Assembly: GCA_902799685.1 (NCBI GenBank)
Contig: CADCBO010000007.1
Coordinates: 36,205-100,204, forward strand
Direction of reading: 5' to 3'
From: an uncultured Bacteroidales bacterium
GTDB lineage: Bacteria; Bacteroidota; Bacteroidia; Bacteroidales; Bacteroidaceae
Length of the DNA: 64,000 nt
Shown: piece after piece, positions 1 to 64,000 of the stretch
How the letters are laid out: each line of letters starts with the position of its first letter
Position numbering within the stretch: position 1 is the stretch's first letter
Made by a program: the position numbers and the translations under genes
Notes under the pieces: model-generated
Database searches by the model: none
Told to the model about the DNA's origin: nothing
The model's input: the letters and a program-made list of their open reading frames with translations, nothing else

Positions 1-573
1 ATTCAGGATACTATAGTGTCACTAGACGTGATTACCAAGGAGTTCTGCTGTGACCTCAAGAAATGTCACGGTGCCTGTTGTGTGGAAGGTGATGCCGGCG
101 CTCCCGTAACTGTGGATGAGATTGCACAGATAGAGCAGTTGCTCCCGGCTATCAGGAACATGCTCTCTGAACAGGCTCTCAAGGCCATAGATGAAAAAGG
201 AATAGCCTATCCGGATCCTGAAGGTGAACTTGTCACTCAGATTGTTAACGGTAAAGACTGCGTATTTACCTGCTATGATGAGAACGGATGCTGCTACTGT
301 GCCATAGAAAAGGCATATCGGGAGGGCAGGGTGAGTTTTATGAAGCCGGTTTCGTGTCATCTCTATCCCATACGTGTAAAAAGAATAGGTCCGTACTGGG
401 GGCTTAACTATGACCGTTGGGACGTGTGCCAGACAGCTGTCATAAAGGGACACAGGGAACATATCCCTGTCTATAAGTGTCTAAAGGAACCGCTCATACG
501 CCGTTTTGGCCAGGATTGGTATGATGAGCTGGAACTTACGGTAAATGAAATGAAAAAACAGAACATAATATAA
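1..573 (+). CDS. DUF3109 family cysteine-rich protein, 5' end cut off by window
   Basis: The frame is open from the first base, and the residues before the GTG at 16 (IQDTI, then VSLDV) match how this family normally begins, so the true start lies outside the window. The protein is cysteine-rich: a CC-x4-C-x3-CC cluster near the N-terminus, then C-x3-C, CCYC, C-H-L and further single cysteines. That spacing suggests a metal or iron-sulfur site, but no function is established for the family. It ends six bases before the next gene on the same strand. The family call rests on remembered sequence pattern; biochemical role unknown. Confidence 0.82.
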   Translation: MQDTIVSLDVITKEFCCDLKKCHGACCVEGDAGAPVTVDEIAQIEQLLPAIRNMLSEQALKAIDEKGIAYPDPEGELVTQIVNGKDCVFTCYDENGCCYCAIEKAYREGRVSFMKPVSCHLYPIRVKRIGPYWGLNYDRWDVCQTAVIKGHREHIPVYKCLKEPLIRRFGQDWYDELELTVNEMKKQNII

Positions 574-578
574 TCATA

Positions 579-1355
579 ATGGAAAGGAAAGCAACTGAAC
601 GCATAGCAATAACCCTGATTGTCTTTTGCACCACCCTCTTGGTTTCATGCGGAGGTGACAGCTATAAGGACCTTCCGTTTGGCGGACTGAACGGACGTGT
701 ACAGAAAGTCACTGTATGGCACCTTATGCCCGAAATGTGGTATGCAGGCAACCGGGGAACCGACATCATGTACACCAATGTATCCATCTATGACGTTGAG
801 GGCAATGAGATATGCTCAGCCGTAATGGACAGCGCCGGACATATAATGTCCCAGACCGAGAGCCTGTTTGAGAACGGCGTGTGCATACGCAGCGTACAGA
901 AAGCCGGGAACCGCACCGTTGCACGCCTTAACCTCAAGTCAAACAGGAAAAACGTTCTTGAGTACAATGAGGAGAGGAACGGGCAGATGATAAACATGAC
1001 AGTAAAGAAAAGTTCCTTTGGTAACCGGCACAAATCAGTTGTGACGGAAGACGGTAAGGTTACAACCATAAGCGTCATAAAGACAGACCGGCAGGGCTAT
1101 CCCGTAAAAATCACCATTACCGAACCTCTGACAGGCAACAAGACCGTAGAGACAAACAAGTTTGATGAAAACCATAACGTAATAGAGAAACATATATTTA
1201 CCCACAACGGCAAGAACGGCAAGGATGAGGAGAGAATCACATACACGGACTACAGTGGACCCGATGACCACGGAAACTGGAAGGATGCCCGCACATACGA
1301 TGAGTTCCGCTTGCCGTCCGAAGTCCTGGTACGCGAATTTGAGTATTGGCAGTAA
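579..1355 (+). CDS. Putative lipoprotein with YD/RHS-like repeats
   Basis: A 258-residue secreted lipoprotein. Residues 9-24 form a hydrophobic signal ending in the lipobox LVSC, with Cys24 as the likely lipidated residue. The body is rich in short beta-strand repeats of the kind 'V.. YD..GN' and contains a D-D-H-G-N-W stretch near residue 233, a motif seen in YD-repeat lipoproteins of Bacteroidales. It probably sits on the outer membrane. It follows the DUF3109 gene by five bases and may be cotranscribed. A larger protein of similar style is encoded at 49396-51228. Specific function unknown. Confidence 0.7.
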   Translation: MERKATERIAITLIVFCTTLLVSCGGDSYKDLPFGGLNGRVQKVTVWHLMPEMWYAGNRGTDIMYTNVSIYDVEGNEICSAVMDSAGHIMSQTESLFENGVCIRSVQKAGNRTVARLNLKSNRKNVLEYNEERNGQMINMTVKKSSFGNRHKSVVTEDGKVTTISVIKTDRQGYPVKITITEPLTGNKTVETNKFDENHNVIEKHIFTHNGKNGKDEERITYTDYSGPDDHGNWKDARTYDEFRLPSEVLVREFEYWQ

Positions 1356-1369
1356 ATTAACCATCCCTT

Positions 1370-1402
1370 TTGGGCGGATATTGCAAAAAAGACGTATCTT
1401 TG
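1370..1402 (+). promoter_or_regulatory. Bacteroidota-type promoter for tRNA-Val(CAC)
   Basis: A TTG at 1370-1372 is followed after 22 bases by TATCTTTG at 1395-1402, matching the -33 TTG / -7 TAnnTTTG promoter of Bacteroidota. The tRNA begins 30 bases downstream. Confidence 0.65.
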
Positions 1403-1431
1403 CCGCGCTTTTACAGCATATCATAAACATC

Positions 1432-1506
1432 GTTTCGTTAGCTCAGCCGGTTCAGAGCGCTTGCTTCACACGCAAGAGGTCGGCGGTTCGAATCCGCCAC
1501 GAAACA
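1432..1506 (+). tRNA. tRNA-Val (anticodon CAC)
   Basis: A full cloverleaf can be drawn. The acceptor stem is GTTTCGT (1432-1438) with ACGAAAC (1499-1505) and discriminator A1506. The D-arm is GCTC/GAGC. The anticodon stem CTTGC/GCAAG encloses the loop TTCACAC, giving anticodon CAC, which reads valine GUG. The T-arm is GGCGG-TTCGAAT-CCGCC. CCA is not encoded. A second valine tRNA with anticodon GAC lies at 4089-4163 on the other strand. Confidence 0.95.
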
Positions 1507-1509
1507 CAA

Positions 1510-1543
1510 ATAAAATAACCACCCGTCAGGGTGGTTGTTTTAT
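1510..1543 (+). terminator. Hairpin terminator after tRNA-Val
   Basis: Arms around ACCACCC (5') and GGGTGGT (3') are separated by the tetraloop GTCA and extended by AT-rich flanks ending in TTTTATT. It starts four bases after the tRNA. Its 3' arm is shared with the next, overlapping palindrome. Confidence 0.75.
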
Positions 1544-1630
1544 TAGCAGACGGCCATAAGGCAAGCTTGCTTGCATTAGGGCTGGCTGCTAATAAAACCC
1601 ATCCGGAAGCATTCCGGATGAGATTTTATT
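1537..1630. repeat. Two further overlapping palindromes (nested hairpins)
   Basis: Segment 1537-1549 (GTTTTATTAGCAG) is the exact reverse complement of 1586-1598. Inside lies a second palindrome, GCAAGC-TT-GCTTGC, at 1561-1574. The right arm overlaps a third hairpin: AATAAAA (1591-1597) pairs with TTTTATT (1624-1630), and CATCCGGAA (1600-1608) pairs with TTCCGGATG (1612-1620). Neighbouring hairpins share the AATAAAA/TTTTATT segments, so they cannot all form at once. They lie between a plus-strand tRNA and a minus-strand gene, so bidirectional termination is the simplest reading. Confidence 0.7.
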
Positions 1631-1656
1631 TGTCCAGCTAGCCCCCCGCAGGGGAT

Positions 1657-1717
1657 TGCGGATGCGCGTAAGCGAATTCGCCCAGTGATATGCGGATGCG
1701 CGTAAGCGAATTCGCCC
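1657..1717. repeat. 27-bp direct repeat, two copies
   Basis: The 27 bases at 1657-1683 recur exactly at 1691-1717, with seven bases between. The unit begins TGCGGATGCG and ends GAATTCGCCC. It sits just downstream of the 1729-2811 gene (minus strand). Two copies are too few for a CRISPR, and no cas gene is present. Confidence 0.9.
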
Positions 1718-1728
1718 CCAAGCTTTTA

Positions 1729-2811
1729 TCAGAAAGTATATACAAGCTGAGCACAAATACCCAAATGTACCAGCCCCTCATAGTTTTCCTTATCAAGATC
1801 AACTGTCGCTCTCTTATCGCCATCTGAGTACGTAGCTTTCCTTAGCACCCCCGATGTATATGATATATCAGCACCTAAGGTCAAACGGTCACTCAGGGAA
1901 TATGAGTAACTGACGTCAAACGTAAATCCCAAAGTCCTTCCGGTTACAGTCATTTTCTCATCTTCAAACTTAGCTGCATCATTATAAAACAGCACTCCCA
2001 AACCAACATTATCCATAATGAGATGCTTTCTGTTCCTGGAAATGAACCTGCCGGAGTATATCGGACCCAGAAAACTGATATTCACAGTCTCATTAAGCAC
2101 GCCCTCCTTAGTGGTACCGTTTTCATACAGCGCTGTTGCCGCATCTGCCGATGAAGAATGGTAAATCTGATACCTGATTCCCAGTCCGCTGTTTATGGCA
2201 CGGTTGAAATACTGGATGAATTCAGCACCAAACATAGCACCATTCATTAGTCTCTTTACATGTTCTCTTTCATATACAGACAGCCCCGGAGCAATTTTGT
2301 TCAATCTGCGTCCGTATCCCACATAAGCCCTGAAAAGGTTAATGGGCACATCAACAGTAGGAGTCTGTAATATATTGTCTGCCGATGTAACTGGGGAAGT
2401 TCCGTTGGCATAAACGCCTGCCGTACCGGCCTCATTAATTGACAGTACCCTATCCGGTGATACCTTTGCAGTATCTGCATGGTAAACATCAGAATTCATT
2501 ACATGAATATCTGACCGCACACCATCCACGCCGTAGTTCTTTATCTTTATATACTTAGCGCCCTTCTCCCAAGCACGGAAACGGGCCATCTCGGCCATCT
2601 TCTCATAGCTGCCCTTACCCTTCACATCAACGGTACCTATCCATTCAGCATCGGACGGAAGAGGATCAGATTCCTTAAGAACAACCACATCCTCAAGCCA
2701 CTCCTCAGGCTGGTAAGTACGTAGAGTGCTTGATGTAACCTTTGGCGAGCAGGACGTAAGCACCCACGCCGCTCCGAAAACGATTACTAATAACGCTTTT
2801 TTCATAATCAT
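1729..2811 (-). CDS. Outer-membrane lipoprotein with C-terminal beta-barrel-like region
   Basis: A 360-residue protein starting MIMKK; the ATG two codons later (2805) is an equally good start. The signal ends in the lipobox LTSC at about residue 21. Residues 50-100 form a compact soluble region around G-T-V-D-V-K-G and an alpha-helical A-R-F-R-A-W-E-K-G-A segment. From about residue 155 to the end the sequence alternates polar and aromatic residues, and it ends in Phe, as outer-membrane barrels do. Probably an outer-membrane protein; ligand or role not recognisable. Transcribed toward the repeat-rich region at 1510-1717. Confidence 0.7.
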   Translation of the reverse strand: MIMKKALLVIVFGAAWVLTSCSPKVTSSTLRTYQPEEWLEDVVVLKESDPLPSDAEWIGTVDVKGKGSYEKMAEMARFRAWEKGAKYIKIKNYGVDGVRSDIHVMNSDVYHADTAKVSPDRVLSINEAGTAGVYANGTSPVTSADNILQTPTVDVPINLFRAYVGYGRRLNKIAPGLSVYEREHVKRLMNGAMFGAEFIQYFNRAINSGLGIRYQIYHSSSADAATALYENGTTKEGVLNETVNISFLGPIYSGRFISRNRKHLIMDNVGLGVLFYNDAAKFEDEKMTVTGRTLGFTFDVSYSYSLSDRLTLGADISYTSGVLRKATYSDGDKRATVDLDKENYEGLVHLGICAQLVYTF

Positions 2812-2983
2812 ATTATTGATGTTTGTTCAACATAAGAATATCCCGTTGTAAAATTAGGCTTTTTATTATGCAATTCAGTATGCTATTTTGTGCTATTTCT
2901 ATCATTTACTCATTTGGAGGGTATATCAATATCCAGCTATCATTTGCTAATGGTCACTTGAATAATAACTCAAATCATATCCA

Positions 2984-3460
2984 TCAATTAAAGAACTTGT
3001 TCGTACTATCCGGCTTGGCATCGGTCTGACGGAAACGATACAAATAATCTATGGCTTCGTATTCGGATTCGTCTGAGCATTTACCTCTTGTCATATGAAA
3101 AGTAGTATCATTTAGAATTGTTCCTCTCATAGTCACCACCTTCTCCTCATAATCATCCCAGTAGAACTTTTTATAGAGTTCCTGGTATGTACGGTGCATC
3201 TCGCTGGTCACCCTCCTTAGGTCCGGGCCATAGTTTAAGCTGTAGCTGTAGAAATCATGCTCGTCATAGGCCCAGACAGAGCTCATCTTGTTCCAGTCAT
3301 TGAACCCCACGTCCTGCACCTGCAGTGTGATGCAGCCGTCCGTGTTGTCCACCTCTGTCACCGCATGCGGCCGTGACGATGAGCCGTAGGTATAACTGCC
3401 CATACCAGTCTTGGAGAGTAGTGTCACAGGGAAACAATCCTTTTGTGTCATTATTGTCAA
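2984..3460 (-). pseudogene. RHS/YD-repeat protein fragment (relic)
   Basis: The 158-codon frame contains a stretch typical of Bacteroidales RHS proteins: Y-T-Y-G-S...R-P-H-A-V, then F-N-D-W-N-K-M-S-S-V, then L-N-Y-G-P-D-L-R-R-V and Y-W-D-D-Y-E. A complete RHS protein is over 1000 residues, with repeats both before this block and after it. Here the block is isolated: it starts at an unlikely ATG without a secretion signal and runs into about 50 unrelated residues. It overlaps the upstream lipoprotein gene by four bases. The simplest reading is a surviving piece of a lost RHS gene; a short functional protein cannot be excluded. Confidence 0.6.
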
Positions 3461-3798
3461 TTTTTCTTTCTCTTTAGAACAACAGTAACAATATCTTTTC
3501 TATAATATGACTTAAACTTTTTTGTTTTCTTTTTATATCCTTCTTTATCGAAAGAGAGAGAGGATTTAGGGCAGAAACCACCTACCATTGAATTATACTC
3601 AAAAAAACCAAGACTATCAGTATAAATGACTTCTCTTTCGGAACAATCGCAAGACACATTCTCTTTTACCAATACGCTATCAATTGGTAATCGGGTTTTG
3701 GAATCAATCACTACGCCTTGTATGTGTACAAGGCAATCACATGAAATAAATAGCGTACCAACAAACAATATAATAATTATTATTTTTATCTTTTTCAT
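3457..3798 (-). CDS. Small lipoprotein with carboxypeptidase-regulatory-like fold
   Basis: A 113-residue protein with an isoleucine-rich signal and the lipobox FISC (Cys20). The mature part starts with a beta-sandwich signature (I-Q-G-V-V-I-D-S-K-T-R-L-P-I) typical of CarboxypepD_reg-like domains, and ends in a very basic tail. Two C-D-C groups are present. It lies directly upstream of the RHS relic on the same strand with an ATGA overlap. It could be a stray accessory or immunity gene of the lost RHS locus, but nothing in the sequence proves that link. Base composition is clearly more AT-rich than the core genes around it. Confidence 0.6.
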   Translation of the reverse strand: MKKIKIIIIILFVGTLFISCDCLVHIQGVVIDSKTRLPIDSVLVKENVSCDCSEREVIYTDSLGFFEYNSMVGGFCPKSSLSFDKEGYKKKTKKFKSYYRKDIVTVVLKRKKN

Positions 3799-3872
3799 TT
3801 TAGGTTCATTTTAGGGGAAAGTTGTTCTTTTTATTCCTAATATAACGGCCTCGGCGCTGTCCATAAGCGCAA

Positions 3873-3983
3873 CTACAGCGCGCGGCGTCCGTGCGCCTTG
3901 ACGTTAACCGCACGGTTGCAACCCGTAGCCAAACAGACGATGGCTATGAGCAGCAACGCTATTTTTAGAAACCCCAATCTCAT
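3873..3983 (-). CDS. Possible 36-residue lipoprotein
   Basis: A short frame starting MRLGFLK has a clean hydrophobic stretch (residues 8-18) followed by the lipobox LATGC (Cys22) and a short basic tail ending H-G-R-R-A-L. The frame stays open another 24 codons upstream, but only the internal ATG gives a normal signal peptide. No strong ribosome binding site is visible, although many Bacteroidota genes lack one. It is the only coding candidate in the 290 bases between the lipoprotein at 3457-3798 and tRNA-Val(GAC). Treat as tentative. Confidence 0.35.
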   Translation of the reverse strand: MRLGFLKIALLLIAIVCLATGCNRAVNVKAHGRRAL

Positions 3984-4054
3984 GGATTTTTTGTTACCAT
4001 ACGCTAATATACAACTAAATCCAATTAACCGCTCCGCAGTCCCGAAAAGGCTCA

Positions 4055-4079
4055 CAAAAAAAAGCGGTCCTAAGACCGC
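4055..4079 (-). terminator. Terminator after tRNA-Val(GAC)
   Basis: GCGGTC (4064-4069) and GACCGC (4074-4079) pair around CTAA. On the minus strand the hairpin is followed by a run of eight or nine T. It begins about ten bases after the 3' end of the tRNA. Confidence 0.85.
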
Positions 4080-4088
4080 CCCATTTTG

Positions 4089-4163
4089 TGATCCTTAGCA
4101 GATTTGAACTGCTGACCTCTTGCCTGTCAAGCAAGCGCTCTAAACCAACTGAGCTAAAGGATC
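4089..4163 (-). tRNA. tRNA-Val (anticodon GAC)
   Basis: On the minus strand the acceptor is GATCCTT with AAGGATC and discriminator A. The D-arm is GCTC/GAGC, and the anticodon stem CTTGC/GCAAG encloses loop TTGACAG, giving anticodon GAC (valine GUC/GUU). The T-arm is AGCAG-TTCAAAT-CTGCT. CCA is not encoded. It has its own promoter and terminator. Confidence 0.93.
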
Positions 4164-4194
4164 AGTTTTGCTTTCCCTTATCCGGAAAGCGTTG

Positions 4195-4224
4195 CAAAGG
4201 TACATTATTTTACGTAATCTGCAA
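4195..4224 (-). promoter_or_regulatory. Promoter for tRNA-Val(GAC)
   Basis: Read on the minus strand, TTG (4224-4222) is followed after 19 bases by TACCTTTG (4202-4195), a full match to the Bacteroidota -33/-7 pattern, about 31 bases before the tRNA. Confidence 0.75.
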
Positions 4225-4315
4225 TGGTTGGTCTGTTTTTGTTACTTTCAGATGGCAAACCGGGTTAAAAATGTATAATTGCCGTACCAATAACAGATTC
4301 AAAGAGTAGTAAAGA

Positions 4316-4346
4316 TTACAATTAGCCAGGGAAAAGTGTAATTTCG
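4316..4346 (+). promoter_or_regulatory. Probable promoter of the SulP gene
   Basis: TAATTTCG at 4339-4346 resembles the -7 box TAnnTTTG with one change, and TTA lies 20 bases upstream at 4316-4318. The start codon is 63 bases further on. Weaker than the tRNA promoters. Confidence 0.45.
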
Positions 4347-4409
4347 CGGCCGAAAAATAAAAGTATTAAAAATTTGCCGGCAAAGGGCTGGCGCTATTGA
4401 TGTAACATT

Positions 4410-6086
4410 ATGAATCTTAAGGGATTTCAACCCAAACTGTTCTCAACTCTGAAGAACGGTTATGACAAACAGACTCTTGTTCAGGACCTGCTTGCAGGTG
4501 TAATTGTAGGCATAGTGGCTCTGCCGCTTGCCATCGCGTTCGGTATCGCATCAGGGGCTACTCCTGAGGCGGGCATTCTCACTGCTATAGTGGCAGGTTT
4601 CATCATCTCTTTCTTTGGCGGCAGTAAGGTGCAGATAGGCGGACCTACCGGTGCTTTTATTGTGATCGTATATGGTATCATACAGGATTACGGTATGAGC
4701 GGACTGTGCATTGCCACTTTCATGGCGGGCGCGTTCCTTATACTTATGGGTGTGCTGCACCTGGGTACTATCATAAAGTATATTCCTTATCCCATTGTGG
4801 TGGGCTTTACCAGCGGTATTGCGCTTACAATCTTTGCAACGCAGATAAAGGATCTGTTCGGACTTCAAATTGAGAGTGTTCCGGCCGGTTTCATAGATAA
4901 GTGGGTGGTCTATTTCCGGCACTTTGATACCGTGAGCTGGTGGTCACTGCTTATAGGCGTGGGCAGCATACTGCTTATTGTTTTCACTCCCAAGATAAGC
5001 CGCAAGATCCCGGGATCACTGGTGGCAATCATCATAATGACAGTTGTATGCCTTATTCTGCGCGGTGTGGGCGTTGAGGGCATAGAGACTATCGGTGACC
5101 GTTTCTCTATCTCAACCGAACTGCCGCAGGCCGAGGTCCCCAAGATAAACTGGGACAGCATTACCCGTCTGGCTCAACCCGCTATGGTGATTGCTATGCT
5201 GGGCGCAATTGAGTCACTGCTCTCTGCAGCTGTAGCTGACGGTGTGATTGGTGACCGTCATGACAGCAACCAGGAGCTTGTGGCTCAGGGTATTGCCAAT
5301 ATGGTATCGCCTCTTATAGGCGGCATACCTGCCACTGGAGCAATAGCAAGAACCATGACCAACATAAACAACGGCGGGCGTACACCTGTGGCAGGAATCG
5401 CCCACGCCGTTGTACTGGCTTTAATCTACCTCTTCCTTATGCCGCTTGTCAAGTTCATTCCCATGGCTTGCCTGGCCGGTATTTTGGTGGTGGTATCATA
5501 TAATATGAGTGAATGGCGCAGTTTCAAGGCCATTCTCCGTAACCCCAAGTCCGATATCATAGTGTTGCTGGTCACATTCTTCCTGACCGTGATATTTGAC
5601 CTGACCGTTGCAATTGAGGTTGGCGTGCTGATTGCCTGCCTGCTCTGCATGAAGCGTATGGCTGAGACCACAAACGTCTCTGTGCTGAGCGATGAGATCG
5701 ATCCCAATGCCGATAGCGACGTGATGGGCAATCTGGACCACCTGACCATCCCCGAGGGTGTGAAGGTGTACGAGATTAACGGTCCCTATTTCTTTGGAAT
5801 AGGTAACAAGTTCGAGGAGATGATGGGCGATATGGGAGGCCGTGCCAAGGTGCGTATCATCCGCATGCGTAAGGTTCCGTTCATTGATTCCACCGGAGTA
5901 CACAACCTGCAGAATATGTGCCGCATGTGCTCACAGATGGGCGTCAAGGTAGTCCTGAGCGGGGTAAATCCCAAGGTAATGAAGGTGATTGAGGATGCCG
6001 GAATGGATGATGTAGTTGGTAAGGAAAACATCTGCAGCCACATCAACATCGCCCTCAAACGCGCCGAAGAAATTCTTTCTGAATAA
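4410..6086 (+). CDS. SulP-family anion transporter with STAS domain
   Basis: A 558-residue inner-membrane protein. Residues about 20-410 hold the hydrophobic SulP transport core; typical signatures include L-A-G-V-I-V-G-I-V-A-L-P-L-A-I-A near the start and the G-G-P-T-G-A segment at about residue 78. Residues about 440-555 form a cytoplasmic STAS domain, with the conserved V-P-F-I-D-S-T-G motif that in related domains holds the phosphorylatable or NTP-contacting serine. Members carry sulfate, bicarbonate or C4-dicarboxylates; the substrate cannot be read from sequence. The gene is monocistronic, with its own promoter and terminator. Confidence 0.9.
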   Translation: MNLKGFQPKLFSTLKNGYDKQTLVQDLLAGVIVGIVALPLAIAFGIASGATPEAGILTAIVAGFIISFFGGSKVQIGGPTGAFIVIVYGIIQDYGMSGLCIATFMAGAFLILMGVLHLGTIIKYIPYPIVVGFTSGIALTIFATQIKDLFGLQIESVPAGFIDKWVVYFRHFDTVSWWSLLIGVGSILLIVFTPKISRKIPGSLVAIIIMTVVCLILRGVGVEGIETIGDRFSISTELPQAEVPKINWDSITRLAQPAMVIAMLGAIESLLSAAVADGVIGDRHDSNQELVAQGIANMVSPLIGGIPATGAIARTMTNINNGGRTPVAGIAHAVVLALIYLFLMPLVKFIPMACLAGILVVVSYNMSEWRSFKAILRNPKSDIIVLLVTFFLTVIFDLTVAIEVGVLIACLLCMKRMAETTNVSVLSDEIDPNADSDVMGNLDHLTIPEGVKVYEINGPYFFGIGNKFEEMMGDMGGRAKVRIIRMRKVPFIDSTGVHNLQNMCRMCSQMGVKVVLSGVNPKVMKVIEDAGMDDVVGKENICSHINIALKRAEEILSE

Positions 6087-6112
6087 ATCATAGTTTTCAA
6101 CAGATTAGATTG

Positions 6113-6156
6113 TTGGCCTGAACCGGTGCTTTAACTGGTTCAGGCCAATTATTTGA
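6113..6156 (+). terminator. Terminator after the SulP gene
   Basis: TTGGCCTGAACC (6113-6124) is an exact reverse complement of 6137-6148, with a 12-base loop that can pair further, followed by TTATTTGATT. It separates the SulP gene from the mraZ promoter. Confidence 0.75.
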
Positions 6157-6209
6157 TTAATAGCCTATAGAGTTATTAACAGGCGGTTAAAAACTTTTTT
6201 ATATAAAAA

Positions 6210-6254
6210 GTGGGGCAAAGTGGGTGAAAGTGGAGTGAAAAAGTTATAACTTTG
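6210..6254 (+). promoter_or_regulatory. MraZ operator repeats and promoter of the division cluster
   Basis: Three GTGG(G/A) repeats stand at 6210, 6220 and 6230, exactly ten bases (about one helical turn) apart. This is the arrangement known for MraZ binding boxes in front of mraZ. The -7 box TAACTTTG follows at 6247-6254, 26 bases before the mraZ ATG. The repeats cover the region where the -33 element and polymerase would bind, so bound MraZ should repress its own operon. Operator assignment is inferred from the known MraZ mechanism. Confidence 0.75.
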
Positions 6255-6280
6255 AAACCGAATATCGATTATAGGCAAAA

Positions 6281-6736
6281 ATGAGTTTCATTGGACAGTT
6301 CCCGGTGCGTCTGGACGCCAAGAACAGGGCGTTCATGCCGGCAGGATTCCGCCGCCTGTTGCAACAGGCCGGCCAACAGACACTGGTGGTCCGCAAGGAC
6401 TACTTCGAGAACTGTCTGGTGGTCTATCCTGCTACGCAATGGCGGGAAGAGATTGCCGGCGTCCGTGCCCGTCTTAACCGTTTTGATGGAAATCAGCAGA
6501 TGGTCTATAGGAAACTGGTATCTGAAGCTCAGGAGGTGCAGCTGGACAGCAATGGCCGTCTGTTGTTGCCTCAGATGTTGCTTGACAAGGTGGGGATTAA
6601 GCAGGACGCCCTTTTTGTGGGCATGGAGCAGACCATAGAGATATGGAATCCACAGCTGGCTGCAGGTTCAGGACAGCAGCCTTTCATGAGTGACAGCGAG
6701 TTTGCCGATAGTCTAAGAAAGTTCATGACTGAGTGA
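6281..6736 (+). CDS. mraZ: Transcriptional regulator MraZ
   Basis: A 151-residue protein made of two SpoVT/AbrB-like halves. Each half carries a DxxxR-type motif: L-D-A-K-N-R at about residues 11-16 and L-D-S-N-G-R at about 88-93. MraZ forms a ring-like oligomer, binds repeated TGGG-type boxes and represses the dcw cluster. The matching boxes lie directly upstream (6210-6235). First gene of the cluster, 25 bases before rsmH. Length and position are normal for the family. Confidence 0.95.
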   Translation: MSFIGQFPVRLDAKNRAFMPAGFRRLLQQAGQQTLVVRKDYFENCLVVYPATQWREEIAGVRARLNRFDGNQQMVYRKLVSEAQEVQLDSNGRLLLPQMLLDKVGIKQDALFVGMEQTIEIWNPQLAAGSGQQPFMSDSEFADSLRKFMTE

Positions 6737-6761
6737 TACACATTACATACATAACGGGCAA

Positions 6762-7670
6762 TTGGACACAAACGGGACATATCATGTGCCGGTCCTTCTG
6801 CAGCAAAGCGTAGAAGGGCTTGTGACAGACCCCAGCGGGGTCTATGTGGATGCCACCTTCGGTGGTGGTGGCCACTCGCGCGAAATAGTGTCCCGTCTCA
6901 GTTCCAAAGGCCATCTGTATGGTTTTGACCAGGATGCTGATGCCATGAAAAATGTGATTGATGACAAACGTTTCACGTTCATATATTCCAATTTCCGTTA
7001 CATGCGCAACTTCATGCGTTGGTACGGTTGCGATAAGGTAAACGGCATACTTGCAGACCTTGGAGTGTCTTGGCATCATTTTGATGACAGCACACGCGGA
7101 TTCTCGTTCCGTTTTGAGGGGCCTATAGACATGCGCATGAACCAGAAGGAGGGTATTAAGGCATCGGATGTGCTCAATGACTATCCTGAAGAACGTCTGG
7201 CTCAGCTGTTCTGGCTATACGGAGAATTGCAGAACGGAAGACAACTGGCTCAGGCCATAGCGCGTGCCCGCAGGAATGGTCGCCTGGAGACAGTTACACA
7301 GTTGCTCGATGCGGTGCGCGGGGTGATAGGCCGCGAACGCGAGAAGAAGGATACCGCAAAACTGTTCCAGGCTCTGCGTATGGAGGTGAACCATGAGGTG
7401 GATGCGTTGCGTGAGATGCTGGAGTCAAGTGTCGAGTTGCTTGACAGGGGCGGCCGTCTGGTGGTGATAACATATCACTCCATCGAGGACCGTATGGTCA
7501 AGAACCTGATGAAGAGCGGAAACATAGAGGGTGTTATCAAGACAGATTTCTACGGAAACCGTCAGGTGCCGTTCAAGGCTATAGGCAAACCTGCCCAGCC
7601 CGATGCTGCCGAGCAGGCTGCCAACCCGCGTTCCCGTAGTGCCAAACTTAGGATTGCAGAGAAGGTCTGA
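6762..7670 (+). CDS. rsmH: 16S rRNA (cytosine1402-N4)-methyltransferase RsmH
   Basis: A 302-residue SAM-dependent methyltransferase that modifies C1402 in the ribosomal P site. The N-terminus reads T-Y-H-V-P-V-L-L and the SAM loop D-A-T-F-G-G-G-G-H-S follows at about residues 27-36. G-I-L-A-D-L-G-V-S and the D-S-T-R-G-F-S-F motif are also present. No ATG is available: the only credible start after the in-frame TGA at 6726 is the TTG at 6762, which places the conserved T-Y-H-V-P motif at residues 6-10, its normal position. Second gene of the dcw cluster. Confidence 0.95.
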   Translation: MDTNGTYHVPVLLQQSVEGLVTDPSGVYVDATFGGGGHSREIVSRLSSKGHLYGFDQDADAMKNVIDDKRFTFIYSNFRYMRNFMRWYGCDKVNGILADLGVSWHHFDDSTRGFSFRFEGPIDMRMNQKEGIKASDVLNDYPEERLAQLFWLYGELQNGRQLAQAIARARRNGRLETVTQLLDAVRGVIGREREKKDTAKLFQALRMEVNHEVDALREMLESSVELLDRGGRLVVITYHSIEDRMVKNLMKSGNIEGVIKTDFYGNRQVPFKAIGKPAQPDAAEQAANPRSRSAKLRIAEKV

Positions 7671-7671
7671 T

Positions 7672-7992
7672 ATGGAGGAGAATGTCAGGAACAATGTCAG
7701 GAGGAAGGGACTGATACAGTCGGTGCCCGACTTTATCCACCGCAACATCTGGCTGCTGGTGGAGATACTGGCATGCATAATCTTCTACATCGGTAACCGA
7801 TATGCTTATCAACGTGACCAGGCTTATGCCGAGAGGCTCAGGCGTGAACTTGTAGATATGGAGTACCAGACCCTGAATACTACGAGCGACGTATCGGCCA
7901 AGAGCAAGCCGTCATACATAGAGGGTGTAGCTACCAGAAACGGCTCTGGGCTGCAGCCTGTTACAGAACCGCCGTACAAATTGCCTGAATGA
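7672..7992 (+). CDS. ftsL: FtsL-like divisome protein
   Basis: A 106-residue bitopic membrane protein. A short basic cytoplasmic N-terminus is followed by a single transmembrane segment at about residues 27-43, then a periplasmic helix rich in charged residues (coiled coil) and a short proline-containing tail. The frame is open upstream into rsmH, but the ATG at 7672 begins just after the rsmH stop and fits the family's size. FtsL works with FtsQ (and FtsB) to recruit and activate FtsW-FtsI. The stop overlaps the ftsI start (ATGA), suggesting translational coupling. Low sequence conservation; the call rests largely on position and topology. Confidence 0.8.
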   Translation: MEENVRNNVRRKGLIQSVPDFIHRNIWLLVEILACIIFYIGNRYAYQRDQAYAERLRRELVDMEYQTLNTTSDVSAKSKPSYIEGVATRNGSGLQPVTEPPYKLPE

Positions 7993-10184
7993 GTGATATG
8001 ACCGACAGTAATGATGCACGCAAGCAGGAGAAGAAGAGGGTGTCGCGCAAATACGTCTCCCTGTTCCTGCTCATGCTGTTATGGGGCGCACTCATCATAA
8101 TCAAGATGGGCATTGTGATGTTTGCGGAGCGTCAGTACTGGAATGACGTGGCCAAGAACATGGTTCCGGTGAACAAGGTCATAGAGGCCAGGCGCGGTAA
8201 CATATTGAGCGATGACGGCCTGTTGCTGGCAAGCAGCATGATGCAGTATCGCGTTTTTCTGGATTTCAAGACTGCCGAAAAATCACCTGAACGGGCCAAG
8301 AGGGACCAGATGCGCAAGGATACGCTATATTCAGGACATTTGGATGAGTTTGCACGTCAGATGCATGAAATCTTCCCGCAATATTCCGTTCAGGAACTGA
8401 TCAGTCATTACAATAAGGGTTATCAGTCCAAGTCCCGTTCCTGGTTCCTGCTTCCGGGTGTCTCACGTAACTCATTTCCCATATCATACAATCAGTTCAA
8501 ATCATTGGCCAAGACCGTATGGCTCAAACCCAAGTATGAAGGTTGGTTCTTCAGCGCCGAATCCAAGATATCACGTCAGAAACCGTTCGGCACTCTGGCT
8601 GCCCGTACGATAGGTAGTATGTTCGAGGCCAAGGACTCTGCCCGAAACGGTTTGGAACTCTCTTTCGATTCATTGTTGCGCGGAGTACCAGGGCGCGGTC
8701 ACATAGAGAAGGTGCAGAACGTGTCACGAATTGTGACCGAGATTCCTCAGATAGACGGATGTGACGTACACACCACCATAAACGTGGATATGCAGGACAT
8801 TGCCGAGGTGGCGCTGCGTAAGCAGCTGGAGTTCCGTAATGCGGCATCGGGGATAGTGGTGCTTATGGAGGTGCCTACCGGTGATATAAAGGCTATTGCA
8901 AGTCTTACCAAGACGGAGTCAGGGCAGTTCAGTGAGATACAGAACAATGCGGTGAAGGAGCTGTTTGAGCCTGGTTCAACGTTCAAGCCGGTTTCCATGA
9001 TGGTGGCTCTTGATGACGGCAGGATAAAACTGACTGACAGTGTCTATTGCGAATACGGCCGATACACCGGATTCGGAGGTGGTGCGGTCATGACTGATGC
9101 AGGCAACGGGTACGGATGGCTGGATGTGCCGGGTATAATAAAGAATTCGTGCAACATAGGAACATCCAAACTTATAAATGCTGCATACAAGAGTGACCCA
9201 AAGGCGTTTGTGGACGGCATTTACCGTACAGGCATAAACACACATTTTGACCTTCAGCTTACGGGAACTGCGGCTCCTGTCATAAGGCGTGAAGGAAACT
9301 GGGATGCCACGCGTCTGCCTTGGATGTCCATAGGCTATAACACCCAGTTGCCGGTAATAAATACGCTGGCGTTCTATAACGGTGTGGCCAACGGAGGCTG
9401 CATGGTCGCTCCCAGACTGGTTACTTCGGTCACACGGGACGGTGAGGTTATAAAGGAGTTCCCGGTTGAGGTAGTGCGCCGTCATATGTGTAAGGATGAG
9501 ACCTTGAAGCAGGTTCAGTTCCTGCTTGAGAATGTGGTGCAGAACGGAACGGGCAGGAATGCGCAGTCCAAGTATTTCAGTGTGGCCGGTAAAACGGGTA
9601 CGGCACAGCTGTCACAAGGTGCTGCCGGTTACAAGAACGGTCCACGCAGGCACATGGTGTCATTCTGCGGGTATTTCCCGGCCGACAACCCGCAGTATTC
9701 CTGCATAGTGTCCATACGCACGGACGGTGGTGCTGCCGGCGGTGCCACATGGGCCGCGCCGGTATTTCATGAAGTGTCGGAAAAGGTTATGGCAAGCCGT
9801 AACCTGCGTGACATAAAGGAGGCGTATGACTCTACGCACCAGTTTATACCTAAAGTTCTTCCGGGAGACCTGGCCAAGGCAGGTACCGTGCTCAAGGGGT
9901 TGGGCAAGAAGGAGTTGATGAGCCGTGAGGACAGGAACGTGGCCGACACAGTGTGGGGCACGGTAAGATCCGATTCCGGACGCTATGTGATGAACCATGT
10001 GGAGTATGCCCAGGGGGTGGTTCCCGATGTACGTGGCATGGGCGCTACCGATGCCCTTTATCTTCTGGAAAAGATGGGACTCCGCGTAGAGCTCAAGGGC
10101 GTGGGCCATGTGAGGAGTCAGAGCCTGCAACGGAACACTCATTTCCGCAAGGGTGACAGGATACAGTTGACGTTATCAATGTGA
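7989..10184 (+). CDS. ftsI: Division-specific peptidoglycan transpeptidase FtsI (class B PBP) with PASTA domain
   Basis: A 731-residue class B penicillin-binding protein. One transmembrane helix lies at about residues 22-42, followed by the pedestal domain. The transpeptidase domain shows all three motifs: S330-T-F-K333, S387-C-N389 and K535-T-G537. A single PASTA domain (V-V-P-D-V-R-G-M ... onward) closes the protein from about residue 675. It cross-links septal peptidoglycan together with the SEDS polymerase FtsW, encoded in the same operon. The start overlaps the ftsL stop by four bases. Confidence 0.95.
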   Translation: MSDMTDSNDARKQEKKRVSRKYVSLFLLMLLWGALIIIKMGIVMFAERQYWNDVAKNMVPVNKVIEARRGNILSDDGLLLASSMMQYRVFLDFKTAEKSPERAKRDQMRKDTLYSGHLDEFARQMHEIFPQYSVQELISHYNKGYQSKSRSWFLLPGVSRNSFPISYNQFKSLAKTVWLKPKYEGWFFSAESKISRQKPFGTLAARTIGSMFEAKDSARNGLELSFDSLLRGVPGRGHIEKVQNVSRIVTEIPQIDGCDVHTTINVDMQDIAEVALRKQLEFRNAASGIVVLMEVPTGDIKAIASLTKTESGQFSEIQNNAVKELFEPGSTFKPVSMMVALDDGRIKLTDSVYCEYGRYTGFGGGAVMTDAGNGYGWLDVPGIIKNSCNIGTSKLINAAYKSDPKAFVDGIYRTGINTHFDLQLTGTAAPVIRREGNWDATRLPWMSIGYNTQLPVINTLAFYNGVANGGCMVAPRLVTSVTRDGEVIKEFPVEVVRRHMCKDETLKQVQFLLENVVQNGTGRNAQSKYFSVAGKTGTAQLSQGAAGYKNGPRRHMVSFCGYFPADNPQYSCIVSIRTDGGAAGGATWAAPVFHEVSEKVMASRNLRDIKEAYDSTHQFIPKVLPGDLAKAGTVLKGLGKKELMSREDRNVADTVWGTVRSDSGRYVMNHVEYAQGVVPDVRGMGATDALYLLEKMGLRVELKGVGHVRSQSLQRNTHFRKGDRIQLTLSM

Positions 10185-10190
10185 CAATAT

Positions 10191-11639
10191 ATGGTGACAA
10201 TAGGAGAACTTATATCAGGTCTTAAGACACTTAAAACGGTTGGAGATACCGGAGTAGAGGTGACTGACATCCAGCTTGATTCCCGTAAGGCGGGCAAGGG
10301 ATGTCTGTTTGTGGCTATGCGCGGTACTACGGTAGATGGACATCAGTTCATATCAAAGGCCATAGAGTTGGGTGCTGCATCTGTATTGTGCGAGGTGATG
10401 CCGGAGCAGACAGTTCAAGGTGTAACATATATACAGGTACCTGATTGTGAGGATATTGTGGGCACGGTAGCTACACGTTTCTTTGGCAACCCCACCGATA
10501 AGGTCAAGCTGGTGGGTGTGACCGGAACAAACGGTAAGACCACTATTGCAACCTTGTTGTATAATATGTTCCGTAAGTTCGGATACAAGGCCGGTCTGCT
10601 CTCGACAGTGTGCAACTATATTGACGGTGAGCCTATACCTGCCGATCATACCACCCCCGATGCCGTTACCTTGAACCGTCTGTTAGGTCGTATGGCCGAT
10701 GAGGGTTGCAAGTACGTATTCATGGAGTGCAGCTCACATGCCATAGTACAGAAACGCATAGGCGGACTCAAGTATGCAGGAGGAATATTCACTAACCTTA
10801 CCCGTGACCACCTGGATTACCATAAGACAGTGGAGAACTATCTCAAGGCCAAGAAGATGTTCTTTGACGGACTTGGCAAGGATGCATTCATGGTTACGAA
10901 TCTGGATGACAGGAACGGCCTGGTGATGGCACAGAACACCAAGGCCAAGGTAATGACATACTCTCTGCGCAGCATGAGTGACTTCAAGGGGCGTCTGCTG
11001 GAATCCGGGTTTGACGGCATGCTGTTGGAGATAAACGGACGTGAGGCGTTCCTGCGCTTTATAGGCAAGTTCAATGCCAGCAATCTGCTTGCGGTATATG
11101 GCACAGCCGTGATGCTGGGCCGTGACCCCGTGGAAGTGCTTACGGTAATGAGTACGCTCACTCCGGTAAACGGACGTTTTGACGCCATCCGTTCACCAAA
11201 GGGATTCACAGCCATAGTTGATTATGCCCATACTCCCGATGCACTGACCAATGTGCTCACAACCATTGTCGATGTGCTGGACGGAAAGGGTCAGATAATA
11301 ACAGTGGTTGGAGCCGGAGGAAACCGCGACAAAGGTAAACGTCCGCTCATGGCGCAGGAAAGCGTAAAGTACAGCGACAGGGTTATAATAACATCGGACA
11401 ACCCGCGCTTTGAGGAACCGCAGGATATAATCAATGATATGCTGGCCGGTCTCACCAAAGAGGATATGCAGAAGGTGATATCCATTGCAGACCGCCGTGA
11501 AGCCATACGTACCGCCTGCATGATGGCGCAGGCTGGCGATGTAATCCTGGTGGCTGGCAAGGGTCATGAGGATTATCAGGAGATAAAGGGAGTCAAGCAC
11601 CATTTTGACGACCATGAGGTTATTAGGGAATCATTTTAA
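10191..11639 (+). CDS. murE: UDP-MurNAc-tripeptide synthetase MurE (meso-DAP type)
   Basis: A 482-residue Mur ligase that adds the third residue of the stem peptide in the cytoplasm. The ATP loop G-T-N-G-K-T-T lies at residues 112-118, and A-D-H-T-T-P-D follows at about 148. The conserved E-x-S-S-H-A segment reads E-C-S-S-H-A. The D-N-P-R motif at residues 403-406, followed by F-E-E-P, is the signature of enzymes that add meso-diaminopimelate rather than lysine, so the wall is most likely DAP type. It starts seven bases after ftsI. Confidence 0.96.
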
Positions 11640-11649
11640 CGGGAAATAG

Positions 11650-12936
11650 ATGCTATACTGGCTGTTTGAATACTTCAAGAGAGTGGGGATAGACATTCCA
11701 GGCGGCGGAATGTTCAGTTATGTCACATTCAGGGCCATATTCGCTCTGGTGGCATCGATCGTGATATCGTGCTGGTTCGGAAGCCATTTCATTGATATGC
11801 TCAAGCGCAGGAACATATCGGAAACGCAGCGCGACGCCAAACTTGATCCGTTCGGCGTGACCAAGAAAGGCGTGCCCACCATGGGAGGCGTGATTATCAT
11901 TGTAGCCATACTTGTACCATGCCTGCTTATAGGTGACTTGGGCAATGTCTATATGTGGCTCATGCTGATCACCACCATTATACTTGGAGTGATAGGTTTT
12001 GCCGATGATTACATAAAGACGTTCCGCAAGAACAAGGAGGGCCTGAACGGCTGGCTCAAGGTGTCGGGGCAGCTTCTGCTTGGCCTGATTGTGGCGCTTA
12101 CGCTACGTTACAGCCCACAGGTGGTAATAAACGAGAAGGTGGAGACCCGCATTGAGAACAATACTGAGATCGTGGTCAAAACCCCCGATGTAAAATCCAC
12201 ACGTACCACAATACCTTTCTTCAAGAACCATAACCTGAATTATGCAGACGCTTTCGGGTGGTTGGGCGAGAAGACCAAGTATCAGGCAGGCTGGATTTTC
12301 TTTGTATTGCTGACGCTATTCATAGTGACAGCCGTATCAAACGGTTCAAATCTCAATGACGGCATGGACGGCATGGCGGCAGGCAATTCGGCCATTATAG
12401 GACTGACTCTGGGTATTCTGGCATACGTGTCCAGTAACGTGGTCACTGCCAGCCATTTTGACCTTATGTATATTCCCGGCAGTCAGGAGGTGGTGGTCTA
12501 TCTGTGCGCGTTCGTGGGATCGCTTATAGGTTTCCTGTGGTTCAACTCATATCCGGCACAGATTTTCATGGGCGATACAGGCAGCCTTACCATAGGCGGC
12601 ATTATTGCCGTGTGCGCGCTGTGCATACACAAGGAACTGCTCTTGCCTATGCTCTGCGGCGTATTCCTGGTGGAGAGCCTCTCTGTGATCTGCCAGCGTT
12701 TCTACTATAAGTTGGGCAAGCGCAAAGGGGTTCACCAGCGTATATGGAAGCGTACGCCTATACATGACCATTACCGAACAAGCATGGAGCAGGTTCTTAA
12801 AACAGATCCCGGGAGCACGGTAAAGTTCCAGGGAAATGACAACAAGCTTCAGTTTGAGACCAAGATAACGCTCAGGACCTGGATCATAAGCATAGGTCTT
12901 GCGGCACTTACAATATTGACCTTGAAGATAAGATAA
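11650..12936 (+). CDS. mraY: Phospho-MurNAc-pentapeptide transferase MraY
   Basis: A 428-residue polytopic inner-membrane enzyme that transfers phospho-MurNAc-pentapeptide to undecaprenyl phosphate, making lipid I. Hallmark motifs are G-F-A-D-D-Y, N-L-N-D-G-M-D-G, M-G-D-T-G-S-L and T-P-I-H-D-H-Y. A loop of about 60 residues (roughly 155-215) with E-K-V-E-T-R sits between membrane segments; Bacteroidota MraY proteins are longer than the 360-residue E. coli protein for this reason. Tightly packed between murE and murD. Confidence 0.95.
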   Translation: MLYWLFEYFKRVGIDIPGGGMFSYVTFRAIFALVASIVISCWFGSHFIDMLKRRNISETQRDAKLDPFGVTKKGVPTMGGVIIIVAILVPCLLIGDLGNVYMWLMLITTIILGVIGFADDYIKTFRKNKEGLNGWLKVSGQLLLGLIVALTLRYSPQVVINEKVETRIENNTEIVVKTPDVKSTRTTIPFFKNHNLNYADAFGWLGEKTKYQAGWIFFVLLTLFIVTAVSNGSNLNDGMDGMAAGNSAIIGLTLGILAYVSSNVVTASHFDLMYIPGSQEVVVYLCAFVGSLIGFLWFNSYPAQIFMGDTGSLTIGGIIAVCALCIHKELLLPMLCGVFLVESLSVICQRFYYKLGKRKGVHQRIWKRTPIHDHYRTSMEQVLKTDPGSTVKFQGNDNKLQFETKITLRTWIISIGLAALTILTLKIR

Positions 12937-12942
12937 CCAAAA

Positions 12943-14277
12943 ATGGCAAAGAAGATCGTAGTTTTAGGAGCAGGCGAGAGCGGCACGGGAGCTGCCATAC
13001 TGGCTAAGACCAAAGGCTTTGAAGTGTTTGTCTCTGACCTGTCGGAGATAAAGGATTATTACCGTTCAGAGCTGGAAAGACGCGGCATAGAATGGGAACA
13101 GAAACAGCATACGGAGGAACGTATCCTGGCTGCTGACGAGGTAATAAAGAGTCCGGGCATTCCCAAGGAGGCTCCCATCATACAGAAACTCATGGCACAG
13201 GGCACTCCCATAATATCGGAGATAGAGTTTGCAGGCCGTTATACCAATGCCAAGATGATTTGCATTACAGGATCCAACGGCAAGACAACCACCACGTCTC
13301 TCATATACCATATATTCAGGATGGCAGGCATGAACGTGGGTCTGGCCGGCAATATAGGCAGCAGTCTGGCCTGGCAGGTGGCCGAGAAAAGCTTTGACTA
13401 CTATGTGATAGAACTGAGCAGTTTTCAGTTGGACAACATGTATGACTTCAAGGCCGATATTGCCATACTCATGAACATAACCCCGGATCATCTGGACCGT
13501 TATGACCATGAGATGCAGAACTATGTGGATGCCAAGATGAGGGTTATCCGCAACCAGACCAAGGATGATGCGTTTGTCTATTGGAGCGATGATCCCATCA
13601 TAACCCGCGAACTCAAGAGGTACGGACTCAAGGCTACTCTATATCCTTTTGCCGAAGCCAAGAGGGAAGATCTGGCGGCATACGTTGAGGACGGTACACT
13701 ATACTTCAATAAACCGTATGCCTTCAATATGGAACAGGAGTCTCTGGCACTTACTGGTAAGCATAACCTGTACAACTCAATGGCTGCCGGTATATCGGCC
13801 AATATAGCCGGTATCAAGTCTGATACCATCCGTAAGGCGCTGCAGACATTCCAGGGGGTGGAGCATCGTCTGGAACGCGTGACCAGAGTGAACGGGATAG
13901 ACTTTATAAACGACTCCAAGGCTACTAACGTGAACAGTTGCTGGTATGCTTTGCAGAGCATGCCTGTAAAGTGCGTCCTGATACTTGGCGGCAAGGATAA
14001 GGGTAATGACTACAACGAGATAGCCGACTTGGTACGCGAGAAATGCTGCGGTCTGGTATATATGGGCCTGCATAATGAGAAACTGCATGGCTTCTTTGAC
14101 GGGTTCGGTCTTCCGGTGGCCGACGTCCAGTCTATGAAGGATGCCGTGGATGCCGCTTACAGGATGGCTCATAAAGGTGAGATAGTCTTGCTGAGTCCAT
14201 GTTGCGCCAGTTTTGACCTGTTCAAAAGCTACGAGGACCGTGGCGACCAGTTCAAGGCTTGCGTAAGAGCTTTATAA
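12943..14277 (+). CDS. murD: UDP-MurNAc-L-alanine:D-glutamate ligase MurD
   Basis: A 444-residue Mur ligase adding D-glutamate to UDP-MurNAc-L-Ala. The N-terminal Rossmann-like domain starts with G-A-G-E-S-G-T-G (about residues 8-15). The ATP loop G-S-N-G-K-T-T-T-T is at about 110-118, and the N-D-S-K-A-T-N motif of the C-terminal domain is at about 324-330. Standard length. Lies six bases after mraY and nine bases before ftsW. Confidence 0.96.
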   Translation: MAKKIVVLGAGESGTGAAILAKTKGFEVFVSDLSEIKDYYRSELERRGIEWEQKQHTEERILAADEVIKSPGIPKEAPIIQKLMAQGTPIISEIEFAGRYTNAKMICITGSNGKTTTTSLIYHIFRMAGMNVGLAGNIGSSLAWQVAEKSFDYYVIELSSFQLDNMYDFKADIAILMNITPDHLDRYDHEMQNYVDAKMRVIRNQTKDDAFVYWSDDPIITRELKRYGLKATLYPFAEAKREDLAAYVEDGTLYFNKPYAFNMEQESLALTGKHNLYNSMAAGISANIAGIKSDTIRKALQTFQGVEHRLERVTRVNGIDFINDSKATNVNSCWYALQSMPVKCVLILGGKDKGNDYNEIADLVREKCCGLVYMGLHNEKLHGFFDGFGLPVADVQSMKDAVDAAYRMAHKGEIVLLSPCCASFDLFKSYEDRGDQFKACVRAL

Positions 14278-14286
14278 TAGAGGATT

Positions 14287-15570
14287 ATGGAGAGTACCGA
14301 GGACAAACCCAAACGCAGGCAACTGCTTAACGGAGACCGAACCATATGGGCAATGGTGTTCGTTCTGTGCGCCATATCATTGGTAGAGGTGTTCAGTGCG
14401 AGCAGTCGTCTCACTTTCGGCAAGGAGAGTTTCCTGACACCTATCATATCTCATTCCGTGCATCTTGGCATAGGTTTGGTGGGTATGTACCTGGTGCACC
14501 TGCTCCATTATAAGTGGTATAAGCTGTTCCCGGTATTGCTGGTTCCGCTGTCTGTCATATTGTTGGCTTACCTTTCAGTACAAAGTGCAAGCTCTTCGGG
14601 GGCTGAACGCTGGATTAACATGGGCTTTTTCCAGTTGCAGCCGTCGGAACTGGGCAAGATAGGCGTGATCATGTCGGTAGCTTACTGGCTCTCCAAACTG
14701 AAACAGGACGATCCGCTGAGCCAGTCCAACACTTTCTGGAAGATAATGGCTCTGACCGGACTGGTGTGTCTGCTTATTGTGGGTGAGAACCTTTCAACTG
14801 CAGTGTTGCTGGCCGGGGTGATATTCGTTATGATGATATTGGGCGGCATAGCATGGAGACGAATGCTGGCCTTGACCGGAGTGGTGGTAGCGGTAGGAGT
14901 GGTGGCCGTGGTAATACTCCTGTTTGTTCCGGCTCAGACCATACGCGATTCCAGGATAATACCGTCACGTGCCACCACATGGCAGGCCAGATTGCAGGAT
15001 TTCTTCCAGCCGGGCAGCGAAGGTGATCCCACCGCATATGATTATGCCAGGACCGTGGCACCTGAGAAACCTCAGGAGACACATGCCAATATTGCGATAG
15101 CCACAAGCAACATACTGGGTAAGGGACCCGGCAACTCCGATGAACGCGACTATCTGCAGGAGGCCAGTTGTGACTTCATATACGCTATCATAATAGAGGA
15201 ACTTGGCATGGTGGGCGGCATATTTGTGATGTTGGTATATATAGTCTTGCTGTTCAGGGTGGGACGTATAGCCACCAGGTGCAAGGAGAAATATCCGGCC
15301 TATCTGGCGATGGGATTGGGTATGCTATTAGGGTTGCAGGCATTCATAAACATGTCGGTGGCGGTGGGGCTGTTCCCAGTGACCGGTCAGCCGCTGCCGC
15401 TTATAAGCAAAGGAGGTACGTCAGTCCTTATGACCAGCGGCTGTATTGGCATGCTTCTGGGTATCAGCAATACATTGGACAGGGAGGCTAACGGTGATCA
15501 TGTATTGGGGATGGAGACTGAGGTGCCTGCACCGATAGACGGCAACGAATCATTTGACGAAAACAACTGA
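14287..15570 (+). CDS. ftsW: SEDS-family peptidoglycan glycosyltransferase FtsW
   Basis: A 427-residue membrane protein with about ten hydrophobic segments. The first 15-20 residues are basic and cytoplasmic. SEDS features include Q-P-S-E-L-G-K after the fourth segment, the long extracytoplasmic loop at about 215-285 and the P-L-P-L-I-S-K-G-G-T motif at about 370-379. FtsW polymerises lipid II at the septum with FtsI. The spacing of nine bases on each side suggests one transcript from mraZ to ftsZ. Confidence 0.95.
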   Translation: MESTEDKPKRRQLLNGDRTIWAMVFVLCAISLVEVFSASSRLTFGKESFLTPIISHSVHLGIGLVGMYLVHLLHYKWYKLFPVLLVPLSVILLAYLSVQSASSSGAERWINMGFFQLQPSELGKIGVIMSVAYWLSKLKQDDPLSQSNTFWKIMALTGLVCLLIVGENLSTAVLLAGVIFVMMILGGIAWRRMLALTGVVVAVGVVAVVILLFVPAQTIRDSRIIPSRATTWQARLQDFFQPGSEGDPTAYDYARTVAPEKPQETHANIAIATSNILGKGPGNSDERDYLQEASCDFIYAIIIEELGMVGGIFVMLVYIVLLFRVGRIATRCKEKYPAYLAMGLGMLLGLQAFINMSVAVGLFPVTGQPLPLISKGGTSVLMTSGCIGMLLGISNTLDREANGDHVLGMETEVPAPIDGNESFDENN

Positions 15571-15578
15571 CTTTTCAT

Positions 15579-18083
15579 ATGGAGGCAAAACCAAGAATCA
15601 TCATCAGTGGAGGCGGTACAGGAGGACATATCTTCCCCGCCATTTCAATTGCCCATGCCATAAAGGCTATTAACCCCGATGCGGAGATACTGTTTGTTGG
15701 GGCTCAGGGGCGTATGGAGATGCAGCGTGTACCGCAGGCGGGATTCGAGATAAAGGGACTTCCTATCTGTGGGTTTGACCGTAAGAATCCCTTCAAGAAC
15801 ATTGCGGTGTTGTTCAAAATCATGCGTAGCCAGATTATGGCACGTCGCATAATACGTCAGTTCAAGCCTATGGTAGCTGTTGGTGTGGGCGGTTACGCCA
15901 GCGGGCCTACATTGAGGATTGCAGGCAAGATGGGTATTCCCACGCTGCTTCAGGAGCAGAACTCATATGCGGGTGTGACCAACAAGATTCTGGCCAAAAA
16001 AGCCGATAAGATATGTGTGGCATACGACGGGATGGAGCGTTTCTTCCCCGCCGACAAGATTATCAAGACAGGTAACCCTGTACGCCCCACCCTGACTAAA
16101 GGTGGCATAACCCGTAAGGAGGCTGCAAAGAAGATGGGGCTTGATCCTTCCAAACGCATTGTACTCATTGTAGGCGGCAGTCTGGGCGCACGCACACTGA
16201 ATGAAAGCGTGATGGCAAACCTGGACCTGATGCGTATGTCGGATGATGTCCAGTTTGTATGGCAGACAGGAAAGTTCTACTTTGAGGAGATGAAACAGCG
16301 TCTGGCCGGGCAGCAACCGGTAGAGAACCTGTTCCCTACGGAGTTTGTTCAGGATATGGATCTGGCATACGCTGCCGCCGACCTTGTGATTTCACGTGCC
16401 GGTGCGGGCACAATCTCGGAGCTGTGTCTGCTTGGCAAGCCTGTGATCCTGGTTCCGTCACCCAATGTGGCCGAGGACCATCAGACAAAGAATGCCTTGG
16501 CGCTGGCCGACAAGGACGCGGCAGTCCATATCCGTGATGTGGATGCACGCAGGGAGCTTATACCTGCCGCAGTGGACCTGGTAAAGGATACGGCTCGTCT
16601 GGAGCAGCTGCAAGGAAACATTCTTAAGCTGGCATATCATGATTCGGCCGAGATTATTGCGCATGAGGTTCTCAAACTGGCAGGATACGGAGGCACGGCA
16701 CTTAAGCTTGATGATATAACGTCAGTCTATTTCGTTGGCGCAGGAGGCATAGGGATGAGTGCCCTGGTGCGCTATTTCCTTGCACGCGGATGCAAGGTGG
16801 GCGGTTATGACAGGACATCTACAGAACTTACATCGGCATTGATAAAAGAGGGTGCAGTGATAGGTTTTGAGGATGATGTTGACAAGATTGATGAATGCTT
16901 CAGGGATCCTGATTCGACGCTTGTGGTATATACCCCGGCCATTCCTGCCGACAACCGTATTTTGCGGTGGTTCAACATCCACTGTTTTGACGTGCAGAAA
17001 CGTGCGCAGGTGCTGGGTACACTGACCCGCTCTCTGGATGGCCTGTGTGTGGCCGGTACACATGGCAAGACCACCACATCGTCTATGATTGCGTATATAC
17101 TTGACGGAACCGAGGAGGGCTGTAACGCATTCCTGGGCGGAATACTGAAGAACATCGGAAGTAATCTCATGATAAGCAGGGATAGCCGGCGTGTGGTTAT
17201 TGAGGCTGATGAGTTTGACCGCTCGTTCCATCATCTTACTCCGTTGCGTTCAGTGATAACTGCCGTCGATGCCGACCATCTTGACATATACGGCACGTAC
17301 GATGCTTATGTGGAGAGTTTCCGCAAATATACGTCGCTAATTAAGCCGGGCGGAGACCTGATACTGCACGTAGGGCTGGCCGACAAGATCATGCCACAGC
17401 TGCAGAAAGGCGTGAACCTGTACACTTACGGCCTGGATGAGGGTTATTTCCATGCAACCAATATCAGGATAGGTAACGGTGAACTTAAGTTTGACTATGT
17501 GTCACCATTGGGAAGTATTGCCGATGTGGAACTGGGCGTACCCATTCCGATAAATGTGGAGAATGCGGTGGCGGCTATGGCAATGGCTCAACTGAGCGGA
17601 GCACAGGATGAGGTGATACGTGACCGCATGGCCAGTTTCCGCGGATGCGACCGCCGTTTTGACTTTCATGTAAAGAATGATGAAAAGGTATATTTGAGCG
17701 ATTACGCCCACCATCCGGAAGAGATACGTCAGTGTGCCCTCTCATTGCGCAAGCTCTATGCGGACCGTAAGATAACCTGCATATTCCAGCCACATCTCTA
17801 TACCCGCACAAGGGATTTCTACAATGAGTTTGCCGACAGTCTCTCGTTGTTTGATGAGGTTTGGCTGCTGGAGATTTATCCCGCACGTGAACAGCCTATC
17901 CCAGGCGTGACAAGCAGTCTGCTGGCTGACAATATGAAACCTGGCGTGTGCAAGGGTATAATATCACGCAGCCAGGTGCTTGATACGGTCAGGTCCATCA
18001 AGGATGATGTACAGGTTCTGGTAACACTGGGTGCAGGCGATCTGGAAGATTATGTTGATTCTATAACAGAGATATTAAAGTAA
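15579..18083 (+). CDS. murG-murC: MurG-MurC fusion: lipid II synthase joined to UDP-MurNAc:L-alanine ligase
   Basis: One uninterrupted frame of 834 residues. Residues 1 to about 368 are MurG: G-G-G-T-G-G-H at about 11-17 and the UDP-GlcNAc-binding S-R-A-G-A-G-T-I-S-E-L segment at about 270. Residues from about 375 to the end are a complete MurC: V-Y-F-V-G-A-G-G-I-G-M-S-A dinucleotide-like fold, ATP loop G-T-H-G-K-T-T-T at about 492, and H-H-P-E-E-I near 711. Only eight or so residues (G-G-T-A-L-K-L-D) link the halves, roughly where the start codon of a separate murC would lie. MurG acts at the membrane, MurC in the cytoplasm. Related genomes normally carry two adjacent genes. A lost stop codon by sequencing error remains possible. 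Confidence 0.93.
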   Translation: MEAKPRIIISGGGTGGHIFPAISIAHAIKAINPDAEILFVGAQGRMEMQRVPQAGFEIKGLPICGFDRKNPFKNIAVLFKIMRSQIMARRIIRQFKPMVAVGVGGYASGPTLRIAGKMGIPTLLQEQNSYAGVTNKILAKKADKICVAYDGMERFFPADKIIKTGNPVRPTLTKGGITRKEAAKKMGLDPSKRIVLIVGGSLGARTLNESVMANLDLMRMSDDVQFVWQTGKFYFEEMKQRLAGQQPVENLFPTEFVQDMDLAYAAADLVISRAGAGTISELCLLGKPVILVPSPNVAEDHQTKNALALADKDAAVHIRDVDARRELIPAAVDLVKDTARLEQLQGNILKLAYHDSAEIIAHEVLKLAGYGGTALKLDDITSVYFVGAGGIGMSALVRYFLARGCKVGGYDRTSTELTSALIKEGAVIGFEDDVDKIDECFRDPDSTLVVYTPAIPADNRILRWFNIHCFDVQKRAQVLGTLTRSLDGLCVAGTHGKTTTSSMIAYILDGTEEGCNAFLGGILKNIGSNLMISRDSRRVVIEADEFDRSFHHLTPLRSVITAVDADHLDIYGTYDAYVESFRKYTSLIKPGGDLILHVGLADKIMPQLQKGVNLYTYGLDEGYFHATNIRIGNGELKFDYVSPLGSIADVELGVPIPINVENAVAAMAMAQLSGAQDEVIRDRMASFRGCDRRFDFHVKNDEKVYLSDYAHHPEEIRQCALSLRKLYADRKITCIFQPHLYTRTRDFYNEFADSLSLFDEVWLLEIYPAREQPIPGVTSSLLADNMKPGVCKGIISRSQVLDTVRSIKDDVQVLVTLGAGDLEDYVDSITEILK

Positions 18084-18088
18084 GACAG

Positions 18089-18823
18089 GTGTTCAAGAAG
18101 ATTCTTTCCATATTATCAGTTGTTCTCATAGCCGGATATCTGGCATTCTCCCTGATGGGTATGACCGACAGGCATGAGGATATCCGTATATGCAAGGGGG
18201 TGGACCTGCATATAACGGACAGCCTGCATTCTGACATGATAGATGAGGAGATGATCCTGGATTTGCTTAAGGAAAAAATGCTGGATCCTGTAGGTAAGCC
18301 TCTTGACAGGGTTGATGTCATCTCCATTGAGTCCGCTCTTGCCCAGCATCCGCTTGTGGGATCGGCGCAATGTTACAAGACCGGTGGTGACAAGGTCAGG
18401 ATAAACCTGTCAAGCAAGATACCTATGGTCAGGGTACTCAACAGCTACGGGCAGGATTTCTATGTGGACAGTCGTGGCGAGATACTGACACAGCATTCAC
18501 TCGCGGTGCAACTGCCTGTTGCTACCGGATACATAGACAGGCGTTTTGCATCGGAAGACCTTCTGAAAGTGGTTCGTGCCATAGATGAATCTGAATTCTG
18601 GAAAGCCCAGGTGGAGCAGATAGACGTGACTAAAGAAGGACAGATACAGCTTGTACCAAGGGTAGGAGACCATCTGCTTGTACTTGGCACTGCCGATGAT
18701 GTGGAGAACAAGCTGGACCGTCTTATGAATTTCTATGAGAAAGGTCTGGACAACGTGGGTTGGAACAAATATCGTACCATTAGCGTGGCGTACGATAATC
18801 AGGTTGTTTGTAAAAAACGATAA
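18089..18823 (+). CDS. ftsQ: Divisome protein FtsQ
   Basis: A 244-residue bitopic protein beginning with GTG (18089), five bases after the murG-murC stop. A very short cytoplasmic end is followed by a transmembrane helix at about residues 5-24, then a POTRA-like domain (about 30-100) and a beta domain. FtsQ links FtsL/B to the rest of the divisome. The sequence is poorly conserved, but size, topology and position between murC and ftsA are diagnostic. An ATG alternative does not exist nearby without deleting the membrane helix. Confidence 0.88.
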   Translation: MFKKILSILSVVLIAGYLAFSLMGMTDRHEDIRICKGVDLHITDSLHSDMIDEEMILDLLKEKMLDPVGKPLDRVDVISIESALAQHPLVGSAQCYKTGGDKVRINLSSKIPMVRVLNSYGQDFYVDSRGEILTQHSLAVQLPVATGYIDRRFASEDLLKVVRAIDESEFWKAQVEQIDVTKEGQIQLVPRVGDHLLVLGTADDVENKLDRLMNFYEKGLDNVGWNKYRTISVAYDNQVVCKKR

Positions 18824-18831
18824 AGGGATAA

Positions 18832-20340
18832 ATGGAAAACGACAAAGTGATTGTTGCTATTGAGCTTGGTTCATCCAAGATCTCAGGTGTGGCCGGCCAG
18901 ATCAAGGCCGACGGTTCACTCAAGGTCCTGGCATACGCCTGGACTCCCTCGTCTTCATGCATAAGGCATGGAGCTGTTTATAATCTGGACAAGACAGCCA
19001 ACGCCATTGCCGAGGTGGTTGGCAGACTGGACACCATTCTTTCCACACGGATAGAGAAGGTTTATGTGGGATATAACGCAAAAGGACTCAGGTCTGTGAT
19101 AAGCAGGGTTGAGCATAAGTTTGATGAAGAGACTGTGGTAAGTCAGGAGGTTATAGACGACATGTTCCAGCAGTGCAGCGAGATAGAGTATGACGGATAT
19201 GTCAACCTGTTCCAGGAGTCTCAGGAATATGTCGTTGACAACAAGCGCGGTACAGAGACCGATCCCATGGGTGTGGCCTGCCGTTCACTTGAAGGCAATT
19301 ACCTGAACATACTGCTTAAGAAACAGGTTGCAGACTATATTGGACAATGCTTCCGTACGGCTCAGGTCCAGATTCTGGACGGATACGTGGCTCCGATGGT
19401 CCAGGCCGACGCCGTGCTAACCGATGATGACCGCCAGCAGGGATGCGCACTGGTAGATTATGGTGCCGATACCACTACGGTATCAGTTTATAAGAATGGC
19501 CTGATGCGTTTCTTGCGTGTCATACCGCTGGGTAGTTCTCTTATAACACGCGACCTGTCATCCGTTCTTAAGATAGAGATAGAGCAGGCGGAGCAGCTCA
19601 AGTGCACCTACGGACTATGTAACCTGATAGGCAGTCAGGATGCTGATGAGACAATAACGCTTAATGACCGTAAGGTAATTCTCAAGGAGATAGGTGACAT
19701 AATTGAAGCACGTAATGAGGAGATTATACGCAATGTATGTGCACAGATAAAGGCATCGGGCTACAGCGAAGTGCTCTATGCTGGTATAGTGCTTACGGGT
19801 GGCGGCTCCCAGTTGCGTCAGCTGGACCAGGTGTTTGCCAAGCTCATGCCTTCCATGCGCAAACCCCGTTTGGCCATTGAGCCGGCCTGCGGCGTAATAT
19901 GGAATGAACAGAGCTGGAAACGCGGTGACGGTTCACAGCTGGCACTGTTGTCTGTAATGGCCAAGGGCGATGAAAACTGCTGCGATCTCAAGCCGATGGA
20001 TGAGATAGACAAGTTGACTCCTGAGGATCAGGACAAGGTGGTTCAGCAGAGCCTGTTTACTGAAGAAGGCGAGAGCGCTCAGGAGGAAAAGGACCGCAAG
20101 GAAGAGGAAGAGCGGAAGCAGGCCATGATAGCGGCTGCCGAACAGGAGAAGGAGAAAGAGCAGAAAGAAAAAGAAGGATCAGGGTATATCGGCGGCAAGA
20201 AGAAAAAGAACATGTTCCAGCGTTTCTATGAAAGTCTGATGAATGCCGGCGAGGATTTCTTTGACGGCGAGAAGGAGGAGAAGGAGCGTAAGGCACAGGA
20301 AGAACAGGAGAAACAGGAAACACAGGATTCCGCGCAATAA
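18832..20340 (+). CDS. ftsA: Actin-like divisome protein FtsA with long charged C-terminus
   Basis: A 502-residue actin-fold ATPase that anchors FtsZ to the membrane. The phosphate-1 motif I-E-L-G-S-S-K-I lies at residues 8-15 and the adenosine motif G-I-V-L-T-G-G-G-S near residue 320. After about residue 400 comes a 100-residue extension of Lys/Glu-rich coiled coil. Inside it is an amphipathic helix, N-M-F-Q-R-F-Y-E-S-L-M, at about 460-470, followed again by an acidic charged tail. The helix is probably the membrane-targeting sequence, here not at the extreme end. Nine bases follow ftsQ. Confidence 0.94.
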   Translation: MENDKVIVAIELGSSKISGVAGQIKADGSLKVLAYAWTPSSSCIRHGAVYNLDKTANAIAEVVGRLDTILSTRIEKVYVGYNAKGLRSVISRVEHKFDEETVVSQEVIDDMFQQCSEIEYDGYVNLFQESQEYVVDNKRGTETDPMGVACRSLEGNYLNILLKKQVADYIGQCFRTAQVQILDGYVAPMVQADAVLTDDDRQQGCALVDYGADTTTVSVYKNGLMRFLRVIPLGSSLITRDLSSVLKIEIEQAEQLKCTYGLCNLIGSQDADETITLNDRKVILKEIGDIIEARNEEIIRNVCAQIKASGYSEVLYAGIVLTGGGSQLRQLDQVFAKLMPSMRKPRLAIEPACGVIWNEQSWKRGDGSQLALLSVMAKGDENCCDLKPMDEIDKLTPEDQDKVVQQSLFTEEGESAQEEKDRKEEEERKQAMIAAAEQEKEKEQKEKEGSGYIGGKKKKNMFQRFYESLMNAGEDFFDGEKEEKERKAQEEQEKQETQDSAQ

Positions 20341-20353
20341 CCTTTAAAAGTGA

Positions 20354-21580
20354 ATGATTATGAACCAGGATATTAAAGATTTTGAGGAGAAGGAAATACT
20401 GCCGTTTGATTTTCCTACCGAGGCACGTAAGATAATAAAGGTGATAGGCGTGGGAGGCGGTGGCGGCAATGCCGTCAAGAACATGTATCGCGAGGGCATA
20501 CATGACGTTGTATTTGTGATTGCCAATACTGACCAGCAGGCACTGGCGGATTCTGATATACCTATTAAGCTCCAGCTGGGTCGCCAGACTACCAACGGAC
20601 TTGGTGCCGGCAATGACCCTGAAGTGGCGCGCAAGGCCGCGGAGGAGAGCATAGAGGATATAAAGGCACAGTTCAAGGATGACACCCAGATGGTATTCAT
20701 AACCGCCGGAATGGGTGGCGGTACAGGTACCGGTGCCGCTCCCGTCATTGCACGATGTGCCAAGGAGTGCGGAATGCTTACAGTGGGTATTGTCACCATC
20801 CCGTTCAAGTTTGAGATGAGACCCAAGATAAAGCAGGCGCTCAAGGGTGTGAAAGCCATGTCACAGTATGTGGATGCCTTGTTGGTCATAAGCAACGAGA
20901 AACTGCTTGAAATATATCCTGACAAGAGTGTGGCTACAGGTTTCAAGCATGCCGACGAGACATTGACTACCGCAACCAAGAGCATAGCCGAACTCATTAC
21001 CATCAGAGGTATCATAAACCTTGACTTCCGTGACGTGAAGAAGATTCTCAGTAACGGAGGCGTAGCCATAATGAGTACCGGTGTGGCCAGTGGAGAGAAC
21101 CGCGTGAACCAGGCATTTGATGCAGCCATGAAATCTCCGCTTCTATATAACAATGACATTCACAAGTCCAAGAAGATTCTGTTCAACATCTACCAGAGTA
21201 ATCAGGCTGAGCATCAGCTGATGCTTGACGAGATGAATGAGGTGCGTCACTTCATGGATAAGTTCGAGGACAAGAATATTGAGGTTATCTGGGGCCTTGC
21301 CAATGACGACAGCCTTACTGATGAGGTCAAGATTACCGTTCTTGCCACCGGATTCGGGATGGAGAGCATTCCTATGATGGAAGAGGAGTCGGAAGAGGAG
21401 ATTGATACCGAGATAGAGAGGATTTACGGAGACCGCGTTGACAAGAAACAGCTCTATCTTTATGAGTTCTCCGATGCGGATCTGGACAATGACACGCTGA
21501 TAGATGCGATTGAGTCATCGCCTTCCTATCTGCGCAATCTGACCGGACTTAACGAGATAAAAGCATTGCGTGCCAGTTAA
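20354..21580 (+). CDS. ftsZ: Tubulin-like division GTPase FtsZ
   Basis: A 408-residue GTPase that forms the Z ring. The tubulin signature G-G-G-T-G-T-G-A-A-P is at about residues 121-130; G-V-G-G-G-G-G-N is near residue 35. The core ends near residue 335, followed by an acidic linker (E-E-E-S-E-E-E). The C-terminal peptide S-S-P-S-Y-L-R-N probably serves as the FtsA-binding tail, with 13 residues after it. ATGs at residues 1 and 3 are both possible starts. It is the last gene of the cluster; recO follows on the opposite strand with the stops overlapping by four bases. Confidence 0.97.
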   Translation: MIMNQDIKDFEEKEILPFDFPTEARKIIKVIGVGGGGGNAVKNMYREGIHDVVFVIANTDQQALADSDIPIKLQLGRQTTNGLGAGNDPEVARKAAEESIEDIKAQFKDDTQMVFITAGMGGGTGTGAAPVIARCAKECGMLTVGIVTIPFKFEMRPKIKQALKGVKAMSQYVDALLVISNEKLLEIYPDKSVATGFKHADETLTTATKSIAELITIRGIINLDFRDVKKILSNGGVAIMSTGVASGENRVNQAFDAAMKSPLLYNNDIHKSKKILFNIYQSNQAEHQLMLDEMNEVRHFMDKFEDKNIEVIWGLANDDSLTDEVKITVLATGFGMESIPMMEEESEEEIDTEIERIYGDRVDKKQLYLYEFSDADLDNDTLIDAIESSPSYLRNLTGLNEIKALRAS

Positions 21581-22305
21581 CTGAAGACTGTTTCCAGTAT
21601 CTCAATCGATTTGAGTACCGGAAACATGGGTATGTGCAGGCGAAAATAGTTGTTGAGTGCATTTAGCATCATGACGCGTTCCTGACCGGTCAGGGGCGCG
21701 TCGTTCATCTGGTCATAGCTTTTGCACATAATCATGTACAACTTATAGGATAGTTCTGCAGGAATAAATTCCGGGTGTTTGGGTAACAGGGGGCTGAAAC
21801 ATCCGTCACGCATGTCAAGCACGCATCCGGGAGTATATTCATCCACATTGGGGCAGATTCCTATGTGACGTGCCGTTCCTATCATGAACGCCATGTGATA
21901 GTTTGCGTAAGTGCCTTCCTTTGCACTGTCAAACCATTGGAGTGATTCGCTAAGGAAACGGTACAGCCCGGGATTGTTCTGTTCGTCAATCAGGGCATGA
22001 GTCAGGAATTCCGAAAGGAACAATGCTATGGCACTTTTGCGGGGATTGAACGGTATGTCCCTGTATGGCAAGGCATTCTTTGTCTCCTTGAGATGATGAA
22101 GATTGTCCGTAGGTATATATTCAGCCTGGAAATCCAGATGGGTGAGAGGCTGCAGCAGAGTGTTGCGGGCTGCGTTCTTTCCGCTTTTTGACAGGAACCA
22201 CACGAACGGAACCATACCATGTGTCCGTGTGAATATCCGTGCGACGCATGTCCGGTCATTATGCCGCACAGCTCCTATCAGAATACCTTGCTCCTGTTGC
22301 CACAT
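21577..22305 (-). CDS. recO: DNA repair protein RecO
   Basis: A 242-residue protein with an N-terminal OB fold (residues about 1-80; I-L-I-G-A-V-R-H-N-D-R-T near the start, typical of RecO) and a helical C-terminal half. RecO loads RecA onto SSB-coated DNA together with RecR. The zinc-binding cysteines of some RecO proteins are only partly visible here. It is convergent with ftsZ and is transcribed from the region shared with tRNA-Glu. Confidence 0.85.
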   Translation of the reverse strand: MWQQEQGILIGAVRHNDRTCVARIFTRTHGMVPFVWFLSKSGKNAARNTLLQPLTHLDFQAEYIPTDNLHHLKETKNALPYRDIPFNPRKSAIALFLSEFLTHALIDEQNNPGLYRFLSESLQWFDSAKEGTYANYHMAFMIGTARHIGICPNVDEYTPGCVLDMRDGCFSPLLPKHPEFIPAELSYKLYMIMCKSYDQMNDAPLTGQERVMMLNALNNYFRLHIPMFPVLKSIEILETVFS

Positions 22306-22368
22306 TTTTCAAATTGCCTACTGCAGTTAATCTGAGAACAAAATTAGGCAAAATTTTGTGGAGATTGT

Positions 22369-22398
22369 TTGCGGTTTGGAAAAATGTAACTACTTTTG
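22369..22398 (+). promoter_or_regulatory. Promoter for tRNA-Glu and rpsT
   Basis: TTG (22369-22371) is followed after 19 bases by TACTTTTG (22391-22398), a clean Bacteroidota promoter 45 bases before the tRNA. Confidence 0.7.
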
Positions 22399-22442
22399 CA
22401 TCCGCTTTATAGGGTGGCCTCTATAGGCTTACCGGAAAGGAT

Positions 22443-22514
22443 GGCGCGTTCGTATATCGGCTAGTACTCAAGATTTTCATTCTTGCAAGATGAGTTCGAC
22501 TCTCATACGCGCTA
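22443..22514 (+). tRNA. tRNA-Glu (anticodon TTC)
   Basis: Acceptor GGCGCGT pairs with ACGCGCT, including a G-U first pair, with discriminator A22514. The anticodon stem CAAGA/TCTTG encloses TTTTCAT, anticodon TTC, and the T-arm is ATGAG-TTCGACT-CTCAT. The D-arm is short (GTAT/GTAC). CCA is not encoded. rpsT begins 36 bases downstream. Confidence 0.93.
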
Positions 22515-22549
22515 CAAAATAGTAAAATTCAAAATAAAAAGTTGTTATA

Positions 22550-22804
22550 ATGGCAAACCACAAATCAGCCTTGAAGGCTATCAGAAAGAGCGAGAAGAGA
22601 AGACTTCACAACCGTTATTATGCAAAGACCATGCGTAATGCAGTTCGTCAGCTTCGCGCCATGACCAACAAGGAGGAGGCTGCTGCAACCTATCCTAAGG
22701 TTCAGAAGATGCTGGACAAGCTTGCTAAGACCAAGCTCATCCACAAGAACAAGGCCGCTAACCTCAAGTCAAAGCTCTGCGCTCACATCGCTAAGCTCGC
22801 TTGA
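22550..22804 (+). CDS. rpsT: 30S ribosomal protein S20
   Basis: An 84-residue, highly basic, alanine- and lysine-rich helical protein starting M-A-N-H-K-S-A-L-K, the usual S20 beginning. It binds 16S rRNA early in 30S assembly. It directly follows tRNA-Glu, likely on the same transcript, and is closed by a strong terminator. Confidence 0.97.
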
Positions 22805-22836
22805 TCTAAACCTCTTTGTCGGTTTGAATCGGTTAC

Positions 22837-22862
22837 AGGTTGGATTTTTTCCAACCTTTTTT
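22837..22862 (+). terminator. Terminator after rpsT
   Basis: AGGTTGGA (22837-22844) pairs with TCCAACCT (22850-22857), followed by a T run. A classic intrinsic terminator. Confidence 0.9.
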
Positions 22863-23215
22863 GTTTCCTTTTTCAATACCATCGCACCTGCGTGTCTACG
22901 TGCGTGATTCTAATCTGCAGATAGATTTCCTTGAGCGTGGTTCTAATCTGTAGGAAGGTTTCCAGCTGCACCCAGTAAAACCAAAAGGTTTTAGCAAAGC
23001 GTAAACATTTTGGTTTTACCCGGCCGGAGGCCGGCAGAGTGGAATGGAACGTAGTGAAATGAAACGGGTTTGGGGCGTCGCCGCCCCAAACTAAAATAAG
23101 GTTGTATCTAATACGCAGATATGTTTCCAGGTAGCGACTTTTTAGGCCCTTTAGGGCCATAAAAGTCAAAAAATACCGAGCTGCAAAGCAGCGAGCAATC
23201 CGCCGGATGGCCTAC
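22863..23215. other. Gene-free region full of palindromes and degenerate repeats
   Basis: No credible coding frame was found. Three imperfect copies of a '(T)TCTAATCTG(C/T)AG...GTTTCC'-like unit lie at 22906-22930, 22939-22963 and 23105-23127. Palindromes include GTAAAACCAAAA (22975-22986) with 23008-23019, CCGGCC (23020-23025) with GGCCGG (23029-23034), and GTTTGGGGCG (23068-23077) with 23082-23091. There is also TTTTAGGCCC near 23140 with GGGCC near 23155. The region separates the rpsT terminator from the gyrB stop. Confidence 0.75.
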
Positions 23216-25261
<2,046 letters not shown>

Positions 25262-25345
25262 TTATGCTCTTTCCTACATATTTATTGGCCTTTTTTGTAT
25301 TTTTGCCGGACAAAACGGGATATTTCGTATTTTAATACAAAAAGC

Positions 25346-25921
25346 ATGAATACTAAAGTACCAGTCGGAAAGAAAATCCGCTCCCTAAGGGAGTCAAAAC
25401 AGATGGAGATTGAAGTGCTGGCCGAACGTGCCCAGCTCTCGGTGGAACAAGTCAAGGCAATTGAGGATGACGGCCCGCTGCCGGGCCTGGCACCTCTTAT
25501 CAAGATTGCACGTGTACTGGGTGTCCGTCTGGGTACTTTCCTGGATGACCAGCAGAGCGTAGGTGCGGTGGTAAGCCGTGCTCAGGATGAGCGTGAAAGC
25601 GTGCGATTCTCAAACCATGCAGCTGCAGGACATGAGAACATGATCTATCATTCCCTCTCGGAGGGCAAGGATAACCGTCATCTGGAGCCGTTCGTTATTG
25701 ATATACTTCCCGAGCAGGATCCTAAGTACGATCTCTCAACCCATGAGGGCGAAGAGTTCATCTATGTACTGGACGGCCAGGTTGAGATCAACTACGGCAA
25801 GAACACTTACGTTCTTGAGAAAGGTGACAGCATATACTACGATTCAATAGTCAAACACCACGTACACGGTTACAAAGGCCAGAAGGCCCGCATTCTCGCT
25901 GTGGTTTATACTCCAATCTAA
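25346..25921 (+). CDS. XRE-type regulator with C-terminal cupin domain (first copy)
   Basis: A 191-residue regulator. The ATG at 25346 (MNTKVPVG) is preferred over an upstream open stretch, because the helix-turn-helix then begins at a normal distance. HTH residues about 9-65 ([16 protein letters not shown]); cupin residues about 115-190, with [10 protein letters not shown] and G-D-S-I-Y-Y-D motifs. Cupins of this class sense a small ligand. The stop overlaps the next start (TAATG), so it is translationally coupled to the acyl-CoA ligase it probably controls. A paralogue lies at 27575-28132. Confidence 0.88.
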
Positions 25922-27573
25922 TGTATCAGTTATCGGAAAGAACACTGGGAGACTGGCTTGAGCATTGGGCTCAGGTATCTCCTGACCGCGAATATATAGT
26001 CTATTCGGACCGTGACCTTCGTTTTACCTGGAAACAGTTCAACGAAAGGGTCGATGACATGGCGCGTGGACTGATTGCCATAGGTGTGACCAAAGGCACG
26101 CATGTGGGTCTCTGGGCCCAGAATGTGCCGGATTGGCTTACATTCCTGTATGCATGCGCCAAGATAGGTGCCGTGTGCATAACAGTTAACACCAACTATA
26201 AGCAGAACGAGTTGGAGTACCTGTGCAAGGATTCCGACATGCACACCCTGTGCCTTACCGACGGCACATGGGAGAGCAATTACGTGGATATGGCTTACGC
26301 TATGCTGCCGGAACTGCGCGAGTGTCAGCGCGGACATCTGGAGAGTAAACGGTTCCCCAAGCTTAAGAATGTGGTATATATAGGCCAGGAGAAGTATCGC
26401 GGCATGTACAATACCGCCGAAATCCTTCTGCTTGGAGAGAATACCGATGATGAAGAGTTTCTGCGTCTGCGCAAGTCAGTGAACTGCCACGATGTGGTGA
26501 ACATGCAATATACTTCGGGTACCACAGGATTCCCCAAGGGCGTCATGCTTACCCATTACAACATAGCCAATGACGGATTCCTTACAGGTGAGCACATGAA
26601 GTTCACGCAGGATGACAAACTCTGTGTGTGCGTGCCTCTGTTCCACTGCTTCGGCGTGGTTCTGGCAACCATGAACTGCCTTACCCACGGCTGTACCGAG
26701 GTTGTTGTGGAGCGTTTTGACCCGTTGGTGACTCTGGCATCGGTCCATAAGGAACGTTGTACGGCGCTTTACGGCGTGCCCACCATGTTTATCGCTGAGT
26801 TGAACCATCCAATGTTCAATATGTTTGACCTCTCTTGCCTGCGTACAGGTATCATGGCAGGATCTCTCTGCCCCATTGAGCTGATGCGCAAGGTGGAGGA
26901 GAAGATGTATCTGCATGTAACCAGCGTGTATGGACTTACTGAATCATCACCCGGCATGAGTCAGACCCGCATAGACGATCCCGATGAGGTTCGTTATACC
27001 ACTGTGGGCCGTGACTATGAATTCGTTGATGTCAAGGTTCTTGATCCTGAAACCAATAAGGAGGTTCCGGTAGGTGTTCAGGGTGAGATGTGCTGTAAGG
27101 GATTCAACGTGATGAAGGGTTACTATAAGAATCCTCAGGCAACCGCCGAGGTGATTGACGAGAACGGTTATCTGCACTCCGGTGACCTGGGTGTGATGGA
27201 TGAGAACGGAAATTATCGTATAACAGGACGTATCAAGGATATGATAATACGCGGCGGTGAAAACATATATCCGCGAGAGATAGAGGAGTTCCTCTATCAC
27301 CTGCCCGGCGTACGTGACGTACAGGTTGCAGGCGTGCCCTCAAAGAAATACGGCGAGGAGGTGGGTGCATTCATCATCCTGGATGAGGGCGCAAGCCTTA
27401 CTGAGGAGGAGGTGCGTGACTGGTGCCGCGGCAAGATAGCCCGCTACAAGATACCCAAATATGTGTTCTTTGTAAAGGAATATCCTCTTACGGGTAGCGG
27501 CAAGATACAGAAATTCAAACTGCGCGAGCTTAGCCTTAAGCTATGCGAGGAACAGGGAATAGAGGTGGTGTGA
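25921..27573 (+). CDS. AMP-binding fatty acyl-CoA synthetase
   Basis: A 550-residue adenylate-forming ligase. The AMP/ATP loop is [11 protein letters not shown] at about residues 197-207; the Y-G-L-T-E-S-S-P motif is near 339; H-S-G-D-L-G and [11 protein letters not shown] are further on. The catalytic lysine is in [10 protein letters not shown] near residue 530. The pattern fits medium/long-chain fatty acid activation, but chain length and physiological substrate cannot be decided. It is coupled to the XRE-cupin gene before it and followed after one base by the second regulator. Confidence 0.88.
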
Positions 27574-27574
27574 T

Positions 27575-28132
27575 ATGGAAATAAACGAACAAATCAAACA
27601 GATGGCCATGCGTCTGCGCGGACTCCGCGAGGACCTTGAGATGACCGTTGAGGAGGTTGCGCAGAAGTGCGGAATAACTCCCGAAGAGTTGAAAAGATAT
27701 GAGTCGGGTGAATCGGATATTCCGATGAATTTCCTGTGCAACGCCGCAAACGTGCTTGGCGTTGAGCCGTTGGAGCTGTTTGCAGGTGATGCGCCTACCA
27801 TGAGCAGCTATTGGCTGGTCCGCAAAGGAAAGGGACCTGTCATAGAAAGGCAGAAAGCTTACAAATATCAGGCTCTGGCCATGGGTTTCAAGCATGCCAA
27901 GGCTTCGCCGTTCATTGTAACTGTGGATCCCAAGATGGAGAGCCAGATGCATCTGAACTCACATGAGGGTCAGGAATTCAATCTTGTGCTCAAAGGTTCC
28001 CTGCTGCTGAGCATAGGAGGCAAGGAACTGGTGCTTGAGCCTGGTGACAGTATATACTTTGATTCAACACAACCGCATGGAATGAAAGCTCTCAATGGTG
28101 AGCCTGCCAGGTTCCTTGCCATCATATTCTAA
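27575..28132 (+). CDS. XRE-type regulator with C-terminal cupin domain (second copy)
   Basis: A 185-residue paralogue of the 25346 gene with the same layout: HTH at about residues 8-70 (V-A-Q-K-C-G-I-T-P-E-E-L-K-R-Y-E) and cupin at about 110-185, with H-E-G-Q-E-F-N-L-V-L and G-D-S-I-Y-F-D. The equivalent of K-H-H-V-H-G is Q-P-H-G here, so the ligand pockets may differ. One base separates it from the upstream ligase, and eight bases from the downstream one. Confidence 0.88.
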   Translation: MEINEQIKQMAMRLRGLREDLEMTVEEVAQKCGITPEELKRYESGESDIPMNFLCNAANVLGVEPLELFAGDAPTMSSYWLVRKGKGPVIERQKAYKYQALAMGFKHAKASPFIVTVDPKMESQMHLNSHEGQEFNLVLKGSLLLSIGGKELVLEPGDSIYFDSTQPHGMKALNGEPARFLAIIF

Positions 28133-28140
28133 ACCTTACA

Positions 28141-29814
28141 ATGTTAGAAAAATATTTACAAAAAGTAGAGTTTGACTCTCTTGAGGATTTTCAGAAGAAC
28201 TTTAAGATAATAGTTCCCGATAACTTCAACTTCGGTTACGATGTCGTGGATGAGTGGGCTCGTACCAATCCTGACAAACTGGCTTTGCTATGGACCAACG
28301 ATGAAGGTGAAGAATATCGTTACACTTTTGCCGACATAAAGCAAAAGTCTGACCAGGTAGCTGCATTTTTCCAGTCTTTGGGCATAGGGCGCGGTGACTG
28401 CGTGATGATGATGCTGAAACGACGTGCTGAATTCTGGTTTTCAATAGTAGCATTGCACAAGTTGGGTGCTGTGGCTATTCCCGCCACTCATCTGCTTACC
28501 CCCAAGGATCTTGTATATAGGGCCAACTCGGCACATATCAAGATGATTGTATCGGCCGATGAGCCTGTCATGATACAGCATGTAAATGACTGCCTCAAGG
28601 ATGCTCCTTCAGTAAAGGTTCTTGTGGCTACAGGCTCCTATTGTGAGGGCGGTTGGCATAGCATGGACGAGGGCATGAATAATGCACCTGAGTTCCGCAG
28701 GCCTGAGTATGTGAATGACAATCATGACATTTCGCTCCTGTATTTTACGTCGGGTTCAAGCGGTAACCCCAAGATGGTTGCCCATAACTTCCTTTATCCT
28801 TTGGGACACATTGTCACCGCCAAGTACTGGCATAACGTGAATGAGGAGAGCCTGCACCTTACCGTGGCTGATACAGGATGGGGAAAGGCCGTATGGGGTA
28901 AACTCTACGGACAATGGCTCTCCGGCGCGGCGGTGTTCGTATATGACCATGAAAAGTTCACTCCGGCCAACATATTGGCTGCGATGGCAAAATATAGAGT
29001 CACTTCTTTCTGCGCACCTCCCACGATATACCGTTATCTTATACGTGAGAATTTGAGCCAGTATGATTTAAGCGCCCTGAAATATTGCACTACTGCAGGT
29101 GAGCCGCTTAACCCGAGTGTGTTCGAATTCTGGAAAGAGCACACTGGCCTTGACATACACGAGGGTTTCGGTCAGACGGAAACCGCCATGACAATCGGGA
29201 CATTCCCGTGGATGAAACCCAAGCCGGGTTCGCTGGGCGTGCCCAATCCTGCATACGACATGGACCTGCTCACTAACGACGGACGTTCGGCCGAGGACGG
29301 TGAGAGCGGCGAGATAATACTTCATACCGACAAACGTGTGCCGTTAGGCCTGTTTGAGGAGTATTATCATAATCCCGAACTTACCAAGACCGTTCACAAC
29401 AACGGGATATACCATACCGGTGATGTGGCTTGGCGCGACAGTGACGGCTATTACTGGTTCGTGGGCCGTACCGATGATGTGATAAAGAGTTCCGGTTACC
29501 GCATAGGCCCGTTCGAGGTTGAGAGTGCACTGATGACACATCCCGCTGTCGTGGAGTGCGCAGTGACAGGTGTGCCCGATGAAGTCCGTGGCCAGGTAGT
29601 CAAGGCTACCATCATCCTTTCAAAGGAGTACCGTGACTGTCCTGATAAGGAGGCATTGATCAAGGAAATCCAGAATCACGTGAAGAAGGTTTCCGCACCT
29701 TACAAATATCCTCGCGTAGTGGAGTTCGTCGATGAACTGCCCAAGACCATCAGCGGCAAGATACGTCGTGTTGAAATCCGTGACCGTGACGCGGAGGCAA
29801 AAAAGCAGTGCTGA
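28141..29814 (+). CDS. AMP-binding acyl-CoA synthetase (acetyl/medium-chain type)
   Basis: A 557-residue adenylate-forming ligase of the acetyl-/medium-chain acyl-CoA synthetase branch. Motifs: Y-F-T-S-G-S-S-G-N-P-K near residue 201, G-F-G-Q-T-E-T near 341, H-T-G-D-V-A, and G-R-T-D-D-V-I-K-S-S-G-Y-R-I-G-P-F-E near 440. The catalytic lysine lies in K-T-I-S-G-K-I-R-R near residue 540. It differs clearly from the ligase at 25921, so the two pairs likely handle different acids. Last gene of the four-gene run; a new promoter follows. Confidence 0.87.
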   Translation: MLEKYLQKVEFDSLEDFQKNFKIIVPDNFNFGYDVVDEWARTNPDKLALLWTNDEGEEYRYTFADIKQKSDQVAAFFQSLGIGRGDCVMMMLKRRAEFWFSIVALHKLGAVAIPATHLLTPKDLVYRANSAHIKMIVSADEPVMIQHVNDCLKDAPSVKVLVATGSYCEGGWHSMDEGMNNAPEFRRPEYVNDNHDISLLYFTSGSSGNPKMVAHNFLYPLGHIVTAKYWHNVNEESLHLTVADTGWGKAVWGKLYGQWLSGAAVFVYDHEKFTPANILAAMAKYRVTSFCAPPTIYRYLIRENLSQYDLSALKYCTTAGEPLNPSVFEFWKEHTGLDIHEGFGQTETAMTIGTFPWMKPKPGSLGVPNPAYDMDLLTNDGRSAEDGESGEIILHTDKRVPLGLFEEYYHNPELTKTVHNNGIYHTGDVAWRDSDGYYWFVGRTDDVIKSSGYRIGPFEVESALMTHPAVVECAVTGVPDEVRGQVVKATIILSKEYRDCPDKEALIKEIQNHVKKVSAPYKYPRVVEFVDELPKTISGKIRRVEIRDRDAEAKKQC

Positions 29815-29846
29815 TTGCTTCGGGTGAAAAATAAGTGTTAACTTTG
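29815..29846 (+). promoter_or_regulatory. Promoter of the transglutaminase-like gene
   Basis: TTG (29815-29817) and TAACTTTG (29839-29846) are separated by 21 bases. The start codon is 56 bases further downstream. Confidence 0.6.
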
Positions 29847-29901
29847 CAGAGTGATGTAAGTGTTTTTTTGTTTTTCTCCAAACTGTATAAAAACTTTGAT
29901 T

Positions 29902-31386
29902 ATGAGAAGGACTGTTACTTTGTTTGTGATTCTTTTGTTCGTTTTTCTGCAAGTTCCTGCACAGAGCGGTACAGGTTTTGCGTATGAAGACATTACGTCA
30001 GGCTTGAGCTCCGTTCCTGTCGAAAGACCGGACAGCGGATACAGATGGATAGACCGTATTGAATACATTCCTGATTATATGGTTGAATTTCATAAGACTT
30101 ACGGAGAAATGGTCAGGGAGGTCCTCGATGGCGGTCAGAACTGTCTTTCAAATCCTTTGCTTGGAGAAAAAGCCAAGATGAGCAATGGTGTGGAGAGTTA
30201 TAGCCTGAAGGTTACCACTTTTTATGATACCGTTTCATTCACTTTCAGGGCAGGATCTACGGAAAGGCAGATTAAGGCTGTTGCAAACAATGTCGTTACA
30301 GACTATGTCATTAACCAGTCGTATGACGTGTCTGAGGCAAACATGTTTGTTGATTACCTTATCATGTCCCTTCATTATGACTATCCCGAGGCATTCTGGA
30401 TCAATACCAGTTTCCCGCTTTTCTTTGATCCCAGCGGTTCAAAAATCATATATGCGGATCAGAAGACAGGCAACGGACTTATAGCCATAGAAATAAAAAT
30501 GTTGCTTCAACTTGCTGACGATTCGTCCGACAACAGGTTTGGCGAGTTTCTTGAAGAAGCCGTTATAGGTATGCAGGATTTCAGGTATGAGAGTGTTACT
30601 GCATTCAATGACTCAATAGATAGTATCCTGGCTCGTTGTCCATCTACAGACCGTTGTGCGCAGATTGTCTATTTTAATGATTGGCTTACAAAACATAACG
30701 GCTATTGCACAGACAATCCTGTGACCGCCACCCCAACCATTCGCAGTTCCTATTCCGCCATCAGCGGAAGATCCGGTGACAATGGCCCTGTCTGTGAGGG
30801 CTACGCGCGTGCATTCAAGACTCTTTGTGACAGGGTTGGGATTCCATGCATTGTCGTGACCGGCTATGCACGGCAAAACAATATTTCATCGACCGAGCTT
30901 CACATGTGGAATGAGGTGCAGATGGAAAACGATTACTGGTATGCAGTTGACGTTACTTGGAACGATCCTGTTCCCTTTGAAACAGATTTGCGTAAAAAAG
31001 CGGTATCCGGTTATGAAAACGTTACCTGGCTTCTGAAAGGCAAAAGGGATAATATAGGCCAGAATTTCACGTTTGGAGATTCTCATCCCAATTCCTTGAC
31101 CTGGCAGACTGAAAACAGTATTTACTGGAGCTATTCCATAAAGTCATTAATCGTCAATACGGGTTATGACATTGATTGGGAAAAAGTTTGGGCAGACATA
31201 GAAAATGCCAGGAATGATGATAATTCCGTTTATGACATACCTTACGACGTCAGGCCTGAATATTTGAGAGCGTATTCCATTGACGGGCGTTATCTTGGTA
31301 CTTTCAGCTCTGTTGACGGCATGTGTCGTATCCTCAAGGACGCCGGTACTGTGATTGTCAATGGAAAGAAAATGTATATAAAGTAA
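29902..31386 (+). CDS. Secreted transglutaminase-like protein
   Basis: A 494-residue secreted protein starting MRRTVTLF (29902); the open frame upstream lacks a usable signal. Signal peptide about residues 1-20, ending P-A-Q-S. A transglutaminase-like domain at about 270-365 holds the expected triad: Cys in G-P-V-C-E-G-Y-A-R, His in E-L-H-M-W-N-E-V and Asp in A-V-D-V-T-W-N-D. Such domains act as protein cross-linkers or, often in bacteria, cysteine proteases or amidases. The last 40 residues (Y-S-I-D-G-R-Y-L-G ... V-N-G-K-K-M-Y-I-K) resemble the sorting-type tail found on many Prevotella-like secreted proteins. Target unknown. Confidence 0.75.
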   Translation: MRRTVTLFVILLFVFLQVPAQSGTGFAYEDITSGLSSVPVERPDSGYRWIDRIEYIPDYMVEFHKTYGEMVREVLDGGQNCLSNPLLGEKAKMSNGVESYSLKVTTFYDTVSFTFRAGSTERQIKAVANNVVTDYVINQSYDVSEANMFVDYLIMSLHYDYPEAFWINTSFPLFFDPSGSKIIYADQKTGNGLIAIEIKMLLQLADDSSDNRFGEFLEEAVIGMQDFRYESVTAFNDSIDSILARCPSTDRCAQIVYFNDWLTKHNGYCTDNPVTATPTIRSSYSAISGRSGDNGPVCEGYARAFKTLCDRVGIPCIVVTGYARQNNISSTELHMWNEVQMENDYWYAVDVTWNDPVPFETDLRKKAVSGYENVTWLLKGKRDNIGQNFTFGDSHPNSLTWQTENSIYWSYSIKSLIVNTGYDIDWEKVWADIENARNDDNSVYDIPYDVRPEYLRAYSIDGRYLGTFSSVDGMCRILKDAGTVIVNGKKMYIK

Positions 31387-31408
31387 TACGTGTCTTGTGC
31401 GATTAATC

Positions 31409-31436
31409 CCGATATCGTATCTGATACGGGTATCGG
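31409..31436 (+). terminator. Possible weak terminator
   Basis: CCGATA (31409-31414) and TATCGG (31431-31436) can pair, with CGTATC/GATACG stacking inside with small bulges. There is no T run directly after it. The rest of 31387-31547 shows only AT-rich sequence. Confidence 0.35.
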
Positions 31437-31547
31437 AAGTGTCCGTTATAAGGATATTTTCTGTATTTTTTTGAAAAAAAGTTGTATTTTACTCCTTTAA
31501 CACTATTTTTTCTAAAAAAACATATCATGTATTCGGATTTGAATTGC

Positions 31548-31555
31548 TAACTTTG
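31548..31555 (+). promoter_or_regulatory. -7 box upstream of the coiled-coil lipoprotein gene
   Basis: TAACTTTG fits TAnnTTTG; no good TTG lies at the usual distance. It would give a 5' leader of about 95 bases, AU-rich, before the ATG at 31655. Confidence 0.5.
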
Positions 31556-31654
31556 CAGTTCGAATGGTGAATTCCGTTATTATATAATAATGTGTATGCC
31601 ATTTCAGATTGTATATGATTTGAACTTAAATAACAATTTTAACCGTTTCAACAA

Positions 31655-34231
31655 ATGAAAAAGAAATTAGTTAGCTATTTGGTGTTGGCCTGCTCTGTGT
31701 TCGGGCTGACAATGGTTGGCTCTTGCAAGGACTATGATTTTGACGTTCTTCAGGACCAGATTAATTATCTTGAGCAAGATCACGTAGGTAATCTTGGCAA
31801 CAAGCTCAATGCTATGCAGAAAAGCATTGATTCATTGAAGACTGTTGTAGCAGGATTGGGTACCGGAACCGGTACGGGATGCAAAGTGAACTGTGATTCT
31901 CTTGCAAATGCGCTTGATTCCCTGTATAAGTATATAGGTGAGATAGCCGCTGATTCTATCGGTACTGTTATTCCCGGTTATACCGGTGGTAATGGTCTGT
32001 CAGGTATCCTGACTTACCTTAACACCCAGCTTACAAATGCTGCTAATCTTGCCGAAAAGGCTGATTCTACAGCAAAGGACGTAGCTCAGGAACTCAAGGA
32101 GTTGAGATATGGTTGGTCAGATTCTCTAAAGAAGGCTTATGACACTGCATTTGCTGCATTTGATCAGGCTAAGGAGAACAAGGAGAAGATAGATGAGCTT
32201 CTTGAGAATGATTCCATTCAGGATGCTAAGATTGACAGCCTTGCACAGGTTACAGATGATCTGTATGACCTTGCCGAGCAGTATCTGGACAGCGCAAAGG
32301 CTTGGGCTGATTCAGTTGCCAACAATGTAAAGGTTGAGCTTTCAACCAGAATTGACAGCGTTGAGGCACAGTACAAGAGGGCTGATTCTCTTATCCAGAA
32401 GAATATTGAGAACGCATGGGATTCAATCCGTGCAAACAAGCAGCGTATTGATGAGATAGCTGACCAGATTGATGAGATTGAGGCTCGCCTTGATTCAGTA
32501 GAGAAAGCTATTAATGGTCTTACCGATGCAGAGAAGAAGCGTATCACCAGCCTCTATGTACAGGGTACAATGAATCCGATATTCGGTTCATTCGCTCTTC
32601 CTGTAGGCATCAGGTCAAATATTATTGCCACTTATTACGGCAAGGCAACCAGGTCAAGCGTATTCCCCGCAAAGGCAGATGGTGACCTGAGTGCTGTGAT
32701 AGATGAAGGTATGGAGCTTTCCGCTGCCGAGGCTGCTGTTGTTGGCTCAATTGAGACTATTTCCACCACCAGTGGTTCTTATCTTGTTAGCGAAAATGAA
32801 GGCAATGCCGGTAGAATATTCCTGACTGTCAATCCTAATGAGGTTGAGCTTGACTCTACCTATAAGTTCACATTCGTGACCAGTGACGGTGCCGAGACAA
32901 AGGCTACTATCGGTGAGCTTGTTCCTTCTACCGAGAAGCTTAAGTTCGGTCTCCAGACCAAGGCTGCTTCAGAAACCGGTTTCTATGAGGCTCCTGTTAC
33001 AATTGAAGCTGCTGATGCTTATGGACTGTCTCCCAAGCTGGCAGTAACAAAGGAGCAGCTCAAGAGTATTGCAAAGGATATTGCTTCTTACTCAGATGGT
33101 ATCAATCTGGCAGGTATTGGCAGCGCAGTGTTCAAGCTGGCTCAGACCGAACTTGATGCAAATGCAATCAAGGTTGAATGGTCAGACAGCTTAGGCAGCC
33201 ACAGTGTCACATCACTTTATGATGTTGCCGTGACAGCTATCAAGCCTCTGTCATACAATACTTTGGATGATAAAACCATATCATTCAGACTCCCGACAAT
33301 CAACAACATTTCAGAGCTTTCAATAGACTTGAGTACAATTACATTCGATAACATTGATCTTGAGGACATTGATTTCTCAATTGACGGCACCTCTGCACAC
33401 ATTTCATTCGACGGAATTGAAATTGACACTACAGGCCATATTACTGTAACAGCACAGGTTCCTAACAAAGTTGATCCTTTGACTGGTGATGTTATCGGAT
33501 ATGAGACCAAGACTTATAATGTAGATGGTCTGGGTGATATATTGTTTGATATACAGAAAACATTTAATGGCAAGGCTATTAATTGGGCTAATAATGTGAA
33601 TTCAGCTATTGATGAACTGGTCGCTAAGATCAACAATGAGGTTAACACAAAGGTTAATGCTCTCTTCGCTGATATTGAAGGTAAGTTGAATACTCCTATC
33701 CAGAATCTGCTCAATGACGTTAAGGATCAGATCAACAGCTCTCTGAGCGGTTACAGCGGATACTTTAAGAAGATGAACTCACTGATTGACAGGATAAACA
33801 GCTTGACTAACAAGATTAACAGCAAGCTTGGTGCTGACCTTTCTACATATGTTCTGCCTATGGTTGCTTATGAGGGCGCTGATGCATCAATGCACCTTAT
33901 GAGTAATGACAAGGCTGTTCCTTCATCATTTGCAGCTGGAGATGGCGGTACCAAACTGTACCTTACATCATATACTGCTGAGTTGCTTGCTCCCGCTTAC
34001 AAGAAGTACATTGCAGTTGTTGATTATGTGAAGCCCGATGGCATCACTCATGACGCTTCAGTAGCTCAGGCTGTCAACAGCGGTAACGAGTATTTCAACA
34101 CTGTAATCGAAGGTTCACAGTTCGCTGTTCCGTTCGCTCCCACACAGAAGGGTACATACACAATCTACTACAGTGCTATTGACTATTCAGGCTTTATAGC
34201 TTCTGGCAGATTCTATGTGACCGTTAAGTGA
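31655..34231 (+). CDS. Large coiled-coil surface lipoprotein
   Basis: An 858-residue lipoprotein: signal with lipobox V-G-S-C (Cys24). Residues about 28-60 and 130-300 are long heptad-like coiled coils rich in Asp-Ser-Leu repeats ('A-D-S', 'I-D-S-L'), broken by a Gly/Thr linker (G-T-G-T-G-T-G). Residues about 305-640 look like beta-rich domains, followed by a second helical segment (about 655-735) and a C-terminal beta domain. Codons are biased to GCT/GGT-type, as in strongly expressed genes. An OmpA-family gene follows after 30 bases, suggesting a joint envelope structure. Function unknown. Confidence 0.75.
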   Translation: MKKKLVSYLVLACSVFGLTMVGSCKDYDFDVLQDQINYLEQDHVGNLGNKLNAMQKSIDSLKTVVAGLGTGTGTGCKVNCDSLANALDSLYKYIGEIAADSIGTVIPGYTGGNGLSGILTYLNTQLTNAANLAEKADSTAKDVAQELKELRYGWSDSLKKAYDTAFAAFDQAKENKEKIDELLENDSIQDAKIDSLAQVTDDLYDLAEQYLDSAKAWADSVANNVKVELSTRIDSVEAQYKRADSLIQKNIENAWDSIRANKQRIDEIADQIDEIEARLDSVEKAINGLTDAEKKRITSLYVQGTMNPIFGSFALPVGIRSNIIATYYGKATRSSVFPAKADGDLSAVIDEGMELSAAEAAVVGSIETISTTSGSYLVSENEGNAGRIFLTVNPNEVELDSTYKFTFVTSDGAETKATIGELVPSTEKLKFGLQTKAASETGFYEAPVTIEAADAYGLSPKLAVTKEQLKSIAKDIASYSDGINLAGIGSAVFKLAQTELDANAIKVEWSDSLGSHSVTSLYDVAVTAIKPLSYNTLDDKTISFRLPTINNISELSIDLSTITFDNIDLEDIDFSIDGTSAHISFDGIEIDTTGHITVTAQVPNKVDPLTGDVIGYETKTYNVDGLGDILFDIQKTFNGKAINWANNVNSAIDELVAKINNEVNTKVNALFADIEGKLNTPIQNLLNDVKDQINSSLSGYSGYFKKMNSLIDRINSLTNKINSKLGADLSTYVLPMVAYEGADASMHLMSNDKAVPSSFAAGDGGTKLYLTSYTAELLAPAYKKYIAVVDYVKPDGITHDASVAQAVNSGNEYFNTVIEGSQFAVPFAPTQKGTYTIYYSAIDYSGFIASGRFYVTVK

Positions 34232-34261
34232 TAAGTGTAACTACAAAATGATTTTTGAACA

Positions 34262-35437
34262 ATGAAGAGTTATAAATTATTCGCAACGGCAGTACTGATG
34301 TCATTCTGTGCTGTGTTGCCCGCTCAGGCCCAAAAGACGGCCGGACAGGATCAGCAGTATGAATATGTGTTCAACCCGCATTGGTTCATACAGGGTCAGT
34401 TCGGTGGTCAGTACACTTTGGGTGAATTGAAATTCTCTGACCTGACTAGTCTGAATGCTCAGGTTGGAGCTGGTTACGAGTTCAATCCTTGGTTGGCTGC
34501 CCGTCTGTCATTCAACTTCTGGCAGGGTAAGGAAGGCTTCAAGAAAGATAAGGACAACACTTATAAATGGAATTGGAAATATGTAGCTCCCACTATTGAC
34601 GCTATGTTTGATCTTTCCAATGCCATTGGCGGTTTCAATCCTGAGCGTAAGATCAGTCTTGGAGCTATCGTAGGTCTTGGAATGAATGTAGTGTTCAGCA
34701 AGGATGATGCTGATAAGACAATTGACGAGATTGTTGCCGGTTATCCTGCAGGTATAGCTCCCGGATTCTACAAGAATGCTACAGGCCCCTTTGCTGTTGG
34801 ACGTTTAGGTGCATATGTTGATTGGCATATCACTGACAATCTTGCCCTTGGTCTGGAATTGCAGTCAAATACCACATTGTTTAATGACAAATACAACTCA
34901 AAGGCTGCAAACGACGGTAACTGGGACTGGTATTTCAACGGTCTTCTTGGCCTGAAGTACTGCTTTGGCGGTGAAGGTGGCAAGACTTATGAGAAGAGGG
35001 CTAAGGAGAAGCTTGTTCCTGTATCACAGGCTGCAAACTACGCACCTGATTGCGATCCTGTTGAAAAGATCGTTGAGAAGGTTGTTGAGAAGCCTATCGA
35101 AGTTACTGTTCCCAGCATCTATGAGGAGATCTATTATGACATCAATAAGGACCAGATCAGTGCTAACGAGAAGTACAAACTGCGTCGTATCGTTGATTTC
35201 ATGAAGAAGTATCCTGACACTAAGATTGAGATTTCTTCACATGCTGATAGAGCAACAGGTACTTCTGACTATAACCAGAAGATTTCTGAGAGGCGTGCTG
35301 CCAATGTTGCCAAGGCTCTTGTTGAGGCTGGCATCAGTGAGTCACGTATCTCAACATCTGCTCATGGTTCAAGCCAGAATATGTACTCTGGTGATGAGAT
35401 GAAACTTAACCGTGTTTCTATCTGCATAGCCAAGTAA
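34262..35437 (+). CDS. OmpA-family outer-membrane protein
   Basis: A 391-residue protein with a signal peptide ending A-Q-A-Q (about residue 24). It has an N-terminal beta-barrel-like region (about 30-240), a V-E-K-I-V-E-K-V-V-E-K hinge with proline (about 265-280) and a C-terminal OmpA peptidoglycan-binding domain (about 285-391). In that domain the usual G-H-T-D segment reads S-H-A-D, and the conserved R of S-E-R-R-A-A-N-V is present. It should tie the outer membrane to peptidoglycan. It probably shares a transcript with the coiled-coil lipoprotein upstream and is also codon-biased. Confidence 0.88.
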   Translation: MKSYKLFATAVLMSFCAVLPAQAQKTAGQDQQYEYVFNPHWFIQGQFGGQYTLGELKFSDLTSLNAQVGAGYEFNPWLAARLSFNFWQGKEGFKKDKDNTYKWNWKYVAPTIDAMFDLSNAIGGFNPERKISLGAIVGLGMNVVFSKDDADKTIDEIVAGYPAGIAPGFYKNATGPFAVGRLGAYVDWHITDNLALGLELQSNTTLFNDKYNSKAANDGNWDWYFNGLLGLKYCFGGEGGKTYEKRAKEKLVPVSQAANYAPDCDPVEKIVEKVVEKPIEVTVPSIYEEIYYDINKDQISANEKYKLRRIVDFMKKYPDTKIEISSHADRATGTSDYNQKISERRAANVAKALVEAGISESRISTSAHGSSQNMYSGDEMKLNRVSICIAK

Positions 35438-35458
35438 TCATTAAGGTTAAACTATAAT

Positions 35459-35506
35459 ACTTGCCTGTGGTCTGCCGATGGGACAGGCTACAGGCAAGTT
35501 TCTTGT
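35459..35506 (+). terminator. Terminator-like hairpin after ompA-family gene
   Basis: ACTTGCCTGT (35459-35468) is the exact reverse complement of 35490-35499, followed by TTCTTGTT. The inner ACAGGC at 35483-35488 offers a competing partner for the left arm, so two structures are possible. The next gene's ATG is only nine bases after the 3' arm. Confidence 0.65.
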
Positions 35507-35507
35507 T

Positions 35508-36620
35508 ATGAGACGTTTTTTATTCCTTTTTTTTATTGCTGCCTCAAGCCTTTCTTTTGCACAAGGTTTGGAATCCGGTTATTACAGGGTGTCCAACCTT
35601 AAGACTGGACGGTACGTTTATGTGAAAGACAATAAGGGTTCCATAGACATTGCATCCAGATCTGCCGAGATGGGTGCGCTTGAATTGTGGAAGGATCATT
35701 CAAGAACTATTTCCGATCCTGCATCGGTTATATATATTGAGTATATTGATTCCAGCAGTGGAGGTGCATTCTATGATCTTAAAGCCCAAGGTACCGGTGT
35801 TCATGACATAACCGATTATTATGTATATGCTGAATATTCAAAAGGTTCATATCAGGTTTATGCCGAGGGTCTGTATCTTTGTGACAGCAATTATGGTACA
35901 GGTGAATCAGGTCAGATGGGCACAAACCGCTCCGGTGACTACCGTCGTTGGTTGGTTTCAAAGATTGATACCGTCAATGAGTTTTTTGGAATAAAACCCT
36001 CAGTATCCTATAATGGACGTTATTTCCATCCTTTCTATGCTGATTTTGGCTTTTCTGTAGGAGAAGGAATGAAGGTATGGGTGGTCAATTCCGTAAACGC
36101 TAGTGCAGTGGAGTTGGTGCCTTTTGAAGGTAATATTGTTCCGGCAATGACCCCTGTCGTTATTGAGTGCAGTTCTGAGAATGTTGATCAGAATAAACTG
36201 GATATTGTCAGACTAGACGGAACTGTTTCACAGTCTAACCTGCTTAAGGGCGTTTTATTTAACAATGCAACAAGAAACAACCGTGTTGCATTTGACGGAA
36301 ATAGAATGCGTGTTCTTGGTATAATGCCCGATGGAAACCTTGGCTATGTTTATTCGACAGACACTCCTGATGAAAAAGATGGTAAGAGATACCTTGCTGC
36401 CAATCAGTCTTATCTGGCGGTTTCTGCGGGATTGCCTGACAATATACGAGTGTTTTTTCCAGGCGATGAGAATGATGTTGAGGACATTCTTATTGACAAT
36501 ACGACAAAGGCTGTCTATACTATCTGGGGCACAAAGGTTGGTGATTATACTCCTTTGCAGATAAAAGAACTGCCTGAAGGAATATACATTATAGACAACA
36601 AGAAGGTGATTATCAGATGA
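35508..36620 (+). CDS. Secreted protein with C-terminal sorting-type tail
   Basis: A 370-residue secreted protein. The ATG at 35508 (MRRFLFLF) gives a proper signal peptide ending F-A-Q-G; an open ATG 30 bases upstream lies inside the terminator hairpin and was rejected. The N-terminal 140 residues (G-Y-Y-R-V-S-N-L-K-T-G-R-Y-V-Y-V) resemble ricin-type/beta-trefoil sugar-binding repeats found in Bacteroidales surface proteins. The C-terminus (Y-T-I-W-G-T-K-V ... G-I-Y-I-I-D-N-K-K-V-I-I-R) is the tail typical of Prevotella-like secreted proteins. No catalytic motif was recognised. Confidence 0.65.
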   Translation: MRRFLFLFFIAASSLSFAQGLESGYYRVSNLKTGRYVYVKDNKGSIDIASRSAEMGALELWKDHSRTISDPASVIYIEYIDSSSGGAFYDLKAQGTGVHDITDYYVYAEYSKGSYQVYAEGLYLCDSNYGTGESGQMGTNRSGDYRRWLVSKIDTVNEFFGIKPSVSYNGRYFHPFYADFGFSVGEGMKVWVVNSVNASAVELVPFEGNIVPAMTPVVIECSSENVDQNKLDIVRLDGTVSQSNLLKGVLFNNATRNNRVAFDGNRMRVLGIMPDGNLGYVYSTDTPDEKDGKRYLAANQSYLAVSAGLPDNIRVFFPGDENDVEDILIDNTTKAVYTIWGTKVGDYTPLQIKELPEGIYIIDNKKVIIR

Positions 36621-36635
36621 TCTTTCTTAACATAT

Positions 36636-36669
36636 AAAAAAGACCGGAATTCTGATTCCGGTCTTTTTT
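36636..36669. terminator. Bidirectional terminator
   Basis: AGACCGGAAT and ATTCCGGTCT pair around TCTG, flanked by A6 on the left and T7 on the right, so it works for both converging genes. Confidence 0.9.
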
Positions 36670-37673
36670 TATTTTGTCAATCGGTATGATATGCTCAGGT
36701 TCAGCATGGGATAAACTTTTAAAGGTTTTATTTTATCAACATATTTGTCTACCTGGCTAGTTATGTTTTCAAGTTCGCTGACAATATCCGTACCGTCATG
36801 TGTATATACTTTTGGCGTTCCTCCCCAAAACATAATACCGCAGTCAACGGAGAATCTAAACCGGTCATTCAGTTTATAAATAGGTCCACTGTATCCGGCT
36901 CCAATATAAGGCCTAAAGGAGTTGACTTTCATTTCTGCCTTTACCATATTGTCCTGATCCGGTTCCATCATATATGGTATCGGATTACCATTCTCATCAA
37001 CCTTATCTTTGTAATCACCTATGTGCATGCCCATACGTCCAGCGTCAAGTATCTTGTTGTTTACGGCAGGAGGAAGCTCCAATCCAAGGAATACGCCGTT
37101 AAGTTCACTCTCGTCATTGTATTCTATATCATATACCTTATCATATATGTTATTATACATTGCAACTGACATGAGAGTTGTCATGTCTTCTGTACGGTTA
37201 TAAGCACGACCAATTATGGATGAACCGGCGTAAAATCCTGCAGTGAAATACCAGTTCTTGTTGTTGAAAGGTGATACGTCAAACAGCAGCTTGAAATTAT
37301 TGAAACTGGGTACACCTATCATCTCTACCTGCTGGTCTATCTTGAATCCTGTCATCTCTTCCAGATATCCTGCCATTCGGTCAAAACGGGAATGGCCTTC
37401 TGCGTCGTACCCAGGGTCGCCGTCTTCGCCCACCTGTATATTGAAGTTCATGGGGTACTCAAACCGGGGAACCCAGTTAAATCCGGTACGGAGACGTACA
37501 TTCTTGTTCAAGTGTGAATCCAATCCTATTCCAAAGCCTGTAGAACCTGTCTCAAAGGTAATGTTGATGTCAGGATCTAATTCAAAACAGATGTTCACAC
37601 GGAATGGCCGGGCATAGGCTGCATTTAGCATGAATGCCGTAGCCAGAGCGATTGTTAAAAGTTTTTTTGACAT
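36669..37673 (-). CDS. Outer-membrane beta-barrel protein
   Basis: A 334-residue protein with a signal peptide ending A-Y-A-R (about residue 21), followed by alternating amphipathic strands throughout (for example V-R-L-R-T-G-F-N-W-V-P). The end, N-L-S-I-S-Y-R-L, resembles a last barrel strand. Probably an outer-membrane porin-like protein of unknown specificity. It lies seven bases downstream of korC on the same strand, so it may be cotranscribed with the oxidoreductase operon, which is an unexpected partner for an envelope protein. Confidence 0.65.
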   Translation of the reverse strand: MSKKLLTIALATAFMLNAAYARPFRVNICFELDPDINITFETGSTGFGIGLDSHLNKNVRLRTGFNWVPRFEYPMNFNIQVGEDGDPGYDAEGHSRFDRMAGYLEEMTGFKIDQQVEMIGVPSFNNFKLLFDVSPFNNKNWYFTAGFYAGSSIIGRAYNRTEDMTTLMSVAMYNNIYDKVYDIEYNDESELNGVFLGLELPPAVNNKILDAGRMGMHIGDYKDKVDENGNPIPYMMEPDQDNMVKAEMKVNSFRPYIGAGYSGPIYKLNDRFRFSVDCGIMFWGGTPKVYTHDGTDIVSELENITSQVDKYVDKIKPLKVYPMLNLSISYRLTK

Positions 37674-37680
37674 AAAATAA

Positions 37681-38217
37681 TCACTTAACCAGCTCCATGC
37701 CGGCCTTGATGGCCTTTTCGTTCAGGGGCAGGTATTTCCAGTTACGCTCCGATACGGAGTGCTTGATACCCTCCATAACGTACTCCACATCCAGGATGGG
37801 GCGTATCTTCATGAACGCTCCCAACAGGAACATGTTGGCTACCTTGGTGGCGTTGATCTTGGCTGCCTCCTCGATGGCCTTGATGGGGTAGATGGTTATG
37901 TCGGTGCGGACAGGCTTGCGCGTGATGGTACTGGGGGTGTAGATGAGTACGCCACCGGGTTTTACCATAGGCTCAAACTTGTCCATAGACTGCTGGTTCA
38001 GAATGATTGCGGTGCTGAACTTCTGCAGGATAGGTGAACTGATGCGGCTGTCACTGAGGATAACCGTAACGTTTGCTGTGCCGCCACGGATCTCAGGTCC
38101 GTATGATGGCATCCATGATACTTCAAGGCCCTGCATAAGGCCTGAATATGCTATTATCTTGCCCATTGAGAGGACTCCCTGTCCTCCGAATCCGGCTATG
38201 ATTATCTCTTCTGTCAT
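37681..38217 (-). CDS. korC: 2-oxoacid:ferredoxin oxidoreductase, gamma subunit
   Basis: A 178-residue catalytic gamma subunit starting M-T-E-E-I-I-I-A-G-F-G-G-Q-G-V-L-S-M-G, the family hallmark. It pairs with the alpha and beta subunits encoded upstream to decarboxylate a 2-oxoacid to acyl-CoA with reduction of ferredoxin. Whether the substrate is 2-oxoglutarate (Kor) or branched-chain 2-oxoacids (Vor) cannot be settled by eye, so the symbol is a best guess. The start lies 19 bases after korB. Confidence 0.88.
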   Translation of the reverse strand: MTEEIIIAGFGGQGVLSMGKIIAYSGLMQGLEVSWMPSYGPEIRGGTANVTVILSDSRISSPILQKFSTAIILNQQSMDKFEPMVKPGGVLIYTPSTITRKPVRTDITIYPIKAIEEAAKINATKVANMFLLGAFMKIRPILDVEYVMEGIKHSVSERNWKYLPLNEKAIKAGMELVK

Positions 38218-38236
38218 AGTTCTGTGTCTTTTCAGG

Positions 38237-39043
38237 TTATCTTGGTGCGTTCATGTCCATGACAAGTTTGCCATCGACTTTCATGTCGCCCAGAGGATAT
38301 TTCTTGAACATGTTCTCTACCATCCAGTCGTTGGCCTGCTTGGGAGTAAGACCCCAGCCAGAGTTGCAGTTTGAAACAACCTCAACGATTGATGTTCCCT
38401 TCTTGTCACGCTGGTTCTCAAATGCCTGGCGCAAAGCCTTCTTGAGCTTGCGTACATTGGCGGGAGTATGTACTGAGTGACGTGTTACGTAGCAGACACC
38501 GTCCAGTTGAGCCAGCAGCGGAGTGATGTTGAGCGGATAACCCATAGTCTTTACGTCACGGCCGCGGGGGCAGGTGGTGGTCTTCATTCCCTCCAGAGTA
38601 GTGGGGGCCATCTGACCGCCGGTCATACCGTAGATACCGTTGTTGATGAACACTATCACGATGTTCTCGCCGCGGTTGCAGGCGTGCATTGTCTCACCGG
38701 TTCCGATGGCGGCCAGGTCACCGTCACCCTGATAGGTGAAGACGAACTTGTCGGGCTGAACGCGCTTGATGCCGGTTGCAACGGCGCAGGCACGTCCATG
38801 AGCTGCCTCAACTACATCGAACTTATAGAAATCATAGAGGAACACAGAGCATCCTACCGGTGATATGCCGATAACGTCATGCTCTATTCCCATCTCCTCG
38901 ATAACCTCGGCAATGGTGCGTACAACTACGCCGTGGCCGCAGCCAGGGCAGAAGTTGAACTGCTTTTCGGCCATCAGACGACTTTTCTGATAGACCAGAT
39001 TCTCAGGTTTGATTATATCGTTTACTTCCATTGTGCTGATCAT
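38237..39043 (-). CDS. korB: 2-oxoacid:ferredoxin oxidoreductase, beta subunit (TPP-binding)
   Basis: A 268-residue TPP-binding subunit. C-P-G-C-G-H-G at about residues 33-39 and the G-D-G-D-L-A-A-I-G segment near residue 105 with a later N-N-G-I-Y-G-M-T-G are the TPP and metal motifs. The ATG at 39043 overlaps the korA stop by four bases and was chosen for that reason; a second ATG (M5) is possible. Uses TPP to decarboxylate the 2-oxoacid and passes electrons to iron-sulfur centres. Confidence 0.9.
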   Translation of the reverse strand: MISTMEVNDIIKPENLVYQKSRLMAEKQFNFCPGCGHGVVVRTIAEVIEEMGIEHDVIGISPVGCSVFLYDFYKFDVVEAAHGRACAVATGIKRVQPDKFVFTYQGDGDLAAIGTGETMHACNRGENIVIVFINNGIYGMTGGQMAPTTLEGMKTTTCPRGRDVKTMGYPLNITPLLAQLDGVCYVTRHSVHTPANVRKLKKALRQAFENQRDKKGTSIVEVVSNCNSGWGLTPKQANDWMVENMFKKYPLGDMKVDGKLVMDMNAPR

Positions 39044-40119
39044 TTGATATTAAAGTAATCATAGAGAGCGGTCTCAATCTCCTCGGGGGTGGGGACCATA
39101 CCTCCCAGACGGCCAAAGAAGCCTACGGGCTTGCGTCCCTCCACTGCCAGACGGATATCCTCAATCATCTGACCGGCGCTCAGCTCAACTGACATAAAGC
39201 CCTTTACGCGGCTGTTGTCTGCAAGTTCACGGATCTGGTCATATGGGAAAGGATATAGGGTGATGGGGCGGAAAAGACCTATCTTGTGGCCCTTGGCACG
39301 TGCCAGCTCAATACTCTTCTGTGCTATGCGGGCGATGATACCGAATGCTACGATTATGTAATCGGCATCTTCGCACTGTATCATCTCATAACGGACCTCA
39401 TTCTTCTCCATCTCGCGGTATTTCTTCTGCAAGCGGATATTAACCAGTTCGTGCTCCTGCGGCAGCAGGTTAAGTGAGGTTATGAAGCGACGCTCTTTAC
39501 CTTCGGGGGTACCGTTAGTGGCCCAGTCGGGATATTCGGTCATACGGGGACGGGGTGCAGGCAGATAGATTTTCTCCATCATCTGACCCAGGGCACCGTC
39601 GGCCAGGATCATAGTGGGGTTACGGTATTTGAATGCAAGGTCAAAACCAAGTGAAATGAAATCGGCCAGTTCCTGAACTGATGAGGGAGCCAGGGTGAGC
39701 AGTTTGTAGTCACCGTGACCGCCGCCCTTGACAGTCTGGAAATAGTCGGCCTGGCTGGGCTGGATTGTTCCCAGTCCGGGACCTCCGCGTGATACGTTTA
39801 TAAGCAGGCAGGGCAGTTCGGCGCCGGCTATGAATGAAATGCCTTCGCTCATAAGGCTGATACCCGGGCTTGACGATGAAGTCATGACCCTGTGTCCTGT
39901 TGATGCGCCGCCATAGACCATGTTGATGGCGGAAACTTCACTCTCGGCCTGGAGTACGGCCATACCCGTGCGGGCAGTGGCATCGGTCTCCATAAGGTAC
40001 TCCATTACCTCCGTCTGCGGAGTGATGGGGTAACCGTAAAAGGCATCGGCGCCGGCGCGGATAGCGGCCTCGGCAATAGCCTCGTTGCCTTTCATAAGTC
40101 TCATTTCTCTTTCTTCCAT
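39040..40119 (-). CDS. korA: 2-oxoacid:ferredoxin oxidoreductase, alpha subunit
   Basis: A 359-residue alpha subunit: M-K-G-N-E-A-I-A-E-A-A-I-R-A-G near the start, then Y-G-Y-P-I-T-P-Q-T-E-V-M-E-Y, and the S-S-S-P-G-I-S-L-M motif at about residue 80. In Bacteroidales this form is often annotated VorB (branched-chain 2-oxoacids) as well as KorA. It starts two bases after the ferredoxin gene and overlaps korB, so all four subunits are translated from one transcript. Confidence 0.9.
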   Translation of the reverse strand: MEEREMRLMKGNEAIAEAAIRAGADAFYGYPITPQTEVMEYLMETDATARTGMAVLQAESEVSAINMVYGGASTGHRVMTSSSSPGISLMSEGISFIAGAELPCLLINVSRGGPGLGTIQPSQADYFQTVKGGGHGDYKLLTLAPSSVQELADFISLGFDLAFKYRNPTMILADGALGQMMEKIYLPAPRPRMTEYPDWATNGTPEGKERRFITSLNLLPQEHELVNIRLQKKYREMEKNEVRYEMIQCEDADYIIVAFGIIARIAQKSIELARAKGHKIGLFRPITLYPFPYDQIRELADNSRVKGFMSVELSAGQMIEDIRLAVEGRKPVGFFGRLGGMVPTPEEIETALYDYFNIK

Positions 40120-40121
40120 AA

Positions 40122-40352
40122 TTACTCCTCTACTTTTACCCTATAGACCGATATTACTCCGTCAGGGCAGATAATACCACAGTTGGTGCAACCTATGCAT
40201 GCGTCCGGGTTGGCCATGTATGCATAATGGTAACCCTTGCTGTTGACTGCTGTTGACATGCCCAGGACCTGCTTGTCGCAGGTAAAGACACATAGCTCAC
40301 AGCCTTTGCAGCGTTCGTTGTCAACTGTTACGGCACCTCTGATTTTTGCCAT
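40122..40352 (-). CDS. korD: 4Fe-4S ferredoxin-like delta subunit
   Basis: A 76-residue protein with two ferredoxin clusters: C-K-G-C-E-L-C-V-F-T-C near the N-terminus and C-I-G-C-T-N-C-G-I-I-C-P near residue 56. It should transfer electrons from the catalytic subunits to soluble ferredoxin. First gene of the korDABC operon. No clear -7 box was found just upstream. Confidence 0.92.
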   Translation of the reverse strand: MAKIRGAVTVDNERCKGCELCVFTCDKQVLGMSTAVNSKGYHYAYMANPDACIGCTNCGIICPDGVISVYRVKVEE

Positions 40353-40390
40353 GATAAATAATTGTTATTGGTATGAGTTATTGGTATAAA

Positions 40391-41008
40391 TTATCTGGGT
40401 GATAGGTCGTGCCCGGTAGGGGCAATCTCAGTAAGGTTTATTTCATAGATAAGGGCGGAATAACCGGGAATAGTTCCCTTGTCGCTTGTTCCGTATCCAA
40501 GTCCGTACGGGATATATACCCGCCAGAAATCACCTTTGTGCATGTTCATGACCGCAGTTGTAACTCCGTCGATAAGACCTGACACCAGAAATGAGTAAGG
40601 TATGTTTACTGACGGATCCAGTTCTGTAGTCTTGAATGATTGGTCTATGACCTGACCTTCAGGATAGTAATCCGTGGGGATTAGCCGCACCCTGTAGTTC
40701 ATGCGAATACTGTCGGTGTAATGCGGTGCAATGGTGTCATCACTCTTGTCCAATATCCTGCAATAGATAAAGGAACCGTCGCCCCATTCCTTGCCTGAAT
40801 CAAGTTTGAAAGACAGTAACCTGAACAGCTGGCCTACCTGGGCTGTTTGCGGAGTAAGTTCAGGATTGCATTCCGCTGCAATCCTGGAAATATATTCGGT
40901 ATTCCGCTCCTGCCAGTTGTCATGATCATCGATTTCCTTGGTCTCCTTGCATGAGACAGCAACCAGGACGGCTAATACCAATGGAATTATTGTGGCAATA
41001 CGTTTCAT
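40391..41008 (-). CDS. FKBP-type peptidyl-prolyl isomerase lipoprotein
   Basis: A 205-residue lipoprotein starting M-K-R-I-A-T-I at 41008, two bases after the glyS stop; a longer reading inside glyS lacks a signal. Lipobox V-A-V-S-C (Cys20). The C-terminal half is an FKBP-like domain, with V-I-D-Q-S-F-K, G-L-I-D-G-V-T-T-A-V, M-H-K-G-D-F-W-R-V-Y-I-P and G-Y-S-A-L-I-Y-E-I-N-L. The helper residues of active FKBPs are only partly kept. Probably a folding factor anchored in the envelope. Confidence 0.85.
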   Translation of the reverse strand: MKRIATIIPLVLAVLVAVSCKETKEIDDHDNWQERNTEYISRIAAECNPELTPQTAQVGQLFRLLSFKLDSGKEWGDGSFIYCRILDKSDDTIAPHYTDSIRMNYRVRLIPTDYYPEGQVIDQSFKTTELDPSVNIPYSFLVSGLIDGVTTAVMNMHKGDFWRVYIPYGLGYGTSDKGTIPGYSALIYEINLTEIAPTGHDLSPR

Positions 41009-41010
41009 CT

Positions 41011-42549
41011 TCAGAGTGTCTTGAGCACGCTTGTTATTGAAACGGTGTCGGAAAGTATATTGCAAAGGTCTGCAATCTTTACGCGCTGCTGCTCCATGGT
41101 GTCACGGTTGCGCAGGGTTACGGTCTTGTCCTCAAGTGACTGATGATCGACAGTTACGCAGAACGGGGTGCCGATGGCATCCTGACGGCGGTAACGCTTG
41201 CCTATTGAATCCTTCTCGTCATACTGGCAGTTGAAGTGGAACTTGAGGTCATTCTGGATGCTGCGTGCCAGTTCGGGCAGTCCGTCTTTCTTTACCAGCG
41301 GCAGGATAGCCAACTTGACTGGAGCCAGAGGTGCAGGCAAGTGCAGGACTACGCGGGTCTCGCCGTTCTCAAGGGCCTGTTCCTCATAAGATGCGCACAT
41401 GACGCTCAGGAACATACGGTCAACGCCGATTGAGGTCTCTATAACGAACGGAGTGTAGCTTTCGTTGGTCTCGGGATCAAAGTACTTGATACTCTTGCCG
41501 CTGAACTTCTCATGCTGTGAGAGGTCAAAGTTGGTGCGGCTGTGGATACCCTCCACCTCCTTGAAACCGAACGGCATCAGGAACTCAATATCTGTTGCTG
41601 CGTTAGCATAGTGGGCCAGCTTGTCGTGGTCATGGAAACGGTAGTGGTCTGCGCCGAATCCAAGGGCCTGATGCCATTTCATGCGGGTCTCTTTCCACTT
41701 GGCAAACCAGTCAAGCTCGGTGCCGGGCTTGATGAAGAACTGCATCTCCATCTGCTCGAACTCACGCATGCGGAAAATGAACTGGCGGGCTACTATCTCA
41801 TTGCGGAAAGCCTTACCTATCTGGGCGATACCGAAAGGAATCTTCATGCGGCCGGTCTTCTGCACGTTCAGGTAGTTCACGAATATACCTTGTGCAGTCT
41901 CGGGACGCAGATAAATCTTCATGGCACCGTCGGCGGTTGAACCCATCTCGGTCTGGAACATGAGGTTGAACTGGCGTACATCGGTCCAGTTGCGGGTGCC
42001 GCTGATGGGGCATACAATACCCTCATCCAGGATAATCTGCTTGAGTTCATCCAGATTACCGTCATTCATGGCCTTCTTGTAGCGCTCGTGAAGTGCTTCA
42101 CGCTTGGCAATGTGCTCCAGTACGTTGGCGCTGGTGGCGCGGTACTTGGCCTCATCGAAAAAGTCGCCGAAACGCTTGCGGGCCTTAGCCACCTCTTTCT
42201 CTATCTTCTCGTCATACTTGGCAATCTGGTCCTCAATCAGGACGTCGGCGCGGTAACGCTTTTTTGAGTCGCGGTTGTCAATAAGGGGGTCATTGAATGC
42301 ATCAACGTGACCCGATGCCTTCCATATGGTGGGGTGCATGAATATTGCTGAGTCAATACCTACAATATTGTCATGCAGCAGAACCATACTCTGCCACCAA
42401 TAGGTCTTGATGTTATTCTTCATCTCAACTCCCAGCTGTCCGTAATCATAAACAGCTCCCAGACCATCATAAATCTCACTTGAAGGGAATACGAAACCGT
42501 ACTCTTTGCAATGCGCAACAATCTTTTTGAAAACGTCTTCCTGTGCCAT
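41011..42549 (-). CDS. glyS: Glycyl-tRNA synthetase (dimeric class II type)
   Basis: A 512-residue class II aminoacyl-tRNA synthetase of the alpha2 kind. Signatures: Y-D-Y-G-Q-L-G-V-E-M-K-N-N near residue 31, F-N-L-M-F-Q-T-E-M-G near 190, R-P-E-T-A-Q-G-I-F, R-M-R-E-F-E-Q-M-E and the S-I-G-V-D-R motif 3. The C-terminal anticodon-binding domain (L-P-L-V-K-K-D onward) covers the last 100 residues. It charges tRNA-Gly. The lipoprotein gene follows by two bases. Confidence 0.96.
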   Translation of the reverse strand: MAQEDVFKKIVAHCKEYGFVFPSSEIYDGLGAVYDYGQLGVEMKNNIKTYWWQSMVLLHDNIVGIDSAIFMHPTIWKASGHVDAFNDPLIDNRDSKKRYRADVLIEDQIAKYDEKIEKEVAKARKRFGDFFDEAKYRATSANVLEHIAKREALHERYKKAMNDGNLDELKQIILDEGIVCPISGTRNWTDVRQFNLMFQTEMGSTADGAMKIYLRPETAQGIFVNYLNVQKTGRMKIPFGIAQIGKAFRNEIVARQFIFRMREFEQMEMQFFIKPGTELDWFAKWKETRMKWHQALGFGADHYRFHDHDKLAHYANAATDIEFLMPFGFKEVEGIHSRTNFDLSQHEKFSGKSIKYFDPETNESYTPFVIETSIGVDRMFLSVMCASYEEQALENGETRVVLHLPAPLAPVKLAILPLVKKDGLPELARSIQNDLKFHFNCQYDEKDSIGKRYRRQDAIGTPFCVTVDHQSLEDKTVTLRNRDTMEQQRVKIADLCNILSDTVSITSVLKTL

Positions 42550-42575
42550 AATATGCTATTATGCGAAAATTTTGG

Positions 42576-42583
42576 CAAAGGTA
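42576..42583 (-). promoter_or_regulatory. -7 box of the glyS promoter
   Basis: The minus strand reads TACCTTTG, 26 bases before the glyS ATG; no clear TTG at the normal distance. Confidence 0.5.
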
Positions 42584-42720
42584 CTTCTTTTATTTAATAA
42601 AAGGGGATGTGCCCCTTTAAAATAACCTAATTGGAGGGCTTTTGCATAAATAACGTATAATGTCAGACTGCAGGCTGTTGATAAGTTGAGCGTAAAAAAA
42701 TGTCAACTTGGCGCATGTGA

Positions 42721-42752
42721 TTGGGATTTGTCGCTGAAAAGCAGTAATTTCG
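42721..42752 (+). promoter_or_regulatory. Probable promoter of parC
   Basis: TTG (42721-42723) and TAATTTCG (42745-42752) are 21 bases apart; the -7 box differs from TAnnTTTG by one base, as does that of the SulP gene. The ATG is 33 bases downstream. Confidence 0.5.
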
Positions 42753-42785
42753 CGTCTAATAATTTTAATTTGGGTTATTACAGAC

Positions 42786-45479
42786 ATGAGCGACGATACA
42801 GAGGGTATGGATGAGGAAGTACGTGCGGAGGATGCAACAGTGATTGATGACAGTCAGGAGACAGGTCATTCATCATATCATCCTGTCAAAGATGACAACG
42901 GCATGATACGGCACCAGCTTTCAGGTATGTATCAGGGCTGGTTTCTGGACTATGCCTCATATGTTATCCTGGAGAGAGCCGTGCCTCATTTCGTGGATGG
43001 CCTCAAACCTGTACAGCGCCGTATCCTGCACTCCATGAAACGTCTGGATGACGGTCGTTTCAACAAGGTGGCCAATATTGTAGGCCATACAATGCAGTTC
43101 CATCCTCACGGAGATGCATCCATAGGTGATGCCCTGGTTCAGATGGGGCAGAAGGACCTGCTAATAGAGTGTCAGGGAAACTGGGGAAACATCCTTACAG
43201 GCCACCGCGCCGCCGCACCCCGATACATTGAGGCCCGTCTGTCCAAGTTCGCTCTTGAAACCCTGTTCAATCCCAAGACAACTGAGTGGAAGGCTTCGTA
43301 TGACGGTCGTAACAAGGAGCCGGTCACACTGCCGGTCAAGTTCCCGCTGCTGCTTGCACAGGGGGCGGAGGGCATCGCTGTAGGATTGTCCTGCAAAATA
43401 CTTCCGCATAACTTCAACGAGCTTTGCGATGCTGCGGTTTCATATCTAAACGGTGAGGAATTCCACCTTTATCCCGATTTCCAGACAGGCGGAGCCATAG
43501 ATGTGTCACGTTACAATGACGGTGAGCGTGGCGGTATGGTCCGCATACGTGCCAAGATATCGAAAGAGGCTGACAACAAGACTATCGTCATCACGGAGAT
43601 TCCGTATGGCGAGAACGTGATGACCCTGTGTGATTCCATCGTGAAGGCCGGTGAGAAGGGCAAGATTAAGATCCGCAAGGTTGAGAACCTTACAGCCGAC
43701 AAGGTTGAGATACGCATTTCTTTGGCCCCGGGAGTATCATCGGACAAGACCATAGACGCCCTGTACGCATTTACCAACTGCGAGGTGAGCATATCGCCCA
43801 ACTGCTGTGTCATTGATGAGAACAAACCTCATTTCCTGACGGTGAGCGATGTGCTGCGCAAATCGGTCGATAACACCAAGGAACTGTTGCGCCGAGAGCT
43901 GGAGATAGAGCGCGGCGAGATAATGGAGCAGCTTCATTTTGCATCGTTGGAGAAGATTTTCATAGAAGAGCGCATCTATAAGGACCGTGAGTTTGAAGAG
44001 GCTCCCACCATGGATGCCGCCTGCGAGCATATCGATGACCGTCTCACTCCTTACTACCCGCAGATGATACGTGAGGTGACCAAGGAGGATATCCTTAAGC
44101 TGATGGAGATAAAGATGGCCCGCATCCTGAAATTCAACAAGGACAAGGCAGAGGAGGCCATTGCCCGTATGAAGTCCGATATTGCCCGCATTGACAAGGA
44201 CCTGGCCAATATGGTAGGCGTAACTATCAGGTGGTTCCGTATGCTCAAGGACAAGTATGGGGCGCAATACGAGCGCAAGACCGAGATCAAGAACTTTGAC
44301 ACCATTGTGGCCACAAAGGTGGTCGAGGCCAACCAGAAACTCTACATAAACCGTGCCGACGGCTTTATAGGCATGGAGCTTAAGAAAGACGAGTACGTAT
44401 GCAACTGTTCTGACCTGGATGACATAATCCTGTTCTACAAGGATGGCCGTTACAAGGTTGTAAAGGTGGCAGACAAACTGTTTGTGGGTCAGGGTGTACT
44501 CTATCTTGACGTGTTCAAGAAGAATGACAAGCGTACCATATACAATGTGGTCTATCGTGACGGCCGCAACGGGGCTTACTTCATGAAGAGGTTTGCCGCT
44601 ACCGGCCTGACCCGTGACAAGGAGTATGACCTGACACAGGGAAAGGCCGGATCCAAGGTCATGTATTTCAGCGCTAACCACAATGGTGAGGCCGAGGTCA
44701 TAAAGATTACTCTCAAACCAAATCCGAAACTCAAGAAACCGGTGTTTGACAGGGATTTCAGCGAGTTGATGATAAAAGGCCGTCAGTCTATGGGCAACCT
44801 GCTTACGCGCAACGAGGTGCAGCGCATAGGTCTCAAGTCACAGGGAACATCCACCTTGGGCGGCCGTAAGGTTTGGTTTGACAAGGATATACTGCGCCTG
44901 GACTTTGACGGCCACGGCGAGTATCTGGGTGAGTTTGACAGCGATGACCTTCTGCTTGTGATAAACACTGACGGTGAATACTACACTACTGCACCCGATG
45001 CCAACTGTCACTTTGATGCCGGCCTTATACGCATAGAGAAATATGATCAGGGTAAAGTCTGGACCGCCCTGTTGTTTGACGCATCGCAGAAAGGTTATCT
45101 GTACCTTAAGAGGTTCAATCTGGATCCGTCGTCCAAACGCATAAACATACTGGGCGAAGAGAAGGGTAGCCGTCTGGTGCTGTTAACAGATACCGTTTAT
45201 CCGCGTCTATTGGTTACCATGGGCGGTGCCGACAGTTTCCGCGAGCCGATGGAGCTGGATGCCGAGAGTTTTGTGGGAGTGAAAGGAGTGAAGGCCCGTG
45301 GACGCAGGGTTACGGCATTCAAAGTACAGGATGTGGAAGAACTTGAGCCGTTGCGTATGCCGGAACCAGATCAGGAACCTGTAAATGCCGATATAGACCC
45401 GGATGATACGGGAAATCAGGGTCAGCCGGATGAAGAAAATACTGAAAATGTTGATGACGGTCAACTCTCACTGTTCTAA
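42786..45479 (+). CDS. parC: DNA topoisomerase IV subunit A (ParC-type)
   Basis: An 897-residue type IIA topoisomerase cleavage subunit. An acidic 35-residue N-terminal tail precedes the winged-helix domain; H-P-H-G-D-A-S-I and R-A-A-A-P-R-Y-I-E-A-R-L contain the DNA-cleaving Tyr147. A coiled coil lies at about 430-480, and a beta-pinwheel-like C-terminal domain from about 510 lacks an obvious GyrA box. That absence and the length favour ParC over GyrA. It decatenates daughter chromosomes with ParE, which is not in this window. The end, G-Q-L-S-L-F, overlaps the next gene by 50 bases. Confidence 0.88.
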   Translation: MSDDTEGMDEEVRAEDATVIDDSQETGHSSYHPVKDDNGMIRHQLSGMYQGWFLDYASYVILERAVPHFVDGLKPVQRRILHSMKRLDDGRFNKVANIVGHTMQFHPHGDASIGDALVQMGQKDLLIECQGNWGNILTGHRAAAPRYIEARLSKFALETLFNPKTTEWKASYDGRNKEPVTLPVKFPLLLAQGAEGIAVGLSCKILPHNFNELCDAAVSYLNGEEFHLYPDFQTGGAIDVSRYNDGERGGMVRIRAKISKEADNKTIVITEIPYGENVMTLCDSIVKAGEKGKIKIRKVENLTADKVEIRISLAPGVSSDKTIDALYAFTNCEVSISPNCCVIDENKPHFLTVSDVLRKSVDNTKELLRRELEIERGEIMEQLHFASLEKIFIEERIYKDREFEEAPTMDAACEHIDDRLTPYYPQMIREVTKEDILKLMEIKMARILKFNKDKAEEAIARMKSDIARIDKDLANMVGVTIRWFRMLKDKYGAQYERKTEIKNFDTIVATKVVEANQKLYINRADGFIGMELKKDEYVCNCSDLDDIILFYKDGRYKVVKVADKLFVGQGVLYLDVFKKNDKRTIYNVVYRDGRNGAYFMKRFAATGLTRDKEYDLTQGKAGSKVMYFSANHNGEAEVIKITLKPNPKLKKPVFDRDFSELMIKGRQSMGNLLTRNEVQRIGLKSQGTSTLGGRKVWFDKDILRLDFDGHGEYLGEFDSDDLLLVINTDGEYYTTAPDANCHFDAGLIRIEKYDQGKVWTALLFDASQKGYLYLKRFNLDPSSKRINILGEEKGSRLVLLTDTVYPRLLVTMGGADSFREPMELDAESFVGVKGVKARGRRVTAFKVQDVEELEPLRMPEPDQEPVNADIDPDDTGNQGQPDEENTENVDDGQLSLF

Positions 45480-46302
45480 ACCGTTGCTGCCGATATTGCT
45501 TACGGTATGCCTTACGGTCCTGCCTCTGACGGGTTTTGCCCAACGGACGGTGTGGAGTCTGCCCCAGTACAAAGAGACGGTAAGGTCAGGCTCAGTAGCG
45601 TTTGGCAAAGCTTTTGCCCGCGATACATATCTGTCGGCTTCGAGCTATTCAGGATGGGCACTGGGCTTTGAGGGTGACAGTTGGACAGGATATAAGCCAT
45701 ACAGGCTTTTCAAGTATGGAAGAGGCCATTCAAGCCTGTTTTTCAGCTCTATGACCAACCGTCTGAAGGGTGGCAGCACTCTTCAGTTATCGGGCTCAGA
45801 CCATGCGGCTTTCCTGTGGCCGGCCGTGAATTGCAGCATGTGTGACCTGCTTATAGGTCCTGTGGTCATGATGAATCTGGGGTTGCTCTATAATCAGCAG
45901 AACTCTAACAACCCGGTCACTATGGAAGGATACCTGGGTGCAGGATTGTGTGTGGACAACACCTTCCGTTTCAGCCTATTCCGTTATGATATGGCTCTTC
46001 AGGCAACGTTGTATATGCCATTAGCCGGGATAGGTGTCGCACCGGACTATGACCAGCCGTACTGGTATATGTACAAGTACAGCGAGTATGGCAAGGCATT
46101 GCATTTTATCTGGCCGTTCAACAACACGGCGGTGGTGCAGCAGGTTGCTTTGATATTGCCCATACGTGCCGACCGTCTGAAGATAGGTTACACGTTTGAT
46201 TATACCGGAAACAGTCTGGGCGGTCATTCAAGGAGAGTGGGGAGCAGTCTCTTTACCATTGGTTATGTAAAGAGATTCCAGACAAAAGATTGGGACAAAT
46301 GA
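45430..46302 (+). CDS. DUF3316-like secreted protein
   Basis: A 290-residue protein using the ATG at 45430 (MKKILKML), which overlaps the parC end by 50 bases; the ATG at 45451 is an alternative. The signal peptide ends G-F-A-Q. The mature part looks like a beta-barrel or beta-sandwich envelope protein: W-A-L-G-F-E-G-D-S-W near residue 75, then alternating strands to the end. It fits proteins of the DUF3316 group next to parC in Bacteroidales, from memory. Function unknown. Stop and next start overlap (ATGA). Confidence 0.65.
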   Translation: MKKILKMLMTVNSHCSKPLLPILLTVCLTVLPLTGFAQRTVWSLPQYKETVRSGSVAFGKAFARDTYLSASSYSGWALGFEGDSWTGYKPYRLFKYGRGHSSLFFSSMTNRLKGGSTLQLSGSDHAAFLWPAVNCSMCDLLIGPVVMMNLGLLYNQQNSNNPVTMEGYLGAGLCVDNTFRFSLFRYDMALQATLYMPLAGIGVAPDYDQPYWYMYKYSEYGKALHFIWPFNNTAVVQQVALILPIRADRLKIGYTFDYTGNSLGGHSRRVGSSLFTIGYVKRFQTKDWDK

Positions 46303-47363
46303 GCAGGAGATACTTGTTACATATTGTGTGTGTAGTTGCAGCGTTTTTTCTGATGCTGTTCCCGTTATCATGCTCTTGGAATCAAGAGCAGAAGGATCAG
46401 GAATTCTCCAATACACCATATGGCAATTTCATGGCTCTATGGACCATAATGGATGAACGTTACTGTTTCTTTGACCTTAAGCAAGAGAAGCTGGGCGTGG
46501 ATTGGAACGAGGTGAGAGACCGGTATGCGGCAAGCATATCGGACAATATATCGGACAGGGCGCTGTTTGAGGTGTTGTGCAAGATGATAGGTGAACTGCG
46601 TGACGGACATGTGAACCTGACCAGTTCATACGATTATGGCCGGAACTGGAGCTGGAAGACTGATTATCCGGCCAACTACTCCAGGGACCTGCGGGAAAAG
46701 TATCTGGGTAAAAACTACATCATAGGTGGAAACGGCTATTATCACCGTATTCTGGATGATAATATAGGTTATCTGGTGGTTGAAAGTTTTGAGAGTTTCA
46801 TTTCAAGCGGCAGGATAAACGTGATGTTCAACAATATGTCGCTCTGCAACGGACTGATAATAGATATCCGTGACAATGGCGGTGGCGACCTGAGGGCGGC
46901 TGAGTTCCTGGCATCGCATTTTACCGAGAAGACGGTGACCGTTAGTTATTACTGCTACAAGTCCGGGCCGGGGCACAATGATTTCTCAAGGCTATACAGT
47001 AACGAACTCAGTCCTGCCAGTGAAGATCTGCGCTGGATCAAGCCTGTGGTGCTTCTTACAAACAGGGGCTGTTTCAGCAGCGCAAATGACTTTGCCTTCA
47101 CCATGAAGGCATTGGATAATGTCACTCTGCTGGGAGATACTACCGGTGGCGGAGGCGGCTTGCCAATGTCGTCGGAACTGCCCAACGGTTGGGTGGTAAG
47201 GTTCTCTTCGGCTCCCACTTTCGATGCTGACACCTGCCACGTGGAGTTTGGCGTTGCACCCGATATCAGGACTGATATGAAGGATGAGGATATCCTTTCA
47301 GGCAAGGATACCTATATAGAGGAAGCCAGAAAGTTTATAAATGACAAGTTAGTTAATCCTTAA
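46299..47363 (+). CDS. S41 (tail-specific) peptidase lipoprotein
   Basis: A 354-residue lipoprotein with lipobox P-L-S-C (about Cys25). The N-terminal helical part carries I-G-E-L-R-D-G-H-V-N-L, typical of tricorn-core S41 proteases. Further on, D-I-R-D-N-G-G-G-D and N-R-G-C-F-S-S-A-N-D (likely nucleophile Ser261) are present, then G-D-T-T-G-G-G-G-G. A PDZ domain is short or absent. The ATG at 46299 overlaps the previous stop; a TTG at 46290 is less likely. Probably degrades periplasmic or surface proteins. Confidence 0.83.
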   Translation: MSRRYLLHIVCVVAAFFLMLFPLSCSWNQEQKDQEFSNTPYGNFMALWTIMDERYCFFDLKQEKLGVDWNEVRDRYAASISDNISDRALFEVLCKMIGELRDGHVNLTSSYDYGRNWSWKTDYPANYSRDLREKYLGKNYIIGGNGYYHRILDDNIGYLVVESFESFISSGRINVMFNNMSLCNGLIIDIRDNGGGDLRAAEFLASHFTEKTVTVSYYCYKSGPGHNDFSRLYSNELSPASEDLRWIKPVVLLTNRGCFSSANDFAFTMKALDNVTLLGDTTGGGGGLPMSSELPNGWVVRFSSAPTFDADTCHVEFGVAPDIRTDMKDEDILSGKDTYIEEARKFINDKLVNP

Positions 47364-47367
47364 CAAT

Positions 47368-49080
47368 ATGAAAAAGACACGTTTGTTTTTAGTTGCCATA
47401 GTGGTCATGCTGCCGCTTATGGCAATGGCCGGAAAAGCCAAAGTCCTGAAAATTGATTTCAAGAATCCTATTGCAGAGCGTAATGTCGGCAGTTCATCAT
47501 TCGACATAATGTCTTTGGTTCAGGGAACTCCCGGTTCAGTTACTCTGCTCAGTTACATCAATGCAATAGATGCCGCAGCCGAAGACAAGAACATCAGCAT
47601 GATTTACATGACTCCGGAGAATATCTCATGCGGAACCGCCCAGCTGGAGGAAATCCGTGCTGCCTTGGAGCGTTTCAAGAAGTCCGGCAAACCCATTGTG
47701 GCCTATTGTAATTCATTCGGCAACGGTTCCTATTATCTGGCATCGGTTGCAGACAAGTTAATACTTGACCCGGCATCAGAGAGCACGATAACCGGTGTGG
47801 GCAGTCAGATGATATTCCTTAAGGACCTGTTCGATGCTCTTGGCGTTGATATGCAGCTTATCCGTCACGGTAAATACAAATCGGCCGGAGAGATGTACAC
47901 CCGCAGTTCATCCAGCCCTGAAAACCGCCTGCAGAATCAGGAACTCATAAATTCAATCTGGAATACCATGTCTGGCCAGATTGCCGCTTCACGCGGATTC
48001 ACTCAGGAGCAGTTTAATGAGTGGGTGGAGAATCTTGAGATATGCCATGCCGATGAATACAAGGCTAAGGGCCTGATTGACGAGACCTGGTACAAGGATG
48101 AGGTGGAGCAGTATCTTTGCGAGCAGAACGGTGTCAAGAAGATTGGCGAAGTTCCTTTTGTCAAGATAAACAAATATGCGTCCAAGGTCAAGAAAGGTAG
48201 CCGCAAGAATAAGATTGCCATCGTCTTTGCCGATGGTGAAATAAAGGATAGCGGCTCAGATGCTGATATCGTAGGTTCAAAGCTGGCTGCTACCATCAGG
48301 AAGGTTCGTGAGGACAAGAAAATCAAGGCCGTTGTGTTCCGTGTAAATTCTCCGGGTGGAAGCGCACAGGCATCGGAGGCTATCAGGCATGAACTGCAGC
48401 TGTTGCGTGCCGAGAAGCCGGTTATTGCCAGCTATGGTGACTATGCCGCATCCGGCGGTTATTGGATATCGGCCGAATCAGACTATATTTTCTCTGACTA
48501 TAACACAATTACCGGCTCTATCGGTGTGTTCGGACTGGTGCCCAGTATGGGGGATGCCATCCGTAAGAACCTTAAGGTAAATATTGAAACGTTAGGAACC
48601 TCATCGCACAGCGATATGATGAGCGGTATGCGCAAACTGAGTGATGAAGAGGTTGCGTATGTGCAGCGTCAGATAGAAAAGATTTACGATGACTTTACAG
48701 GTCTGGTTGCCAACGGCCGCAGTATGTCCAAGGACAGCGTTGATGCCATTGGCCAGGGTCGTGTATGGTCTGGTGTCGATGCCATGCGTATAGGTCTTGT
48801 AGATTGCCAGGGCGGATTGAAGGAGGCAATAGAATATGCTGCCCAGAAAGTTGGATTGGACAAGAAGGATTACCGTCTCAGCACCTATCCTGTAGCCAAG
48901 AGTGTATCGATGCTGCAGATGCTTTCAGGTGGTGGCGCCGATGATTCTGAGGAGAATCTTACCACCAGCGTTGAGAATCAGCCTTCATTGAGTGATATGT
49001 TCCCGGCTATTGCCAGAATGCGTGAGCTCAAGAATCCTACCATAATGCTCAGGATGGAGAGTGTAATGGAAATCAGGTGA
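47368..49080 (+). CDS. sppA: Signal peptide peptidase SppA (protease IV)
   Basis: A 570-residue two-domain serine/lysine protease in the inner membrane. The N-terminal hydrophobic segment (about 5-20) may serve as anchor. The first domain holds the general-base lysine motif G-K-Y-K-S-A-G-E (Lys171); the second holds the nucleophile in A-A-S-G-G-Y-W (Ser362). G-S-I-G-V-F follows. It clears cleaved signal peptides. Four bases after the S41 peptidase gene, so the run parC to sppA is probably one operon. Confidence 0.93.
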   Translation: MKKTRLFLVAIVVMLPLMAMAGKAKVLKIDFKNPIAERNVGSSSFDIMSLVQGTPGSVTLLSYINAIDAAAEDKNISMIYMTPENISCGTAQLEEIRAALERFKKSGKPIVAYCNSFGNGSYYLASVADKLILDPASESTITGVGSQMIFLKDLFDALGVDMQLIRHGKYKSAGEMYTRSSSSPENRLQNQELINSIWNTMSGQIAASRGFTQEQFNEWVENLEICHADEYKAKGLIDETWYKDEVEQYLCEQNGVKKIGEVPFVKINKYASKVKKGSRKNKIAIVFADGEIKDSGSDADIVGSKLAATIRKVREDKKIKAVVFRVNSPGGSAQASEAIRHELQLLRAEKPVIASYGDYAASGGYWISAESDYIFSDYNTITGSIGVFGLVPSMGDAIRKNLKVNIETLGTSSHSDMMSGMRKLSDEEVAYVQRQIEKIYDDFTGLVANGRSMSKDSVDAIGQGRVWSGVDAMRIGLVDCQGGLKEAIEYAAQKVGLDKKDYRLSTYPVAKSVSMLQMLSGGGADDSEENLTTSVENQPSLSDMFPAIARMRELKNPTIMLRMESVMEIR

Positions 49081-49083
49081 TGC

Positions 49084-49114
49084 TTGGTAGTTACAGCTAA
49101 AAGAACTAATTTTG
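49084..49114 (+). promoter_or_regulatory. Promoter for tRNA-Leu
   Basis: TTG (49084-49086), 20 bases, then TAATTTTG (49107-49114): a perfect Bacteroidota promoter, 32 bases before the tRNA. Confidence 0.8.
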
Positions 49115-49146
49115 CAGCGCGTTCCTGATTGGAGCGCGCTTTGCAT

Positions 49147-49228
49147 GCGGGCGTGGCGGAATTGGTAGACGCGCTAGACTTAGGATCTAGTGAACTAGTT
49201 CGTGTAGGTTCGAGTCCTATCGCCCGTA
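49147..49228 (+). tRNA. tRNA-Leu (anticodon TAG)
   Basis: Class II tRNA with a long variable arm. Acceptor GCGGGCG pairs with CGCCCGT (first pair G-U), discriminator A49228. The anticodon stem CTAGA/TCTAG encloses CTTAGGA, anticodon TAG. The variable arm is GAACTAGTTC-like, and the T-arm is GTAGG-TTCGAGT-CCTAT. CCA is not encoded. The 3' end is part of a larger palindrome. Confidence 0.95.
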
Positions 49229-49270
49229 CGAATAAAGGTGGCTATCAGGCCACCTTTATTCGTACGGGCG
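49221..49270. repeat. 22-bp perfect inverted repeat built from the tRNA-Leu 3' end
   Basis: Bases 49221-49242 are the exact reverse complement of 49249-49270, with a six-base loop (TATCAG). The left arm includes the last eight bases of tRNA-Leu. The core AATAAAGGTGGC...GCCACCTTTATT could end transcription. Beyond the right arm, ATAGGA (49285-49290) and GAAC (49295-49298) continue the inverted copy of the tRNA T-arm, after a 14-base insertion that forms its own hairpin (GTCGG/CCGAC). Confidence 0.9.
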
Positions 49271-49345
49271 TCGGTATGTCCGACATAGGATTTTGAACTG
49301 CAAAAACGTTGCAATGAAATGCAACGATATTGCAATGCTCATTGC

Positions 49346-49376
49346 TTGCTTATTGTAAATATGAGAAATAGTTTTG
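49346..49376 (+). promoter_or_regulatory. Promoter of the YD-type lipoprotein gene
   Basis: TTG (49346-49348), 20 bases, TAGTTTTG (49369-49376); the ATG follows 20 bases later. Just upstream, CGTTGCA and TGCAACG near 49307-49326 form a dyad, with TTGCAATG repeated. Confidence 0.7.
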
Positions 49377-49395
49377 CAGCAAATAAGTCAAGATT

Positions 49396-51228
49396 ATGAA
49401 AAAAATATTTGCTGTATTATCATTTGCCCTGCTGGTTGCGGCTTGCGGCAGCATCCGCGGCAATCTTTTGAGCAGGGTTGAATATCATGATGATGAAGTG
49501 TTTGATCGTGAAGAGTATCATTATTCATCAGATGGTGAGCTTGCATTAGTTACTCGTGTCATTTATTTCAACAACACTCCGGATTCCTCATGGACAGAGT
49601 ATGAAATAAGACAAAACGGTCAGATTACAGACACGATAGAAACAATAAACAGTAACATGAGGAACATTAAAAGCAGCGACGGTACCGTAAGAACGTATAA
49701 TCTAGTGGGTGATGAATGGGAAGAGACATCATTCCATAAACGGAATGAGAAAGGGACATATATTGACTATAAAACAAGCGATTATCACAGTTGGAACACC
49801 TATGATTCTTTGGGTCGCTCTACAGGTAACGCTTACATACTTGTAAGAGACAATGGTGAGATTCAGAAAGGAGGTAGTAGAATTGAGTTTTCTGCCGATG
49901 GTCTGGAATCTATCCTGACGGAATACTATCAGATTGACTCTCTCCAGCCGGTTATATTGTTCAAGTCTATTTGCAAATATGATAAAAAAGGCAGAATCCT
50001 GAGCAGGGAAGCATACGATCCTGATGAAACTGATGACAACTATCCTACATTCCTGACAGATACTTATAAATATAGAGGAAATAAGATAATAAGAATTGAA
50101 AGTACCAAGGAATACAAGGATGGCAGCTATCATAAAGAGCCAGGCATAAAATTCAAAGAAAAGTATAAACACGGATTGAGAACCAAGATTGTCGCTTATA
50201 TGATGAAGGACGGCAAGTTCCGTAAACAGAGTGTGAACACATGGAAGTATGACTTTCGCGCAAAAGTTCCCCTCAAATCATTCGTTTATAGTCCCAGTGA
50301 CTACCTTATTTTCAGGAGGCCCTGGCAAAAAACCGTCTGGACATATGAAAACTTGTCAGGACGTTACCAGAGTTTAGGACATAATCATAATGCAATCACA
50401 TTGCTTCGCCTTGACATGGCTTTTGATACGGTTGTACAAGTAGTGCGTGGTCAAAATCGTCTGGAAATAAGAAAAAATATCGATAACGAAGACGGCAGCA
50501 GAATTAAGCGCATGACAACATACGTTTATGCTCAAAACAAATCCACGATTACCGCGTTCAGAGATGATTCTATTTTTGGTATAGACGGCAACCTTATAGA
50601 CGTTTTGCATTTTAAGTGTAAAGACCTTAAGGATACTGTTTTTGTCTTTGCTGAAACTCCTCTCCAGTTCAAGATACCAGTTAACAGCGACTCTGGGTGG
50701 AGCCAATATCAATTAAATGATTCACCCGAAACAAAAGTGTATTACGATAGGTTAGGACGCGTAGTGATTAAAGAGACAGATAATGAAAAAACAGAATACA
50801 CATATGATGAAAATGACAGATGTGTGCTTGAAATAACCAGCAGTGATTATTCCAATACAGTAATAACAACAGAGTTTACATACAATAACGCTGGTTATCT
50901 TGTTTCCAGTACAACAAAAAACAATGATGTCATCAGCTATAAGTTGGAACACAAATACGATAATAACGGAAGGTTGGCGGAAGAACTACAGAATATTTAT
51001 GAAGATGGGCAGCAAACTGAGTTAATCAAGGAGCGTTATAGATACGACACATATGGACGTGTAATAAAAGATGACTATTTATTCCGGACAGTTCGGAAAG
51101 AAATACTCAGACATTATACATTAAGGTACACATACAATGACAAAGCAGGAATCATTACATCCAGGAATGTAAGCAAATGGCATCCCGAAGGAAAGGATCC
51201 GGAGTATATTTTTTTATTCCTTTCGTAA
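49396..51228 (+). CDS. YD/RHS-like repeat lipoprotein
   Basis: A 610-residue lipoprotein with lipobox V-A-A-C (Cys17). Throughout, and most clearly in residues 445-600, it has degenerate 20-residue YD repeats such as Y-Y-D-R-L-G-R-V, Y-T-Y-D-E-N-D-R, F-T-Y-N-N-A-G-Y-L and Y-R-Y-D-T-Y-G-R-V. It has no RHS core motif and no toxin-like C-terminus. AT-rich compared with its neighbours, with its own promoter. Probably a beta-rich surface protein; function unknown. It parallels the smaller lipoprotein at 579-1355. Confidence 0.75.
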   Translation: MKKIFAVLSFALLVAACGSIRGNLLSRVEYHDDEVFDREEYHYSSDGELALVTRVIYFNNTPDSSWTEYEIRQNGQITDTIETINSNMRNIKSSDGTVRTYNLVGDEWEETSFHKRNEKGTYIDYKTSDYHSWNTYDSLGRSTGNAYILVRDNGEIQKGGSRIEFSADGLESILTEYYQIDSLQPVILFKSICKYDKKGRILSREAYDPDETDDNYPTFLTDTYKYRGNKIIRIESTKEYKDGSYHKEPGIKFKEKYKHGLRTKIVAYMMKDGKFRKQSVNTWKYDFRAKVPLKSFVYSPSDYLIFRRPWQKTVWTYENLSGRYQSLGHNHNAITLLRLDMAFDTVVQVVRGQNRLEIRKNIDNEDGSRIKRMTTYVYAQNKSTITAFRDDSIFGIDGNLIDVLHFKCKDLKDTVFVFAETPLQFKIPVNSDSGWSQYQLNDSPETKVYYDRLGRVVIKETDNEKTEYTYDENDRCVLEITSSDYSNTVITTEFTYNNAGYLVSSTTKNNDVISYKLEHKYDNNGRLAEELQNIYEDGQQTELIKERYRYDTYGRVIKDDYLFRTVRKEILRHYTLRYTYNDKAGIITSRNVSKWHPEGKDPEYIFLFLS

Positions 51229-51284
51229 TACTTTGTCATTATAATTACTTAAACCTACATCAGGTGAGTCTAGTACTAAAATAA

Positions 51285-51318
51285 AAAAACAGGACAGCCG
51301 ACCTTGTGGCCGGCTGTC
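51285..51318 (-). terminator. Terminator of the 51340-51888 gene
   Basis: GACAGCCG (51293-51300) pairs with CGGCTGTC (51311-51318). Read on the minus strand it is followed by a run of seven T. Confidence 0.85.
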
Positions 51319-51339
51319 TATGTTTGTAATCAGATTTGT

Positions 51340-51888
51340 TTAGAAAGAGTAAACGAGTCCGAAGTTAAGACCAGTGCTAAGACTGATACCTGCTCCATTC
51401 TGACGGGTATAACCTGCTGCGCCGGCAACTTTGGGATCATAATGATTGAAGTACAGACTTCCAAGTTTTGCAACGATTGCGAACTGGTCAGTCAGCTCAT
51501 ATTTGATACCGGGCTCAATGCTGATTTCAAAATTTACATCTTTGTCATCGGTAGTTGGATGCTTATAAAATGAGTATCCTACATTACCTTGCAGGAACAT
51601 GCTGAAATTACCGTCAGAGAAGAATGTATATCTTGCAAAAGGAGCAATTGAGAAATTCATTGGTTTATTGTCTCCCTGGCTGCTGCCTGAAATGCCCAGA
51701 CCCAGACCTACCTCAAAATTCTCATCCAGAACATAACCTATTGTAGGATTGAAGCCCCAACTGAGTTCTGATTTGTCATTGTTATAATACCCTTGGTCTT
51801 CTAAGTTTACACTACCACCGATCCATACCTGTGCACTTGCTGTCATACATGCTGCCATAGCGGCGATTGCGAATAAAACTTTCTTCAT
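51340..51888 (-). CDS. Small outer-membrane beta-barrel protein
   Basis: A 182-residue protein with a signal peptide ending A-S-A-Q (about residue 20), followed by eight or so amphipathic strands with aromatic girdles (W-I-G-G-S-V-N-L, F-E-V-G-L-G-L-G-I, I-A-P-F-A-R-Y-T-F-F). It ends L-V-Y-S-F, a typical outer-membrane terminal residue. It fits the OmpW/porin-type small barrels common in Bacteroidota. It has its own -7 box and terminator. Ligand unknown. Confidence 0.82.
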   Translation of the reverse strand: MKKVLFAIAAMAACMTASAQVWIGGSVNLEDQGYYNNDKSELSWGFNPTIGYVLDENFEVGLGLGISGSSQGDNKPMNFSIAPFARYTFFSDGNFSMFLQGNVGYSFYKHPTTDDKDVNFEISIEPGIKYELTDQFAIVAKLGSLYFNHYDPKVAGAAGYTRQNGAGISLSTGLNFGLVYSF

Positions 51889-51960
51889 AATTCTTTTAAT
51901 TAGTTGATAATGAATAATGTTTATTGGTTCTCAAAATCATTTGGCTGATTTTGATTGGGC

Positions 51961-51968
51961 CAAAGGTA
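51961..51968 (-). promoter_or_regulatory. -7 box of the 51340-51888 gene
   Basis: The minus strand reads TACCTTTG, about 70 bases before the ATG. Right next to it, at 51987-52016, lie three tandem copies of an AAGAAAAAAC-like unit. Confidence 0.5.
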
Positions 51969-52110
51969 ATCAAAATCTGTTAAAAGAAGAAAAAACAAGA
52001 AAAAACAAGAAAAAAATGTTTTGTATAGCTTTACAGTTCAATGTAGACTGTGCCTCTGGAGAAAAATGAGTGTTTTATATCTGGCGGGCGTAAAATAAGC
52101 AGATTTTATG

Positions 52111-52118
52111 TAAGTTTG
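52111..52118 (+). promoter_or_regulatory. -7 box directly in front of murF
   Basis: TAAGTTTG ends seven bases before the murF ATG, so the transcript may begin at or very near the start codon. A matching TTG box is not evident. Confidence 0.5.
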
Positions 52119-52125
52119 CATCACA

Positions 52126-53430
52126 ATGAGGGTAGAAGAGATATATAGCAGGTTTAGGGAGTGCTTGGGCGTTACTACCGATAGCCGTAAATGCGGGCCG
52201 GGGCTGATGTTCTTTGCACTTAAGGGTGAGCGTTTTGACGGCAATGAATTTGTGCGTGGGGCGTTGGAACAGGGATGTCCGTATGCCGTAATGGACAATA
52301 AGGAGCTGTATGATGCTTCAGATGCCCGTATGATTCTTGTTGATAACGTCCTGGTTGCATTACAACAGGTTGCGGCGTATCACCGCCGTGAGATGGGCAC
52401 TACAGTGATAGGTATAACCGGAACCAATGGCAAGACGACCACTAAAGAACTGACCAATGCAGTAATGAGTACCACATATGATGTTCTTTGTACTCAAGGT
52501 AATCTGAATAATTCAATAGGTGTTCCTTTAACCGTACTTGGACTTAAACCTGAGCATGAGTACGCTATTGTGGAGATGGGTGCCAGCCATCCGGGCGATA
52601 TAAAGGAGCTGGTGGAGGTAAGCCAGCCTGATTACGGGCTTATTACCAACGTGGGTAAGGCACATTTGCTGGGATTCGGCTCTTTCGAGGGCGTTAAGCG
52701 TACCAAGGGTGAGCTTTATGACTGGCTGCGTGAGCATAACGGTACTGCATTCGTGAACCGTGACAATGAACATCTGCAGAAGATGTGTGCAGGATTACCC
52801 GAAATAGAATATGGCAAGCCCGGACAAAAAGGTCTTCTTGTAGAGGGTGAGGTACTGGAGTGCAATCCTTTTGTGAAGTTCCGCTGGAGAAGTGGAAAGG
52901 GCGATTGGAATACGGTTCAGACCAACCTGATAGGTGCTTATAACGTAGATAATGCTCTTGCCGCCATTACTGTGGGGTTGCATTTTGGTGTATCGGAACG
53001 GAATGCATCGGATGCGGTGGCAAACTATAAGCCTCAGAACAACCGCTCACAGCTTACGGAGACCGGACGCAATCATCTTGTGGTGGATGCTTATAACGCC
53101 AATCCCACCAGCATGGCGGCCGCCATAGAGAACTTCAGTATGATGAAGGCTGATAATAAGATGCTTATACTGGGTGATATGCGTGAACTTGGTGAGGTAT
53201 CTGAAGCCGAACACAGACATATAGTGGAGTTGCTAAAAGAGAGCGGTTTTACTGATGTGTGGCTGGTGGGTGCTGAGTTCGCCAAGGCTGCAGCACATTC
53301 CGAATACAGGCTGTTTTCTGATGTGGAGGCAGTTAACGATGCACTCATGGGAGAGCCGGTAAACGGAAAGACAATACTTATAAAGGGTTCCAACAGTATA
53401 GGATTAACCAAAACAATAACCAATTTATAA
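52126..53430 (+). CDS. murF: UDP-MurNAc-tripeptide:D-alanyl-D-alanine ligase MurF
   Basis: A 434-residue Mur ligase completing the pentapeptide precursor. T-T-D-S-R-K-C at about residues 16-22 and L-M-F-F-A-L-K-G-E-R-F-D-G start the MurF N-domain. The ATP loop G-T-N-G-K-T-T-T-K-E is near residue 102, and D-A-Y-N-A-N-P-T near 326. It is the only Mur ligase of this pathway outside the dcw cluster. First of four same-strand genes (murF, SGNH hydrolase, folP, cdaA). Confidence 0.95.
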   Translation: MRVEEIYSRFRECLGVTTDSRKCGPGLMFFALKGERFDGNEFVRGALEQGCPYAVMDNKELYDASDARMILVDNVLVALQQVAAYHRREMGTTVIGITGTNGKTTTKELTNAVMSTTYDVLCTQGNLNNSIGVPLTVLGLKPEHEYAIVEMGASHPGDIKELVEVSQPDYGLITNVGKAHLLGFGSFEGVKRTKGELYDWLREHNGTAFVNRDNEHLQKMCAGLPEIEYGKPGQKGLLVEGEVLECNPFVKFRWRSGKGDWNTVQTNLIGAYNVDNALAAITVGLHFGVSERNASDAVANYKPQNNRSQLTETGRNHLVVDAYNANPTSMAAAIENFSMMKADNKMLILGDMRELGEVSEAEHRHIVELLKESGFTDVWLVGAEFAKAAAHSEYRLFSDVEAVNDALMGEPVNGKTILIKGSNSIGLTKTITNL

Positions 53431-53432
53431 TT

Positions 53433-54101
53433 ATGAAAAAGATAGTTGCATTTTTTGCATGTGTTCTTGTATGCGGTATCATGTCCGCACAGTTGAAGGT
53501 CTCCGTCATGGGTGACTCTTACTCAACCTTCACGGGTTCCATGCCCAGGTATTATGACACATTCTATCCCAACCAGTTTTGCGGTGTTACCGAACAGAGC
53601 CAGCAGTGGTGGGCTCAGGTGATAGAGAAGAACGGATGGGTTCTTGAGAAGAATGATTCATGGTCAGGCAGCACCGTTTGTTGCCGCGGTTACAATCATG
53701 ATGACTATTCAGACCGCGCTTTCGTTACCCGTCTTAACTGCATAGGCACTCCCGATATCCTGTTCATATTCGGCGGTACCAACGATGACTGGACACATGA
53801 GCCTTTTGGAGACTACAAGTATGCCGACTGGACCAAGGAGGACCTCTATTTCTACCGTCCGGCATTTGCATATCTGCTGGCCAACCTTAAGAAGCTTTAT
53901 CCCAAGATGAAGATCTACTCTCTGCTGAATGACGGCATGAGTGAGAACCTGGGTGAGTCAATGAGGGAGATATGCAAGCACTATGGTGTTCCCGTAATAG
54001 CCGTGGACGGCATAGAGAAGCGCATGAATCACCCAACTGCTGCCGGTATGACCAAGATTGCCGAGCAGATCCAGGCTTTCCTTGACGCCGAGAAGAAGTG
54101 A
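53433..54101 (+). CDS. Secreted SGNH/GDSL-type hydrolase
   Basis: A 222-residue secreted enzyme with a signal peptide ending M-S-A-Q (about residue 20). Block I is M-G-D-S-Y-S-T (nucleophile serine), block III is F-G-G-T-N-D-D, and the catalytic histidine is in N-H-P-T-A-A-G-M near residue 203. Members are esterases acting on acylated sugars, lipids or peptidoglycan. It starts two bases after murF, and its stop overlaps folP (GTGA), so a cell-wall role such as deacetylation is possible but unproved. Confidence 0.82.
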   Translation: MKKIVAFFACVLVCGIMSAQLKVSVMGDSYSTFTGSMPRYYDTFYPNQFCGVTEQSQQWWAQVIEKNGWVLEKNDSWSGSTVCCRGYNHDDYSDRAFVTRLNCIGTPDILFIFGGTNDDWTHEPFGDYKYADWTKEDLYFYRPAFAYLLANLKKLYPKMKIYSLLNDGMSENLGESMREICKHYGVPVIAVDGIEKRMNHPTAAGMTKIAEQIQAFLDAEKK

Positions 54102-54868
54102 CGCAAATACTGGGCATAGTAAATGTAACACCTGATTCCTTTTGGAGCGGGTCACGTGTGCAGGACAGGCAGACTCTTGTGGAGCGTGTCCGCACAATGA
54201 TCCGGCAAGGGGCGGATGCAATTGACGTAGGCGGCTGTTCAACCCGTCCCAATGCCGTTCAGGCTACAGAGGAACAGGAGATGGAACGCCTCGAGTGGGG
54301 GCTTGATGCCATAAGGGAGGAGTTCCCCGACATAATGCTATCGGTTGATACCTACCGTCCGCGGATTGCAGAACGCTGTATCCGTGAGTGGAACGTGAAT
54401 ATGATAAATGATGTTTACGGAGGCAATGCCGATATGTATGAAGTGGTTGCAGAAACAGGTGTACAGTACGTGCTCATGTGGGCTGAGCAGGTTAAGAATA
54501 ACCCCGTAGAGGAGATGAAGCTGTTCTTTGCCGACAGATTGATAAGGCTGGAGAACGCTGGGGTGAACGTGACAGAAAAAGTGATACTGGATCCGGGATA
54601 CGGTTTCGGCAAGACGCTTGAACAGAACTATACGATACTTGCCCATCAGGATGAACTGCTTACATTCGGGCTTCCCGTGCTGGCCGGCCTGTCACGCAAG
54701 TCTATGGCCTGGAAGCTGTTGGATATCACTCCCGATGAGGCTCTGCCCGCTACCGTTGCAATGAATACCGTGGCCCTTTTGAATGGCGCCGACTGGCTTC
54801 GCGTTCACGATGTACAGGAAGCTGCTCACACCCTCAAAATCGTACAAGCATTATGCGATTATAAATAA
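54098..54868 (+). CDS. folP: Dihydropteroate synthase FolP
   Basis: A 256-residue TIM-barrel enzyme joining pABA to dihydropterin pyrophosphate in folate synthesis. It begins with GTG at 54098, overlapping the previous stop, and reads I-L-G-I-V-N-V-T-P-D-S-F. A-D-A-I-D-V-G-G-C-S-T-R-P (usually G-G-E-S-T-R-P) is at about 41-53, L-S-V-D-T-Y near 84, and I-N-D-V-Y-G-G near 107. The C in place of E in the G-G-x-S motif is a visible variation. The N-terminus is short compared with E. coli. Confidence 0.92.
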   Translation: MTQILGIVNVTPDSFWSGSRVQDRQTLVERVRTMIRQGADAIDVGGCSTRPNAVQATEEQEMERLEWGLDAIREEFPDIMLSVDTYRPRIAERCIREWNVNMINDVYGGNADMYEVVAETGVQYVLMWAEQVKNNPVEEMKLFFADRLIRLENAGVNVTEKVILDPGYGFGKTLEQNYTILAHQDELLTFGLPVLAGLSRKSMAWKLLDITPDEALPATVAMNTVALLNGADWLRVHDVQEAAHTLKIVQALCDYK

Positions 54869-54899
54869 TTCTCAGTTTTCAATTCTCAATTCTCAATTT
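54869..54899. repeat. TCAATTC-type dispersed repeat, copy 1
   Basis: Tandem seven-base units (TTCTCAA / TTTTCAA type) fill the gap between folP and cdaA. The same units recur at 57753-57779 (inverted), 57853-57888 and 61593-61623. Confidence 0.8.
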
Positions 54900-54904
54900 G
54901 AGTC

Positions 54905-55681
54905 ATGGTTGATTACTTTGTATCATTCGGAATAAAGGACATAATAGACGTGCTGTGCGTCTCGCTGCTGTTGTTCTACCTCTACAAGCTGATGAAGAGG
55001 ACAGGATCGCTCAACATGTTCATAGGAATTCTTGTGTTCATACTGGTATGGATAGTGGTGTCGCAGGTGTTGAAGATGCAGCTGTTGGGAGCCGTGATGA
55101 ACAAACTGGTAGATGTTGGCGTGATTGCGCTTATAGTGCTGTTTGCCGATGACATACGCCATTTCTTCCGCGATATCGGTACTTCCACCCGTACCCGCAA
55201 GCTGTTCCGCTGGCTGGTGCGCAGGCGTCATGCCGATGGTGACCTGAGCAAGTGGGAGCCTATTGTTAAGGCTTGCGAGAGCATGAGTCACCGCAAGGAG
55301 GGCGCGTTGATAGTGCTGGGCCAGAATGATGAGCTTCATGATGTAATTGCCACAGGCGAGGAGGTGAATGCCAATATCAATCAGCTTCTTATTGAGAACA
55401 TTTTCTTCAAGAACAGCCCGCTGCATGACGGTGCTATGATAATTGTGGGTGACCGCATAGAATCGGCAGCATGCATCCTGCCTTTGTCGCAGAGCGAAGA
55501 ACTGCCCAAAGAGTTCGGGTTGCGTCACCGTTCTGCAATGGGCATCTCCGAGAAGACAAATGCTGTGGCCGTGGTGGTATCGGAGGAGACAGGAATCATC
55601 TCAGTATTCCGAAAGGGTTCGTTCCAGCGTAACATATCGGGGCAGGATCTGACCAAGTATCTGGCAGAGAATGTCAGATGA
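54905..55681 (+). CDS. cdaA: Membrane diadenylate cyclase CdaA
   Basis: A 258-residue c-di-AMP synthase. Three membrane helices lie at about residues 10-28, 36-56 and 66-82, followed by the DAC domain with both catalytic motifs: L-H-D-G-A (DGA at 175-177) and G-L-R-H-R-S-A (RHR at 207-209). The order folP-cdaA is common in Bacteroidota. c-di-AMP controls turgor and envelope stability in many bacteria; the link with murF in this run fits that, but is inference here. Confidence 0.94.
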   Translation: MVDYFVSFGIKDIIDVLCVSLLLFYLYKLMKRTGSLNMFIGILVFILVWIVVSQVLKMQLLGAVMNKLVDVGVIALIVLFADDIRHFFRDIGTSTRTRKLFRWLVRRRHADGDLSKWEPIVKACESMSHRKEGALIVLGQNDELHDVIATGEEVNANINQLLIENIFFKNSPLHDGAMIIVGDRIESAACILPLSQSEELPKEFGLRHRSAMGISEKTNAVAVVVSEETGIISVFRKGSFQRNISGQDLTKYLAENVR

Positions 55682-55696
55682 TGATATTACAAGTTG

Positions 55697-55747
55697 TGCC
55701 AAACTGTCAGAACGGGTGACACATTAGTCCCGTATGGCGGTTTGGCA
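55697..55747 (+). promoter_or_regulatory. Double dyad upstream of groES (terminator or operator)
   Basis: TGCCAAAC (55697-55704) pairs with GTTTGGCA (55740-55747), and inside ACGGG (55712-55716) pairs with CCCGT (55729-55733). A third dyad, TGTCA (55705-55709) with TGACA (55717-55721), overlaps it. It is not a CIRCE element (TTAGCACTC-N9-GAGTGCTAA). It could end cdaA transcription or be bound by a heat-shock regulator; no ideal TAnnTTTG box was found before groES. Confidence 0.5.
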
Positions 55748-55819
55748 TATTTTATGCTTTGGATGTAATGCCCGATGAGGGGCTTTGTGACAGAATCAAA
55801 TAACTTAAAACTATAGAAT

Positions 55820-56095
55820 ATGAACATTAAACCGTTAGCAGACCGCGTTCTGATACTCCCGGCAGCAGCCGAGGAGAAGACAATCGGTGGAATCATCATC
55901 CCCGATACAGCAAAGGAGAAACCACTTAAGGGTGAAGTCATTGCAGTTGGAAACGGCACCAAGGATGAGGCTATGGTACTCAAGAAAGGTGACCAGGTAC
56001 TGTATGGCAAATATTCAGGCACTGAGCTTGAGATAGATGGAGAGAAATATCTGATTATGCGCCAGAGCGATGTTCTGGCTGTGGTAGAAAAATAA
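55820..56095 (+). CDS. groES: Co-chaperonin GroES
   Basis: A 91-residue co-chaperonin: [12 protein letters not shown] start, mobile loop around [11 protein letters not shown] (about 18-28), and [11 protein letters not shown] near the end. It caps the GroEL ring. groEL follows after 15 bases with a GGAG-type ribosome binding site. Confidence 0.97.
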
Positions 56096-56098
56096 TAA

Positions 56099-57748
<1,650 letters not shown>

Positions 57749-57752
57749 TTCC

Positions 57753-57779
57753 AATTGAGAATTGAGAATTGAAAATTGA
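57753..57779. repeat. TCAATTC-type dispersed repeat, copy 2 (inverted)
   Basis: These 27 bases are the exact reverse complement of 57853-57879. The two arms flank the groEL terminator exactly 100 bases apart. Confidence 0.9.
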
Positions 57780-57786
57780 GAATTAT

Positions 57787-57820
57787 AAAAAAGGTTCGGA
57801 ATTTTTTCCGAACCTTTTTT
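57787..57820 (+). terminator. Terminator after groEL
   Basis: AAGGTTCGGAA (57791-57801) pairs with TTCCGAACCTT (57806-57816), flanked by A4 and T4 that extend the stem. It can work in both directions. Confidence 0.9.
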
Positions 57821-57852
57821 AATGTCGCGGGTATCACGCAGGTTTCTTGGTT

Positions 57853-57888
57853 TCAATTTTCAATTCTCAATTCTCAATTCTCAATTTA
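57853..57888. repeat. TCAATTC-type dispersed repeat, copy 3
   Basis: Five tandem TCAATT(C/T)-type units run up to six bases before the purN -7 box (57895). The first 27 bases mirror 57753-57779. Confidence 0.9.
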
Positions 57889-57894
57889 TTGTTC

Positions 57895-57902
57895 TACTTT
57901 TG
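57895..57902 (+). promoter_or_regulatory. -7 box directly in front of purN
   Basis: TACTTTTG ends seven bases before the purN ATG; the gap reads CGGGAGT, so a ribosome site could lie only in a very short leader. Confidence 0.5.
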
Positions 57903-57909
57903 CGGGAGT

Positions 57910-58581
57910 ATGATTAAATTAGCGATTCTGGCATCGGCCAACGGGACGAACGCGCAGGCTATAATTGAGGCTGTGCGTACAGGGAGGCTTGATGCTGATG
58001 TAAAGGTGGTTCTGACCAATAAGGAGGAGGCTGGCGTGATTGAGCGTGCGCGTAGATTGGGTGTACCTGTGGAGATAGTTCCTTCAAAGGGTATCCGGAA
58101 CCGTGCCGAGTATGATGCTTTAGTGGTTGAGACACTTAAGAAGTATGATGTTGATACCATCGCTTTGGCAGGTTGGATGAGAATTCTTAGCGAAGTATTC
58201 GTGAATGCATATGAGGGCCGGATACTGAACCTGCATCCGGCGCTTCTGCCCAGCTTTAAGGGTGCTACGGCGATAGTTGATGCATACGAGCATGGTGTGA
58301 GGATAACCGGATGCTCGGTTCATCTGGTGACTCCGGAGCTTGATGCCGGTCCGGTTATCATTCAGGCGGGTGTACCGGTGAACGGAACTGTTGATGAACT
58401 TGAGGCGCAGATTCACCGTATGGAGCATCGCATATTCCCGCAGGCCCTGCAGTGGTTTGCCGAAGGGCGCATAAGAGTTGATGGACACAAGATATTTGTG
58501 GCTCCTTCACAGCACAAGGTTAAGAAGATTGATTACATAGAGGGTTGCCTGGTTTCGCCGGCACTCGAAGAAAAAATATAA
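57910..58581 (+). CDS. purN: Phosphoribosylglycinamide formyltransferase PurN
   Basis: A 223-residue enzyme that formylates GAR in purine synthesis. The ATG at 57910 (MIKLAILAS) is chosen; the open frame before it reads through the repeat. L-A-S-A-N-G-T-N-A-Q is the N-terminal loop, N-L-H-P-A-L-L-P-S-F-K-G holds the catalytic Asn/His, and G-C-S-V-H-L-V-T ... D-A-G-P-V-I holds the catalytic Asp. The C-terminus is about 20 residues longer than in E. coli. Confidence 0.93.
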   Translation: MIKLAILASANGTNAQAIIEAVRTGRLDADVKVVLTNKEEAGVIERARRLGVPVEIVPSKGIRNRAEYDALVVETLKKYDVDTIALAGWMRILSEVFVNAYEGRILNLHPALLPSFKGATAIVDAYEHGVRITGCSVHLVTPELDAGPVIIQAGVPVNGTVDELEAQIHRMEHRIFPQALQWFAEGRIRVDGHKIFVAPSQHKVKKIDYIEGCLVSPALEEKI

Positions 58582-58585
58582 GCTT

Positions 58586-59299
58586 ATGAGTAGAGAAGAT
58601 ACACCTACCGCCCATATTGCGGCACAATATGATGAGATAGCCAATACTGTGATAATGTGCGGCGACCCGCTTCGCGCCAAGTTCATTGCCGACAAGTATC
58701 TGACTGATCCGGTGCTTTTCAATGAAGTTCGCGGTATGCTGGGTTATACAGGTTACTATAACGGCAAGCGCGTGTCGGTAATGGGGCACGGAATGGGAAT
58801 TCCTTCAATAGGTATCTACTCATACGAGCTGTTCAATTTCTTTGATGTGGAGAACATCATAAGGGTTGGTACCGCCGGAGCCTTGAGTCACGATATGCAG
58901 ATAGGCGATATGCTTTTTGCACAAGCCGCCTGCACGGATTCAGATTACGGTCATCAGTACGGTTTCCCGGCCAAGTTTGCCCCGATAGCCAGTTTTGAGC
59001 TGCTCGAGAAAGCGGCGAAAGTGGCCCGTGAGAAAGGTTTCCCGTTCCAGGTGGGCAATATCTACAGTGCCGATGTGTTCTATGATGAATCAGACAGGCA
59101 GATGGAGTGGGGCAAGTTCGGAGTGAAGGCGGTAGAGATGGAGGCGGCCGGACTCTATATCAATGCGGCAGCATCGGGCAAGAAGGCGCTGACCATCTGC
59201 ACCATCTCGGATCAGCTGGTTCACCGCAAGTATGCATCTACCGAGGAGCGTCGCTCCAGCTTTACCAACATGATGCAGGTGGCACTTGAAATCGCGTAA
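58586..59299 (+). CDS. deoD: Purine nucleoside phosphorylase DeoD
   Basis: A 237-residue hexameric nucleoside phosphorylase: P-T-A-H-I-A-A at about residues 7-13, G-D-P-L-R-A-K-F-I near 26, M-G-H-G-M-G-I-P-S near 66, G-T-A-G-A-L near 95 and V-E-M-E-A-A-G-L near 184. The catalytic Asp lies in I-S-D-Q-L. It splits purine nucleosides to base and ribose-1-phosphate for salvage. Four bases after purN. Confidence 0.94.
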   Translation: MSREDTPTAHIAAQYDEIANTVIMCGDPLRAKFIADKYLTDPVLFNEVRGMLGYTGYYNGKRVSVMGHGMGIPSIGIYSYELFNFFDVENIIRVGTAGALSHDMQIGDMLFAQAACTDSDYGHQYGFPAKFAPIASFELLEKAAKVAREKGFPFQVGNIYSADVFYDESDRQMEWGKFGVKAVEMEAAGLYINAAASGKKALTICTISDQLVHRKYASTEERRSSFTNMMQVALEIA

Positions 59300-59302
59300 G
59301 TC

Positions 59303-60136
59303 ATGAAACATATCCTGTCGCAGATAGAAAGAGCATTGGACGGTCTTTATGATGCGGCAGAGTTGGAATCCGTAAAGAAGGCACTATGTCTGGAACTGCT
59401 GGGCATAAGTGCCGTCTCTTTTTTTACTAAAGAAACCCTTGCTGCTGATACGGAGAGGGACAGAAAACTTGATGAGGCTTTGGAGCGGCTTGCTCAGGGT
59501 GAGCCGTTGCAATATGTGATTGGATTCACTCCGTTCTGCGGATTGCAGTTCCAGGTTGATTCGCGTGTACTGATACCGCGTCCCGAGACTGCGGAACTAG
59601 TGGATTGGGTAGCTCAGGATGCTGTTGCCAGCGGTTCTCTGCTGGATGTGGGCACAGGCAGCGGGTGCATTGCAATAAGTCTGGCTCACCGGCTTCCAGA
59701 TTGGAAGGTGCAGGGTTGGGATATCAGCGACGGTGCCCTTGATGTTGCTAGGGAGAACAACCGTTTGATTGGTACTGATGTGGTGTTCCGTAGGGTTGAC
59801 ATCCTGGCAGCGCAATCATCGGACCAAAAGTTTGACGTGATTGTGAGTAACCCGCCGTATGTGCTGGAATCGGAGAAGGTGCAAATGGAGAAGACGGTGC
59901 TGGATTATGAACCGCACACTGCGCTGTTTGTTCACGAAAATGACCCGCTGTTGTTCTACAGGGCTATTGCGGGATTCGGAAAGCATAACCTAAGCAAAGG
60001 TGGCAGATTGTATTTTGAGATCAACCCCATGGAAGCCGATGATTTGAGGCAGACGCTACTTAAGGCGGATTATCATGATATTGAGATACGGAACGATATA
60101 TTTGGAAAACAACGAATGATTAAGGCGATACTATGA
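59303..60136 (+). CDS. prmC: Release factor glutamine methyltransferase PrmC
   Basis: A 277-residue SAM methyltransferase that methylates the GGQ glutamine of release factors. P-R-P-E-T-A-E-L-V near residue 92, the SAM loop D-V-G-T-G-S-G-C-I-A-I at about 113-123 and the N-P-P-Y motif near 184 are all present. The N-terminal helical domain binds the release factor. It overlaps recX by four bases. Confidence 0.95.
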   Translation: MKHILSQIERALDGLYDAAELESVKKALCLELLGISAVSFFTKETLAADTERDRKLDEALERLAQGEPLQYVIGFTPFCGLQFQVDSRVLIPRPETAELVDWVAQDAVASGSLLDVGTGSGCIAISLAHRLPDWKVQGWDISDGALDVARENNRLIGTDVVFRRVDILAAQSSDQKFDVIVSNPPYVLESEKVQMEKTVLDYEPHTALFVHENDPLLFYRAIAGFGKHNLSKGGRLYFEINPMEADDLRQTLLKADYHDIEIRNDIFGKQRMIKAIL

Positions 60137-60597
60137 CTGAAACTGAAGGAAAGACACTTGCAGAACGCTACTGTTCAGGGGCGGAACATTGCTGCTTTGA
60201 GGTGCGTGCAATGCTGCAGAGACACGAAGCAGAGAACGGGGATATAGACCGCATACTCAAACATCTTATCAAAGAGGGATACATTGATGAATCCCGATAT
60301 GCGCGGGCGTTCGTGCACGACAAGGTACGCTTTGCCAAGTGGGGCAGGGGCAAGATTGCCCAGGCTCTATGGCAGAAACGCATACCGCTGGATGTGACTG
60401 ACAGCGCTTTGGCTACGATTGATGAGAATGAATATATGACTGCATTGAATGATGTGGTCCAGTCCCGCTACCGTTCGGCAAAAGGCGCAACAGAGTATGA
60501 ACGCAAGATGAAAGCCATGAAGTCAGTCTGCTCACGCGGGTATGAGCCCCAACTGGTGCGTAAGGTGCTTGACTTTTCCGATATTACTGAATACTGA
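60133..60597 (+). CDS. recX: RecA regulator RecX
   Basis: A 154-residue helical protein made of three-helix repeats. G-Y-I-D-E-S-R-Y-A-R-A-F-V at about 50-62 is the RecX hallmark, followed by K-W-G-R-G-K-I. It limits RecA filament growth. recA itself is not in the window. Start overlaps the prmC stop (ATGA). Confidence 0.9.
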   Translation: MTETEGKTLAERYCSGAEHCCFEVRAMLQRHEAENGDIDRILKHLIKEGYIDESRYARAFVHDKVRFAKWGRGKIAQALWQKRIPLDVTDSALATIDENEYMTALNDVVQSRYRSAKGATEYERKMKAMKSVCSRGYEPQLVRKVLDFSDITEY

Positions 60598-60610
60598 TTT
60601 ACTTTAAGAT

Positions 60611-61339
60611 ATGGATAACCTTGTTTGCCCGGACGGACAATACCGTCGTCCCGGCATTGTCAGAATGTTGTTAGAGTTTGTTTTTCCACGCTACTGCAAG
60701 GTGTGTGGCAGACGGCTTGACCCAAGTGAAGAGGAGCTGTGCATCAGCTGTTATCTGGGTATGCCCCGTCTGGAATATGATATGGACTCCATCAATCCGG
60801 CTGAGCGTATGCTGCTTACCGAGCGCAGTATGGTTAGGGCCGCATCGGTACTACAATACAGCAAGGAGAGCGATTACCGCAACATACTTTTCCATCTCAA
60901 ATACTGGCATCACCCTGGAGTGGGGCAATGGCTGGCACGGATCGGCGCTACAGATCTGTATGAAAAAGGGTTCTTTGAAGGGGTTGACTGCATTGTTCCC
61001 CTGCCGCTTACCCGACGCAAGGAGATAAAACGCGGTTATAACCAGTGCATGCATATTGCCAAAGGGGTGCGTAAGGTAACGGGACTGCCTATACTGTCTG
61101 ATGCTGTTATACGTAAGGTGAACAGTAATAAGCAGGCCGGGCTTGGCAAGTATCAGCGCTGGCGGAACGCCCAGGGGTTGTTTGAGGTTGCCGATGCAGC
61201 TGTCCTTCAGGGCAAGCACATCCTCATCATTGATGACGTTATCACTACCGGGGCAACATTGCTGTCAATGATTGATACTATTGAGGCTGCAGTACCGGAT
61301 ATCAAAGTATCGGTGTTTACCCTTGCGCTTGCTCAATAA
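60611..61339 (+). CDS. comF: ComF-family phosphoribosyltransferase-like protein
   Basis: A 242-residue protein with an N-terminal zinc-finger-like part (C-K-V-C-G ... C-I-S-C at about 29-47) and a phosphoribosyltransferase fold carrying I-L-I-I-D-D-V-I-T-T-G-A-T at about 202-214. ComF is needed for DNA uptake in naturally competent bacteria, but in others its role is unclear. Thirteen bases after recX. Confidence 0.9.
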   Translation: MDNLVCPDGQYRRPGIVRMLLEFVFPRYCKVCGRRLDPSEEELCISCYLGMPRLEYDMDSINPAERMLLTERSMVRAASVLQYSKESDYRNILFHLKYWHHPGVGQWLARIGATDLYEKGFFEGVDCIVPLPLTRRKEIKRGYNQCMHIAKGVRKVTGLPILSDAVIRKVNSNKQAGLGKYQRWRNAQGLFEVADAAVLQGKHILIIDDVITTGATLLSMIDTIEAAVPDIKVSVFTLALAQ

Positions 61340-61344
61340 ACACC

Positions 61345-61535
61345 GCCGGATGTCCGGTTTGGAGACCAACGTTACGAGGCTACTCCGAGCCCTTACGGAC
61401 CCTAAACGTCGAACTCGTCCTTTTCGTCCCCATTCGGGGCCGAACGTTCCTCAGACATGCGCCGTTCTTAACGGGATCCTTCGGGGCTCTACGCTTACGC
61501 CTCTTCACTGATGGTCCCCAAACCGGACATCCGGC
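61345..61535. repeat. 191-bp element with 24-bp terminal inverted repeats
   Basis: Bases 61345-61368 and 61512-61535 are reverse complements with one mismatch in 24. The 143 bases between have no convincing gene, but hold small dyads, such as CCCC-ATTC-GGGG at 61428-61439 and GGCT/AGCC at 61379-61390. No target-site duplication is visible at the flanks. It could be a MITE-like non-autonomous element, a structured RNA, or an unusually large comF terminator. Confidence 0.75.
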
Positions 61536-61592
61536 TCCTGCAAAATTCGAGCTTATCATAAATTCAGATAGATATGTTACGCAGGTGATTGA

Positions 61593-61623
61593 TTTCAATT
61601 TTCAATTCTCAATTTTCAATTTC
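61593..61623. repeat. TCAATTC-type dispersed repeat, copy 4
   Basis: Tandem TTTCAA / TTCTCAA units end five bases before the queA -7 box, the same position relative to the promoter as copy 3 before purN. Confidence 0.85.
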
Positions 61624-61627
61624 TTCT

Positions 61628-61635
61628 TACCTTTG
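61628..61635 (+). promoter_or_regulatory. -7 box directly in front of queA
   Basis: TACCTTTG ends eight bases before the queA ATG at 61644, leaving room for a leader of only a few bases. Confidence 0.5.
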
Positions 61636-61643
61636 CGGTCCGA

Positions 61644-62830
61644 ATGGAGGAGAGCGTAAAACATATCAGGATTGCGGAGTTCAATTATGAGCTGCCGGAC
61701 GAGCGGATTGCTAAGTTTCCGCTGGCTGAGAGGGACAGCTCTAAGCTGTTGCTTTACAGGCATGGGGAGGTTAGTGAGGATGTGTTCCGTAATCTGCCGC
61801 AGTATCTGCCGGCAGGGGCTCTGATGGTGTTCAATAACACTAAGGTGATTCAGGCGCGACTGCATTTCCGCAAAGAGGCTACGGGTGGGCCTAAATCTAC
61901 CGGGGCTCTGATTGAGATTTTCCTTTTGGAACCGGCTGATCCGAGTGATTATCAGGTAATGTTTACTCAGACCTCTTCTTGCAGCTGGTACTGTCTGGTG
62001 GGTAATCTTAAGCGCTGGAAAGAGGATACTCCGGTTTTGCGCAGCACCGTTCAGGTGGGCGACAAGACGGTTACGCTTACGGCTCAGCGTGGGCCGATGC
62101 ATGGTACCAGCCACAGGATTGACTTTAATTGGGATGGAGGCGTTAGCTGGGCGGAGTTGCTTGAGGCTGCTGGTGAAATACCTATTCCTCCTTATTTGAA
62201 TAGAGCATCGCAGGAGAGTGACAAGACTACATACCAGACCGTATATTCAAAGATAAAGGGAAGCGTTGCGGCTCCTACTGCAGGTCTGCATTTTACAGAT
62301 CGTGTGCTCCGTGACTTGGATGCTCACGGGATTGACCGTGAGGAGTTGACCTTGCATGTGGGTGCAGGCACTTTCCGGCCTGTAAAATCGGAGGAGATAA
62401 GCGGGCACGAGATGCATACCGAGTTCATTGCGGTGCGTCGCGGCACCATTGAGAAACTTATTGCACATGGCGGTGAGGCGATTGCGGTGGGCACGACATC
62501 GGTCCGCACGCTTGAAAGCCTTTATTACATAGGCGTGTATCTGAGCACTCATCCTGATGCCACTGAGGATGATATGCATGTCAAGCAGTGGACTCCTTAT
62601 GAGACAAATCCTACAATGAGTTCGGTAGATGCTCTGCAGCATATACTGCTCCGGGCTACAAGTACCATATTGTAAAGATGATGGTCACCAATTTCCACCA
62701 GCCCCAGAGTACTCTGCTGCTGCTGGTATCGGCCTTTGTAAACGGCGACTGGAAGACCATCTACCGTTACGCCCTGGCCCACGGTTTCCGCTTCCTGAGT
62801 TACGGCGATTCCTCCCTGCTCATTCCTTGA
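61644..62830 (+). pseudogene. queA: queA, interrupted by an internal deletion and frameshift
   Basis: S-adenosylmethionine:tRNA ribosyltransferase-isomerase of queuosine synthesis. The first frame (61644-62675) reads as normal QueA up to S-S-V-D-A-L-Q-H-I-L, including A-P-T-A-G-L-H-F and T-L-H-V-G-A-G-T-F, then runs into eight foreign residues and a stop. In another frame, 62648-62830, the end of QueA resumes: A-P-G-Y-K-Y-H-I-V-K, V-T-N-F-H-Q-P-Q-S-T and F-L-S-Y-G-D-S-S. About 20-25 residues between these blocks are missing, and the frame is lost near 62646. The truncated protein lacks the T-N-F-H core, so it is probably inactive unless this is an assembly error. Confidence 0.85.
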
Positions 62831-62837
62831 CAGTTGC

Positions 62838-63590
62838 CTAATAGATCTGATATCCCGGACTGTAATAATCAGAGAACAACTTCTTTACCATTTTGCTGAC
62901 AACGGAATAATCTGTTGGCTTGTTATCGTTGACAAAGACAGTATTATGGTAAACCACACAATCATCTCTTGTGTCAATTAATGCCACATTCAGTGTCAAT
63001 GATCCCTTGTAAGGCATAGGTACGTAAACCATGGTTCCCAGTGTGATAATACCTGTCAATACTGCTGCAACAACGCTTAAAGCCTCTGCTTTTCTGTAAT
63101 TGCCTTGACTACGCTCAAACCCGGTTCCCCAGACTATCATCCCAAACCTGTGCCCGGTGCTTTCAATAAGGGAATCCATTAATACCGGAACTGGAACTCT
63201 ATATCTGTCAACTCCTTTGGCTTCCTGAAAGGAACGCATGAATGATTTGCAGGAAAGCATGGTGGCATCATCCTTAATACTTATGGTGTCAGTAACAGGA
63301 ACCCAATAATTCTCAGCTATTATAGCCTCTTTGATCAATTGTGCAGATGCGTATGATAAGGGTTCGCTATAGTAGGTATCCTTTTTGTTTTCTATTGATT
63401 GTATCTCTGCATACGGTTCAATCATCATTACGTTCACAACATCCGCCGGTCCTACACTGACAGGAGGAATATCTACTGTACCTACCGAACCGCATGATAC
63501 CATAAACAAGGCCGATAATAATACGGTGAAAACGGAAATACAAACAAGTGTTGCTTCTGTATAGTTTTTATTGTTGAATAAAGTAATCAT
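62838..63590 (-). CDS. Putative lipoprotein of unknown function
   Basis: A 250-residue protein: a 14-residue polar N-terminus, a hydrophobic stretch and lipobox M-V-S-C (about Cys33). Near residue 170-190 lies a hydrophobic, glycine-containing segment (V-V-A-A-V-L-T-G-I-I-T-L-G) that may be membrane-associated, followed by Y-K-G-S-L-T-L-N-V-A-L-I-D-T-R-D, a strand pattern seen in periplasmic assembly lipoproteins. No family was recognised. Convergent with queA; stops eight bases apart. Confidence 0.65.
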   Translation of the reverse strand: MITLFNNKNYTEATLVCISVFTVLLSALFMVSCGSVGTVDIPPVSVGPADVVNVMMIEPYAEIQSIENKKDTYYSEPLSYASAQLIKEAIIAENYWVPVTDTISIKDDATMLSCKSFMRSFQEAKGVDRYRVPVPVLMDSLIESTGHRFGMIVWGTGFERSQGNYRKAEALSVVAAVLTGIITLGTMVYVPMPYKGSLTLNVALIDTRDDCVVYHNTVFVNDNKPTDYSVVSKMVKKLFSDYYSPGYQIY

Positions 63591-63628
63591 AACGTGAATT
63601 CTAATTTAAAGTGCAACTTTTTCAAAGT

Positions 63629-63636
63629 CAAAGTTA
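63629..63636 (-). promoter_or_regulatory. -7 box of the 62838-63590 gene
   Basis: The minus strand reads TAACTTTG, 38 bases before the ATG. No clear TTG at 19-22 bases. Confidence 0.5.
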
Positions 63637-63804
63637 AACATAGTTTTGCAATATTGTATGGTGTGGATGCATCGGAACACATATACGCTTATGATTTAGG
63701 TTCAATAGCCAATTTGCTGCCAAAATAGGTCTATGCACATCCAAATTCAAATGCAACAGTTTTGTAGTGTTAATATATCGTATCTGAAAAATTAATGCAA
63801 ATAT

Positions 63805-63835
63805 TTGCTTATAACTAATCATATCTGTATATTTG
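63805..63835 (+). promoter_or_regulatory. Promoter abutting the XRE gene (candidate leaderless)
   Basis: TTG (63805-63807), exactly 20 bases, then TATATTTG (63828-63835). The ATG starts at 63840, only four bases after the -7 box, so transcription should begin at about the start codon. Confidence 0.7.
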
Positions 63836-63839
63836 CGCC

Positions 63840-64000
63840 ATGAATAATACAATTGAGGATCTGGAATTGTACGGATTGTCAAACAGTGACATATCCGTTG
63901 ATCTTGGAAAGAGGTTCAAAAATTATAGAATTGCTCTGAATCTTACCCAAAAGGAAGTGTCAGAACAGAGCGGAGTTTCTGTCATGACCTTGGTGCGTTT
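63840..64000 (+). CDS. XRE-family HTH regulator, 3' end cut off by window
   Basis: The 53 visible codons begin M-N-N-T-I-E-D-L-E and contain an HTH: L-G-K-R-F-K-N-Y-R at about 23-31 and L-T-Q-K-E-V-S-E-Q-S-G-V-S-V-M-T at about 35-50. This N-terminal layout (short acidic leader, then R-x-x-L-x-L-T-Q-K) is common in small Bacteroidales regulators encoded before HipA-like kinases, but what follows lies outside the window, so a toxin-antitoxin role is only a possibility. It has a strong promoter directly at its start codon. Confidence 0.8.
   Translation, partial: MNNTIEDLELYGLSNSDISVDLGKRFKNYRIALNLTQKEVSEQSGVSVMTLVR

Follow-up and report, generated by a model that had tools for sequence, protein, structure and literature searches.

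The window analyzed here, a stretch of 64,000 nucleotides from contig CADCBO010000007.1 of an uncultured Bacteroidales bacterium, harbors a dcw cluster in which murG and murC share one gene. Based on Pfam domains and position, the genes upstream of the fusion are mraW, a PASTA-bearing penicillin-binding protein gene, murE, mraY, murD and ftsW, and those downstream are ftsQ, ftsA and ftsZ. Between the penicillin-binding protein gene and ftsZ there are eight gaps of 5-13 bases at which the neighboring genes are unfused. Apart from the unusual joint between murG and murC, the dcw cluster is an ordinary one. The features that matter for this joint are the following.

14287..15570, + strand: ftsW (PF01098), directly upstream of the fusion with 8 bases between
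15579..18083, + strand: murG-murC fusion gene, 834 codons, in a frame shared without a break by 31 of 37 genus genomes
15579..16682, + strand: MurG part, residues 1-368 (Pfam PF03033 and PF04101; TIGR01133 above cut-off)
16683..16724, + strand: linker, residues 369-382 (GYGGTALKLDDITS), without in-frame ATG, GTG or TTG, its second half resembling the native MurC N-terminus
16725..18080, + strand: MurC part, residues 383-834 (Pfam PF01225, PF08245 and PF02875; TIGR01082 at 321.7 bits, under cut-off; MurC relatives in the PDB)
18089..18823, + strand: ftsQ (PF03799), directly downstream of the fusion with 5 bases between

A separate observation concerns FtsA (502 aa; 18832-20340), which carries a long charged C-terminal tail past its Pfam domains. 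Judged by eye, the tail may contain an amphipathic helix, placed not at its end but well ahead of it.

The open reading frame 15579..18083 runs on the + strand from an ATG start to a TAA stop as a single stop-free frame. The MurG part corresponds to the N-acetylglucosaminyltransferase that makes lipid II. In this half Glyco_transf_28 (residues 7-146) and Glyco_tran_28_C (194-342) both exceed the Pfam gathering score, and the C-terminal half contains the three Mur ligase domains in order, Mur_ligase (383-484), Mur_ligase_M (491-670) and Mur_ligase_C (692-819), all likewise above gathering score. The Pfam search for a Ddl or MurB domain on the fusion protein found none, only the MurG and Mur ligase domains. 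The NCBIfam murG model TIGR01133 matches residues 5-362 with 282.4 bits against a cut-off of 250.25, while the murC model TIGR01082 matches residues 383-825 with 321.7 bits and thus stays below its cut-off of 335.1. Since the stand-alone MurC proteins of relatives also scored below this cut-off in 3 of 3 cases tested (333.9, 332.0 and 315.6 bits), the low score is no sign of MurC decay. A PDB search matched known MurG and MurC enzymes to the respective halves, the best matches over the C-terminal half being MurC. Conserved motifs point in the same direction. The motifs GGGTGGHxFPA, GGYASGP, GGSLGA, SRAGA and EDHQTKNA, which we take to be the glycine-loop and donor-site motifs of MurG, occur in 31, 31, 31, 31 and 28 of the 31 fused genus proteins, and GTHGKTTT and DYAHHP, presumably signature motifs of MurC, each in all 31. 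Altogether 13 patterns covering both halves were each present in 27-31 of these 31 proteins. A second MurG or MurC was not found at E <= 0.001 in the window's own genome, an incomplete draft of 37 contigs that is 85.83% complete; the two matches at this threshold are the fusion locus itself and a weak one (24% identity, query residues 449-700).

The two enzyme parts are joined by 14 residues, G369-S382, reaching from the end of the MurG match to the MurC strand VYFVG. A linker had been predicted from the sequence and is there, slightly longer than the eight to ten residues then proposed. About half of it, KLDDITS, aligns with the N-terminus of stand-alone MurC minus the Met. Codons 1-7 have no clear counterpart in stand-alone MurC, and the first few of them may be the old MurG tail. 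In the fused genus set the junction is kept at 14-16 codons and in the same frame, and its codons vary between genomes. The dN/dS ratio of the linker is 0.157, compared to 0.060 for MurG and 0.062 for MurC, in 13 pairs of related fused genomes that were hand-chosen from the flank-gene tree described below and are not all sisters. Linker codons 1-7 have a pN/pS of 0.447 (bootstrap over pairs 0.249-0.707; third-position differences 39/71), the next seven codons one of 0.134 (third-position differences 42/59). An untranslated spacer is expected to have a pN/pS of about 1, and the constraint on the junction codons therefore indicates that the junction is read and translated in the frame of MurG.

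We have read all 37 junctions of the genus sample, which includes the window's own genome, on the DNA. The continuous frame extends over essentially the whole query in 31 genomes, and the ORF, the domain searches and these genomes agree with the initial proposal of MurG and MurC, both apparently complete, fused in one frame of 834 residues. Six congeners (G001, G018, G024, G027, G030 and G032) have separate adjacent genes, with murC in another frame and starting 20-47 bases downstream of where the MurG match stops. Separate genes in close relatives had been named beforehand as evidence against a fusion; relatives at 87-91% identity to the query are fused in 19 of 19 cases, and the unfused congeners are found only at 61-73%. 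A tree of seven neighboring proteins, from which MurG and MurC were left out, was computed for 41 genomes (the 37 of the genus and 4 outgroups). It unites the fused 31 as a single clade (95/97) with one change of state, under a plain model without mixture and with a program warning of long branches for the outgroups and G018; four proteins are missing in one outgroup, and FtsZ is missing in G004. Four of the unfused genomes are sister to the fused clade in this tree and two branch deeper. Trees of MurG and MurC themselves leave G003 and G035 outside, which gives two changes of state (branch 98/92) and suggested two independent fusions within the genus. This is disfavored because the flank genes form one clade and the AU test on MurG and MurC does not reject a single fused clade (p 0.397). 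The most likely course is thus a single fusion event in the common ancestor of the 31 fused species, out of 37 sampled from the genus. Set against the unfused congeners, the junction suggests that the murG stop and the initial Met of murC were lost and that hardly any foreign sequence, if any, was gained.

A set of 80 loci, all with a one-frame match across both genes, over-represents in-frame neighbors. Two of them (L032 and L040) are fused; their junctions are those of G016 and G035, so they were not counted as extra genomes. The family sample comprised 201 genomes, 12 of the window's genus and 189 others, with four candidates scored per genome. A stop-free full-length match was found in 9 of the 12 and, among the matches listed, which full-length matches head, in none of the 189. 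In 37 of these 189 the two genes share a frame that is interrupted by one or more stops, and 2 lack any match. Eight family rows with a match to MurC only, at 865-1007 aa, had suggested a fusion of MurC to its downstream gene. This candidate was rejected in the six that were read (L136-L141), in which the two genes share a frame but are separated by stops. Because of these intervening stops a reported frame length is no proof of fusion, and fusions outside the genus were counted as confirmed only after the DNA had been read. Likewise G1018, with a reported frame of 960 aa, was rejected as a fusion, its genes being separate on the DNA. Adjacency of the two genes is usual; an exception is the relative L121 (G038), where about 2.3 kb of other sequence lie between murG and murC. 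A plasmid search with the junction returned a single short match, to murC only, and was uninformative. The 49-kb record NZ_OY725928.1 (Bacteroides finegoldii; region 43354-43419), which is filed as a plasmid, has an annotated murC and is possibly a misfiled piece of chromosome.

In the order sample 62 of 393 genomes drawn matched at E <= 1e-180 and in the phylum sample 30 of 395 at E <= 1e-150, thresholds that weaker-scoring fusions would escape. Five stop-free full-length fusions from four families lie outside the genus in the order sample (G416, G420, G275, G411 and G310); all were confirmed on the DNA, and their linkers differ. Among the 30 phylum matches no other stop-free full-length fusion was found, the window's own genome standing alone. 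In the family and order samples the two genes are more often separate than fused, as had been assumed. The rarity that the sequence-only reading implied does not stand, with fusions already in print according to the parts available of two papers (PMC4929429, PMC6420597) and present in four other families of the order. The depth of sampling around the five fusions varies. Both available genomes of the genus of G310 carry the fusion. In the family of G420 one of three genomes is fused, G504 having separate parts and G320 a MurC match only, and G275 is the single genome available for its family. The genus of G416 (family f91) is represented by 38 genomes, 9 of them with stop-free full-length matches. 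Here 28 copies from 27 of the 38 genomes were read on the DNA, and 11 were fused and 17 separate. These counts include contaminated bins, G1014 and G1017 at 7% and G1022, which has both a fused and a separate copy, at 6%. A single fused clade is rejected in this genus (AU p 0.0002), and the MurG and MurC tree requires at least eight changes of state, a count that is blind to repeated gains versus gains followed by losses and comes from a tree built from the fused genes themselves. On this tree the scatter is one of repeated gain or loss. The scatter of fused genomes among unfused relatives in a MurG and MurC tree suggests that each of the other families acquired its fusion independently, and separately from the one in the window.

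Two further observations were made in the genus of G416. In G1006, G1009, G1020, G1022, G1033 and G1036 the match to MurC is interrupted around query residue 620, which suggests a small insertion or a diverged MurC stretch in part of the genus. The linker of the fused protein L198 (G1006) consists of successive near-repeats (SSPFTLHSSPFTLHSSLFTLHSS) and looks like a short tandem DNA repeat that has turned into a linker.

MurC adds L-Ala to UDP-MurNAc, and MurG converts lipid I to lipid II at the inner face of the membrane. MurD, MurE, MurF and MraY act between the two. Taken together, the data on frame, domains, motifs and junction make it very probable that the single dcw-cluster gene of the window encodes a genuine bifunctional MurG-MurC enzyme as a single chain. 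In the ancestor, the murG stop and the murC start codon would have been lost between adjacent genes, and the product would be a chain of about 90 kDa that stays uncleaved and has both sites active. According to the part available of one paper, the N-domain of MurG binds the membrane through a hydrophobic patch seen in the E. coli structure, and MurG binds MurD, MurE and MurF or the MurE-MurF fusion, forms oligomers and has been proposed as a Mur scaffold (PMC6420597). A direct test of MurG-MurC binding was not found in that part of the paper (PMC6420597). In the fusion the membrane-binding N-domain would bring MurC to the membrane via the short linker at the C-terminal end of MurG, and the MurG-MurC contact would become permanent. 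UDP-MurNAc-L-Ala would then be made near MraY and MurG, with the first ligase in a 1:1 ratio to the last cytoplasmic enzyme. The likeliest effect would be placement and stoichiometry, that is scaffolding; a direct substrate channel or hand-over is not expected, since the steps of MurC and MurG are not consecutive. The tether between entry and exit of the pathway and the fixed ratio that the sequence-only reading had envisaged would follow only if the chain stays uncleaved. A benefit from such tethering is less likely than the bifunctional single chain itself. It is doubtful, though conceivable, that selection in Bacteroidales has repeatedly favored a physical MurC-MurG link because the cytoplasmic pathway has its membrane scaffold in MurG; the fusion would then keep the ligase beside lipid II synthesis and the ratio fixed. 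If this were true, the proposed Mur multienzyme complex would have a natural model in the fused genus.

The benefit is the only step that a neutral origin denies. Adjacent genes may have been joined by loss of a stop or by a small indel, giving a product equal to the two proteins without any gain from tethering, and with the MurC start lost the reversal would be harder. The short distance at which murC begins in the unfused congeners speaks for such an origin, and the retention of the fusion in all 31 descendants could be a ratchet. In the genus of G416 fused and unfused copies are interleaved and the linkers differ, which suggests that the fusion can be tolerated without clear benefit; the back-and-forth fits a cost-free change equally well. 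Against neutrality it may be held that the eight short gaps between the penicillin-binding protein gene and ftsZ stay unfused. This argument is weak, because seven of the eight gaps presumably adjoin a membrane protein on one side. We regard a neutral fusion as having only slightly less than an even chance, and on the question of benefit it carries near equal weight.

A single bifunctional chain also has to be weighed against the production of two proteins from the one frame, by internal initiation or by proteolysis of the linker. Beyond the genus, an in-frame ATG persists in the linker of at least three fused genes (L132, L134 and L135), and within the genus an ATG, GTG or TTG is kept in 10 of the 31 fused genomes (an ATG in 3). 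Against this, the linkers of the other 21 have no ATG, GTG or TTG able to start MurC alone. In the linker of the window there is likewise none, and the next start-like codon is the ATG within the GGIGMS motif of MurC. Initiation there would therefore yield a MurC minus its first strand and the glycine loop. Thus, for most of the clade it is unlikely that internal initiation yields a separate, whole MurC, and two proteins in the cell are altogether a rather remote prospect. An assembly or sequencing error that masks a stop or frameshift at the junction, for which the draft state of the genome could be cited, is rejected as having next to no probability, since 31 of 37 genus genomes keep this frame while their linker codons vary, and since the junction codons are under constraint.

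The fusion is real, conserved and recurrent in the order, and it offers a handle on the Mur-complex question. Whether a Mur complex exists and MurG scaffolds it is debated, and the part available of a 2016 review ties this question to the disappointing results that Mur inhibitors have given in cells (PMC4929429). A fusion of non-consecutive enzymes in several lineages, clade-wide in one of them, provides natural evidence that a position on MurG is tolerated by MurC and perhaps even of advantage to it. The fusion provides a covalently joined pair for structural work and imaging, and the unfused sister species are at hand for comparison. New here are the Bacteroidaceae clade in which all sampled members are fused, the translated junction, the probable single origin and the fusions in four other families. 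Among the papers listed by a search of the open-access literature there was neither biochemistry of any MurG-MurC fusion nor an earlier report of these Bacteroidales fusions.

Fusions of Mur enzymes have been described before, and the comparison here follows the parts of the sources that were available. The authors of the 2016 review identified murG/murC fusions, naming the actinomycete C. gilvus in the legend of their Figure 3; they point out that the two steps are not sequential and hold that the fusion supports a Mur complex (PMC4929429). MurG/MurC fusions are mentioned again, with no organism given, in a later paper (PMC6420597). Like the fusions reported in 2016, the gene described here lies in the dcw cluster and encodes the two enzymes without a break in the frame, and it shares with the C. 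gilvus fusion the order in which the enzymes are named (PMC4929429). Unlike in that case, the host is a member of the Bacteroidales and not an actinomycete, a comparison made by description. For the C. gilvus fusion the text consulted states neither a linker nor a length nor any biochemistry. Since the nearest outgroups of the fused clade are unfused congeners, we infer an origin independent of the actinomycete fusion. The MurB/MurC fusion of Verrucomicrobia likewise joins MurC to a pathway enzyme and is limited to certain lineages, and its gene complements E. coli murB and murC mutants (PMC4803751). There, however, MurC is joined to MurB, which precedes it in the pathway, and forms the N-terminal part, as fragments from Met1 were cloned as murC (PMC4803751). 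The Chlamydia MurC-Ddl protein is also bifunctional with a partner that does not catalyze the next step (PMC4803751, PMC12283558), but this partner is the D-Ala-D-Ala ligase, whereas here it is MurG, placed N-terminal to MurC. In Bordetella pertussis MurE-MurF two Mur enzymes also form one protein, which binds MurG with a micromolar KD; in contrast to the fusion in the window, these act in consecutive steps and both partners are Mur ligases (PMC6420597). The MurG-MurC fusion is thus of a known kind, of which the window holds a well-supported new example.
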